Source of the DNA: Bdellovibrionales bacterium
GTDB taxonomy: Bacteria; Bdellovibrionota; Bdellovibrionia; Bdellovibrionales; UBA1609
Direction of reading: 5' to 3'
NCBI GenBank assembly: GCA_020628165.1
Contig: JAHDFM010000002.1
Location: forward strand, 155,271 to 199,806
DNA length: 44,536 nt
Below the pieces are notes generated by a model. That model did no database searches. It was not told the origin of the DNA and was given only the letters and a program-made list of their open reading frames with translations. Made by a program: the position numbers and the translations under genes. This document shows, piece after piece, positions 1 to 44,536 of the stretch (position 1 is its first letter; the number at the start of each line of letters is the position of its first letter).

Positions 1-2676
1 TTTGAAATTATGGCAAAGCCTCAATCAGATTTGCTCTATAAAAAAATTATTTTAGATCTTATTGCCCAAGACGATCACAAAAAATTACTAAAAACGTTGA
101 GTTTTGATCAGCTACAAAAATTTATTTACGAATTAGTTAACGATATAAATATCACGACTCATATTGATCAATTAATTCCGTTGCAAGAACAGGTTAAAAT
201 CATCGAGTATAAATTTTCTAAATTCAAAGAGCAGCTGAGCTCTTTATGTTCAGTTTATCTAGGGGTCTTAGAAGATGAAAAATGGTCCAACTATTTGAAA
301 AGCCTTCAGCAGATGTTTGCGGAATCTGATTTGAATGAGCGCAATCTCATCGATGAGCTAAAGGCCCTAGGTGCAAAGCCAAGAAAGAACAAAAATATAC
401 CGGAGGGTCTAGATCCGGGGCTCAAAGATTTTTTAGAAAGTTTTAAAAAGTATTTTGGGGAGTATGCAGTTCAGATAGAAAATTTACGGAGCGGGCAGTT
501 GACCTCTCAAACCTTTGTGGCGTTCTTTCAAGATTTCCTGGCATCTTTAGAGAAGTACAAAAAAGACAACTCCTGCTATGAGATGAGTGATATTGAACGT
601 TTGGTGTTTATGGTCTGTCAGGAAAAACCAGAACTCATAGACCTTTACGCTGAAAAGTTTGATTTTTGGTTGATTGATGAATTTCAAGACACTAGCCCTG
701 TGCAAGATGAAATCTTAAATCATTTTGTCAAACAAAAAAAGCAATTCATTGTTGGTGATCCTCAGCAAAGTATTTATTTGTTCCGTGGTGCTCGTTCAGA
801 AGTTTTCATTGGTAAAGAAAAAAACTACAAAAAGAATAAATATTCCACCAGTCACCTAACTAAAAATTACCGTTCCAACCCAGAGTTGATATGTTTTATC
901 AACGATTTGTTCACTTCTGTGAGTGATTCATTCTCTGCTATGGAGCCAAGAAGTGATGACTTCGATAAGTCTCAAACAGTGGCTGAGATTGCCGTTTTAC
1001 CAACTAACTTAGAAAGTGATTACATAGAAGAAAATGAGATTTTATACATTTGCCAAGAGATTATAAAACTGGTTAATGACGGGGTTGCTTTTGATGATAT
1101 CGCAGTGATCTCACGCAACAATGAGTTTCTGAATAAGGTCAGTGTTTATTTAAAGAAGTTTAAACTGCCTTACACTTTCTCAAGTGGCAAGGGCTTTAGT
1201 CGTAAGCGTGAAATCATTGATGCTCTATCTTTTTTAAAGTTTCTTTTGAATCCGAATGATTGTGAAAACTTAATCACTTTACTGAGAACACCTTGGTTTT
1301 TCGTATCTGATACGCAGCTTGCAAGTTATCTGCAAAATAGAGAAAAAAATGTGTGGCAAACCCTTATTGCCTGCGAAGAGAAAAATGAAGTTGTAGCTGA
1401 TTTAAAAACATTAATTAACGAAACAAAAGAAAAAGGCATTTTGGATGTTTTTAAAAGCACCCTCATTGAAAAAGAGTTTCTTTCGTATTCTTATTTGTAC
1501 GATCCTAGTGGAAAAAGAGAATCTAATTTTTGGAAGCTTTACACACTTCTAAGAAACACTCTTAAAATTCCAGGCTATAACTTACTTGATTTTATTGAAA
1601 ACTTAGAAAAAGACTTTGAAATTGAGGACGGCAGCAATGAAAATGAGTCCTCGGCATCATTAGAGCCTAATTGTATTAATCTACTGACCATTCACGCCTC
1701 TAAAGGGCTTGAGTACAAGTATGTGTTCGTACCTCAATGTCATCGTCGCCCTTATCGTAAAGACAAAAATGAAAAGAAGTTAGTATTCGATCAGTGTTTG
1801 CAGGCCTGGGCTCCGTCATTGGTGGATGAAGATGGTAAGTTACATCCCAGCCCCTTGCATTTACAGTTAGGTGAGTATCGACATCAAAACACAGTGGCAG
1901 AGACAGATCGCCTTTTTTATGTGGCTATCACGAGAGCAGAAAGAAAAGTGTATTTAAGTTATACCGACAAGCTCGATAAAGAGTGTTGGGCCAACTACCT
2001 AACAAGGCAAGACATCTTTAAGCAGCAAGAATACACAATCCACCGAGTGACAGGTTTAGATGAGTCTTTTCCTGAGCTAAAACAGAAGGCACAAACAAGT
2101 TGGCAACTGGGTGACGTGCTGACCTTTAACGAACAAGCTCCTGCGCGTATGTCCGTAAGTCAGTTATTAAGTCAAAACAAGACAGCTAGTGATTTGCCAT
2201 CAGAACCTAACGACACTGTACTAGAGGATCAACTTTTTTCGACCTCCTTTGGTACCTTACTTCATAAGTACCTTGAAATGTTAAAGTATAAACCAGTCCT
2301 AGAATTGTTGGGTGATATTGAAAGTAAGACACTTCAGCGAAAAGCAGATATGATTCAAGCTTTGAAGTTTGTTGAGTCCTGTCAAAGCCCTCCGCTCTTA
2401 GAGTTAATAAGGCGGGGTAAAGTCGAGTGGGGATTTCAGCTAATAGAAAATGAGCAGATCATTGAGGGGCAGATAGATATGTGGTCTGTGCACCAAGATG
2501 AGCTTTGGATCATTGATTATAAAACAGGGAGTGCCAAATACACTGATCAAGCTTTTAAGCAATTGAATTATTATGCAAAAGCTGTAATGCCTATCGCTCA
2601 AAATTATTCAAAGGTAAATCTGGCGGTCGTGTACCCACTTCAAGGTGTGGTTAAAATGAAAACACTTAAAACTTAA
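1..2676 (+). CDS. addA: AddA/RecB-type UvrD-family helicase-nuclease, 5' end outside the window
   Basis: This is the C-terminal part of a superfamily 1 helicase fused to a RecB-type nuclease, a double-strand-break repair enzyme that normally works with an AddB-type partner. Counting from the ATG at 10, helicase motif II is LIDEFQDTSPVQ (about residues 221-232), motif III is VGDPQQSIYLFRGA (about 248-261), then LTKNYRSNPEL (about 283-293), motif V TIHASKGLEYKYVF (about 560-573) and motif VI DRLFYVAITRAE (about 633-644). The end (about 747-841) has the PD-(D/E)XK nuclease core: EGQIDMW, then IIDYKTGS. The Walker A motif is absent and the frame is open to base 1, so the gene starts upstream and the ATG at 10 is probably internal. 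AddA and RecB cannot be fully separated on this fragment; fusion to the nuclease domain is seen directly. Confidence 0.85.
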   Translation, partial: FEIMAKPQSDLLYKKIILDLIAQDDHKKLLKTLSFDQLQKFIYELVNDINITTHIDQLIPLQEQVKIIEYKFSKFKEQLSSLCSVYLGVLEDEKWSNYLKSLQQMFAESDLNERNLIDELKALGAKPRKNKNIPEGLDPGLKDFLESFKKYFGEYAVQIENLRSGQLTSQTFVAFFQDFLASLEKYKKDNSCYEMSDIERLVFMVCQEKPELIDLYAEKFDFWLIDEFQDTSPVQDEILNHFVKQKKQFIVGDPQQSIYLFRGARSEVFIGKEKNYKKNKYSTSHLTKNYRSNPELICFINDLFTSVSDSFSAMEPRSDDFDKSQTVAEIAVLPTNLESDYIEENEILYICQEIIKLVNDGVAFDDIAVISRNNEFLNKVSVYLKKFKLPYTFSSGKGFSRKREIIDALSFLKFLLNPNDCENLITLLRTPWFFVSDTQLASYLQNREKNVWQTLIACEEKNEVVADLKTLINETKEKGILDVFKSTLIEKEFLSYSYLYDPSGKRESNFWKLYTLLRNTLKIPGYNLLDFIENLEKDFEIEDGSNENESSASLEPNCINLLTIHASKGLEYKYVFVPQCHRRPYRKDKNEKKLVFDQCLQAWAPSLVDEDGKLHPSPLHLQLGEYRHQNTVAETDRLFYVAITRAERKVYLSYTDKLDKECWANYLTRQDIFKQQEYTIHRVTGLDESFPELKQKAQTSWQLGDVLTFNEQAPARMSVSQLLSQNKTASDLPSEPNDTVLEDQLFSTSFGTLLHKYLEMLKYKPVLELLGDIESKTLQRKADMIQALKFVESCQSPPLLELIRRGKVEWGFQLIENEQIIEGQIDMWSVHQDELWIIDYKTGSAKYTDQAFKQLNYYAKAVMPIAQNYSKVNLAVVYPLQGVVKMKTLKT

Positions 2677-2691
2677 GAATTGAACTTATAA

Positions 2692-2723
2692 GATGTGATG
2701 CAATCTCTTAAAAAAATCACATC
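2692..2723. terminator. Weak inverted repeat between convergent genes
   Basis: Eight-base arms GATGTGAT (2692-2699) and ATCACATC (2716-2723) pair perfectly around a 16-base A-rich loop. They lie 16 bases past the addA stop and before the convergent beta-barrel gene. There is no U-run after the stem, so a terminator role is a guess; an operator-like site is equally possible. Confidence 0.2.
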
Positions 2724-2788
2724 ACTCCATGGGTGAGTCTTTAGGCCAAAGGTTGTTTTTTCACCTTCGCTCAAGTTTTCTTTGTTGG

Positions 2789-3400
2789 CTAGAACAGTAA
2801 GCCAAAGTTCAACTGAAGGCCTTGAGTTGTCGAGTCATCCTGATTGCTCTTTGAAATGTCTAACAGGCCTTGGTTATATGAAAGGTCGATGACGAATTGA
2901 GCAGCCCCAGGAAAAACAAAACCCCCACCGATGCTAGCAAAGAGATTAAAATCTTTAAAGTCATCTCCAGAATTGTCTGATGAACTGATTAACAAGCTAG
3001 GATCTAAATTTCCACGGACATAAAAGCCACTGTTGCTGCCGGCAAAGTAATATTTAGCACCCAGTAGTAGACTTAGATAATCAAGGTCAGATGTTATTTC
3101 TATCGTAGTGCCAGGAATTCCGCCTTCTGATCTGAGCTTCATGTACTTAACACCGACTAAAAAAGCAAAGTGTTGTCCAGCTTCAGCTTGCACACCTATG
3201 TTAAATCCAGGATTAGCATCAAAATCTAAATCACCAGAAATATCAAAATAATTTGGGCCTACAAACGCTTGAGTGCGTAAGTGATTGAGTGGCTTGTAAA
3301 GATAATTCACCTTTTCTGGTTTAGAATTTTCTTCCATGCCGGTATCAGCTTGAACAGAGAGGGCAAACATAAATGTAGATAATAATAATATGATTTTCAT
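2789..3400 (-). CDS. Small outer-membrane beta-barrel protein
   Basis: A predicted outer-membrane protein of 203 residues. It begins with a signal peptide (MKIILLLSTFMFALSVQA, cleavage probably after QADT or nearby), continues with alternating polar and hydrophobic residues typical of beta strands, and ends in ...LQLNFGLLF. A terminal Phe is the usual signal for insertion by the BAM complex. The size fits an 8-stranded OmpA/OmpW-like porin-family barrel. I chose the ATG at 3400 over the in-frame GTG at 3406 because AAGGAG then sits 5 bases upstream, whereas it would overlap the GTG. A sigma-70-type promoter lies upstream and the gene appears monocistronic. Nothing in the sequence identifies a ligand or the exact barrel family. 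Confidence 0.75.
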   Translation of the reverse strand: MKIILLLSTFMFALSVQADTGMEENSKPEKVNYLYKPLNHLRTQAFVGPNYFDISGDLDFDANPGFNIGVQAEAGQHFAFLVGVKYMKLRSEGGIPGTTIEITSDLDYLSLLLGAKYYFAGSNSGFYVRGNLDPSLLISSSDNSGDDFKDFNLFASIGGGFVFPGAAQFVIDLSYNQGLLDISKSNQDDSTTQGLQLNFGLLF

Positions 3401-3454
3401 AATCACTCCTTTAAAACCTTAATGATTAGACTTACTAAGACGTTAATGGCTTTC

Positions 3455-3483
3455 TATATATTGTTCAACCTATCAATTGTAAA
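3455..3483 (-). promoter_or_regulatory. Sigma-70-like promoter of the beta-barrel gene
   Basis: Read on the minus strand, TTTACA (3478-3483) is followed after exactly 17 bases by TATATA (3455-3460). The likely start of transcription is near 3448, leaving a leader of about 48 bases before the ATG at 3400. Both boxes are one or two changes from consensus. Seen by eye only. Confidence 0.5.
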
Positions 3484-3570
3484 GTTATTAACAATGGATT
3501 GACAAAAAGTTAACTGAAACTATTGAGAGACACTATAGGGATTGTAAAACTCATTGAGTCGTCGTTTGAC

Positions 3571-4146
3571 TTATTTGAACTTTAAATTAGATGTGCCCAG
3601 CGTGCTGGTCAGCAAAAAAGAAATGTCACTTGCTCTTTCTGTTTCTGCTGAGGTAACGGGAAATTCAATTTTATAAACTTTTGAAAACCGGCTCACATCA
3701 GGGTAAAGGCTTCGCATGTGAGCAAAGTTATCGGCAAGCACAGTAACGACACCTTGAAAGCGCTGGTTGTCCACTTGCAAATAGGTTCTCCATATCGAGT
3801 TAGCCCCTTTACTCAGGTCATTGAGCTTTCCTTCAGGAGTGTAAAAAACAACTACAAACTGAGTCATTTTAGAGAGCTCTTCCTCTTGTTTTTGGCTTGC
3901 TTCTTCTATTTTGTGGCTTGGCCATTTTTGTATGTAAGCCATTTTTTGATTTTTAAGGCTCATTACTTTTTGATTCATGTGTGTTACGGACACTTGATAA
4001 ATGTTCGAAAGCCCTGAGTACTTTTTGTCTGAACGTGTGTGGTCTTTAACGATTTTTTTATAGGCATACTGTTTGTCAAAAAACTTATCTGGTGTTGTGC
4101 AGGCAAATAAAAATAAAGTGGAGATAATTGTGAGACAGATTTTCAT
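3571..4146 (-). CDS. Lipoprotein of unknown function
   Basis: A 191-residue predicted lipoprotein. From the chosen start the N-terminus is MKICLTIISTLFLFAC, a signal peptide with lipobox LFAC and acylated Cys16. The mature part is mixed alpha/beta with many Lys and Gln and matches no family I recognise. The frame stays open to an ATG at 4191, but that would overlap the upstream hydrolase gene and spoil the signal peptide. The ATG at 4146 has AAAAGGA 8 bases before it and lies 13 bases after the hydrolase stop. It is the last gene of the nadB-hydrolase-lipoprotein run, so probably co-transcribed. Its link to those enzymes is unknown. Confidence 0.7.
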   Translation of the reverse strand: MKICLTIISTLFLFACTTPDKFFDKQYAYKKIVKDHTRSDKKYSGLSNIYQVSVTHMNQKVMSLKNQKMAYIQKWPSHKIEEASQKQEEELSKMTQFVVVFYTPEGKLNDLSKGANSIWRTYLQVDNQRFQGVVTVLADNFAHMRSLYPDVSRFSKVYKIEFPVTSAETERASDISFLLTSTLGTSNLKFK

Positions 4147-4159
4147 ACAGTTAGTCCTT

Positions 4160-5005
4160 TTAAGACAAATTATTATTAATAAATGAAACAAGATCCTCTA
4201 TGACTTGTTCGCGTTCTATATCATTGAAAACTTCATGCATACTGTTTTCGTAGAGGTTCATGCATTTATTTTCATTTTCTAAGCACTGATAGAGCTCTTG
4301 TGTTTTTGCCGAGTCTACAATGCCATCTGGTTCAGATGTTAAAAATAAAATAGGTAGTTTTATTTTATTTATTTTTTTAAAAATGATAGCAAAGCTTTCT
4401 TTCATACCCATATAAGTCCGAGCATTGATTTTGTTGTGTCTGAGGTTATCTTGCTTGTAAAAATTAAGCTGCTCAGGGTCTTGTGACAAAAGTTCGTGTT
4501 TTATTTCGCTGCTCATAGAAAGACGTGGCAGATATTTGTTAGCAATTTGTGCTAGCTTTTCTTTAACGACTCCTGGCTCATTTTTTATTCCCAAAGCCGG
4601 TGAGCTGAGGCAAATCATTTTAGGTTCTTTTGGGCGTTGCTCGATATAGCTGCGTAAAGTAATAGTCCCACCCATCGAGTGTCCAAGCAAAACAATCGGG
4701 TGGTCAGCACTTATGTTTTCTTTTAAAAAATATTTATAGGTTTTTTTTAAATCGAGGCAGTGCTCTTTGAAGTTATTTACAAAACCCCGTTGACCCGATG
4801 AGCGTCCATGGCCTCGCAGGTCCCAAGCAAAAACTTGTATTTTGTGTTTGTTGAGGTCTCGAGCAAACTTTTCATAACAGCCGGAGTGTTCCCCCATGCC
4901 GTGAGTTAAAAATACTGTGGCAATAGGCTGTGGGCAAGACCATATCTGGTAGAAAATTTCAGTGTTCGCATCTGGCTTAAAATAGCTCTCAATATTTTCA
5001 GGCAT
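4160..5005 (-). CDS. Alpha/beta hydrolase, monoacylglycerol lipase / lysophospholipase type
   Basis: A cytosolic serine hydrolase of the Hydrolase_4 (S33-like) group, usually acting on monoacylglycerols or lysophospholipids. Visible landmarks in 281 residues: the oxyanion loop LTHGMGEHSG (33-42), DLRGHGRS (62-69), the nucleophile elbow GHSMGG with Ser110, the acid in SEPDGIVD (Asp227 most likely) and the catalytic His257 in SMHEVF. All three triad residues are present, so it should be active. There is no signal peptide. The gene begins 16 bases after the nadB stop and is followed 13 bases later by a lipoprotein gene. The substrate cannot be told from sequence, and this group is easily confused with PldB-type lysophospholipases. 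Confidence 0.8.
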   Translation of the reverse strand: MPENIESYFKPDANTEIFYQIWSCPQPIATVFLTHGMGEHSGCYEKFARDLNKHKIQVFAWDLRGHGRSSGQRGFVNNFKEHCLDLKKTYKYFLKENISADHPIVLLGHSMGGTITLRSYIEQRPKEPKMICLSSPALGIKNEPGVVKEKLAQIANKYLPRLSMSSEIKHELLSQDPEQLNFYKQDNLRHNKINARTYMGMKESFAIIFKKINKIKLPILFLTSEPDGIVDSAKTQELYQCLENENKCMNLYENSMHEVFNDIEREQVIEDLVSFINNNLS

Positions 5006-5021
5006 AATTCAATTTTATTTT

Positions 5022-6593
5022 TCAGGCCTCTAATAAGTCAATGTTGTAATGTATCCCTATAGAATTTTTACGTTTTAGGGCGTTTTCTATGGTGAGGGTT
5101 GCAAAAAGAGCAATGTTTCTTAGTTCAACTAGGTCTGGATGTATTTTAAAGTCGCGATAGTACTCTTCAATTTCCTGATTGATGTTCTCCATACGATGCC
5201 TTGCTCGCTCGAGCCTTTTGTTAGACCGAACGATCCCAACATAGTTCCACATAAGATGACGAATTTCCTCCCACATATGCTTTATCACAATCAATTCGTC
5301 ATTGTTTTCAAGCTCATGATAGACCCAAGATGGCCTTTCCACTTCAGGAATAGCGAGGGACTTTAAGTTTGCAACAATATGCTGCGAAGTATTATGGGCA
5401 AAGACCAAACATTCAAGCAAAGAATTGGAAGCCAACCGGTTGGCTCCATGGAGCCCAGTGAAAGAGGTTTCGCCAACGACGTAAAGTCTTTTTAAAGTGC
5501 TCTCACCGTTAATGTTTGTGGTGACCCCACCACAAAGATAATGAGCTGCTGGAACCACTGGTATGTAGTCTTTACTAATGTCGATTCCTAAGGATAAGCA
5601 TTTTGAAAAAATATTTGGGAAACGTTTTTCAAGAAAGGATCGATCTTTCATTGTTATGTCTAAGTAAACACAGTTGAGTCCATTTTTTTTCATTTCATTA
5701 TCTATCGAACGAGCAACTATGTCTCTGGGAGCAAGTTCGGCAGACTCATGATAGTCTGTCATGAATCGTTGTCCGCTTTCAAGTTTAAGTAAGGCTCCTT
5801 CACCACGCAAAGCCTCGGAGATGAGGAAATTCCTCGCTTCGGGGTGATACAAGCAAGTTGGGTGAAACTGCATAAATTCTAAATTTTTAACCTCTGCACC
5901 CGCTCGGTAAGCCATTGCTATGCCATCGCCTGTGGCGCCACTCCAGTTTGAAGTGTAAAGATAAGCTTTGCCGGCCCCGCCCGTTGCAAGCACGGTGGCT
6001 TTTGCCATGATAGGGTAAACGTGTTCGGTGTCTAGATCTAAAATAAAAGCACCCAAACAAGAAACACTGTCACTGCCTTGCAGTTTGTTTTCTTTGATAA
6101 GGTCAATTGCCAAGTGATTGTCGATCAATTCAATGTTTTCATTCTCTAAAACTTTTTTTATCAAAGCTTCATTGATGGCTTGTCCGGTAAAATCTCCAAC
6201 GTGTAAAATACGACTATAACTGTGCCCCCCTTCTTTGGTGAGGGCAAAATATTCGTCTTTAGTTTTATCAAATTGAACCCCCCATTCGACCAAATCATTA
6301 ATTCTTTGTGGGCCTTCTTTAATAACGTGTTCAACAATGGTTTTGTCGCAAATTCCAGCACCAGCTTTGATCGTGTCCTCAATATGAGCATCAAAACTGT
6401 CTTCGTTTTTATTATAAATGACGGAAGCAATTCCACCTTGAGCGAGCCATGAATTGTTGTTTTCAATTTTTGATTTAGCAACGAGAGCCACTTGTCCATG
6501 AGGGGCCAATTTGAGTGCTGTGTTCAGTCCAGAAAGGCCAGTGCCAATGACTAAAAAATCATACGTCGCTTGAGAGAAGGTGGATTTTTGCAT
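5022..6593 (-). CDS. nadB: L-aspartate oxidase (NadB)
   Basis: A flavoenzyme that oxidises L-aspartate to iminoaspartate, the first step of de novo NAD synthesis; NadA and NadC are its usual partners. The 523 residues match the usual family length. The FAD-binding start is VIGTGLSGLNTA (15-26). Further conserved blocks are SWLAQGGIASV, HVGDFTGQ, MQFHPTCLYHPEA, EALRGEGA and VVPAAHYLCGGV, together with the C-terminal helical domain of the succinate dehydrogenase/fumarate reductase flavoprotein family. The family's His, Thr/Glu and Arg active-site blocks all look intact. It is first in a three-gene minus-strand run. No nadA or nadC is present in this window, so the pathway is scattered. Fumarate reductase is excluded by length and by the ALRGEGA/AAHYLCGG context. 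Confidence 0.93.
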   Translation of the reverse strand: MQKSTFSQATYDFLVIGTGLSGLNTALKLAPHGQVALVAKSKIENNNSWLAQGGIASVIYNKNEDSFDAHIEDTIKAGAGICDKTIVEHVIKEGPQRINDLVEWGVQFDKTKDEYFALTKEGGHSYSRILHVGDFTGQAINEALIKKVLENENIELIDNHLAIDLIKENKLQGSDSVSCLGAFILDLDTEHVYPIMAKATVLATGGAGKAYLYTSNWSGATGDGIAMAYRAGAEVKNLEFMQFHPTCLYHPEARNFLISEALRGEGALLKLESGQRFMTDYHESAELAPRDIVARSIDNEMKKNGLNCVYLDITMKDRSFLEKRFPNIFSKCLSLGIDISKDYIPVVPAAHYLCGGVTTNINGESTLKRLYVVGETSFTGLHGANRLASNSLLECLVFAHNTSQHIVANLKSLAIPEVERPSWVYHELENNDELIVIKHMWEEIRHLMWNYVGIVRSNKRLERARHRMENINQEIEEYYRDFKIHPDLVELRNIALFATLTIENALKRKNSIGIHYNIDLLEA

Positions 6594-6751
6594 AGCCTAA
6601 TATACTAAAAAAAACTAAATTTACCATCATCATAATTGTTTTAATAAATAAAATTTATATTAGCTACTTAATGCCGTGTGGCTTCGGTTAAGAGAGGTCT
6701 CGACTTTGGTAAAGTAATGGTGATTTTACCGTGAATTTAGGTCCAAAGTCT

Positions 6752-6780
6752 TTGTCTAGCTAGTCCTAAAAAAGTAGTAT
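6752..6780 (+). promoter_or_regulatory. Candidate promoter of the 6868-18024 operon
   Basis: TTGTCT (6752-6757) is followed after 17 bases by TAGTAT (6775-6780), each matching four of six consensus bases. This would give a leader of about 80 bases before the ATG at 6868. It sits in the 274-base divergent gap between nadB and the operon, which is otherwise AT-rich with one short hairpin near 6711-6730 (GGTAAA...TTTACC). The call rests on spacing plus partial matches. Confidence 0.35.
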
Positions 6781-6867
6781 TTATAGTTGGAGAGAGTTCT
6801 TGCAACTTGAGCATCAACAATTAATTTAAGCTTTGTTTAACTAATTTCAGACCAAGGAAGGTTTCCT

Positions 6868-8511
6868 ATGAAGGTGAGTTTGATAGAAAAATTTTGGTTT
6901 CAGGCCGTCGCCTTATTGACCTTTGTTTTCTTTTTGTGCTTGTGGGCTTTAAACCCAATTTCTAACGAAGATTTATTGAATGGTCAGAAAGATCAACTCA
7001 CATCAACATCTATTCTTTACAAAAGTTTAATCACAGAGAAATTAAATGGTGTGAATGAAGAGGTTCGTTTTTTAATCAGAGAACTTGAAAACAACAACAA
7101 AGACACTATTGATACCATCAACACTCCTGTGAAGGCTGTTTTTGAATTAGAAAGTTCCGCGGAACAATTTAAGCTCACTGGCAACGAGCTGAGAAGTGTT
7201 GAACTGGCATATTGGGGTGCTGAAGATATCAATAAAGAGATCAATCGTGAGTTTAATTATGAAAATAATTTTATCTTTAATGAATATCTTACGATAGAAG
7301 CTCCCAATGGAGATAACTTTTTTGGTCAACTGATCAACAAAGACGATAAAATTTATTTTGTTATGCTGACACTTTATTTTGCCAGTGATTGGGCTGACAG
7401 CTTGAACGGTCTCGATGATTCCATATCTGTTTTTAACTCTTTGGGAGATGTCATTTATAATTCTGAGGTGCAATACATTGGGTCAAGTTATCCTTACTTT
7501 GATCAAATAGACACGTCTCAAGAAGATAGCTTGTTTCGAGAAAGTCGTAGCGAAATCAGAGCTATCGCAAGTGTTGGTGAACAAAAAATATTTTTCGATG
7601 TCACTGCCAGTAAATGGGAAAAGCCTTATGGCTATGTTTTTATCATTAAACTACTTTTTAGCTTATTAGCTATTTATCTTTTGTTTTACTTGTTTTACCG
7701 AAATTTTGAGGCAAGGGAGCAAAGAAAGATTAAGTTTAACAATGCCGATATGAGTTTAAATAATGTGGACTACTCAAAATACAAAGAACAAATCTCAGCT
7801 TTAGAAGCAAGAAATAAAAAATTAGAAAGATCTATAGCGCAGCAGGGTGAATCTATTGGTAACCAAAAAATAGAAACTCTATTAGGTGAACTCAAGGCAA
7901 AGCTTGCTAATGTTATCGGGCAAATTCAATTGCTCAAATCAAACCCTGAAGACACTCAACTGTTGGAAGGGCTCGACTCAAAAATTAGAGGTGCTTATAA
8001 AAAAGTTTATCAAGCCATTGATGGAGATGACGAAGAGTTCACGATCGAAGGTGCTGCCCCACCATTGACGGAAGACTTTATCAATCAAGGAGAAACTCCT
8101 AAGAATCAGATCAACTATACTCTTTCAGATGACATTGATTTTTATGAAGATAGTAACCGTATTGAAATTAGTGAGAAAGACTTTGAAGGTTTAGATTTGA
8201 GAGAGTTTGGTGAGATCCAAGATATAAAACCAGACACATCATCATTAACTGAAGATACTCCTGAGGCTGGTGATGAATTAATTGAGCAAAGCGTGAATGA
8301 ACAACTGTCTCAACAGAATATTCAATTAAAAACATTTTCAATTGAAGACGACTTTTTGCAGCAGCAAAAACAAAAGATCCTCGACTTTGAAAATTCAACA
8401 GATTTTGGCAGCGAAATTAAAAAAGTTGACGAATTGATTGAGTCGACGAGCAAACAGTTTAAACAGCACAGCACTAAGAATTTAATACGTCAACCTAGAG
8501 TGAACAAATGA
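6868..8511 (+). CDS. Membrane sensor-like protein with periplasmic domain and cytoplasmic coiled coil
   Basis: A 547-residue protein that I cannot assign to a named family. One membrane helix lies at about 10-32, a predicted periplasmic domain at about 33-250, and a second helix at about 255-278 (IIKLLFSLLAIYLLFYLFYR). The cytoplasmic part has a Lys/Glu-rich coiled coil at about 300-350 and a long acidic tail. This is the layout of a sensor kinase or chemoreceptor without any kinase, HAMP or methyl-accepting signature that I can see. The start has AAGGAAGG upstream. Its stop overlaps the next start by four bases (ATGA), so translation is coupled to the degenerate-GGDEF protein. The likely role, by inference only, is to pass an envelope signal to that partner or to place it at the membrane. 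Confidence 0.6.
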   Translation: MKVSLIEKFWFQAVALLTFVFFLCLWALNPISNEDLLNGQKDQLTSTSILYKSLITEKLNGVNEEVRFLIRELENNNKDTIDTINTPVKAVFELESSAEQFKLTGNELRSVELAYWGAEDINKEINREFNYENNFIFNEYLTIEAPNGDNFFGQLINKDDKIYFVMLTLYFASDWADSLNGLDDSISVFNSLGDVIYNSEVQYIGSSYPYFDQIDTSQEDSLFRESRSEIRAIASVGEQKIFFDVTASKWEKPYGYVFIIKLLFSLLAIYLLFYLFYRNFEAREQRKIKFNNADMSLNNVDYSKYKEQISALEARNKKLERSIAQQGESIGNQKIETLLGELKAKLANVIGQIQLLKSNPEDTQLLEGLDSKIRGAYKKVYQAIDGDDEEFTIEGAAPPLTEDFINQGETPKNQINYTLSDDIDFYEDSNRIEISEKDFEGLDLREFGEIQDIKPDTSSLTEDTPEAGDELIEQSVNEQLSQQNIQLKTFSIEDDFLQQQKQKILDFENSTDFGSEIKKVDELIESTSKQFKQHSTKNLIRQPRVNK

Positions 8512-9989
8512 ATATAGATAACTTGCGAGCAGCTTTTACTATTTATTATTATGATCCTTCGTCAGAACGATCTGACTTCGTTGAGAAATCATTGCAAAAT
8601 AGAGATTATGCTGTCGTCAGTTACAATAGGCTCAATGGCATTTTGAATAATATTAAGCTCAACCCGCCACACATTATCTTTTTTAATTTAAGCTTAATGG
8701 AAGAGGGTAATGAAGATTTATTCAAAAAAATAAAAGAAATCAGTCCAGAAACACGAATTATAGTTGTTGCTAGCAAAGCTGACTTTTCATCAGCTTATGC
8801 TCACTTTGAAGAAGGTGTTTTTGATTTTATTTTTTCAGATTATTTTTCAGAGCAATCAGATCTTTCTGATAGAAAGATTGTTTTGGCGAACATTATTAAA
8901 ACCGCAGACCATGCTGTTGAGATGGACTGCTTTAAGTATAAAAATGAGCAGCTCACAGAAGATGCCGATACTACTAAAGCATCGGACTCCTATTCCGTTT
9001 TTATTCTTCATAATATATGGCTTAAGAAGCTTGAGAAATGTCAAAGTTTCACTCAATCCATTGATTGCTTTATGGGTGAAGTCTGTAGGTACCTTAAGTC
9101 CACACAAGTCTGTTATCTCAAGTATGTCGCAAGCTATAGGTCACTAGTGACGTCTAGAGCACAAAACATTGAGGGCTTCACGGTAGGTGAAACCTTTAAT
9201 TTAAGACCTATATTCGAAAACCCACAGTTCAATGAGCAGAACTTAGAAACCAATGGAAAGTTTCGTGACCTATTTAAGAGCTATACGGGCTGGAAAGATT
9301 TTGCCATAGTGCCGCTAAGAATCGATGGTGACCTTTTGGGAGTGTTTTTAATTAACATACAAGAAGCAAATGAAGCCAACTCATACATCTTAGCTTGTAT
9401 TAATAGCTTAGCTTTAAAGGTGAGCAACATTGTATTAGAGAAAAGGATGAACACCATAAATCACAAAGACACAGTGACAGGGCTGTTTAATCGTCGTTAC
9501 CTAATGGGTCGCCTACAAGAAGAAGTGTCACGCGCTCGTAGAATCAATTTGCCTATTTCTTTCTTGTTGATTTCTTTTGATCGATTTGGTCAATTTATTG
9601 AAGAAAATTCACCCTATGAGACCAATGGGATCTTACGCTTAACGGCTAAACTTCTTGACCAAACTAGTCGAATTAACGACATCGTTGGGCGTATCAGTAG
9701 CGATGAATTTGGGATTATATTACCTCATACACCTTACCGAGGAGCTCTGGTTAAAGCTGAGCGCATTAGAGCCTTGATTTCGAGTACAGATTACTCATCG
9801 ATCTCACCTAAAGTGAATCAAGTCACTGTTAGTGTTGGAGTTTGTGAGTATCCAAGTCATTGCCGGGATATGGAAGATATGTTAGGAAAATCGGATAACG
9901 CAATGCTTGAAGTGAGTCGTAATGGAGGCAACCAAGTTTGTCTAACATCAACTCCAAAAAGCTTTAAACCAGATTTTTCTTATAAATAG
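8508..9989 (+). CDS. Pseudo-receiver, GAF and degenerate GGDEF protein with intact I-site
   Basis: A 493-residue cytoplasmic protein in three parts. Residues about 10-115 resemble a CheY-like receiver, but the phosphoacceptor position reads HIIFFN (Asn60, not Asp). About 165-320 looks like a GAF domain. About 322-485 is a GGDEF domain that opens with DTVTGLFNRRYLMGRL, but its signature is SSDEF (397-401): both glycines needed to place GTP are serines. The inhibitory-site motif RxxD is intact as RIND (388-391), exactly five residues before the signature. Known cyclases with lost signatures and kept I-sites act as c-di-GMP receptors, as in PopA and the Bdellovibrio protein CdgA. I infer a c-di-GMP effector, not a synthase. 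The gene is translationally coupled to the membrane protein upstream and lies 6 bases before alr. Confidence 0.82.
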   Translation: MNIDNLRAAFTIYYYDPSSERSDFVEKSLQNRDYAVVSYNRLNGILNNIKLNPPHIIFFNLSLMEEGNEDLFKKIKEISPETRIIVVASKADFSSAYAHFEEGVFDFIFSDYFSEQSDLSDRKIVLANIIKTADHAVEMDCFKYKNEQLTEDADTTKASDSYSVFILHNIWLKKLEKCQSFTQSIDCFMGEVCRYLKSTQVCYLKYVASYRSLVTSRAQNIEGFTVGETFNLRPIFENPQFNEQNLETNGKFRDLFKSYTGWKDFAIVPLRIDGDLLGVFLINIQEANEANSYILACINSLALKVSNIVLEKRMNTINHKDTVTGLFNRRYLMGRLQEEVSRARRINLPISFLLISFDRFGQFIEENSPYETNGILRLTAKLLDQTSRINDIVGRISSDEFGIILPHTPYRGALVKAERIRALISSTDYSSISPKVNQVTVSVGVCEYPSHCRDMEDMLGKSDNAMLEVSRNGGNQVCLTSTPKSFKPDFSYK

Positions 9990-9995
9990 GAATTT

Positions 9996-11141
9996 ATGAC
10001 CCCATTTAAAATTCACCGCAATACTTTTGCTAAGGTGAACTTGAATAATCTCAGGCACAATGTGCAAGCATTCATGTCGGTGTCTGACGGTCAGTTTTTT
10101 TGTCCGATGATAAAATCAAATGCCTATGGTCATGGTGTCAGAGAAGTCATGAGTGTTCTTAACGACCTCAAAGTGAAAGACGTTGGTGTTGCTTTGGTGG
10201 AAGAGGCTTTACAAATTAGGGCTCTTGGTTTTAATGATGTCAATGTATTGATCTTTGGAGCCATTAAGCCTCAGGCTTTTGAAGTGATCATTGAAAATCA
10301 TTTAACTCCTGTGATCACCAATTGGTCCGAGTTAACTTCTTTTGCACAACTCAAAATAAATTCTTATCCTGTTCATATAAAATTCAACACCGGCATGAAT
10401 CGTTTTGGTTTCTCAGTGGAAGATGCAGAAAAGGTTAAACAATTCATTGAAGATCAATCGACTTTACAACTGCGAGGCGTGTGTTCTCATTTTTATGACG
10501 GAGAAAACATTGCTGAACTCAATCAATCTACTCAACAGCAAATGTTACGCTTTGAAAAGGTGCTACAACATTTTGAAGGATGCACGGCTCATATCTACAA
10601 CAGTTCTTCCTTTTTAAACAAAACCCGCTTTATAAAAGAGCCCTTTTCTATGGGAAGTCGTCTGGGTCTGGCCATTTATGGGAGCTACCCAAACTCTGAT
10701 TACAAAACTCAAAACTACATTGGACTAAAGCCGGTCATGTCATTGCACTCAGAAGTCATTGAATATCAAAAAGTGCCAGTCGGTGAAGTGGTTTCTTATT
10801 CGGGCAATTGGCAAGCTCAGCGGCCCAGTGTGATCGGAGTTGTGCCGATTGGTTACACCGACGGATATGGACGTGAGTTTTCAAACAAAGGGCAAATGAT
10901 TTTTCGTGGGACCTTTGTCCCTGTAGTAGGTAAAATTTGCATGGACTATACAATGGTTGATCTTACTGATGTTTTAGGGGATCAAGTTGGTAATATTGGT
11001 GAAGAAATAGTATTATTTGGTAAGCAAGGTGATTTATTTTTTGGTGTTGAAGAGTTTGCTGAGCAAGTTGGAAAAATACCATATGAAGTATTAACAACAA
11101 TAGGGCGACGAGTTCCTAGGAATTACATAAGGGAAAAGTAG
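9996..11141 (+). CDS. alr: Alanine racemase
   Basis: A PLP enzyme interconverting L- and D-alanine, supplying D-Ala for peptidoglycan. The 381 residues are close to family size. The cofactor lysine is Lys40 in PMIKSNAYGHG. The second catalytic base is Tyr268 in VVSYSGNW, followed by the conserved VVPIGYTDGYGRE and KICMDYTMVDLTD. The TIM-barrel half and C-terminal beta domain are both complete, so the protein should be active. The start follows AGGAATTT and is 6 bases after the GGDEF-like gene; mlaE begins 8 bases downstream. Placement between a c-di-GMP-type effector and an outer-membrane lipid transporter makes this an envelope-maintenance neighbourhood. Confidence 0.93.
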   Translation: MTPFKIHRNTFAKVNLNNLRHNVQAFMSVSDGQFFCPMIKSNAYGHGVREVMSVLNDLKVKDVGVALVEEALQIRALGFNDVNVLIFGAIKPQAFEVIIENHLTPVITNWSELTSFAQLKINSYPVHIKFNTGMNRFGFSVEDAEKVKQFIEDQSTLQLRGVCSHFYDGENIAELNQSTQQQMLRFEKVLQHFEGCTAHIYNSSSFLNKTRFIKEPFSMGSRLGLAIYGSYPNSDYKTQNYIGLKPVMSLHSEVIEYQKVPVGEVVSYSGNWQAQRPSVIGVVPIGYTDGYGREFSNKGQMIFRGTFVPVVGKICMDYTMVDLTDVLGDQVGNIGEEIVLFGKQGDLFFGVEEFAEQVGKIPYEVLTTIGRRVPRNYIREK

Positions 11142-11149
11142 GTCATTTT

Positions 11150-11986
11150 TTGGGTGCGTTTGAAAGTAGCGAGAGCTTAAAATCAAAACCTTGGTTTTTT
11201 ATAACTAGGGTTTTAAATACAGTTTCTGATTGGATTTGTGAATGTGGGATCACGGTGATTTTCCTAGTTCAGTCAGTGCGTTCCATTTTTACGAGGCCCT
11301 CACGATATCAAGAAATCATCAAGCACATTGAGTTTATTGGGAACCAGTCATTACTTATCATTGCATTGACCTCTGCCTTTACTGGTATGGCCATGTCATT
11401 TCAGATTTATTTGGGTTTTAGTTTAGTTAATGCCACCAACCTAGTTGGACCAACCGTTGGTTTGGGAATCACCCGTGAATTGGGCCCTGTGCTAACTGGT
11501 TTGATCGTTGCTGCGAGAGCTGGTGGTGCTATGGCAGCACGACTAGGAACTATGAGAGTTACTGAACAAATTGATGCTCTTGAAGTGATGGGTATAAATC
11601 CTGTTCAATATTTAGTGGGGCCACGTATTATTGCAGCCCTCATTGCTATGCCACTGTTATGTGGTTTTTTTGATTTTGTTGCGATGGGTGGTTCTTACTT
11701 TTTATGTGTGCACGCTCTAGGTTTGGATGAAGGTGTGTTCTTCGATAAAATTCAACTCTGGCTGAATCCAAGTGATATTAACGAAGGTTTAATTAAGTCA
11801 GCTGTTTTTGGTTTGGTTTTTGCGGCGGTCTGTACTTACAAAGGATATAATACCAAAGGTGGCGCCAAAGGTGTTGGTGAGGCCACCAACAGTGGTGTTG
11901 TAAACAGTATGGTGCTCATCATTGCTATTAACTTTGTCATGACCAATGTTATTCGTTTTGTAAATACTTTGCTGGATAGTGTGTAA
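11150..11986 (+). CDS. mlaE: MlaE-type ABC permease (phospholipid transport)
   Basis: The inner-membrane permease of an Mla-type system that moves phospholipids between the inner and outer membranes. Its 278 residues carry the family core [20 protein letters not shown], then [19 protein letters not shown] and [10 protein letters not shown], plus about five hydrophobic segments. It is about 20 residues longer at the N-terminus than E. coli MlaE. No in-frame ATG exists before the core, so the TTG at 11150 is the likeliest start, with AGTAGG about 8 bases ahead. The stop is two bases before mlaF. Together with mlaF and the MCE gene it forms a complete MlaEFD core; no MlaB or MlaC is found here. 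Confidence 0.88.
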
Positions 11987-11988
11987 TC

Positions 11989-12756
11989 ATGAATGCTGTT
12001 GAACTCATCGATATTAAAAAGTCTTTTGACGGAGGGCATGAGTTTGTCCTGAATGGTCTTAATTTGAATATACCTAAAGGCAGTTTAACGGTCATCATTG
12101 GTTATAGTGGTACTGGTAAAAGTGTGATGCTAAAACACATCTTGGGTTTATTGAAGCCAACATCAGGCCAAATCAATGTTTTTAGTCAAAATCTTTGGGA
12201 GATGTCTGATAAAGACATCATGAAAATGCGCACAAAGATTGGTGTGCTCTTTCAACACGCAGCTTTGTTTGATGATCAAACTGTTTTAGAGAACGTTTGC
12301 TTTCCATTGATAGAGCACAAGCGTGGAGTGAAGTTAAATCTCATTAAAGACATTGCTACTAAAAAGCTCATCGTCTCAGGGATTGAAGAAAAGCACTTTG
12401 GCAAATTGCCGTCAGAACTCAGTGGTGGGATGCGCAAAAGAGTTGGTCTTGCCAGAGCCCTCGCATTAGACCCTGAAATTCTTATATATGATGAGCCCAC
12501 GACTGGACTAGACCCTATACTAACGGAGATGGTTGACGATTTAATTCATGAGACGCACCACCGTGAAAAGGGCAAAGTTACGTCAATTGTCGTAAGTCAC
12601 GACCTTATGGCAGCTTTTAGAATTGGACAACATATAGTAATGTTAGATAAGGGTAAAGTGCTGCACAGTGGAACGCCGAAAGACTTCTTGGAGTCTGACA
12701 TTCCTCTTGTTAGAAAGTTTGTAGAAAAAGGAACTAAGAAAAAATATGGCCTTTAA
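11989..12756 (+). CDS. mlaF: MlaF-type ABC ATPase
   Basis: The ATP-hydrolysing subunit that drives the MlaE permease. In 255 residues it shows Walker A GYSGTGKS (about 38-45), the Q-loop [11 protein letters not shown], the signature [15 protein letters not shown], Walker [13 protein letters not shown] and an H-loop SHDL. All catalytic residues are present. The LSGGMRKR signature and the [12 protein letters not shown] stretch after the Q-loop are typical of MlaF rather than of amino-acid ABC ATPases. It starts two bases after mlaE and its end overlaps the MCE gene by 11 bases, so the three are one transcription unit. Confidence 0.92.
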
Positions 12757-14122
12757 AGCAGTAGAATTTAAAGTCGGTTTACTAGTGATTGCTGTGGCAG
12801 TGCTCATTGCTTGGATGTCTTTTAAAGTTTCTGAGGGACCTGGCTTATTCGGAGGTGGTACTAAGTATTACTTCATGTCTGAAGATGCCGGCGGCCTTAT
12901 TGAAAAAAGTGCCGTTAAAATTGCCGGCATCAAAGTGGGCTTAATACAAAAAATTGAACTCGTTGATGGTATGGCAAAAGTCACTGTGCTGATCGATGAC
13001 GGCGTCACACTCTATAGCGGTGCTTATATTTCAGTGAAAGCAGACGGTATATTAGGGGACCGACACGTTGAGGTATTTCAAGGGTCCATGTCGGCTAGTC
13101 CCATAAAAGCTATGACCAAACTTCCATTTAAAGGCGGTAGTGGTTCTCTAGATACTATTGCGGAAGAGGTTGGGAAAATCACTGACTCCCTCTCGGAGTT
13201 TGCGAAAAACTTGAATGAAGCTGCTGGAATGGGCGATGAAACCACACGCATTGGTCGTATCCTAAAAAACATTGAAGACCTCTCGGCTGATTTACAAGAG
13301 ATCAGTTCTCAAAATAAAAGTGACATTAGAGACATTGTTACCAATGTAAAATCAGTATCAGTTCGTCTCGATAATTTTTTGGCTGATGGTGACGGTCAGT
13401 TCTCACAAGCGTGGTCAGATATCAGAGATATCATTCATAGGTTTGATAACACCATGAAGAACTTCGAGAACATCTCTCATAAAATTAACGACGGCTCAGG
13501 AACGATTGGGCAGTTGATAAACGATGACACCACAATCAACGGAATTAATGAGACTATCGAAAGTGTGAACGAGTTTGTTGGAAATGCAATTGAGCTAGAA
13601 ACAAGCATTGATTACCACACAGAATTTATGTCAGAAGAGGATCGCAATAAAAATTACTTATCTGTAAGAATCACCCCAGGTCTTGATAGATATTACGAGT
13701 TGGGTATTGTAACTGACCCTCTTGGCCTTTCTCGCCGCACTCGAACTGTGACTACGGGTTCAACTTCAACAGACGTTACAGAAACGAGAACCTTCTTTGA
13801 TCGTCTTAAATTCACTGCACTTTTTGCCAAGAATATCCATAATTTCACTTTGAAAGGTGGGGTCATTGAGAGTAAAGGTGGAGTTGGTTTTGATTATTAT
13901 TTAATGGACAACGATTTCAGGTTCTCAATAGAAGCCTTTGATTTTGATGACTTGTTTTTAAGGTCTTTTATAAGGTATAACGTCTACAACGGTATCTATG
14001 TAACAGTTGGTGGCGATAATCTATTAGGAAGTCGCGATGTTGATGCTGCCGCCTTTATTGGTGCAGGCTTGTTGTTAACAAATGATGACTTAAAAATTCT
14101 AGCCACTAGACTTTCTTTTTAG
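12746..14122 (+). CDS. mlaD: MlaD-like MCE protein with long coil and beta-rich C-terminus
   Basis: An inner-membrane-anchored MCE protein, the lipid-binding part of the Mla system. One membrane helix lies at about 8-27 ([17 protein letters not shown]). The MCE domain follows at about 38-116, including [20 protein letters not shown] and [17 protein letters not shown]. Residues about 130-300 are helical with heptad-like spacing. At 458 residues it is far longer than E. coli MlaD (about 180). The last 120 residues look like amphipathic beta strands and end in ...LATRLSF, an OmpA-like terminal Phe. I infer that the C-terminus may reach or insert in the outer membrane, with the helices as a bridge across the periplasm. 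Longer MCE proteins are known, but this tail deserves checking. Confidence 0.82.
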
Positions 14123-14131
14123 AGGTTTTTC

Positions 14132-15661
14132 ATGTTTAAAAATGCTTTGGTTTCTGTTTCAGATAAGTCTGGGCTTGTTGATTTTTTAATGCCATTTTAT
14201 AAGCAAGGGCTTCGTATTGTTTCTACAGGAGGAACGGCAAAGCATCTTCAGGAAAATGGCATTGAGGTCATTGACGTTTCTCAGCAAACTCAATTTCCCG
14301 AAGTTATGGACGGTAGAGTTAAAACATTACACCCACATGTGCATATGTGTTTGTTAGCCCGTGACAGTGTCGCCTCGGACATGACTTTGCTCAAAGAGCA
14401 CAGCTTAGAGCCTTTTGATTTAGTGGTGGGCAATTTGTATCCTTTTGAGCAAGCTTTAGCTAAAAATTTACCTTTGGAAGAGCAAAGTGAGTTCATCGAT
14501 ATTGGCGGACCTTCTTTTTTAAGGGCTGCAGCTAAAAGCTTTGCTCGCATCACAACGGTGTGTGACCCAAGTGATTATAAGTGGGTGCAAGAAAAGGGGG
14601 AGATGACTCAAAAAGATCGTCTTCAACTTGCTAGTAAAGTGTTTGCTCACACTTCTAAATATGACCAGTTGATTACTAATTACTTAGCAAAACAAGCTGA
14701 CGAAAGCTCAGCTTCAGATAGCTTAAACGTACAGGCTTTTTTATTTAAAACATTGAGATATGGTGAGAACCCTCAACAGAAAGGTTTTTGGTTTGTAGAC
14801 CCTGCTGATAGTAAAGGTTTGCACACCTCAGAAATATTGCAAGGGAAAGCGTTGTCTTACAATAATATTTTAGATTTAGACGCTGCTGTTAAAACATTAC
14901 GTCGATTTGAGAACAGCAATGCAGTTGTGTCAGTTAAACACAATAACCCTTGTGGTGTTGCCGTTGGTGATGACTTACACACAGTGATGAAAAAGTCTAT
15001 TGAGGCAGATCCAAAAAGTGTTTTTGGGGGGATCATTGCTATTGATGGTAATGTGACTCAAGAAATGGCTGAATATTTAAAGCCAAAATTTCTAGAGTGT
15101 ATCGTAGCCAAAGACTTTACTGATGATGCTCTTAATGTATTGGCAAAAAAGAAAAATTTAAGGCTCCTCAAATATCCAAACTTAATGAGTTATGATAATA
15201 CTGATGTTATCAAGTCAGTCACGGGTGGTTTTTTAAAGCAAGAGTCCGACCCTCTTTCAGAGCCATTTGATAGTTTTAAAATCATTGGCGATCAACCTAA
15301 TGAAAATGTGAAGCAAGATATTCTGCTTGCTTGGAAAGCTTGTGCACAATTAAAGAGCAATGCTATTTGTGTCGCTGGAGATGGGCAAACTTTAGGTATG
15401 GGCATGGGGCAAGTGAACCGAGTCGATGCTGTAAAGTTGGCTATAGCTCGCGCTGATGAATTTCACCCAGACATAAAGGAGCGAGTACTTGCGAGTGATG
15501 CCTTTTTTCCGTTTCCTGATTCTATTGAAATGTTGAGCGAGGCTGGAATACAGTGGGTCATACAGCCAGGTGGGTCTATTCGTGATGACGAAGTGATTGA
15601 ACGAGCTAAAAGTCTAGGCGTGAATTTAATTCTTACTGGTGTTAGACACTTTCTTCATTAA
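14132..15661 (+). CDS. purH: Bifunctional AICAR formyltransferase / IMP cyclohydrolase
   Basis: Catalyses the last two steps of de novo purine synthesis: AICAR to FAICAR with 10-formyl-tetrahydrofolate, then ring closure to IMP. The N-terminal cyclohydrolase domain has VSTGGTAKHLQENGI and DGRVKTLHPHVH. The formyltransferase domain has RYGENPQQ, SVKHNNPCGVA with its Lys-His pair, FPFPDSIEMLSEAG and QPGGSIRDDEVIE. The protein has 509 residues against about 529 in E. coli and is complete, ending LTGVRHFLH as usual. It lies 9 bases after the MCE gene, with AGAGG before its start. Nothing suggests a link to lipid transport beyond shared transcription. Confidence 0.95.
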   Translation: MFKNALVSVSDKSGLVDFLMPFYKQGLRIVSTGGTAKHLQENGIEVIDVSQQTQFPEVMDGRVKTLHPHVHMCLLARDSVASDMTLLKEHSLEPFDLVVGNLYPFEQALAKNLPLEEQSEFIDIGGPSFLRAAAKSFARITTVCDPSDYKWVQEKGEMTQKDRLQLASKVFAHTSKYDQLITNYLAKQADESSASDSLNVQAFLFKTLRYGENPQQKGFWFVDPADSKGLHTSEILQGKALSYNNILDLDAAVKTLRRFENSNAVVSVKHNNPCGVAVGDDLHTVMKKSIEADPKSVFGGIIAIDGNVTQEMAEYLKPKFLECIVAKDFTDDALNVLAKKKNLRLLKYPNLMSYDNTDVIKSVTGGFLKQESDPLSEPFDSFKIIGDQPNENVKQDILLAWKACAQLKSNAICVAGDGQTLGMGMGQVNRVDAVKLAIARADEFHPDIKERVLASDAFFPFPDSIEMLSEAGIQWVIQPGGSIRDDEVIERAKSLGVNLILTGVRHFLH

Positions 15662-15677
15662 CAGTTTATCATGAAAT

Positions 15678-17399
15678 ATGGATTTTTCTGAAAAAAAATG
15701 GCTAGTTAAAAGTGGCAGTTTTATTTTTGGTCCATTTGATGATGAGTCAGTAAAAAGCCAACTGAGAGATAAAACCTTAACCATACGCGACGAAGTCATT
15801 GGTCCAATGAAAAATTGGGTTGAAATCAATGATTCAGATGACTTTGCTGACGTCGTTGAAGAGTTGAGAATTAAAAGTCTCGAAGAAGAGCTTAACGATG
15901 CAACCGATTCAAAAACACTGATCAGTGAACAAACACAAGACATTGAAGACGTTACTCAGGTAACAAATTTAGATGCCCTTGAAGTAGAAAAAGAAGCACC
16001 TAGAGGTACATTTAAAAAGTTTTCAAGGCGAACTGCTCCACAAGCTATTAAAAAGCCATCTCAAGATCCAACGCATATAGCACAACCCATTGAAAGTGTT
16101 AGCAAATCAAAAATCATTACCAATTTATTAATTTTGGTTTCTTTTCCTGTGTTTGTCTATGTTGCTTATAATCAAGTTAAGTTGAGCAAGGAGGCTGATG
16201 CCAAAGCTTTTGAGCAGTTAGGAACTTTAAATAAGGATTATGATTTACAGTCCTATCAAAAAGTGATCACAAACCTCGAGGGCTATTTCAGTAAAGGTCA
16301 ACTTCCTGAAGATCTTTTTAATTTATTAGTAAAATCGTACATTGCTGAAGGAGATTATGATCAGGCTCTAATAACTATCGACAGTCAACTGGCAGAAGAC
16401 TTCAGCAGTAGTAAAAAAAATAATTTTAAAGGTCTTATTTTCTATAAAAAAGGTGAAAATGGTTTAGCAAACACCTACTTTAATAACTCAATCACAGAAG
16501 ATACTGACCATGTGGTGGCTTATATAAATTTATTAATTAATAATATGTCCTCGGATCAAATAAATAAATATGTTGACCGTATTAATCTTATTAATGAGAA
16601 GCTTTATTCTGTCGGCGAGTACTTTTATGTTTACTTAGTGGCATCAGTAGAAGCTTACAAGAAAACTAAGAATAACAATTACCTTGAAAACAGTCTTCAG
16701 TTGATCAGTCGTTATGCAGATGAGAGCAACCCCTATTATTTGCAAATTGGCGTTATTGAGATGTACATGAAGTCTCTCTTGGGGAGTTACAGCCCAAACT
16801 TTGCCATTGAAATGGGATATTTTGATTTTGATTACACACATATAAAAAACTTAATTTTAAATGGTGAGGTTTTACAGTTATCTGATGTGATCAACCCAAC
16901 CTTTAGTTACTGTCAAGGAGTTGTCCAATCTCTTACAGATGAGTCTTTGTTTAAACCTTATTGTTACGGAGTTTTACAGGATAAAGAAAAACAAATAAAT
17001 CTACTCACAGCAAATAAAAATGGTGAGCACCCAGTTGTTTTAGGTTTATTAGCTTTGGCTCAAAAAGACAGCGAAAATTTAGGTAGAGACTTCGAGCAGG
17101 TTCTAAAAAATGCTGAAAATAAAAACGCAAGCTCTGTCAGAAAGTACAAATTACCTTACATTTTACGTATAGAAAGCTGTTTACAAAATAGCAATGTCGA
17201 CTGTTTAAAGAAAACATCGATGAATCTATTAAAATTAAATCCACGCTCTGTGAAAGCTAACTATGCTGAGGCCTTTCAGTACAATGTTAATAAAGAGTTT
17301 AACAAAAGCTTTCAAACCATTCAAAATTTCGCAGCAAATAATAAAAGTTACCTACCTAGCTTACAGCTTTTAGCTTCTCTGGATAGGTATGTTAATTAA
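15678..17399 (+). CDS. GYF_2-domain membrane protein with TPR-like periplasmic region
   Basis: A 573-residue protein of no named family. Residues about 5-48 are a GYF_2 (DUF4339) domain (WLVKSGSFIFGPFDDESV, later MKNWVEI), a small fold thought to bind peptides. An acidic and then basic linker follows. One membrane helix lies at about 146-165 (TNLLILVSFPVFVYVAY), so the GYF_2 domain should be cytoplasmic and the rest periplasmic. Residues about 190-570 are helical repeats with TPR character (LVKSYIAEGDYDQALI, KGLIFYKKGENGLA, LNPRSVKANYAEAF). It lies 16 bases after purH and overlaps the next lipoprotein gene by 11 bases. No clear Shine-Dalgarno precedes the ATG. A scaffold joining a cytoplasmic partner to an envelope machine is the simplest reading. 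Confidence 0.65.
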   Translation: MDFSEKKWLVKSGSFIFGPFDDESVKSQLRDKTLTIRDEVIGPMKNWVEINDSDDFADVVEELRIKSLEEELNDATDSKTLISEQTQDIEDVTQVTNLDALEVEKEAPRGTFKKFSRRTAPQAIKKPSQDPTHIAQPIESVSKSKIITNLLILVSFPVFVYVAYNQVKLSKEADAKAFEQLGTLNKDYDLQSYQKVITNLEGYFSKGQLPEDLFNLLVKSYIAEGDYDQALITIDSQLAEDFSSSKKNNFKGLIFYKKGENGLANTYFNNSITEDTDHVVAYINLLINNMSSDQINKYVDRINLINEKLYSVGEYFYVYLVASVEAYKKTKNNNYLENSLQLISRYADESNPYYLQIGVIEMYMKSLLGSYSPNFAIEMGYFDFDYTHIKNLILNGEVLQLSDVINPTFSYCQGVVQSLTDESLFKPYCYGVLQDKEKQINLLTANKNGEHPVVLGLLALAQKDSENLGRDFEQVLKNAENKNASSVRKYKLPYILRIESCLQNSNVDCLKKTSMNLLKLNPRSVKANYAEAFQYNVNKEFNKSFQTIQNFAANNKSYLPSLQLLASLDRYVN

Positions 17400-18024
17400 G
17401 CTCTGGTTTTTGTTTTGCATTCCTTTAGTCTTGGTCTCTTGTAGTAAGGATATAGAGTTTGAAAAGGTCAAAGTTAAATCTGTAACTCAAACTGCGAGCT
17501 TACCAGAAGATTTAATCCGCAAGCTGAGTCAGCATTTTAAAACAGCCAACCCTGAAATAAAAATGAGTGAAGATAAAATATTTAATAAATTTGGCTTTTA
17601 CTCTAAAGAAATTTGGCCCATCAACGTAAGGATATGGAGCGATAAGACAAATGCTAGAGAATTCAATATTTTTGATGCAGCAGTTCGCTTAGATTTAAAT
17701 TCATACCTCACAGAAAATAAAGATGTGCAGAAATTTAATTTTTCTATTGAGATTAAAACTCAAAATTTTAATAAGCTTTACGTTTATTTTGTCCCGAGTC
17801 TAAAAAACAAGAATGAAAAATGTGAAAAATTTTACGAGATCACCAATTTTTATTTTGAAGAGTTGTCACAAAAAGTAATGTTTACTCGTGAAACTCAACA
17901 TTACTTAAAAAACTACATTGGTACCTATTTGTTTTTTAGTTCTTTGAATAAAAATACTTATCAAATGAATTTGTTGCAAATCACCGACAGTTCTCAAAGC
18001 GAACAGCTTTGCACCTACTTTTAA
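17389..18024 (+). CDS. Lipoprotein of unknown function
   Basis: A 211-residue predicted lipoprotein: the signal peptide MLIKLWFLFCIPLVLVSC carries lipobox LVSC with acylated Cys18. The mature part is rich in Lys, Phe and Tyr and looks alpha/beta; I recognise no family. The start overlaps the end of the GYF_2/TPR gene by 11 bases, which argues for coupled translation and perhaps for contact between the two proteins in the periplasm. It is the last gene of the operon that begins at 6868; the convergent HAD-like gene ends 32 bases later. No good terminator hairpin is visible in that gap. Confidence 0.7.
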   Translation: MLIKLWFLFCIPLVLVSCSKDIEFEKVKVKSVTQTASLPEDLIRKLSQHFKTANPEIKMSEDKIFNKFGFYSKEIWPINVRIWSDKTNAREFNIFDAAVRLDLNSYLTENKDVQKFNFSIEIKTQNFNKLYVYFVPSLKNKNEKCEKFYEITNFYFEELSQKVMFTRETQHYLKNYIGTYLFFSSLNKNTYQMNLLQITDSSQSEQLCTYF

Positions 18025-18056
18025 AAAGCCTAAAAAATAGTCTAAGTAATATCAAA

Positions 18057-18776
18057 TTATAGAAGTGGTGTGTAATCCATTTCAATGACTGGGTGATTGT
18101 ATTTGAGGTTTTCTTTGCGAGAGTGGGTGCTATTGATAAATACAAAATGGATATTGGGGCACTTTTCTTTGATCGTGTTTATAATGAGAGGTTCATTTTC
18201 ATAGATTACAATACGTTGATAAGACGGCATGTAACTTTCCACAACTTTAAGCTTATACAAATTATCTGCCTCAGTGTTTTCTTTCATAATCAATGTATTT
18301 TCAGCGTTTAAAGGAAATCCATCATGTTTGAGTTTGTCGATGGTTCCAGCTTCCATTTTTTGTCGCGAACGACCTGTAAGGTAGATAAGAGGGGAGTGAC
18401 TATTGATAATGTTTAAATATTCAACGGCTCCAGGGTAATACTGATCAAATTGAAGGTAGTCATTTGAAAAAAAGTGTTGTCGCCAATATTCAGTGAGTGT
18501 TTTAGTAAATTTGAAACTGCTGCGAAAGTTTTCTCTTTCTAGGGCTTCACCAAAACCCCAATCACTTTTTTGAATTTTAATTTTTTGGAGATCTTTAGCT
18601 GCTTCTGGATCAAGGTCTTGGTTCTTAGAATGTTGTAAAAAATGATCAACGATTGTTTGGGTGCGTGGACTGACATTGTACAGAGTCGAGTCAATATCAA
18701 AAATAAACAATGTCGATTCTATGAGTTCTGTCTTTGAGTTAAATTGCAAAATAGATTCAATATCACTTTTTATCAT
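18057..18776 (-). CDS. HAD-like hydrolase (phosphatase)
   Basis: A 239-residue protein of the haloacid dehalogenase superfamily. Motif I is FIFDIDSTLY with nucleophile Asp27 and acid/base Asp29. Motif II is LIYLTGRSR. A motif IV-like stretch is IVIYENEPLI, where the usual acidic pair reads Glu-Asn-Glu instead of Asp-Asp, and the motif III Lys is not certain. This points to a phosphatase acting in the cytoplasm, but the substrate is unknown. The gene diverges from the GYF_2/PilZ gene at 18967. Its upstream region carries a run of four GGG tracts on the sense strand (18858-18872), which would fall in the promoter or leader. Confidence 0.68.
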   Translation of the reverse strand: MIKSDIESILQFNSKTELIESTLFIFDIDSTLYNVSPRTQTIVDHFLQHSKNQDLDPEAAKDLQKIKIQKSDWGFGEALERENFRSSFKFTKTLTEYWRQHFFSNDYLQFDQYYPGAVEYLNIINSHSPLIYLTGRSRQKMEAGTIDKLKHDGFPLNAENTLIMKENTEADNLYKLKVVESYMPSYQRIVIYENEPLIINTIKEKCPNIHFVFINSTHSRKENLKYNHPVIEMDYTPLL

Positions 18777-18857
18777 TACTCAGTTTATACCCCGCTACCT
18801 CAAACCAATCAAGCCCCGTCACTGAGCACAGCGAAGGACCTACCCACAAACAACCAT

Positions 18858-18872
18858 CCCTCCCTCCCTCCC
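18858..18872 (-). other. Perfect G-quadruplex motif in a divergent promoter region
   Basis: On the minus strand the 15 bases read (GGGA)3GGG: four G-triplets with single-base loops, the pattern known to form very stable parallel quadruplexes. The plus strand is CCCT-repeated. The surrounding minus strand (18785-18895) is also G-rich, with GGGG at two further places, in a genome segment that is otherwise AT-rich. It lies 82 bases upstream of the HAD-like ATG and 95 bases upstream of the GYF_2/PilZ start. Confidence 0.75.
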
Positions 18873-18909
18873 AGACGAACCTCCAGAAAAATTTCAGAAA
18901 AATTCATTT

Positions 18910-18935
18910 TAAATCTCTCATCACAAAACCGATTA
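18910..18935 (+). promoter_or_regulatory. Possible sigma-28 (FliA)-type promoter of the GYF_2/PilZ gene
   Basis: TAAA (18910-18913) is followed after 14 bases by ACCGATTA (18928-18935). The enterobacterial FliA consensus is TAAA, 15 bases, GCCGATAA, so the -10 element matches six of eight bases with a spacer one base short. Transcription would begin near 18942, some 25 bases before the TTG start. Flagellar/attack-phase sigma control is plausible for a PilZ-type protein but is inference. Confidence 0.3.
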
Positions 18936-18966
18936 ACATCTGTAAAGATAAGAGTTTGAGGTTGCA

Positions 18967-20436
18967 TTGAAGTATTACGTGTCTAGAAATCGACAACAAA
19001 AAGGTCCTTTTGATTTAGGTGAAGTGATTGCCATGATGAGCAAAGGTGCTTTGAGTTTGACTGACTTTATTTACGATGAGTCTGAGCAAGATTGGGTTTT
19101 GATTATGGCTCACAAAGATATTCAAGTCTATTTTGAGTCTAAAAAGCCTAAAACTCCGCCACCAAAATTTAAATCCTCATTTCGTAAGCGAGAAAACAGT
19201 AATAACGATCTTAGAGAATCTCAGACTTCTAATGTGTCTAATTCTAATTATAAAAAAAGTCTGATTGATGAGGTTCGAAAAGAACTTGGTACACATCACC
19301 CCAGTCTACCGGGACTAGATAAAGAAAACACGGGTGTACTTATCCCTTCCAATTTAAATGATGCTGGAGAAGAAGATCGAACCATAGAGATCGATGAAAA
19401 AACAATGGATATACCTATTGAAATTGATGATCCCACAGATGAGATCACTGCAGATTTAGCATCTGTTGAAAAAACTGAGCAAAAACTGTTTGAAAACTTA
19501 AATCACTTACAGGCTAAAGAAACTGAAGCTGAAAATGAGCAAGAGATAACTGTTGCTCCAGAACCTACTGATGCAGAGCCACCTCAGGTTGCTCTTGAAG
19601 CATCCATTGAAGAAAAAAAACAGAGTAACCCCTCGCTTCCTCCGCATATGGCTGAGTATGTAGAGGTTCCATCAAATGAAGCTGAAGGTGTTGAAGAGCA
19701 AAATTTTAAATCTGATCAAGATAAAATTGATGAAAAAGGCAAAGAGCTTAAGGGAGCCTTTAGTAATGTTGTCGACAATAAGTACAGCAAAAAAATTGAA
19801 CAGATCAAAAAAGGCACAGGCAGTGTTAAGGAAAAGGCACTTAGAATTAGCAAGGCCCTTGAAGAAGTGAATGACCCATTGTTGTCGGAGTGGTTTGTGC
19901 TTAAGGATCATAATAAGTATGGTCCTTACACATACAAAGATATGTTGAATATGCTTGAAGAAAAATTCATATATGCATTTGATTTTGTGTGGCACAAGTC
20001 TTTGAGTAATTGGCGACGCCTTGGAGATTTAGAGGCTTTTGAGTCAGAGACTGTAAATAAACTAAAACACACATACATGCCAGAGCTAACAAAAGCTTAT
20101 CATAAAAGAAGACACAAGCGAGTTAACTTTGGTCACTCGATAATGATTCACGACAATAGTAAAATTTGGAAAGGAAAAAGTGTTCAAATTGGCGAAGGAG
20201 GTGTTGGTGTTGTTATGGACCAAGCACACATAATCCCTGGACAAACGCTTTATCTTCATTTTAAACCCGGCGATGGTGTTCCACCATTCAATGCCACTTG
20301 CCAAGTGGTCTCAAAAAAACCACAACAAGACGGAAAATCAAAAAAACTTGAAGTTTTTTACGGTATGAAGTTCTTAAACATCTCCAACGACATAGGATAT
20401 CTAGTTGGAAGCCTAAAAAAGAAAAAAATAAGCTAA
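18967..20436 (+). CDS. Double GYF_2 protein with C-terminal PilZ domain
   Basis: A 489-residue soluble protein with no membrane segment. GYF_2 domain 1 is at about 2-46 (YYVSRNRQQKGPFDLGEV) and domain 2 at about 308-355 (EWFVLKDHNKYGPYTYKDML). Between them lies a long acidic, Pro/Glu-rich linker. Residues about 379-485 are a PilZ domain, the fold that binds c-di-GMP. The first PilZ motif, RxxxR, is intact (Arg381, Arg385). The second, (D/N)xSxxG, reads QIGEGG (407-412), so only its last Gly is kept and binding may be weak or altered. Translation seems to start at TTG (18967), as no ATG lies nearby in frame; GAGG is 6 bases ahead. It is probably a c-di-GMP-responsive adaptor. It is monocistronic and convergent with the ABC pair. 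Confidence 0.75.
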   Translation: MKYYVSRNRQQKGPFDLGEVIAMMSKGALSLTDFIYDESEQDWVLIMAHKDIQVYFESKKPKTPPPKFKSSFRKRENSNNDLRESQTSNVSNSNYKKSLIDEVRKELGTHHPSLPGLDKENTGVLIPSNLNDAGEEDRTIEIDEKTMDIPIEIDDPTDEITADLASVEKTEQKLFENLNHLQAKETEAENEQEITVAPEPTDAEPPQVALEASIEEKKQSNPSLPPHMAEYVEVPSNEAEGVEEQNFKSDQDKIDEKGKELKGAFSNVVDNKYSKKIEQIKKGTGSVKEKALRISKALEEVNDPLLSEWFVLKDHNKYGPYTYKDMLNMLEEKFIYAFDFVWHKSLSNWRRLGDLEAFESETVNKLKHTYMPELTKAYHKRRHKRVNFGHSIMIHDNSKIWKGKSVQIGEGGVGVVMDQAHIIPGQTLYLHFKPGDGVPPFNATCQVVSKKPQQDGKSKKLEVFYGMKFLNISNDIGYLVGSLKKKKIS

Positions 20437-20452
20437 AAAAAATAAATAAAAA

Positions 20453-22261
20453 TCAAAGCTCAACATCTTTAAAATCTTTCTGAGCATTTTTATACTGCTG
20501 AACATAGAGTCCTTTATATTCACCATCTTTTTGAATGAGTTCATCATGACTGCCATACTCACAAATCTCGCCGTTTTTTAGAAGCAAGATATTGTCGGCA
20601 TTAACAATGGTAGAAAGACGGTGAGCAATAATAATACTAGTACGGTCTTTGGTGATCTCATCCGTCGCCGCCTGAATGAGTCTTTCGGTATGAGTGTCAA
20701 TGTTAGCCGTGGCTTCATCTAAGATAAGAATGTCTGGATCAAAGGCGATCACTCGAGCAAAAGCAATGAGTTGTTTTTCTCCAAGACTTAAATTGCTCCC
20801 ATTTTCTTCGATGAACTTATGAGGGTCAGGGGACTTATTTTGACGCTCCAAAAGGTACTCACACTGAACTTTCTTTAGTGCCTCTCTGGCAGTTTCATGA
20901 CTGATGTTTTCATTTAACAAAGTGATGTTGTCCTCCAAGCTTCCTTTAAAAATAAAGTTATTTTGTTGTAACACGATCAAGTGGTTGCGCAGTTGCTTAG
21001 GGGAGTATTTGTTAATGCAAGCTCCATTTATAAAAATAGAGTTATCTGTCACAGGATAAAATTTTTGCAGTAATGAAACCATGGTGGATTTGCCACTGCC
21101 AGTGCGCCCAACAATCGCTAAGCTTTCTTTGTTACGAATTTTTAAATTCACATCTTTAAGTACTAAAGGCAGGTGCTCCTCATAGCGAAAGTTCAAACTG
21201 TTAAGCTCAATTTGTCCTTGAAATACTTGGTCAGAAATCAAAGATGTTTGTTCTTCAATAGGTACGGCAAGAAGATCGAAAATCCTGTCTGCACTGGCTA
21301 AGCTACTTTGAAACTGGTTGTAGCGTTCAATGATTCCGCGAAGAGGTCTAAAAAAGCTACGTAATAATAGAACAAAGGCACTTAGAGTCCCTATTGTCAA
21401 ACCATACTTCGTGTAAAACAAAGCACCCACTCCTATGGTGACAGAAGTGATTACAATATTAAATAAATGTAAACTCGGCCACATCAAAGCAAACACTTTA
21501 ATGAGTGAAAAGTTATGGTCGTAGTATTCGCCCGTCATGTCTCTAAATTTTTTAAAGGTTGAGTTTTTGTGGTTGTAGAGCTTAATCACTTTCATGCCGC
21601 TGATGCTTTCAGAGGTGTGCGTGTTTATGTTCGACATTTTACCTTTAGCTAAGCGTGAAAAGTGGCGAATCTTTCGACTCAACTTAATACTGATGACTAC
21701 TATGATGGGTGAGAGGACAATGGTCACTAAAGCTAAGCGAAAAGAGAGTAACATCAAAGTCACAAAAATAGAGATGATCTCAACAATATTGACGAGAATA
21801 CCAGTGAACCCTTGGGTGAGAAAGTCACCAAGCCCATTTACATCGTTGGTCATGCGTGTAAGCACTTTGCCAACAGGTGTTTTGTCAAAATACTGAATTT
21901 TAAGCTTTTGGACGTGATTGACCACTTCCTTGCGGACGTCGTAAAGAACACGGTTAGAAAGTTTTTGACTCAAATAAAACTGCAGGAAAAAAAATAAAGA
22001 ACGAGTGCACTCAAATCCTAGGTAGGCCAGAGCGAATAAATGCACATAATTCAGGTTTTTTTCTTTTAAGCCAAGATCAATGGCTTTGCCAAACACGATA
22101 GGAAGAGCACGCCCTGCAACTGTGAATATAGCCAAAGATAAAAACACAAAAAACAAATGCAGCTTGTACTGTTTATAAAAAGGAAGCAGCTTTACTAGAA
22201 ACTCCCAGATTTTGTACTCTTTTTTAACCTCTTCACTGGTATTGAGTTGGGATGCGCTCAT
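20453..22261 (-). CDS. ABC exporter half-transporter, catalytic partner
   Basis: A 602-residue half-transporter of the MsbA/MdlB type: six membrane helices in about 1-330, then an ATPase domain. Walker A is VGRTGSGKST, the Q-loop VLQQNNFIFKG, the signature LSLGEKQLIAFARV, Walker B ILILDEATANID with its catalytic Glu, and the H-loop IIAHRLST. This half has the complete catalytic Glu-His pair. The start overlaps the end of the upstream half-transporter by 4 bases, so the two make a heterodimer. The substrate is unknown; MdlAB- and BmrCD-like pairs export lipids or drugs. Confidence 0.88.
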   Translation of the reverse strand: MSASQLNTSEEVKKEYKIWEFLVKLLPFYKQYKLHLFFVFLSLAIFTVAGRALPIVFGKAIDLGLKEKNLNYVHLFALAYLGFECTRSLFFFLQFYLSQKLSNRVLYDVRKEVVNHVQKLKIQYFDKTPVGKVLTRMTNDVNGLGDFLTQGFTGILVNIVEIISIFVTLMLLSFRLALVTIVLSPIIVVISIKLSRKIRHFSRLAKGKMSNINTHTSESISGMKVIKLYNHKNSTFKKFRDMTGEYYDHNFSLIKVFALMWPSLHLFNIVITSVTIGVGALFYTKYGLTIGTLSAFVLLLRSFFRPLRGIIERYNQFQSSLASADRIFDLLAVPIEEQTSLISDQVFQGQIELNSLNFRYEEHLPLVLKDVNLKIRNKESLAIVGRTGSGKSTMVSLLQKFYPVTDNSIFINGACINKYSPKQLRNHLIVLQQNNFIFKGSLEDNITLLNENISHETAREALKKVQCEYLLERQNKSPDPHKFIEENGSNLSLGEKQLIAFARVIAFDPDILILDEATANIDTHTERLIQAATDEITKDRTSIIIAHRLSTIVNADNILLLKNGEICEYGSHDELIQKDGEYKGLYVQQYKNAQKDFKDVEL

Positions 22262-24033
22262 ATCGGCCCCCCATCAATTTGACTTTTATAAATGCTTTTG
22301 TAAGTGCTTGAGTCTTGCATAAGTTGATTGTGGTTGCCGACAGCTTCAACTGCACCATCATTGAGAACATACACACGGTCGGCCAGTTTTAAACTCGCAA
22401 GTTTATGGCTAATTATAATAACGGATAAATTGTGCAGACGTTTTTTGATGGCATCAATGATGAGCTTTTCAGTGTTGGCATCGATAGCACTGAAGGTGTC
22501 ATCTAAGATGAGCAGGCGAGTGTCACGTATGAGTCCACGTGCTAGGGCAAGACGCTGACGTTGTCCGCCTGAAATATTGATGCCCTTTTCGCCTAAAACA
22601 GTTTTGTGCTTTTTGTCCATCTTTTCAATTTCATCGTTGATCTGAACCGTTTTGAGCACATCAATGACGTGTTCTTGTTTTTTCTCAGTGGAGAGAAGAG
22701 TGTTGTTAAAGATATCGTCACTGAACAAAAAGGTGTCCTGAGGCACATAAGTGATAAAGTTATGAATGGACTCTTGGGTGAAGTCTTGGATGTTCTCACC
22801 ATTAATTAAAATTTGACCTTTTTCAGTGGGATAAAGTCCTGAGATCAGATCTGTGATTGTGGATTTACCGGACCCTGTTTTGCCTAAGAAGCCAATGATT
22901 TCTCCAGGCAAAATTTTAATATTGATGTTAGTAAGTTGGAACGGGCTTTCTTGTTCATGTTTAAAATTTAAATTCTTCAGCTCAAATGATTCAAAAGCGC
23001 TCAACGTTTTTGTGCCTAAATCTGGAGTTTTATTGTCTTCACTTAAAAGTTCCGTCACACGGTCAATGGAAGCCATGCCTTTTTGCCAGAAGGTGAGGCC
23101 TATACCAATGGCCGCCATGGGCCACATCATTTTTTGCAAGTATTGATAAAAAGATAGAAGAGCCCCAATAGTGAGAGTGCCACTAAAAACGTCATCAGCA
23201 GCAAAAAATAATAGGATCACACAGCCTATAGAAACACTGAGTTCTAATGTTGGTGAGAAGGCAGCATCGAGTTTGGCGACTTTGTTGGCGTACTGTTCCA
23301 GCTTTTTACTTTCGTGATTGAATTTCTTTTCATAATTTTTTTCTTGGGCAAAGGATTTAATAGTTCTGATGCCAGAAAGAATTTCTTGCGTGGTCGCAGA
23401 CAGCTCAGAAAATTGATTTTGTTGCTTTTTATAATACTCATGTATCAGCTTTTCTATGCGAGCAATGACAAAAGGAATCACTGGTAAGAAGATCAGCGTT
23501 TTCCAGGTTAAAGACGGCGATAAATAAATCATCAGAGGTATGACAAAGGCGGAAATAAAAAGGGCATCAAGCAATACCAAAACACCAGGTCCAATCGCCA
23601 TACGGAAGGCATTGACGTCATTGTTAATTAAACTCATCAATTTGCCGATAGTGTTTTTTTGAAAAAACTTTTGGTCTAAGTTTAAGTACTTACTAAAAAT
23701 TTTATCTTTGAGGTCTCTTGCGGCTCCATGAGAGTACTGACCCCACTGAATTCGCCAGGCGTATCTAAAAACGGCAATGGTTAACGCGATCACTACTAAC
23801 AGAGATAACAGTCCGAAGGTTTTGATGAACGGCTCACCTTGGCTAATCTGATCAACGGCCATACCAACAAGCAGTGGTGGTAGCGCATCGAGGCCGTTAG
23901 TAAAAAGTAATGAACTGATACCAAATATAAACTTGCGTTTATTTTTCCGGACATAAAAATGAAATGGCTGCTTGGCCATGATTTTACTTTCATTTATATG
24001 TTTATGAATTGCTTTCGTTTCCCCACCCAACAT
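22258..24033 (-). CDS. ABC exporter half-transporter, degenerate-site partner
   Basis: The first gene of the exporter pair, 591 residues with six membrane helices and an ATPase domain. Walker A is LGKTGSGKST, the signature ISGGQRQRLALARG and the H-loop IISHKLAS. Walker B reads LLILDDTFSAID: Asp replaces the catalytic Glu, which is the usual mark of the degenerate site in heterodimeric exporters such as TM287/288 and BmrCD. One ATP site of the pair should thus hydrolyse slowly or not at all. The ATG at 24033 has no ribosome site. The in-frame ATG at 23979 (MAKQPFHFYV) has GAAAG 7 bases ahead and is a realistic alternative start. A weak promoter (TTGTTC, 17 bases, TAATTT at 24043-24071) would fit the later start better. 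Confidence 0.87.
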   Translation of the reverse strand: MLGGETKAIHKHINESKIMAKQPFHFYVRKNKRKFIFGISSLLFTNGLDALPPLLVGMAVDQISQGEPFIKTFGLLSLLVVIALTIAVFRYAWRIQWGQYSHGAARDLKDKIFSKYLNLDQKFFQKNTIGKLMSLINNDVNAFRMAIGPGVLVLLDALFISAFVIPLMIYLSPSLTWKTLIFLPVIPFVIARIEKLIHEYYKKQQNQFSELSATTQEILSGIRTIKSFAQEKNYEKKFNHESKKLEQYANKVAKLDAAFSPTLELSVSIGCVILLFFAADDVFSGTLTIGALLSFYQYLQKMMWPMAAIGIGLTFWQKGMASIDRVTELLSEDNKTPDLGTKTLSAFESFELKNLNFKHEQESPFQLTNINIKILPGEIIGFLGKTGSGKSTITDLISGLYPTEKGQILINGENIQDFTQESIHNFITYVPQDTFLFSDDIFNNTLLSTEKKQEHVIDVLKTVQINDEIEKMDKKHKTVLGEKGINISGGQRQRLALARGLIRDTRLLILDDTFSAIDANTEKLIIDAIKKRLHNLSVIIISHKLASLKLADRVYVLNDGAVEAVGNHNQLMQDSSTYKSIYKSQIDGGPI

Positions 24034-24145
24034 TCGATCATCAAATTAACAAATGATCACAGTGAGAACAAGAAAGTATTGGGTTAGATTTTTTTTAAAT
24101 TTAAATTGGAGTGTCGGAGAACTTGGGAGATTTGAACTTAGATTA

Positions 24146-24177
24146 ATTACAGGGCGAAGTTTTTTTCGCCCTGTAAT
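24146..24177 (-). terminator. Strong 13-bp hairpin, probable terminator of the protease gene
   Basis: ATTACAGGGCGAA (24146-24158) pairs without a mismatch to TTCGCCCTGTAAT (24165-24177) around a six-base loop. It lies 68 bases past the protease stop. The GC-rich half should stall polymerase, but no U-run follows on the minus strand, so termination may be imperfect or the stem may protect an mRNA end. Confidence 0.5.
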
Positions 24178-24182
24178 ATTGT

Positions 24183-24232
24183 TAGCAATGTTTAAGTGAT
24201 GAATAGTAAAGCAATTTCACTTAGCATTGCTA
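24183..24232 (-). repeat. Second, longer hairpin directly after the protease gene
   Basis: TAGCAATG plus TTAAGTGA (24183-24199) pairs with TCACTTA plus CATTGCTA (24217-24232): about 15 base pairs plus one G-U pair, with one bulged base, around a 17-base loop. It begins 13 bases after the stop codon and stands in tandem with the hairpin at 24146-24177, a layout suited to mRNA 3' stabilisation or double termination. Confidence 0.45.
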
Positions 24233-24244
24233 TAATAAGTTTTT

Positions 24245-25735
24245 TTAGTTTGAATTAATTAAATTACTAACACTCAGCTTGCCTTCAGAAGTGGCTTTAC
24301 CTCTAAGTGCAGAAATTGGTTTCGCTGAATTGAGGATAGCATCTTTCACTTCTCTCCAGCTTTTATTAGGGTTCATAGCCCAGTAAAGCGCAGCCGCTCC
24401 TGAAACATGAGGTGCTGCCATAGATGTTCCATCCCAAGTTCCAAAACCGCCCACTGAGTCAGAGTAACCATTGCCTACAGTTGTTGAGAAAACCTTGACT
24501 CCAGGAGCTCCAATATCAACGGTTTTGCGGCCCCAGTTAGAAAATGAACCCAAACGATCGCTGCTGTCGATAGCGGCAACACTGATGATGTTTTCCATAT
24601 CATAACTGGCTGGGTAAGCCGGTTGGCTATCGGTATCGTTGTTGTAACCACGTCCTTGTTTACCGTTTCCTGCAGCTGCTATGAAAAGGGTGTTCTTTTC
24701 TTGCGAGTAAGTGATGATCTCACGTAAGGCTCTGTTGCCTTCAGCATCATTTGGATTTTCACCCACAGACCCCCAAGAGTTTGATGTGATATGAGCTCCA
24801 TTATCAACCGCGTACTTAATAGACTTTACTGCGCCGGCTGTTGTACCACTACCTTTTTCACTTAAAAACCTTAAGGTCATGATTTGCACATTTTGGGCAA
24901 CACCTGAAATTCCGATGCCATTGCCACCACGAGCACCGACATTACCAGCACAATGTGTTCCGTGACCAGGGTTTCCTCCAAAGGCTCCACCTTTTAAATC
25001 GTATGGCTTATTATCATTGCTAACAAAGTCCCATCCAATCACATCATCGACAAAACCGTTGCCATCGTCATCAATGCCGTTGGTGGCTTTATCTTTGCCG
25101 TTTTCGTCAGTACCAGTCTCACCAGGGTTTCTCCATAGGTTGCCGACAAGATCTTCATGGGTGTAATCAACTCCCGTGTCGATGACAGCTACAACGATGT
25201 CGTTATCGATTGGGCCCTTATCCCAAATCTCTTGCGTGCCGATGTCGATCATTCCCCATTGCTTATCAATAAGAGGATCTGAACCCGTGTCCGGGTTAGT
25301 AACAATGTCAGGAATGGCAGGGTTGTCGCCAGACGAACCACCGCCGCCTCCGCCACCACTGCCGTCATCTGGTGGAAATAAAATATCGCAAAACTCTTCA
25401 GGAATCGGTTCTGGGCAGTTTTCAGGACGCATAGGTTTTTGCGCAAGGCTTGGGTTATCATAGAGTTTAATTTTGTAGTTCGGTTGTACGTACTCAACGC
25501 TTGGGTTTTGTTTGAGCAAATGAAAGTGACTCATTATAGAAACACTTTCAGGAAGAGTGACTTGCACCCAGTTATTGAATTCAAGATCGTTCACTTTTGT
25601 TCCCAGCGGGAAATGACTTTGAATTTGGTAAGTGTTGATATCTGAGTGTGCTTTGAGTTTCACAATGTAGTCATTGTGTTCTGCGATTGATTGCCATGAA
25701 AATATAATCAGGCAAGCCATTAAAATGTGTTTCAT
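24245..25735 (-). CDS. Secreted subtilisin-like serine protease (S8) with propeptide
   Basis: A 496-residue exported protease. The signal peptide is about 1-18 (MKHILMACLIIFSWQSIA). An I9-type inhibitory propeptide follows (about 21-92, including DYIVKLKAH and VEYVQPNYKIK). A Cys- and Pro-rich linker with a Gly-rich run lies at about 104-140. The catalytic domain shows Asp186 (VIDTGVD), His258 (GHGTHCAG), oxyanion Asn357 (AAAGNG) and Ser438 (GTSMAAPHVSG). The triad is complete. The stretch 219-236 (NGIDDDGNGFVDD) looks like a calcium-binding insert common in this family. The start has AAGGAAGGG upstream, and a sigma-70 promoter sits 33 bases before it. It ends with no further domain. A role in degrading prey or external protein fits, but is inferred. 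Confidence 0.92.
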   Translation of the reverse strand: MKHILMACLIIFSWQSIAEHNDYIVKLKAHSDINTYQIQSHFPLGTKVNDLEFNNWVQVTLPESVSIMSHFHLLKQNPSVEYVQPNYKIKLYDNPSLAQKPMRPENCPEPIPEEFCDILFPPDDGSGGGGGGGSSGDNPAIPDIVTNPDTGSDPLIDKQWGMIDIGTQEIWDKGPIDNDIVVAVIDTGVDYTHEDLVGNLWRNPGETGTDENGKDKATNGIDDDGNGFVDDVIGWDFVSNDNKPYDLKGGAFGGNPGHGTHCAGNVGARGGNGIGISGVAQNVQIMTLRFLSEKGSGTTAGAVKSIKYAVDNGAHITSNSWGSVGENPNDAEGNRALREIITYSQEKNTLFIAAAGNGKQGRGYNNDTDSQPAYPASYDMENIISVAAIDSSDRLGSFSNWGRKTVDIGAPGVKVFSTTVGNGYSDSVGGFGTWDGTSMAAPHVSGAAALYWAMNPNKSWREVKDAILNSAKPISALRGKATSEGKLSVSNLINSN

Positions 25736-25767
25736 AAGCCCTTCCTTGGTTATTGTTGTGCAAGTAT

Positions 25768-25796
25768 TCTAAATTGACATTGGTCTGGTTTCAAAT
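25768..25796 (-). promoter_or_regulatory. Sigma-70-like promoter of the protease gene
   Basis: On the minus strand TTGAAA (25791-25796) is followed after exactly 17 bases by TAGAAT (25768-25773). Each box is one or two bases from consensus. The leader to the ATG at 25735 would be about 25 bases. An inverted repeat, TTGGTCT (25782-25788) with AGACCAA (25806-25812), straddles the -35 box and is a candidate operator. Confidence 0.55.
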
Positions 25797-26004
25797 TGGA
25801 CCTAGACCAAGGTAGAGGATAAATAAGGGATTTAAGAATTTAATAAAAATGTTGGTTGTTGCGGACTCATAAATTGTGCACTTTAGAGGCTAAGAATAAA
25901 TTTAAGCAGATGAGCTGACCTGGTATGAATTAAATAATTCATCTAGAGCTTATAAGAAACTCAATGAATGTTCCGTGGCACTTATATACACAAACAAGTA
26001 TAAA

Positions 26005-27303
26005 CTATAATTTATTTTGGGCAGTATTTAATACGAGGTCGTTCTCTGGTCGAATGGTGATACTGGCCGTGGGTTTGATCTCTTCTATATGTGAACTGGA
26101 AATATCATAATTTTGATATAAGTCTCTAATGATGCAAACAAGTTCTGTCATGGCCATTTCTCTACCAATGCAGGCGTGTCGCCCAAAACTAAATGGGAAG
26201 TAACTGAATGGTACTATTTTAGTCTCATTTAAAAAACGTTCAGGCATAAAGTCTTCAGGTGATGACCAGTAGTTTTGATCTCGATGAGTTATATATTGGC
26301 TCACCCACACGAGAGAACCTTTAGGCAATATCACCCCATTAATATCGACATCTTTAATCACCACTCTCGATCGAAACCAAGATGGGGGATACAAACGCAT
26401 GGCTTCTTCAATGCATGCTTTGATGTAGGGGTAAGTCTTATAAAGATCATTGATTTTTTCTGAGGGTTGACTCTTTAAAGCCTCTTTTTTTACAAGCTGT
26501 GATTTTTCTGGATGTTTTAATAACAAATAAATCGTCCAAAACAAAGCGTTCACTGTGGTTTCAAACCCTGCTAAGAAAAAAGTCAGTGACTGGCGGTGTA
26601 TTTCGTTTTGTTCTAGGGCAGACTTTAAGAGCACATCTGAATAAAAGTTAAGGTTCTTATCATTTGATTTTGTGGTGCTCGACTGAGTGAGCTCTTCAAT
26701 GTAATTAAAAAATAAGTTTTTCTGTTGTTTAAAAGTTCGATTGTTTTTATTAGGCCACCAAAAAGGAGCGGGGAACTTAGAAGACCCTCTTTTCAAAACG
26801 TAATCTGTCATAATGTTAATGGCATCAACAATTTCTAATTTTTTAAAGTTGTCCACTCCAAATAAGACTTTGAGAACCAAATCGTAAACCACTTGGGTAG
26901 ATAATTTTTGTAATGAGACTTTTGGTTTACCAGAGAGAGTGTTTTTCAAAGACTCTGTGCTCGTTAAACTGATATCAGTTAAAATTTTATTGAGTGAAGC
27001 GCGAGTAAAAAAAGATTGTGTGTATTTCTTTTGTCTGAGCCAGGTGGGACCACTCGATGTGAGTAAACTTTCTCCTAACCCTAGTTTTAATCCTTTTTCT
27101 TTTTCGTAGTGATCCCAATTTTCAGTCAGAACCTTTTTGATGTCCTTTGGGGCATTAAAAAAGTAAACTTTTTTGGGGCCTAACTTAAAGGTGAATGTGT
27201 TGCCATGGCTGCGCACATTGCGTTCTAAAAAATCAATTGGGTCAGAAAGAACATCGTTGGCCGAGCCTAAGAACATTTGTCCTTTAACATGGGGTAAAGT
27301 CAT
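26005..27303 (-). CDS. Cytochrome P450 monooxygenase
   Basis: A 432-residue heme-thiolate monooxygenase. Visible motifs: the oxygen-activating I-helix AGFETT (245-250), the K-helix ExxR (Glu300, Arg303) in EEAMRLYPPSWF, PERF (354-357) and the heme loop FSFGRHACIG with axial Cys378. All are intact. There is no N-terminal membrane anchor, so it is probably soluble and needs separate ferredoxin and reductase partners, none of which are nearby. Residue style (LYPPSWF, FLAGFETT) resembles the CYP102/CYP4-like fatty-acid group more than small terpene P450s, but I cannot give a CYP number. It is the last gene of the seven-gene operon and overlaps the upstream acyltransferase by 4 bases. Confidence 0.92.
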   Translation of the reverse strand: MTLPHVKGQMFLGSANDVLSDPIDFLERNVRSHGNTFTFKLGPKKVYFFNAPKDIKKVLTENWDHYEKEKGLKLGLGESLLTSSGPTWLRQKKYTQSFFTRASLNKILTDISLTSTESLKNTLSGKPKVSLQKLSTQVVYDLVLKVLFGVDNFKKLEIVDAINIMTDYVLKRGSSKFPAPFWWPNKNNRTFKQQKNLFFNYIEELTQSSTTKSNDKNLNFYSDVLLKSALEQNEIHRQSLTFFLAGFETTVNALFWTIYLLLKHPEKSQLVKKEALKSQPSEKINDLYKTYPYIKACIEEAMRLYPPSWFRSRVVIKDVDINGVILPKGSLVWVSQYITHRDQNYWSSPEDFMPERFLNETKIVPFSYFPFSFGRHACIGREMAMTELVCIIRDLYQNYDISSSHIEEIKPTASITIRPENDLVLNTAQNKL

Positions 27304-27923
27304 AAGTCGGCGCCCTTTACAATGGTATGTGCTTTCACACAGGCGTTATCTTTAATTTGAGTGCCCAATTGTAAAATGGAGTTGCCACCGACAGTGCAAT
27401 GAGCACCAATCACAACAGGTTTAAGGTAAAGGGTGAATTCATTGCGATTTTTAGTTTTGTTTATGAAGTGGGAGCAAATCTTTGTTCTCATACCTAAAAG
27501 AGTGTGGTCGCCAATTTCTAAAAAAGGGCGATCGACAACAATGCACTGTGGGCTCCAGAACACCCCTTTTCCAATTTTGGCGCCCCAAAGTCGCAGCCAC
27601 GCTGAGTACAAACCAGGAATGTATCTAATGGTTTCCTCGATGGCGGGGTACTTTAAAAAAGGGGTTTGTAGTTGAACGCTGAGCCACCAACAGACAAAAA
27701 CCTTGTCGTTTGATGGGTATTTTGATTGCGAGAGCTTAACATTGAATAAAAGAACACGAGTCAAAAGTGGTGGTAATAATAACAACCAAATCAAAAATGT
27801 CACAATCGCTCCACTCACACTAAAATGAGTGTAGCTTTGCCAAAGCAAGATCACTAGAAAAATTAAATTCATAAAGTAAAAATTATTTATAAAGTACATG
27901 ATCGCCCAGTTAATAACTTTCAT
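27300..27923 (-). CDS. Hexapeptide-repeat (left-handed beta-helix) acyltransferase with membrane N-terminus
   Basis: A 207-residue protein. Two hydrophobic segments occupy about 10-60 (FYFMNLIFLVILLWQSY, then AIVTFLIWLLLLPPLL). The C-terminal half, about 112-207, is a run of imperfect hexapeptides (KIGKGVFWSP, IGDHTLLGMRTKI, VIGAHCTVGGNSIL, GTQIKDNACVKA) that form a left-handed beta helix, as in WcaF- or serine-acetyltransferase-type enzymes. A likely catalytic His lies in ICSHF. Known relatives transfer acetyl or longer acyl groups from CoA. It starts directly after the GH3 stop with no gap and overlaps the P450 gene by 4 bases. A role in capping or acylating the operon's product at the membrane is inferred. 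Confidence 0.72.
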   Translation of the reverse strand: MKVINWAIMYFINNFYFMNLIFLVILLWQSYTHFSVSGAIVTFLIWLLLLPPLLTRVLLFNVKLSQSKYPSNDKVFVCWWLSVQLQTPFLKYPAIEETIRYIPGLYSAWLRLWGAKIGKGVFWSPQCIVVDRPFLEIGDHTLLGMRTKICSHFINKTKNRNEFTLYLKPVVIGAHCTVGGNSILQLGTQIKDNACVKAHTIVKGADL

Positions 27924-29462
27924 TTATAACCTCAGTGCCTGTGTTTCAAAAGACGTGGGTTTGATATCGCCCAATTTAATACCTTGTTGCAGTTTGAGCT
28001 GTTGATATTTTTGGAAGCCCTCAGTCACATGGATCACTTTTAAAGTGTTAAGTTGTCCAAGTTTCAAACACAAATCATAGTGGGGGTTTTGCTTCAGGTA
28101 GTTTTCAGTGGCATTACGGAATTCTTGCTTTGTTGTTTCATTGTCATCTGACTCTAAATACAAGTGATACTCTGGTTGAGGTTCTTTTGTTGGAGCGATG
28201 AGTGCAAACTTATATTTTAGTTGAGTCTCTTCATGTGCTTTACGTAGACAATCACTGACAAATTGGCTATTGAGTTTTTCGCCGGCCATGTCAGACACCT
28301 TATCAAGCTTTCCTTTGTATGAGATAAGGGGAGTGTTATGTAAAAAGCCATCACAAGTGATGACATCTTTAAGGTGATACCTGTAAAGTCCCGCAGAGGT
28401 CGTGAGTACCAGGCTGTAGTCGCCGCCCTTTTTCAGTTCATGAGCCAGCAGAGGTGTCTGTGTTTCAATGTTTTTGTTCAGATCTAAGAATTCAAAAAAA
28501 TGAGATGTGTAAGCTAAAATTTTATTGCTATTAAACGGAAAAGAAACAATCCCTTCAGTTGCCGCAAGTCCTTTTTGTTCAAACTGAAAATCAGGTAGCC
28601 TTCTTTTTAGCTGTTGGTAATAGTCAGTAGATTCACCGTCAGCCCAACACGAAATGATTTTGAGTTTCGGCCAGATAATTGGCCATGGGTTTTTTGACGA
28701 TAAGGCCCGTTCAATTTCTTTTCGTCGCTGTTTTTTTAATAGTGGTGCCAGGTCTGACCAGAGTTCGTGTATTTTGTTGAGAAGGTTGTCTAAAAAAGTC
28801 GGGCTCCATACAGAAACAAATCCAAGGTTTTTAGCTTTGAGTAAATGATAACAGGTTTGTCGCTCCCACTCTTTAAAAGATTCGATCTGAGAAATTGTGG
28901 TGGGTGTGGCAAACACAAATCGACTTAAAACTTTGCCAGCAAAGCCAAGGTAATTGGAGTCATCTTGTAAGCCCACAGGAATACCGGCATAACTTTCAAC
29001 AGTTGAAAAATTGGGTGAAATGGACCAATAACTCCGACTGGATAATAAACTTGGGTTTTTTTTATAAAGTTGATAAAGCCAGGGGGCCGTTGCCATTTGG
29101 ATGTCTTTAAAAAAGCTTTGGGTCATTGGAATGTATTTAGCTGAATCAGTGCTGCCACTGGTTTTTTCAAACAGCACAACTTTTTCTTGAGTGAGTTCAT
29201 CGAGCTGACCTGATTTAAGTTTTTCGATGTGAGTTTTAAAGTTGTCGTAACTTCGGAGAGGAACCGTCTTTTGGTAAGCTTTGACATCAGCAATATTTTT
29301 AAACTGATACTTACAGCCAAATTGACTGCCTTGATTATTGGCGAGAGTTTGTTTGAGGATCTGCTCTTGAGTGTTTTGTGGAGATGACAAATTTTTGCAA
29401 AAAAATTGGTATTTTTTTTTGAGGCTGGCCATATAAATTTTTTGTAAAGCGTAAGTCATCAT
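27924..29462 (-). CDS. GH3-type acyl-adenylating amide synthetase
   Basis: A 512-residue enzyme of the GH3 branch of adenylate-forming ligases, the family that in plants joins carboxylic acids such as auxin or jasmonate to amino acids. ATP-binding motif I is LFEKTSGSTDSAKYIP (97-112). Motif II reads LAATEG (299-304). Motif III is YRYHLKDV (360-367), the bacterial form of YRVGDV. Length and order fit the family, and all three ATP motifs are present. Substrate acid and amine cannot be told from sequence. Partners in the operon are two oxygenases, a desaturase-type enzyme and two acyltransferases, so a modified fatty or isoprenoid acid is a reasonable guess for the acid. It starts 14 bases after the Rieske gene. 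Confidence 0.85.
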   Translation of the reverse strand: MMTYALQKIYMASLKKKYQFFCKNLSSPQNTQEQILKQTLANNQGSQFGCKYQFKNIADVKAYQKTVPLRSYDNFKTHIEKLKSGQLDELTQEKVVLFEKTSGSTDSAKYIPMTQSFFKDIQMATAPWLYQLYKKNPSLLSSRSYWSISPNFSTVESYAGIPVGLQDDSNYLGFAGKVLSRFVFATPTTISQIESFKEWERQTCYHLLKAKNLGFVSVWSPTFLDNLLNKIHELWSDLAPLLKKQRRKEIERALSSKNPWPIIWPKLKIISCWADGESTDYYQQLKRRLPDFQFEQKGLAATEGIVSFPFNSNKILAYTSHFFEFLDLNKNIETQTPLLAHELKKGGDYSLVLTTSAGLYRYHLKDVITCDGFLHNTPLISYKGKLDKVSDMAGEKLNSQFVSDCLRKAHEETQLKYKFALIAPTKEPQPEYHLYLESDDNETTKQEFRNATENYLKQNPHYDLCLKLGQLNTLKVIHVTEGFQKYQQLKLQQGIKLGDIKPTSFETQALRL

Positions 29463-29476
29463 TTTTTAAATCACCT

Positions 29477-30478
29477 TTAAAGGAAAAACTCTGCTTTTAA
29501 AATTTTATTAGGCATAGCTTTTTTTTGTATACGAAAGTGATTTTCATACTGATATTTTAAGTAGGTTGAGGCTAAGTCACTTTTTTGCATATATGCGGGT
29601 TGTTTGCTGGTTCTTTTTCTGTTTTCTTCTTGGCTTGCTAAGATCTTACGGTCTTGCTTGATAATTTTGTCTGTAATGTATTTGAGAGCTAAATTTAAAA
29701 GCGGACCTATCAATTTGGCCTTTATGCCACAGCTGATAATAACTTGAGTGCGCTCCTCGTCGATGGGCACCGCGTGCAAATAAGTGAGGTGATGAATATT
29801 GCCGTAGTGATAATTCACTTCCAAGGAATAAGGACCTTTGTACTCATCTGTGTGCGCAACACCTGAGTTCATACCTGGTATGAGTCGGCCCACAAAACTT
29901 TTGATGTTTTGTTCTTCGACGGTGGTGACCTTAACTCCCATCTCAGTGAACTCAATGTTTGAAGTTACCTTTTGATGGGGTTGTGACCGGTAAAGGCCGC
30001 TATGAACAAAGCAAGTGTGACTGCAGTCAAATCCGTTGTCTAGAATGGCAAGAGGTTGTGCTTTGATTTCATATTGAAAGTGAGACCAACTGTGACTTTT
30101 TAAGATTGGAAACTGTGGCTTAACAATATTTTCCTTGCCCCACTTGATGTAAATAAAGTCACCATCGTCATGGCAGTCATAAAACGAGGTTTTCACATTG
30201 TGTACGGTTTCAATATTGCATGGAATCTTTTGACACGCTCCTTTGCCATCAAACTCCCAGCCGTGATAAGGGCATTGAATATTGTCGTTGATGACTTTTC
30301 CATCTGATAGTGAAGCGAGCTTGTGCGGACATATGTCATCAAGAGCTTTGACTTTTTTTTGAGAGTCTCTGAACAGCACCAGGCTTTGTCCCATGATTTC
30401 TTTCTTGAGTGGCTTTTTTTTTAGTGTTCGACTGCGACACACTGACAGCCAAGTTGTTGTTTTTAGGTTTTTCATCAT
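29477..30478 (-). CDS. Rieske [2Fe-2S] mononuclear-iron oxygenase
   Basis: A 333-residue ring-hydroxylating-type oxygenase alpha subunit. The Rieske cluster ligands are Cys50 and His52 (ICPHKLASL) and Cys69 and His72 (CPYHGWEF). The mononuclear iron is held by His154 and His159 in DCSHTCFVH. The third, acidic ligand is probably Asp276 in IKQDRKIL, by likeness to KshA-type enzymes. Short single-component relatives act on sterols, chlorophyll breakdown products or methoxy aromatics. The frame stays open to an ATG at 30595, but that would run 116 bases into the upstream gene. The paired ATGs at 30478 and 30475 follow AAAGG by 7 bases and come one base after the upstream stop. A reductase partner is not encoded nearby. 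Confidence 0.88.
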   Translation of the reverse strand: MMKNLKTTTWLSVCRSRTLKKKPLKKEIMGQSLVLFRDSQKKVKALDDICPHKLASLSDGKVINDNIQCPYHGWEFDGKGACQKIPCNIETVHNVKTSFYDCHDDGDFIYIKWGKENIVKPQFPILKSHSWSHFQYEIKAQPLAILDNGFDCSHTCFVHSGLYRSQPHQKVTSNIEFTEMGVKVTTVEEQNIKSFVGRLIPGMNSGVAHTDEYKGPYSLEVNYHYGNIHHLTYLHAVPIDEERTQVIISCGIKAKLIGPLLNLALKYITDKIIKQDRKILASQEENRKRTSKQPAYMQKSDLASTYLKYQYENHFRIQKKAMPNKILKAEFFL

Positions 30479-30479
30479 A

Positions 30480-31268
30480 TCAATGCCTTTGCTCGATATC
30501 TTTGAGAGTTTTCTTTGAAATGAGCGGCAAAAGATTCCACTTACGTACGATTTTTTTGAGTGTACGGTAAAAGATATTGCAAAAAGTAAAAACATTTAAA
30601 TGCGACAAGCAGACAAGCTCTTCCCCTTTGAGGTGATTGGGGTTTTTAGAATTTAAAAACTGAACCTCGGGGAGTTTAAGAACACTTTGAGTGAACAAAG
30701 CTTTCGGATGAATGAATGTCACTTCTGAGGTTTGCGGTCGAACTACTCCTGTACTCTCGTGGTAACAAGAACCAAATTTATTTTTTGCTAACGAGTGCAT
30801 CAGCTCTTGTATTTTGTCTGGCGTTTTTGTTTTGTAATTGGGCCAGTAGTGGATGCTATTTTTTGCCATTATCAAATAAGTTTTATAACCCATGACAATG
30901 AGAAGCCAATAAAGTGGTGTGAATGGATTTTTTAACTTCCAAAATATAAATTCTTTGGCAAATTGAAAGTGGAGAGCTTTTTGTCCCCAGTAATCGGGAA
31001 GTATCATGGTGTCGCCCGAATAAAAAACTCCGTAAGTTTTGTTTTGAAAGGTGTGTTTGTAAATTTCTAACGTGGAAAAACCTTGAATGCTTTGGTCGCC
31101 AGTGTCTCTGCCGATAAAAATTTTCTGTTTGGCTTTAATGTCATTGAGGAATTCTTCTTTAGAAGTGTTTTGATAGTTTTGTGAATAGATCTGCCAAAGG
31201 CGATCCATTTCGTTGGGTTGAATGGTTGCTGTGAGTTGTGACTTCATTTTCAGTTTTTTAGATCTCAT
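30480..31268 (-). CDS. GNAT-like N-acyltransferase
   Basis: A 262-residue protein, probably of the GNAT fold. The stretch IFIGRDTGDQSIQGFSTLEI, then GVFYSGDTMILPDYWGQK and HFQFAKEFIFWKL, follows the order of a GNAT core, with the acyl-donor-binding turn near DYWGQKALH. A hydrophobic stretch (FTPLYWLLIVMGYKTYLIM) in the middle may lie against the membrane. The rest has no clear motif. The gene overlaps the desaturase gene by 11 bases and ends one base before the Rieske start. If the assignment holds, it could place an acyl group on an amine in the operon's pathway. The family call is the weakest of the operon. Confidence 0.5.
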   Translation of the reverse strand: MRSKKLKMKSQLTATIQPNEMDRLWQIYSQNYQNTSKEEFLNDIKAKQKIFIGRDTGDQSIQGFSTLEIYKHTFQNKTYGVFYSGDTMILPDYWGQKALHFQFAKEFIFWKLKNPFTPLYWLLIVMGYKTYLIMAKNSIHYWPNYKTKTPDKIQELMHSLAKNKFGSCYHESTGVVRPQTSEVTFIHPKALFTQSVLKLPEVQFLNSKNPNHLKGEELVCLSHLNVFTFCNIFYRTLKKIVRKWNLLPLISKKTLKDIEQRH

Positions 31269-32193
31269 AGCTTTCTCTTTGTTGTAGAGGTGTTAAGTTC
31301 TCTTGTGGCCAAAAGATCTCTTGCAAGGTAAACTGGCGTATGTAACTGATCCATTCATGCAATTGAACTTTGTGAGCCGGTTCAAACTCATATTTGTGAA
31401 GAGCATAATGGGGGAGGTTAGGCTGTCTGTGGTGTGCGTTGTGCAAATTGAAGTTGAGCAAAACCCAGCGGTCAATCAAGGGGTGAATGTAAATGGTTCG
31501 TGAATGTGGATTTTGTAATGTGACGGGCAAAGGCTTTTGGCGTTGTTTGTAAGATTTTAAGTTGGGCAGTAAGGCATGTTGACTTAGCAGAATAATGTCC
31601 GACGAAAAAAGAAAAAACAACCATGGCAATAAAAAGATCTGCAAGTAGGTCCACTGCAATAAAAACACAAGGGCTACATGAGCCACAATTAACAAAATAC
31701 AGCTCATGCGATACAGGTTGAGTTGGCTTTCATTGTGAGTGCTTAGTTTTAAACTTTCAGTGCTCCAAAAATTATTAGAGCCATGTACAAAAGAACAGAC
31801 GGGTAAACCTAAGCGCCAGCACGCTTCAAAAAAACGCAACTTCAAGGGGTGTGGTTTGTTTTTAAGGTAAAAATGAGTCGGGTCTTTGTCGTTATTACCA
31901 GTCCAGAGGTGATGGGCTTGGTGTTGATACTTCCAAGGAAAATATGGAATAAAAACGATCAAAGAGGCAAGGTGCCCTATTAGGTGGTTGAGTTTTCTTT
32001 GTTTAAAGTAAGAGTTGTGACCACAAGTGTGCAAAATTGAAAACCACGACCACATTAGACCACATAGTAAGGTTTGACCTAGGGCCCATGCTGGCAACGA
32101 TTGCAAACTTAAATAAAAAGCAAGAACACTCACACAGCTGATACCAACAAATGAAAGTAAAGATAACTTAAAAGACGTTTTAAGAGTTTGCAT
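31258..32193 (-). CDS. Membrane fatty-acid desaturase / hydroxylase
   Basis: A 311-residue di-iron membrane enzyme of the fatty-acid desaturase superfamily. All three histidine boxes are present: HTCGH (55-59), HQAHH (91-95) and HNAHH (251-255), with an extra His206 in LLSQHALLPN. Four to six hydrophobic segments surround them. These boxes bind the two irons that abstract hydrogen from an acyl chain, or hydroxylate it in the carotene-hydroxylase branch. The superfamily contains desaturases, hydroxylases and ketolases, and sequence alone does not choose among them. It starts 2 bases after the DUF962 gene and overlaps the GNAT-like gene by 11 bases. Electron donors are not encoded nearby. Confidence 0.87.
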   Translation of the reverse strand: MQTLKTSFKLSLLSFVGISCVSVLAFYLSLQSLPAWALGQTLLCGLMWSWFSILHTCGHNSYFKQRKLNHLIGHLASLIVFIPYFPWKYQHQAHHLWTGNNDKDPTHFYLKNKPHPLKLRFFEACWRLGLPVCSFVHGSNNFWSTESLKLSTHNESQLNLYRMSCILLIVAHVALVFLLQWTYLQIFLLPWLFFLFSSDIILLSQHALLPNLKSYKQRQKPLPVTLQNPHSRTIYIHPLIDRWVLLNFNLHNAHHRQPNLPHYALHKYEFEPAHKVQLHEWISYIRQFTLQEIFWPQENLTPLQQRESYEI

Positions 32194-32195
32194 AC

Positions 32196-32540
32196 TTAAC
32201 TCAACTGTACCTGCTGAGAGTATTTTTGGTTTGCTATCGCAACATGGTGGGAGTACTTGCCAGTCAGTACGTATATAAAAATCATAAACAAGTAGTACAA
32301 TGTTTGTGGGTGAAGAAAGTCTTTGCTGCGCACCTGACCGTCTTTAAATAAAACATGCCCAAGTGTTCCCAAGATTCCAGAAAGAGACAGCAACACAAGA
32401 TAAAGCCACTTTTGAGTGATCAATACATAAGCCAAGACGGCGATGTGAACTACAAAACTAAAAAAGTGAAAAACAAGATTGCCAGTTTTTTGATGTCGAT
32501 AAACAAAAAACTCCCACTCGGTCATGTTGTTTGGTTTCAT
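32196..32540 (-). CDS. DUF962 / Mpo1-like small membrane protein
   Basis: A 114-residue protein with three to four membrane helices. The start reads TEWEFFVYRHQKTGNLVFHF, which matches the His-rich entry motif of the DUF962 family; its yeast member Mpo1 is an iron-dependent dioxygenase that shortens 2-hydroxy fatty acids. A further LGHVLF and a C-terminal HHVA stretch supply more histidines. The frame is open to a GTG at 32555, but GGAGGGG 3-4 bases before the ATG at 32540 decides the start. As first gene of the seven-gene operon it could remove one carbon from a hydroxy acid or bind the lipid substrate. The family match is by eye and moderate. Confidence 0.55.
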   Translation of the reverse strand: MKPNNMTEWEFFVYRHQKTGNLVFHFFSFVVHIAVLAYVLITQKWLYLVLLSLSGILGTLGHVLFKDGQVRSKDFLHPQTLYYLFMIFIYVLTGKYSHHVAIANQKYSQQVQLS

Positions 32541-32974
32541 AAACCCCTCCGTCACAAGATATAAACTTTTTATAAAAACCAGGGTTCTCCGTCTAAGGAC
32601 TGAGGAGTGATTGTACTTTTTTCAGTGAGACATTAATTTTACTAAAGTAAATAATTTTGATGGGTGGTGTTTGCACGGTCTAAGTTTATGGCTTGTGACA
32701 GTTATTAATGCTTTTTGTCTGTGAAATGATTTGTTTTATATTTTTAAATTTATCAGAACCTTTTTAAAGCTGTAAAAAATATCAAAGTTTGTAATCAACG
32801 ACCCATGTCAAAAAAATAGAGGTCACCTCATAGACCCAAACTCTTTGTTCTTTCTTCGACGTAAGTTTTTTGGTGCCGCTTACTCCTCATACCTCAATTT
32901 TGAGTCTATGAGATGGCCTCTAGGATTATTTAGCTGCAAATAACTATTAAGTTATCTAGCAAAAATAACTAAAC
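32541..32974. other. 434-base gap upstream of the seven-gene operon
   Basis: No gene fits here in either strand. It holds the structured RNA candidate at 32810-32922 and, below it, an AT-rich stretch (32556-32809) that must carry the operon promoter. I could not find a convincing -35/-10 pair with normal spacing. A six-base-arm inverted repeat TTTACT-AA-AGTAAA lies near 32639-32652. Confidence 0.6.
32810..32922 (-). ncRNA. Candidate structured small RNA closed by a 19-bp stem and U-run
   Basis: On the minus strand, TAGAGGCCATCTCATAGAC (32904-32922) pairs with GTCTATGAGGTGACCTCTA (32817-32835) over 19 positions with one mismatch and one G-U pair, and is followed at once by seven U (32810-32816). 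The 68-base interior can form two more stems: GTAAG with CTTAC (32861-32883) and CTCA-ATTT-TGAG (32893-32904, which competes with the last closing pair). Such a stem plus U-run is how bacterial small RNAs or leader RNAs end. The interior does not match 6S, SRP, tmRNA or the c-di-GMP-I riboswitch pattern that I know. It may instead be an unusual terminator for the gene at 32975. Confidence 0.42.
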
Positions 32975-33487
32975 TTATTTTTTTGGCATTGCATGGCAAA
33001 GGCCAGTGACCATGTCTACAGAAAAGGATGCAGGGTCTCTAGGGTTCTCAGTTTGCTTGGTTAAATAGCTCACTTCTACAAACTCAAACTTTTCCCCTAA
33101 GTTGTCACGAATATGTCGTATGCATTCACGAGTGAAACGGTCAACGTTATCAGAGTGTGAGTCTGTTTTGCGCGCTTCCACAGCAAGGGATGCAACTTTA
33201 CCACTCGGGTGAAGATCGTTGGCGTCGACAAAGTCTTTGCGATTCACTTCGTGGCGAATGTGACCTCGGCGTATGACTTTTCTTTTGTTAATGTATTTGT
33301 AATGATTCACTTTGTTTTTGGAACGTAAATGACGTTGAAACTCAGTTTCACCTTCTGTCTTTTCAAGTTCTTTCTTATTAGGGTTTTGATGCTCGTAATA
33401 TTCAGACACATTTTTTTTGGCTTCTTCAGAATTGGCCCAAACCATTGCTGGCAAAATCATCACTAAAGCTACGCACAGTCTTAGCAT
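32975..33487 (-). CDS. Small basic secreted protein, unknown function
   Basis: A 170-residue exported protein. The signal peptide is MLRLCVALVMILPAMVWA with cleavage near residue 18. The mature part is very rich in Lys, Arg, Glu and His, with a basic cluster (YINKRKVIRRGHIRHEVNRK) and two cysteines near the end (RECIRHI and GLCHAM) that could form one disulphide. No family is recognised. A good ribosome site, AAGGAG, lies 6 bases before the ATG. It stands alone between the structured RNA candidate and the divergent nuo operon. A nucleic-acid- or polyanion-binding role in the periplasm is possible from charge alone, but unsupported. Confidence 0.65.
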   Translation of the reverse strand: MLRLCVALVMILPAMVWANSEEAKKNVSEYYEHQNPNKKELEKTEGETEFQRHLRSKNKVNHYKYINKRKVIRRGHIRHEVNRKDFVDANDLHPSGKVASLAVEARKTDSHSDNVDRFTRECIRHIRDNLGEKFEFVEVSYLTKQTENPRDPASFSVDMVTGLCHAMPKK

Positions 33488-33774
33488 TTCAAACTCCTTG
33501 TTAACATCTATTCGACATTTTATCTAAGAAAGTTAAATGTTTAGGTGACCAAGCGCTGGACCATGGTAGGGCTGGTAGTGATTATTATCTTACCAAAATA
33601 TGCTAACAATTAGGGCTAAAGTTGAGTTCGGTGTGAGAGTTGTTGTTACATTCCTAGTTCAAGTGCCAAAATCACTAACGCAATCAGATATATATGCAGA
33701 TTTCGCTGACGTCCATGTGATCTGATGATAGAAAAATGAGTATTGAAAACCAACTGATTCTAAAGGTGTTACTT

Positions 33775-34317
33775 ATGAGTGAATCCACTTGGGAAAATCG
33801 TGTTCGCGAACGTCAACTCGTAGAAGATTCAAAGTCTTATGCATTTACTACAAAAATCGACAAGCTGATCGCTTGGGGGAGAAAAAACTCTCTCTGGCCG
33901 ATGCCGTATGGAACTGCTTGTTGCGGTATCGAAATGATGGCGGTGATGGGGCCTCGTTACGACTTAGCTCGCTTTGGAGCAGAGGTGGTTCGGTTCTCAC
34001 CAAGACAGGCTGATCTACTTTTAGTCGCAGGAACGATCACCGAAAAAATGGCCCCAGTGATTTTGCGAATCTACGAACAAATGTTAGAGCCCAAATATGT
34101 GATTGCCATGGGAGCTTGTGCTAGCTCTGGTGGTTTTTACCGAGCTTATCACGTTCTACAGGGGGTTGATAAAGTGGTGCCTGTCGATGTGTATGTACCA
34201 GGTTGTCCACCAACTCCAGAAGCTGTTTTAGACGGGGTGATGACTTTGCAAGAAATGATCGCACAAAACGCCCCTCGCCCTTGGAAAGAAACTTGGATGC
34301 CGGGAGAGTACCGATGA
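33775..34317 (+). CDS. nuoB: NADH-quinone oxidoreductase subunit B
   Basis: Carries the terminal [4Fe-4S] cluster N2 of complex I, which passes electrons to quinone. Conserved blocks: [20 protein letters not shown] with the adjacent Cys pair, GACASSGG with the third Cys and [12 protein letters not shown] with the fourth. All four ligands are present. The frame opens 13 codons earlier at 33736, but AAAGGTG sits 6 bases before the ATG at 33775, giving 180 residues, the usual length. It is first in the nuo operon and its stop overlaps nuoCD (ATGA). No nuoA precedes it, which is unusual for a bacterial nuo cluster. Confidence 0.95.
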
Positions 34318-35984
34318 ACGTAGAAACTTTAAAACAAGATCTTAATATCACTGCGAAGAACAACCCGTCTGTGAACACCAATGGCGATAATGTCATTGTG
34401 GTTGATAAAGTAGACCTTCTCGACACTCTTCGAAAGTTAAAAACAAAAGAGCAATTTAATTTTTTAATGCACATTGCAGGTACCGACTACCCTGAACGTG
34501 AAAAGCGTTTTGAAATGTCGTACGAGTTATTTTCTTCGATCACAATGAAGCGCGTGCGTGTGCAAACATCAGTGGCTGAAGATGAGTCCCTCGAATCAGC
34601 CATCCCAGTATGGAAAGCAGCCAACTGGTACGAGCGCGAAATCTTTGATATGTACGGTGTGAAGTTTGACAATCACCCGAACTTGCGACGAATTTTGGTT
34701 CACCATCAATTCAAGGGGCATCCACTAAGAAAAGATTACCCAGCTGATTTACAGCAGCACTGCACTGAGGCCTTACCGATTCACTTTGCCGATGAGTTTG
34801 ATTACAAACCGGATCCAAGTAAAAATTTAGTGCCTCTCAACATTGGACCATCCCACCCTGCAACCCACGGAACTTTAAGAGTCATGGCTGAGCTTGATGG
34901 TGAAAAAATTCACAGAGCTCACGTTGAATTAGGTTTTTTACATCGCTGTTTTGAAAAGATGGCTGAAACTCATCCGTACAACCAAGTTATTCCTTACACG
35001 GACAGACTCAACTACTGTTCTGCACCGATGAATAACGTGGGTTACTGCAAAGCTGTTGAACGCATGCTCGGAGTTGAGATTCCAGCCAAAGCGCAAGCCA
35101 TGCGAATTATTTTATGTGAACTGTCGCGAGTGATTGATCATATCGTCTGTGTGGCGGCATCAGCTGTTGATATTGGTGCTTTAACAGGTTTCTTTCATTT
35201 GTTTCAATTCCGCGAAAAAGTGTACACCCTTTTTGAAAAGCTGTGCGGAGCAAGGTTGACAGTTTCACTCACCCGCGTCGGAGGCATGGCCCAAGACGCA
35301 CCTAAGGGTTGGTATGATGAAGTGTTGCAATTTTGCGATGAGATGGCCAAAGGGATCTCCGATTTAGAGCTTCTGCTTTCTGGCAATAAAATCTGGATCA
35401 ACAGAACTCGTGGCGTTGGCTCGATCAGTAAGTACGAAGCCATTGAGTGGGGTTACACTGGGCCTTGTTTGCGTGCCACCGGACACAAGCTCGATTTAAG
35501 AAAAGATCAGCCTTACTATGGTTATGATCAGTTAGATTTTGATATTCCCGTCGGAACCAACGGTGATGTTTGGGATCGCTACTTAGTGAGAGTGGAAGAA
35601 ATGAAGCAATCACTAAAAATCATTCGTCAGGTTGCTAAGAACATTCCTTCGGGTGACTACACCATTCGCGACAAAAGCATCGTTCTTCCAGAGAAAAAAG
35701 ATGTTTACGGCAACATTGAAGGTTTGATGAATCACTTTATGTTGGTGATTCACGGGCTTAGACCACCTGCAGGTGAGCTTTATGATGCCACTGAGGCCGC
35801 AAACGGCGAGCTTGGTTTTCATTTAGTGAGTGATGGCAGTGGTAATCCTTATCGTTTGAAAGTAAGGCCACCATGCTTTGCCATTTATCAGTCCTTCCCG
35901 GAGCAAATCACTGGGGGGTTAGTTGCTGATGTGATCGCTATTTTAGGAAGTATGAATTTAATTGCTGGTGAACTCGATAGATAA
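34314..35984 (+). CDS. nuoCD: NADH-quinone oxidoreductase fused subunits C and D
   Basis: A 556-residue fusion as in E. coli. The NuoC part (about 1-165) contains [17 protein letters not shown] and HPNLRRILV. The NuoD part follows, with [53 protein letters not shown] and [11 protein letters not shown] near the end. NuoD builds the quinone pocket together with NuoB and the membrane subunit NuoH. The frame extends 37 codons upstream inside nuoB, but the ATG at 34314 has GGAGAG ahead and gives the standard ATGA overlap. The fused form is seen directly. Next gene nuoE begins 11 bases after the stop. Confidence 0.95.
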
Positions 35985-35995
35985 AGGAATCAAAT

Positions 35996-36469
35996 ATGTT
36001 TAAATTATCTCCCGCCGGAGAGGAGTTTGTAAAAAAAGAACTCACTCGTTACGAAACAAAAAGGTCAGCCATCATCCCTTGTCTTTTTAAAGTTCAAGAA
36101 GAAAACAAAGGTTGGGTGAGCCCAGAAGCGGTCACTTATTTAAGTGGCCTTATGGATTTGCCAGAAGCTTGGGTCAACGAAGTTCTTAATTTCTACACCA
36201 TGTTTAACAAAGAGCCTGTGGGTAAATTGCATGTGCAAGTGTGTTGCAATATCTCTTGCTGTATGAATGGTGCAAGAGAACTTACTAAGCATCTCAAAGA
36301 CACTTTCAATGTGAAAGAGGGCGAAGTGAGTGCCGATGGCAATGTTACTATCACGCGCGTTGAGTGCTTGGGCTCTTGCGGAACAGCGCCAATGATGCAA
36401 GTGAATGACAACTACTATGAAAACTTAACTCACGAGTCGGCTGTTAAGACGATCAAGGAGCTGATGTAA
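35996..36469 (+). CDS. nuoE: NADH-quinone oxidoreductase subunit E
   Basis: The thioredoxin-like [2Fe-2S] subunit (cluster N1a) that pairs with NuoF at the NADH end of complex I. In 157 residues the four ligand region is CCNISCC (a Cys-x4-Cys pair with an extra neighbour cysteine on each side) and ECLGSCGTAPMM (Cys-x3-Cys). The N-terminal helical part (KRSAIIPCLFKVQEENKGWV, then VLNFYTMF) is typical. AAAGGA precedes the start. The stop TAA shares one base with the nuoF ATG, so the two are tightly coupled. Confidence 0.94.
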   Translation: MFKLSPAGEEFVKKELTRYETKRSAIIPCLFKVQEENKGWVSPEAVTYLSGLMDLPEAWVNEVLNFYTMFNKEPVGKLHVQVCCNISCCMNGARELTKHLKDTFNVKEGEVSADGNVTITRVECLGSCGTAPMMQVNDNYYENLTHESAVKTIKELM

Positions 36470-37758
36470 TGGAAGTTAAAATTTTATCAGAGCACTACGA
36501 CAAGCCGTCATACAAATCTTTAGATGGATACAAAGAGCTGGGCGGATACGAAGATCTTGCCAAAGCATTAAAAATGGATCCTAAGCAAATCGTCGAAGAC
36601 GTGAAAGCTTCTGGTTTGCGCGGGCGCGGCGGAGCTGGTTTCCCGACGGGTGTTAAGTGGGGCTTCTTGCCAGAAAACGGGGAGCCAAGATATTTACTTT
36701 GCAACGCCGATGAAGGTGAGCCGGGCACGTTTAAAGATCGTTTAATGATGGAAGCAGCTCCACATCAATTAATAGAAGGTATGATCATTTCAGCCTTTGC
36801 GATCAAATCACATAAGTCTTACATTTATATTCGTGGCGAATACAATGACAGCATTCGTTCATTAGAAAAAGCCTTAGCTGAAGCTTACAAAGATGGCTTG
36901 CTCGGTAAAAATATTTTGGGCAGTGGCTTTGATCACGACATGGACATTTATGTCGGGGCAGGCGCTTACATCTGCGGTGAGGAAACAGCAATGATTTCCT
37001 CTTTGGAAGGTTTAAAAGGTCAGCCAAAATTAAAGCCACCTTTTCCAGCGATTGAAGGTTACCTGGGAAAGCCGACCATCGTTAACAATGTTGAAAGTTT
37101 AGCGTCTGTTAAATACATTATTCGCGACGGTGTTGAAGGTTACAGAAAGCACGGGACTGAAAAGTCTGCTGGTACAAAATTATTTTCAGTCAGCGGTAAT
37201 GTTGTGAAGCCTGGCAACTATGAGATTGCTTTAGGCACATCAATGAAAACTTTGATTATGGACATTGCTGGTGGTATGAAACCTGGCCGTAAATTAAAAG
37301 CAGTGATTCCGGGTGGGTCTTCCACTCCAATTTTAACTGCCGATGAGGCCATGTCTGCCAATATGGATTACGAGAGTATTGCAAGCTTTGGGAGTTTCTT
37401 AGGCTCTGGAGCTGTGATTGTTCTTGATGACAGCAACTGCATGGTCGATATGCTCGGTATATTGATGCACTTTTATCATCACGAGTCGTGTGGTCAGTGC
37501 ACGCCTTGCCGCGAAGGTACGGGTTGGTTGAACAAAGTGGTTCATGCCATCTTAAAAGGTGAGGCCAGAGAAAAAGATCTTGAGCTCATCAATGGCATTT
37601 CAAATCACATGATGGGTAAAACTATTTGCGCATTGTCAGATGCGGCAGCTATGCCGGCGCTCAGTTTCTTGCAAAAGTTTAGAGACGAGTTTGAGTATTT
37701 TATTAAAGAAGGTCAGTCAAAAGTAAGAGGAGTCGGCTATGCCCAAATGCACCATTAA
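36469..37758 (+). CDS. nuoF: NADH-quinone oxidoreductase subunit F
   Basis: The NADH-oxidising flavoprotein subunit: it binds NADH and FMN and holds cluster N3. Conserved blocks in 429 residues: the FMN/NADH loop GLRGRGGAGFPTGVKW, then NADEGEPGTFKDR, GAGAYICGEETA, LEGLKGQPKLKPPFP and the cluster motif ESCGQCTPCREGT with a fourth Cys in KTICALSDAAAM. All needed residues are present and the length is normal. Its last 20 bases overlap nuoG. A formate-dehydrogenase beta subunit is excluded by the nuoE-F-G order and by the absence of a C-terminal ferredoxin extension. Confidence 0.96.
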   Translation: MEVKILSEHYDKPSYKSLDGYKELGGYEDLAKALKMDPKQIVEDVKASGLRGRGGAGFPTGVKWGFLPENGEPRYLLCNADEGEPGTFKDRLMMEAAPHQLIEGMIISAFAIKSHKSYIYIRGEYNDSIRSLEKALAEAYKDGLLGKNILGSGFDHDMDIYVGAGAYICGEETAMISSLEGLKGQPKLKPPFPAIEGYLGKPTIVNNVESLASVKYIIRDGVEGYRKHGTEKSAGTKLFSVSGNVVKPGNYEIALGTSMKTLIMDIAGGMKPGRKLKAVIPGGSSTPILTADEAMSANMDYESIASFGSFLGSGAVIVLDDSNCMVDMLGILMHFYHHESCGQCTPCREGTGWLNKVVHAILKGEAREKDLELINGISNHMMGKTICALSDAAAMPALSFLQKFRDEFEYFIKEGQSKVRGVGYAQMHH

Positions 37759-39286
37759 TGGCAAAGAGGTAGAAGTAAAAGAAGGTGCAACAATCATTGA
37801 AGCCTTCAAGACAATGAGCGAAGACATAGCTCATTACTGTTGGCACCCAGGTTTGAGCATTGCCGGTGTTTGTCGCTTGTGCATGGTTGACGTTGAAGGT
37901 GCTCGTGGCCCTCAAATTGCCTGCAACACAGTTGTTAAAGACGGCATGGTTATTACTAATCAAAGTGAACAGATCAAAGACATCGTTCGTTGGGGTATGG
38001 ATTTTCATTTGATCAACCACCCTCTGGATTGTCCGATCTGTGACCAAGCGGGTGAGTGTGGCTTACAAGAACAATACATGAAGTTTGGTCAGTACGACCC
38101 AGAGATGAACCAACAAAAAGTGAAAAAAAGAAAAGTGGTCGATCTCGGTGAGAGGGTGGTTCTCGATTCTGAAAGATGTATTTTATGTTCACGTTGTGTG
38201 CGCTTTACAGATGAAGTTTCTAAAACCAATGAACTGGGCATCTTTAACCGCGGTGACCGCAGTGAAGTGGGTACGTTTAAAGACAAGCCATTAAATAATA
38301 AGTATTCTATTAACACCGTCGACATTTGTCCGGTAGGTGCTTTGACATCAAAAGACTTTCGCTTCCGTCAAAGAGTTTGGTATTTGAAAAACGACGATAC
38401 CGTTTGTAACGGTTGCAGCACGGGTTGTAACGTCAAAGCTTATTTCAACGAAGAAGGTTTGTTCCGTGTGAAGCCGGTTTACAACGAAGAGGTCAACGGT
38501 CATTGGATGTGTGATGATGGTCGCGACATTTATAAATATGTGAATAAAGAACATCGCCTTCTAAAAGCTAAAAACAATTCTGGCTCACAGTGGAGTGAAC
38601 TCACTGCCGGCAAAGCCATGCAAGAGCTCCACAATTCACTCTTTGCTGAGATCAAAGCCGCTCCTGAAAAGACGGGTGTTGTTTTAACAGGTCAGTACAC
38701 GAATGAAGAGTATCAAGCTGTATTTGCCACACTCAAAGAGTTGGGTGTGACTCAAGCCTTTCACTGGAACGATACGGACAGCGATGATTTTGATGGTTTG
38801 TTAATCCGCGGTGATAAAAACCCGAACACTAAGGGCTTGCAAAATGCAGCGTCTGCTTTTGGAGCTTTGAAAAGTGTGGCCGACGCTGAAGCGGCTATTG
38901 CCAGCGGGTCTTTAGAAACTGTTATGGTTTTAGCTCCAGAAAATATTGCTGTTTATTCAAATTACGACAAAACGTTTGCCGCTTTATCTAAGGCAAAGAA
39001 CTTTGTTTGGTTTGGCGCAAACAAAACAGAGTGTTTTGAAACAACCAACAGTTCAAACACTTGGATGATTCCTATTAAAAGTTTTGTTGAAAAGTCAGGA
39101 ACGTTTACGAACCATGCGGGTTTAGATCAAACTTTCAATTACGTGACCACTGTGGTTGCGGGCGCATTAACTATGTCAGAAGCCATGACTTTATTTAAAG
39201 GTGAGACTCTCGAGTTTGATTTGAGAGCCAAGCCAATGACTTCAATGAAGAACAATCATTTTACACTCAATAGAGGTGAGTTATGA
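37739..39286 (+). CDS. nuoG: NADH-quinone oxidoreductase subunit G, short form
   Basis: The large iron-sulphur subunit of the peripheral arm. Ligands seen: Cys34, 45, 48 and 62 ([2Fe-2S] N1b); His94, Cys98, 101 and 107 (N5); Cys147, 150, 153 and 197 (N4); and Cys223, 226, 230 and 258, the spacing of the extra N7 cluster known from E. coli and Thermus. At 515 residues it is much shorter than the usual 700-900: the molybdopterin-oxidoreductase-like part is reduced to about 250 poorly conserved residues (about 265-515). It should still carry electrons, since all cluster ligands remain. GAGGAG precedes the start. The gene overlaps nuoF by 20 bases and nuoI by 4. Confidence 0.93.
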   Translation: MPKCTINGKEVEVKEGATIIEAFKTMSEDIAHYCWHPGLSIAGVCRLCMVDVEGARGPQIACNTVVKDGMVITNQSEQIKDIVRWGMDFHLINHPLDCPICDQAGECGLQEQYMKFGQYDPEMNQQKVKKRKVVDLGERVVLDSERCILCSRCVRFTDEVSKTNELGIFNRGDRSEVGTFKDKPLNNKYSINTVDICPVGALTSKDFRFRQRVWYLKNDDTVCNGCSTGCNVKAYFNEEGLFRVKPVYNEEVNGHWMCDDGRDIYKYVNKEHRLLKAKNNSGSQWSELTAGKAMQELHNSLFAEIKAAPEKTGVVLTGQYTNEEYQAVFATLKELGVTQAFHWNDTDSDDFDGLLIRGDKNPNTKGLQNAASAFGALKSVADAEAAIASGSLETVMVLAPENIAVYSNYDKTFAALSKAKNFVWFGANKTECFETTNSSNTWMIPIKSFVEKSGTFTNHAGLDQTFNYVTTVVAGALTMSEAMTLFKGETLEFDLRAKPMTSMKNNHFTLNRGEL

Positions 39287-39807
39287 GTAAAGTTCCACAG
39301 CCATCAGAGTTATCTAATTGGTACTTGCCAGGCATTTTAAAAGGCTTGGGATACACCTTCACGAATATGGTGAAGAATATATTAAACCCAAAAAAAATGT
39401 CGACGTTGAATTACCCTGAAGAAAAATACAAGTACAGCGCTCGTTTTAAGGGAAACCATATCTTAACAGTTAAAAAAGATGGGTCTTTAAGGTGTACGGC
39501 GTGTATGTTGTGCGCAACCAATTGCCCAGCTCAGTGCATTTCAATTACGGCCAGTGAGCACGAAGATCCAACGGTTGAGAAGTATCCGATCAACTACGAG
39601 ATTGATATTTTACGATGTGTATTTTGTGGCTTCTGCGAGGAAGCTTGCCCTGTGGACGCCATTCGTATGGGGCCAGAGTGGCAGACGCCAGGTCTTGCAG
39701 GCGCTGACTTTCACTACGATATCAAAAAACTAGCCTACCGAGCTAACCTCAAAGGTGGCATCCAATCTTCAGTTGATGACAAAGAAAGACATGAAGCTGG
39801 AATTTAA
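39283..39807 (+). CDS. nuoI: NADH-quinone oxidoreductase subunit I
   Basis: The ferredoxin-like subunit that bridges NuoG and NuoB through clusters N6a and N6b. The two motifs are RCTACMLCATNCPAQC and RCVFCGFCEEACPVDA, each giving three cysteines to one cluster and one to the other. The N-terminal SNWYLPGILKGLGYTF stretch is the amphipathic membrane-contact helix of the family. Length, 174 residues, is normal. It is the last gene of the operon: a strong terminator follows 45 bases later. In most bacteria nuoH lies between nuoG and nuoI and nuoJ-N follow; here they are missing. Confidence 0.95.
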   Translation: MSKVPQPSELSNWYLPGILKGLGYTFTNMVKNILNPKKMSTLNYPEEKYKYSARFKGNHILTVKKDGSLRCTACMLCATNCPAQCISITASEHEDPTVEKYPINYEIDILRCVFCGFCEEACPVDAIRMGPEWQTPGLAGADFHYDIKKLAYRANLKGGIQSSVDDKERHEAGI

Positions 39808-39852
39808 TAGATTTAGGTTTTAAAGCACTAATATTTGTCACTTAGAGTAAAG

Positions 39853-39886
39853 AAAAAACCCACTTTTCATTAAAGTGGGTTTTTTT
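39853..39886. terminator. Bidirectional intrinsic terminator after nuoI
   Basis: ACCCACTTT (39858-39866) pairs with AAAGTGGGT (39872-39880) around a five-base loop. Six A precede it and six T follow, so it can end transcription of nuoI on the plus strand and, read from the other side, of the lipoprotein gene that ends at 39973. Confidence 0.88.
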
Positions 39887-39972
39887 ATAAGTTAATTTGT
39901 AAAAGCTCATTATTTTTATGTTCAATTGAATATATTTACTTTGTCAGTGCATTTATGTTGAGAGCAAGCCAC

Positions 39973-41364
39973 TTACAACTCGATGTCAGTGTCAAATTTT
40001 TCAACCATATATTTATCAAATTGAGAGTTTGTGATGGCTTCATCAGCCAAAAAGAGGTCGATGTTGAGTTTTTCAGTCACAGTTTTGCAGCTTAAGTTGA
40101 GTTCTCCAGATTGGCCGATTTGTTGAGCGCCTTCTGCTTTACTTGTAAATGTTAACTTATAATCATAAGTGAAACTACCGGTGAAGCGATTGTTGGTTTT
40201 TACAATGTTAAATACTTCAAGAGCTTGCTGAATGTCTAACTGCTGATCCAAAAAATTTCTAATATAATCTACTTCTTCCTTTATTATGGGTTTATCAATA
40301 TTTCGAGTTATTTTGAAGGATTCAATATTGTCAGCATCAGATCTTTTATATTTCAATCTAGAATTAGGATTTTTATATTGGTTTGCTTGTGTTGTCATAC
40401 CTAAATAAATATAGTTTTCATACTCATTTGGATTTTTAATCAGTGTAAGTGGTACTACCCCAGAATAATCTGATTCATACTGATTTTTTTCATGATAATG
40501 ATAAAATTCATCGTAGTATGGACTTTGTCCTATTGAATAGCTTCCAACCTCCTGACTTCTTTGGTTAAGAGTTAGCCAAGTTGGTTCTTGGTCATCAAGA
40601 GTTTCCTTTAGACTTTTTAACGTGAACACTCCACTTGGTTTTATAAGAAAAATGAGATCTGATTGAGTGATTCTAAGTTCTTGCTGTGCTTGAACGAACT
40701 CATCTAGATTTACGTCATTAAGGTCAAAATTTTTCTCGAACATATTACTAAGCATCGGTATTTGCCACACTAGTGGGACTTCACCAGTCATCGTTGTTAC
40801 GGAGCACTGAAAGTGGTATGTATCGATGACTTTTAAAAAGAACTTCGCAAAATACCTAGAATTCCAATTGAGCTTTTTGTTTTTTCCAATCCCCATTAGG
40901 TGACCAAGTTCGTGGAGAATGCCAATTTTAAACTCTTCAACAAAGCGTTCTCTTTCATCTTCAAAGAAAAAATCAATGTCAGAAGCACCGAATTTTACGA
41001 AGGCATATTTAAGTGCATAGATCTCATCTTTTTCAAGGCTGTAATCAAATGACAATGGAATCTTGTCTCTGGTGACAGCAGAGTCGGCTTTCACCTGCAC
41101 GTTTTGAATGATTTTAATGATACGTTCTTGTGACCAACCTTCAGGCAACTCTGTAAAAACTTCATCTCCCAAAAGGTCAATCTGTTCTGCCAGTTCTTCT
41201 TTCGCTTTTTCTAGAAAAAGCATACCAACACTTGTTATATAGTTACCACCACCAGAAGTAGAGCCTTGAGGGCTGCTCTCACTGACTTGAGGGCTAGATT
41301 TTTTACTGTCACAAGCTGTGATAGCTAATGCCAACAGAATTATAAAAAGGGTTATAAATTTCAT
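39973..41364 (-). CDS. Zinc-peptidase-like lipoprotein (HExxH)
   Basis: A 463-residue predicted lipoprotein. The signal peptide ends in lipobox ITAC (acylated Cys18), followed by a Ser/Gly-rich linker. A zinc-protease helix reads ILHELGHLMGIGK: His151, Glu152 and His155, with the Gly158 of metzincins. In metzincins the eleventh residue should be a third His; here it is Lys161. Either zinc is held by a distant residue, or the site is lost. The rest, about 200-463, is unlike any family I know and rich in Asp, Gln and Tyr. GGAG precedes the ATG. The gene diverges from a TIGR02147 gene across 344 bases. An exported or surface peptidase is likely, with activity uncertain. Confidence 0.7.
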   Translation of the reverse strand: MKFITLFIILLALAITACDSKKSSPQVSESSPQGSTSGGGNYITSVGMLFLEKAKEELAEQIDLLGDEVFTELPEGWSQERIIKIIQNVQVKADSAVTRDKIPLSFDYSLEKDEIYALKYAFVKFGASDIDFFFEDERERFVEEFKIGILHELGHLMGIGKNKKLNWNSRYFAKFFLKVIDTYHFQCSVTTMTGEVPLVWQIPMLSNMFEKNFDLNDVNLDEFVQAQQELRITQSDLIFLIKPSGVFTLKSLKETLDDQEPTWLTLNQRSQEVGSYSIGQSPYYDEFYHYHEKNQYESDYSGVVPLTLIKNPNEYENYIYLGMTTQANQYKNPNSRLKYKRSDADNIESFKITRNIDKPIIKEEVDYIRNFLDQQLDIQQALEVFNIVKTNNRFTGSFTYDYKLTFTSKAEGAQQIGQSGELNLSCKTVTEKLNIDLFLADEAITNSQFDKYMVEKFDTDIEL

Positions 41365-41708
41365 TTTTCAACTCCAATAGTTAATTTTTGCAATTCTTCG
41401 TCCAACTTTAAATTGTAAGGAGAAGCTATAAAAAAATCGTTATGAGCTTTTTGAAGTTCTTTCGCGAACGATAGCCCATGATATTTTTTTTCTTAGCCTC
41501 AATATTTAGTTAACAGGAAGTGAGCTTTCTTAGGTGGTTTTCATTGAGTGTGCAGCTAAGTTAAGTTCGCCTTACAAGACACAAGGTAAGTTTTCGCAAG
41601 AATAATTGATAGATTTAAATAATTAAATTAACCTATTGTAGGTAATTTATTTTTAACTTAATAATATAAATATACGTAATTAAACACTTAAATAGGTAAT
41701 AATTTTTT
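41365..41708. promoter_or_regulatory. 344-base AT-rich divergent promoter region with operator-like repeat
   Basis: No gene fits here. The part nearest the TIGR02147 gene (41600-41708) is extremely AT-rich. It contains a palindrome ACCTA-TTG-TAGGT (41631-41643) and, 50 bases on, a copied half-site TAGGT (41693-41697) just before the ATG. Repeated half-sites in front of a DNA-binding gene suggest autoregulation. A further short inverted repeat CTTAC...GTAAG lies near 41570-41590. I see no clear -35/-10 pair. Confidence 0.4.
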
Positions 41709-42512
41709 ATGAATAAATCGATTTTTGAGTATAAAAAATACAAAAAGTATTTAAAAAACGCTTTGGGAGCTGGCCGAAGGACGGGGCTTAAAATGGCTCT
41801 CGCCAAACACATTCGCTGCCAAACCACCTACATTTCTCAAGTGTTAAACAAGTCGGCTCATTTTAACTTAGAGCAAGCCTACTTAGTGTGTGAATTCTTG
41901 CAACTCAGTGATTTAGAAACAGAATATTTCTTACTGTTGATACAAAAAGAGAGAGCCAGTCACAAACAGTTGATTGATTACTTGAATAAAAAAATAGAGC
42001 TTATTTTAAACCAGCATTTAGATATCAAGAAGCGAGTGATTTCAACTCGTGAGTTGAGTGAAGAGGACAAAACGGTTTATTACAGTCACTGGCTTTACTT
42101 AGCTGTGCACATTGCAGTGGGCATTCAAGACTACAACACCAAAGCAAAACTGACAGCTTATCTGAGTGTTGATACTGCCAAGCTAAATCAAGTGTTAGAT
42201 TTTTTACTTAAGGTCGGCTTGATTGAACAAGTGAAGGGCGAGTACCGAATGGGCCCTTGTCATATGCATTTAGAGAGCAGTTCTCATCTCATTCAACATC
42301 ATCATTTGAATTGGCGCTTGAAGGCCTTAACAGCTGTAGAAAAAAAACAAAACAGCAATATGCATTACTCTATGGTTTGTTCGCTCGCCAAAAAAGATGT
42401 CGGCAAAATTAAAGATCAATTCATTAAAATCATAAAAGAAAACAATATGATCATTGGAGAATCTAAAGAAGAAGTGCTTTTTTGCAATGTCATCGACTTT
42501 TTTGAAGTTTAA
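41709..42512 (+). CDS. TIGR02147-family regulator-like protein
   Basis: A 267-residue protein of the TIGR02147/DUF4423 family, which is expanded in Bdellovibrio and Fibrobacter. The N-terminal block MNKSIFEYKKYKKYLKNALG is typical, followed by a helix-turn-helix-like region at about 28-70 (MALAKHIRCQTTYISQVLN). Middle and C-terminal helical parts (STRELSEEDKTVYYSHWLYL, LTAYLSVDTAKLNQVLDFLLKVGLIEQ) match the family's second, winged-helix-like element. There is no signal peptide or membrane helix, so it is a cytoplasmic, probably DNA-binding protein. It stands divergent to a zinc-peptidase-like lipoprotein and upstream of another lipoprotein. No good ribosome site precedes the ATG. Confidence 0.83.
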   Translation: MNKSIFEYKKYKKYLKNALGAGRRTGLKMALAKHIRCQTTYISQVLNKSAHFNLEQAYLVCEFLQLSDLETEYFLLLIQKERASHKQLIDYLNKKIELILNQHLDIKKRVISTRELSEEDKTVYYSHWLYLAVHIAVGIQDYNTKAKLTAYLSVDTAKLNQVLDFLLKVGLIEQVKGEYRMGPCHMHLESSSHLIQHHHLNWRLKALTAVEKKQNSNMHYSMVCSLAKKDVGKIKDQFIKIIKENNMIIGESKEEVLFCNVIDFFEV

Positions 42513-42582
42513 TTAAAAATTAAAAAAGCAATTTTATTTTGAAAGTGACTTATTAAAAACAACGAAATTTATACACTGTTGG

Positions 42583-42595
42583 ATGGCTTAGCCAT
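42583..42595. repeat. Small perfect hairpin between TIGR02147 and lipoprotein genes
   Basis: ATGGC-TTA-GCCAT folds as a five-pair stem with a three-base loop; outer bases ACAC (about 42573-42576) and GTGT (42597-42600) could extend it with a break. There is no U-run. The 247-base gap (42513-42759) is otherwise AT-rich with nothing else I can name. Confidence 0.25.
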
Positions 42596-42759
42596 TGTGT
42601 GATTGCAGGCTCTTAGCAAGTAATGCACATAAGATTTGTTATTAATAAAAGTTCATTAAAAAAAATTCTTTTCAAAATACTTTGTTGTTTGTTATTTGAT
42701 CACCTAGGGCTGGTATTTAAATTGCAAATCCCCCTTATGACATCAAATTTGGAGTGATA

Positions 42760-43686
42760 ATGACACCATTAAAACCTTTTAGAACTGTAATAATTACACT
42801 TTGTGTACTATTTCTATCAACTCTTACGATCTCTTGCGGTGAGACGACATACAATAAAGGGCAGGGTGCTGGCTCCATACAAGGTGCTGGTGATGACTTT
42901 TCTCCCAATGGAGATTGGCAGTCCAGTGGTGGCAATAATGATGATCTTTCGGAGTCTGAAGCTGCTCCAATTATGGAAAGAGCCAAAGCTCATGCAGGCA
43001 TAGTTTTGCCAGATTACAAAGATGTATTGATTTGCCAAGACGCAGCCTACTCTCAAACTTACTGGAAATATTTTTTATTTGAGTATCAACTAAGAAGTCC
43101 AATCAATCAGTCGATTATGAATATGGGTTTAGCTGCTGATGAGCCCATCGAAGTTTTGAGCAAGGTGAATAACTACTTTTCAACGATCCTATTTACTGAA
43201 AACGCATCAATGCAAAGTCTTAGCGTCAGTGCCGTTTTGGATATAGTTTTTGATAAATTGGGAGTTTTAGATGAGGAGTATGCTCAAGCGCTGACAGAAC
43301 AAGTCTTAAACTTCCAAACAACAAAATGGGTGGCCAAAAAACAAACGGAAGAAGAAAAAGCCAAACAAAACCTTGAAGAAATTCCAGGAACCACTTGCTC
43401 ATTGCAAAAGATGATCAAAACAGGTTGGACACGTTTTGAAGACAACAGCCAACAAAATTTATATTTTTATGATCCTGATTTGTACTCTCAGCTTTCAGGA
43501 ACACAGCAGGCAAAAATACTGCTGAGAGAAGTGATGTACACTATGGTGAACCAACCTAGAAATTATGAAATTCAAAAAATTGATAAGTTCATTTCTCTTC
43601 TTTTATCAGAGAACTTTAATGAATTTAAAGACGATGAGTTTTCTAAACAGGCGTTTTCTAAAATTTTATCTGAGACTAAGCCCTAA
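42760..43686 (+). CDS. Lipoprotein of unknown function
   Basis: A 308-residue predicted lipoprotein with lipobox TISC (acylated Cys26), followed by a Gly/Asp-rich, low-complexity linker (about 30-60) of the kind that holds a surface lipoprotein away from the membrane. The rest is helical with no recognised domain; one Cys pair (LICQDAA, TTCSLQK) might link. I chose the ATG at 42760 over the GTG at 42754 because GGAG lies 5 bases ahead of it. The gene stands between two TIGR02147 genes and converges on the second with a 2-base gap. A regulatory link is suggested only by position. Confidence 0.68.
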   Translation: MTPLKPFRTVIITLCVLFLSTLTISCGETTYNKGQGAGSIQGAGDDFSPNGDWQSSGGNNDDLSESEAAPIMERAKAHAGIVLPDYKDVLICQDAAYSQTYWKYFLFEYQLRSPINQSIMNMGLAADEPIEVLSKVNNYFSTILFTENASMQSLSVSAVLDIVFDKLGVLDEEYAQALTEQVLNFQTTKWVAKKQTEEEKAKQNLEEIPGTTCSLQKMIKTGWTRFEDNSQQNLYFYDPDLYSQLSGTQQAKILLREVMYTMVNQPRNYEIQKIDKFISLLLSENFNEFKDDEFSKQAFSKILSETKP

Positions 43687-43688
43687 AT

Positions 43689-44525
43689 TTATTTAACCCA
43701 CGGGAAGAGATCAATATTTAACTGCAAAACACTTTTTGGTTTAGCAGGGTCGATGATCTCTTCTTTGATCTCTGATAAACAAGAAAGAAGTTTCTCTTTC
43801 ACTTGCTCTAAGTTTTTACTTTCGCATGAAAAGGTCACCGAAAATGAAAACTTCTCATCTTTGTTGTAATTGGAGAGTTGTGAATTAGACAGCTGTCTCA
43901 CAATATTGGTATGAGTATAGACGAGTGGGTGGTCGGCAGATAAGTGAAAACCCACTTTATTAATTTCATACTTCCCTTTCTTGACTGTGACAATGCCAAG
44001 CTCTTCAAGTGTGTTTAAAATTTTAAGCAAGCGTTGTTCAGAAATTTTTAAATGCTCCATTAGGTTTTTCGGGTTTTCTTTGATCACTTTTATACCTAAT
44101 GCCACATGAACAATTTTGATCAAAGGGTCTGAATAGTATTTGATGTAAAAGGCATCTTTTTCTTCTATGGAATCAACGCCTAATCGGCTTTCAGTTTTGT
44201 TTTTTATGATTTGAATGGCTTTGATTTTTTTGAGTAAATACTCTCGTCTGAATTTATCGGCACACCCTTGATACTCGCTAATCAGTATGAGGTAATCGGT
44301 TTCTTCTTCGTTGAGTTTGATAGCTCTAGCTATGCGATACACTTGATCTTGAGTGAAGTTCACTTTGCCTTTAAGGGCACTTGAAAAATATGGAGTTTGT
44401 ATCTCAGCTAGGTTGGCAAGTTTTCGTTGAGTCCACTTAGGGTAAGAGTTCTTCCTTTGATCTAAGAAGGCTGATATGAACTTAGTGTGGTCCAAATGCT
44501 TATAAATACTCATATATATATTCAT
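43689..44525 (-). CDS. TIGR02147-family regulator-like protein
   Basis: A second, divergent copy of the TIGR02147/DUF4423 family, 278 residues. The N-terminal block has HTKFISAFLDQRKNSYPKWT, then a helix-turn-helix-like region at about 31-72 (TQRKLANLAEIQTPYFSSAL, DQVYRIARAIKLNEEETDYL). A second predicted winged helix follows (LMEHLKISEQRLLKILNTLE, LGIVTVKKGKYEI). It shares the layout, but few exact residues, with the copy at 41709. The ATG at 44525 and one at 44513 are both possible; neither has a clear ribosome site, and the window ends 11 bases upstream. It is likely a cytoplasmic regulator of nearby envelope genes. Confidence 0.8.
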   Translation of the reverse strand: MNIYMSIYKHLDHTKFISAFLDQRKNSYPKWTQRKLANLAEIQTPYFSSALKGKVNFTQDQVYRIARAIKLNEEETDYLILISEYQGCADKFRREYLLKKIKAIQIIKNKTESRLGVDSIEEKDAFYIKYYSDPLIKIVHVALGIKVIKENPKNLMEHLKISEQRLLKILNTLEELGIVTVKKGKYEINKVGFHLSADHPLVYTHTNIVRQLSNSQLSNYNKDEKFSFSVTFSCESKNLEQVKEKLLSCLSEIKEEIIDPAKPKSVLQLNIDLFPWVK

Positions 44526-44536
44526 ATCATATAAAT

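Follow-up and report, generated by a model that had tools for sequence, protein, structure and literature searches.

The seven minus-strand genes analysed here (Table 1) are one variant of a multi-phylum gene cluster family, the core of which consists of a GNAT-fold protein, a GH3 acyl-acid amido synthetase and a Rieske oxygenase. The P450, the desaturase and the Mpo1-like protein are variable accessories. The enzyme superfamilies are known ones; what appears to be undescribed is their joint occurrence, the family of the GNAT-fold protein and the taxonomic spread of the clusters. These clusters would belong to a known kind, the GH3-dependent amide-forming pathways, and it is the cluster family at large, more than this particular set of seven genes, that is of interest. 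We lean toward the view that the GNAT-GH3-Rieske core supports a specialised pathway which would make an exported, lipid-like amide of an oxidised acyl group.

Table 1. Genes of the operon, in order of transcription; positions refer to the window, which is the whole 44,536-nucleotide stretch that was analysed
Gene	Assignment	Position	Strand	Evidence or remark
MPO	small membrane protein resembling Mpo1/DUF962; candidate iron-dependent dioxygenase	32196..32540	-	first gene of the operon
DES	membrane di-iron desaturase/hydroxylase	31258..32193	-	PF00487, 94 bits
GNAT	member of an unnamed family with GNAT fold; marker gene for these clusters	30480..31268	-	AlphaFold
RSK	Rieske non-haem iron oxygenase	29477..30478	-	PF00355, 89 bits; VanA_C, 36 bits
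GH3	acyl-acid amido synthetase	27924..29462	-	PF03321, PF23571, PF23572
HEX	hexapeptide-repeat acyltransferase with hydrophobic N-terminus	27300..27923	-	PF14602/PF00132, 31 bits
P450	cytochrome P450	26005..27303	-	PF00067, 242 bits; last gene of the operon

An earlier, sequence-only reading had placed seven closely packed minus-strand genes at 26005-32540 and proposed that they form one operon. All seven open reading frames are present at that place and on that strand, and their spacing bears out the operon. In the direction of transcription, MPO and DES are separated by 2 bp, DES overlaps GNAT by 11 bp, GNAT and RSK are 1 bp apart, a 14-bp gap precedes GH3, GH3 directly abuts HEX (0 bp), and HEX overlaps P450 by 4 bp, a range of -11 to +14 bp across the operon. 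The MPO gene starts at an ATG with a GGAGGGG ribosome site in front of it. The Rieske gene starts at the ATG at 30478, directly 3' of the GNAT stop; the mechanically called frame, which runs to 30595, overlapped GNAT. A gap of some 430 bp, in which a terminator-like stem lies at 32837-32820, separates the operon from the next gene upstream. Because promoter and terminator pattern matches in the window occur at the chance rate, it is the gene spacing that argues for a single transcript, and we infer that the seven genes are probably cotranscribed. The operon contains neither an exporter gene nor a redox-partner gene. Downstream of it (20453-25735) lie a subtilase that contains a poly-Gly stretch and a pair of overlapping ABC half-transporters, the pair being possibly a heterodimeric exporter; nothing ties these genes to the operon.

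The identities of the GH3, Rieske, desaturase and P450 proteins, as first read from the sequence, are confirmed by Pfam scores and by motifs. The key catalytic motifs of these four are intact, as had been claimed, and so are the presumed ones of the Mpo1-like protein. MPO scores 19.7 bits against PF06127, under the curated cut-off of 24, and carries HxxxxNxxxH and GH as candidate Mpo1-type motifs; its residues H16, N21, H25 and G61-H62 are invariant among six homologues in an alignment confined to cluster homologues. DES has three His boxes (HTCGH, HQAHH and HNAHH), by which, as by Pfam, a desaturase and a hydroxylase cannot be told apart; relatives of DES are present in clusters L039, L046, L074 and L077. 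The Rieske protein, the sole PF00355 match in the source genome (G000, a 3.19-Mb draft that is 99% complete), contains both metal motifs, CxH-x-CxxH and DxxHx4H, and the Rieske cluster motif together with a D/NxxHx4-5H iron site is intact in 109 of 109 homologues. The P450 has a heme-Cys loop (FSFGRHACIG), an ExxR motif (EAMR) and the I-helix motif AGFETT. Among its relatives listed at E values of 1e-40 or below across the phylum's 291 genomes, only that of congener G003 lies within such a cluster by position, and the P450 is a genus-level accessory of the cluster. G000 encodes three P450s and two PF00487 enzymes in all, both of the latter beside GH3 genes. This genome, whose contig C4 contains the window, is assigned to Bdellovibrionota on the basis of its relatives and of named matches.

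The marker protein of the family has no match in Pfam, NCBIfam or PHROGs. An alignment of 13 relatives contains 28 invariant columns, and the AlphaFold model (pLDDT 88.3, pTM 0.81) aligns by VIA-align to solved structures over about 155 residues with Z scores of up to 11.6 (NatD, GCN5) and of 10.7 for LasI. We confidently predict a GNAT fold for it, so the initial guess of a GNAT-like protein was right. The Q/RxxGxG/A acyl-CoA loop pattern was not found in the window protein, where YWGQKAL (YWGxxxL) stands in its place, with W94, G95 and L99 invariant among the aligned relatives. Since the canonical loop motif is missing, the sequence suggests that this protein may use an unusual donor. A paper on aminoacyl-tRNA-dependent GNATs (PMC2922099), consulted for a cluster of this kind, makes no mention of GH3.

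The N-terminal, central and C-terminal domains of the window GH3 all score above the Pfam cut-offs (126, 70 and 42 bits). The nucleotide motifs SGST and TTSAGLYRY are present. P-loop and motif residues are conserved in 66 aligned rows of the cluster clade, with K109, T302, E303, R361, Y362 and D366 invariant. The nearest solved structures are the plant amido synthetases AtGH3.12 and JAR1. A tree of 69 GH3s places every cluster GH3 in a single clade of 60 rows (support 100/99) that stands apart from OlsH-like GH3s, among them the second GH3 of the same genome, and includes seven rows assigned to none of the cluster layouts described below; the few outgroups are on long branches, and the boundary of this clade therefore deserves wider sampling. 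Within it, one branch sets off the layout II sequences (100/99) and another those of layout III (100/100), and layout I GH3s are spread over two sub-clades. The window GH3 groups with sequences from Myxococcota, Burkholderiales, Gammaproteobacteria and family f10.

OlsH is a bacterial GH3 that makes N-acyl-ornithine (PMC12493201), and it is the best NCBIfam name for the window GH3 (NF052613, an equivalog model). The operon might consequently be read as an ordinary ornithine- or amino-lipid pathway, in which GH3 is the OlsH equivalent and gives a lyso-aminolipid, HEX performs the second acylation like OlsI, and the oxygenases hydroxylate the head group or chains; the OlsH precedent and a layout II FA_hydroxylase that is closest to OlsE (58 bits) fit such a pathway. 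The window GH3, however, scores 77.3 bits against a curated OlsH cut-off of 620, and its place in the separate clade agrees with this score in rejecting its identification as OlsH. A second GH3 of the same genome (G000:C54, locus L052) is much nearer to OlsH at 220.9 bits and has lipid-synthesis neighbours, and the operon lacks an OlsI-type alpha/beta hydrolase. We consequently regard an ordinary amino-lipid pathway as unlikely. Locus L052 (1244-10328) is likely a separate aminolipid locus: its OlsH-like GH3 lies beside a second FA_desaturase, a thioesterase, two acyltransferases and a methyltransferase, with a CDP-archaeol-synthase-like gene and a PPDK_N/PEP-utilizer protein as further neighbours.

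The cluster family was recognised from GH3 matches in 148 related genomes, which led to loci where GH3, Rieske and GNAT genes recur together with varying order and partners. When the GNAT alignment was used to scan 84,980 species genomes, 240 stretches were confirmed. The taxa named in the record titles of the best 80 of these 240 include Bdellovibrionota, Myxococcota, Gammaproteobacteria, Burkholderiales, Planctomycetota and Sericytochromatia. Counts over the same best 80 are lower bounds, because many loci end at contig ends: GH3 is present in at least 58 and Rieske in at least 55, two AurF-like proteins in at least 30 and at least 24, the hexapeptide enzyme in at least 27, ferredoxin in at least 24 and FA_hydroxylase in at least 22. 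Two record titles call for comment. A metagenome-assembled genome titled 'Streptomyces griseus' (L121) carries the same cluster and appears to be mislabelled; it may represent G120, a same-order relative of the window genome. One titled 'Euryarchaeota archaeon' (L117) has a layout II fragment (Rieske, GNAT, SDR, AurF-like) for which misbinning is possible. In Aquabacterium, GNAT relatives (L125, L129, L132) have neither GH3 nor Rieske nearby, and that of L132 adjoins DUF3717/DUF1289 and two-component genes.

Across the 291 genomes of the phylum, GNAT is found in 65, GH3 in 88 and both in 50 (Fisher p ~3e-19, uncorrected for kinship between genomes). Physical linkage is pronounced, with 37 of 67 GNAT copies no more than 15 kb from a GH3 (about 0.6 expected by chance) and further linked GH3s below threshold in G311/L166, G090, G124, G035 and G068. 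The gene set thus does not stand alone. The sequence-only reading had named the same genes lying unlinked in close relatives as one finding that would refute it. In congener G003 six of the seven families remain clustered, though in another order, whereas two genomes of family f10 (G056, G065) have a GNAT-Rieske-second GNAT-CRTAC cluster with GH3 on another contig; GH3 linkage is therefore strong rather than obligatory. The cluster-clade GH3s of f10 (L033-L036; G065, G056, G073, G075) adjoin, in place of the GNAT-Rieske cluster, a PutA-like proline dehydrogenase/aldehyde dehydrogenase gene, identified by reading its sequence.

Three layouts recur among the cluster loci. Layout I (for example L054, L060, L096 from Pleionea sediminis, and L171) has the order GNAT-GH3-Rieske-second GNAT-(desaturase)-RnfD/FG-GAP/ASPIC protein, and an RND transporter frequently lies close by. 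The RnfD/FG-GAP/ASPIC protein, seen at L046 3367-6165 and L096 15685-18435, is a fusion of about 920 amino acids in which an NQR2/RnfD-like membrane part is joined to FG-GAP repeats and an ASPIC/UnbV domain, and it recurs in layout I clusters. The larger layout II (for example L048, L075 and L166) consists of Rieske-GNAT-SDR-AurF-like facing GH3-hexapeptide-FA_hydroxylase-Rieske-ferredoxin-AurF-like-(Mpo1)-Rieske, the two arms being co-directional in L126; here HEX homologues adjoin GH3. Layout III is GNAT-GH3-second GNAT, with HlyD and MFS genes downstream in Pseudomonas (L098) and PapA-like, HlyD and AcrB proteins downstream in Alcanivorax (L127).

The window operon is a mixed form of these layouts. 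Its closest counterparts are found in congener G003 (L039/L104), with GNAT-Rieske-desaturase-P450-condensation protein-GH3, a divergent Mpo1 gene nearby and no HEX; in a fragment from congener G001 (L037), with Rieske-GNAT-GH3; and in G170 from another family (L173), with 2OG-Fe oxygenase-desaturase-Rieske-GNAT-GH3-second protein with desaturase-like His boxes-Mpo1. Conservation of the exact seven-gene set is rejected, since in other clusters P450 and HEX are replaced by other genes or missing. The acyltransferase family differs across versions, being hexapeptide in the window, condensation-type in the congener and PapA-like in Alcanivorax. Exporters of the RND, HlyD/MFS or AcrB type accompany sister clusters, and their RND proteins are of the lipid type (HAE3/HpnN-like, with a weak HpnN match).

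The steps of the preferred pathway and their order can be proposed from the enzyme families. GH3 would adenylate a carboxylic, probably fatty, acid at the expense of ATP and couple it as an amide to an amine, which is probably an amino acid or derived from one. The GNAT-fold protein could then perform a second acyl-type transfer, perhaps from an unusual donor, after which the Rieske oxygenase would hydroxylate or trim the conjugate. In the window, DES, MPO and the genus-level P450 might carry out further oxidations, a role that in other layouts may fall to enzymes of the desaturase, Mpo1, AurF, FA_hydroxylase or P450 type. The hexapeptide enzyme would acylate the product, probably at the membrane, and the exporters of many versions may carry it out. 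Since sister clusters carry exporters, the product by analogy probably leaves the cytoplasm. Acyl activation and transfer, already named as themes of the gene set, are supported.

That the product is probably lipid-like is favoured by the desaturase, the Mpo1-like protein, the OlsE-like FA_hydroxylase and the RND partners. A point against a lipid scaffold comes from SxtDIOX and SxtT, the Rieske proteins of solved structure nearest to RSK, whose substrate is not a lipid. Along these lines, GH3 could form its amide from an amine and a small or aromatic acid, with the oxygenases decorating a polar scaffold, to give a small, non-lipid oxidised metabolite. Plant GH3 substrates are small hormone acids, DES weakly matches the model of the arginine hydroxylase GntB (25 bits), and AurF-like enzymes occur in layout II, all of which would suit a small metabolite. 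The Rieske similarity spans a broad enzyme family, however, and the membrane-type desaturase, the Mpo1-like protein and the hydrophobic hexapeptide protein of the operon, as well as the lipid-type RND transporters of sister clusters, count against such a product, which we consider rather improbable.

Rieske and P450 enzymes frequently have catabolic roles, and yeast Mpo1 shortens 2-hydroxy fatty acids. It is conceivable on these grounds that the Rieske, P450 and Mpo1 proteins degrade a fatty or aromatic compound taken up by the cell. Enzymes of the GH3, GNAT and hexapeptide types, however, spend activated groups on building conjugates, sister clusters carry exporters, and a Pfam scan of the operon found no CoA ligase, beta-oxidation or ring-cleavage gene, so that degradation or detoxification seems a very improbable role. 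Least credible is that the operon modifies a sterol, hopanoid or carotenoid of the cell's own making. The Rieske protein does match the SdmA model (66 bits) and 3-ketosteroid hydroxylase structures, and the HpnN match of the RND proteins points weakly the same way, but no match to squalene/phytoene synthase (SQS_PSY) or squalene-hopene cyclase was found in G000 by a search in which positive controls were detected. Such cell-made substrates are therefore unlikely and largely ruled out by this search, an imported one being still conceivable, and the isoprenoid acid offered by the sequence-only reading as one option for the scaffold is weakened.

A pathway that works without a polyketide, peptide or terpene synthase would probably be missed by mining tools built on those enzymes, yet the cluster family is present in three or more phyla. 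So far GH3 enzymes are associated chiefly with plant hormones and with a single bacterial lipid pathway; if the exported lipid-like amide is the correct reading, the clusters would take them into a new class of metabolites and would assign a function to an unnamed GNAT family. More tentatively, and with somewhat less conviction than doubt, we suggest that the clusters make an unrecognised class of amide lipids or lipid-like compounds in predatory Bdellovibrionota, myxobacteria and marine Gammaproteobacteria, with a GNAT that lacks the CoA loop and takes another acyl or aminoacyl donor. The product can be sought experimentally, since several carriers have been sequenced and are strains with names: Pleionea sediminis S1-5-21, with the order GNAT-GH3-Rieske-second GNAT-desaturase-CRTAC; Pseudomonas segetis CIP 108523, with GNAT-GH3-second GNAT-HlyD-MFS; P. 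benzenivorans DSM 8628; and Alcanivorax.

The open-access part of the literature yielded no described cluster with a GNAT-GH3-Rieske core, in keeping with the initial impression that no described pathway has this set, and one relevant paper, that on OlsH. The OlsH/OlsI ornithine-lipid pathway of Singulisphaera acidiphila (PMC12493201) resembles the window set in having a bacterial GH3 expected to form an amide by ATP-dependent adenylation, and differs in its OlsI-type hydrolase, which the window set lacks, and in having no counterpart of the added GNAT and oxygenases. The plant GH3 enzymes AtGH3.12 and JAR1 have the nucleotide-binding motifs in common with the window GH3, but the sequence alignment (E ~1e-12) spans part of the protein, and plants have no such oxygenase operon. 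SxtDIOX/SxtT and SdmA share the Rieske domain and mononuclear iron motif with the window protein at low similarity, and the partner genes of their pathways were not found in the window operon. NatD, GCN5 and LasI share the predicted GNAT fold over residues 2-230 (Z 10.7-11.6), but at 8-14% identity, and the window protein, which lacks the canonical pyrophosphate-loop motif, has invariant residues of its own.
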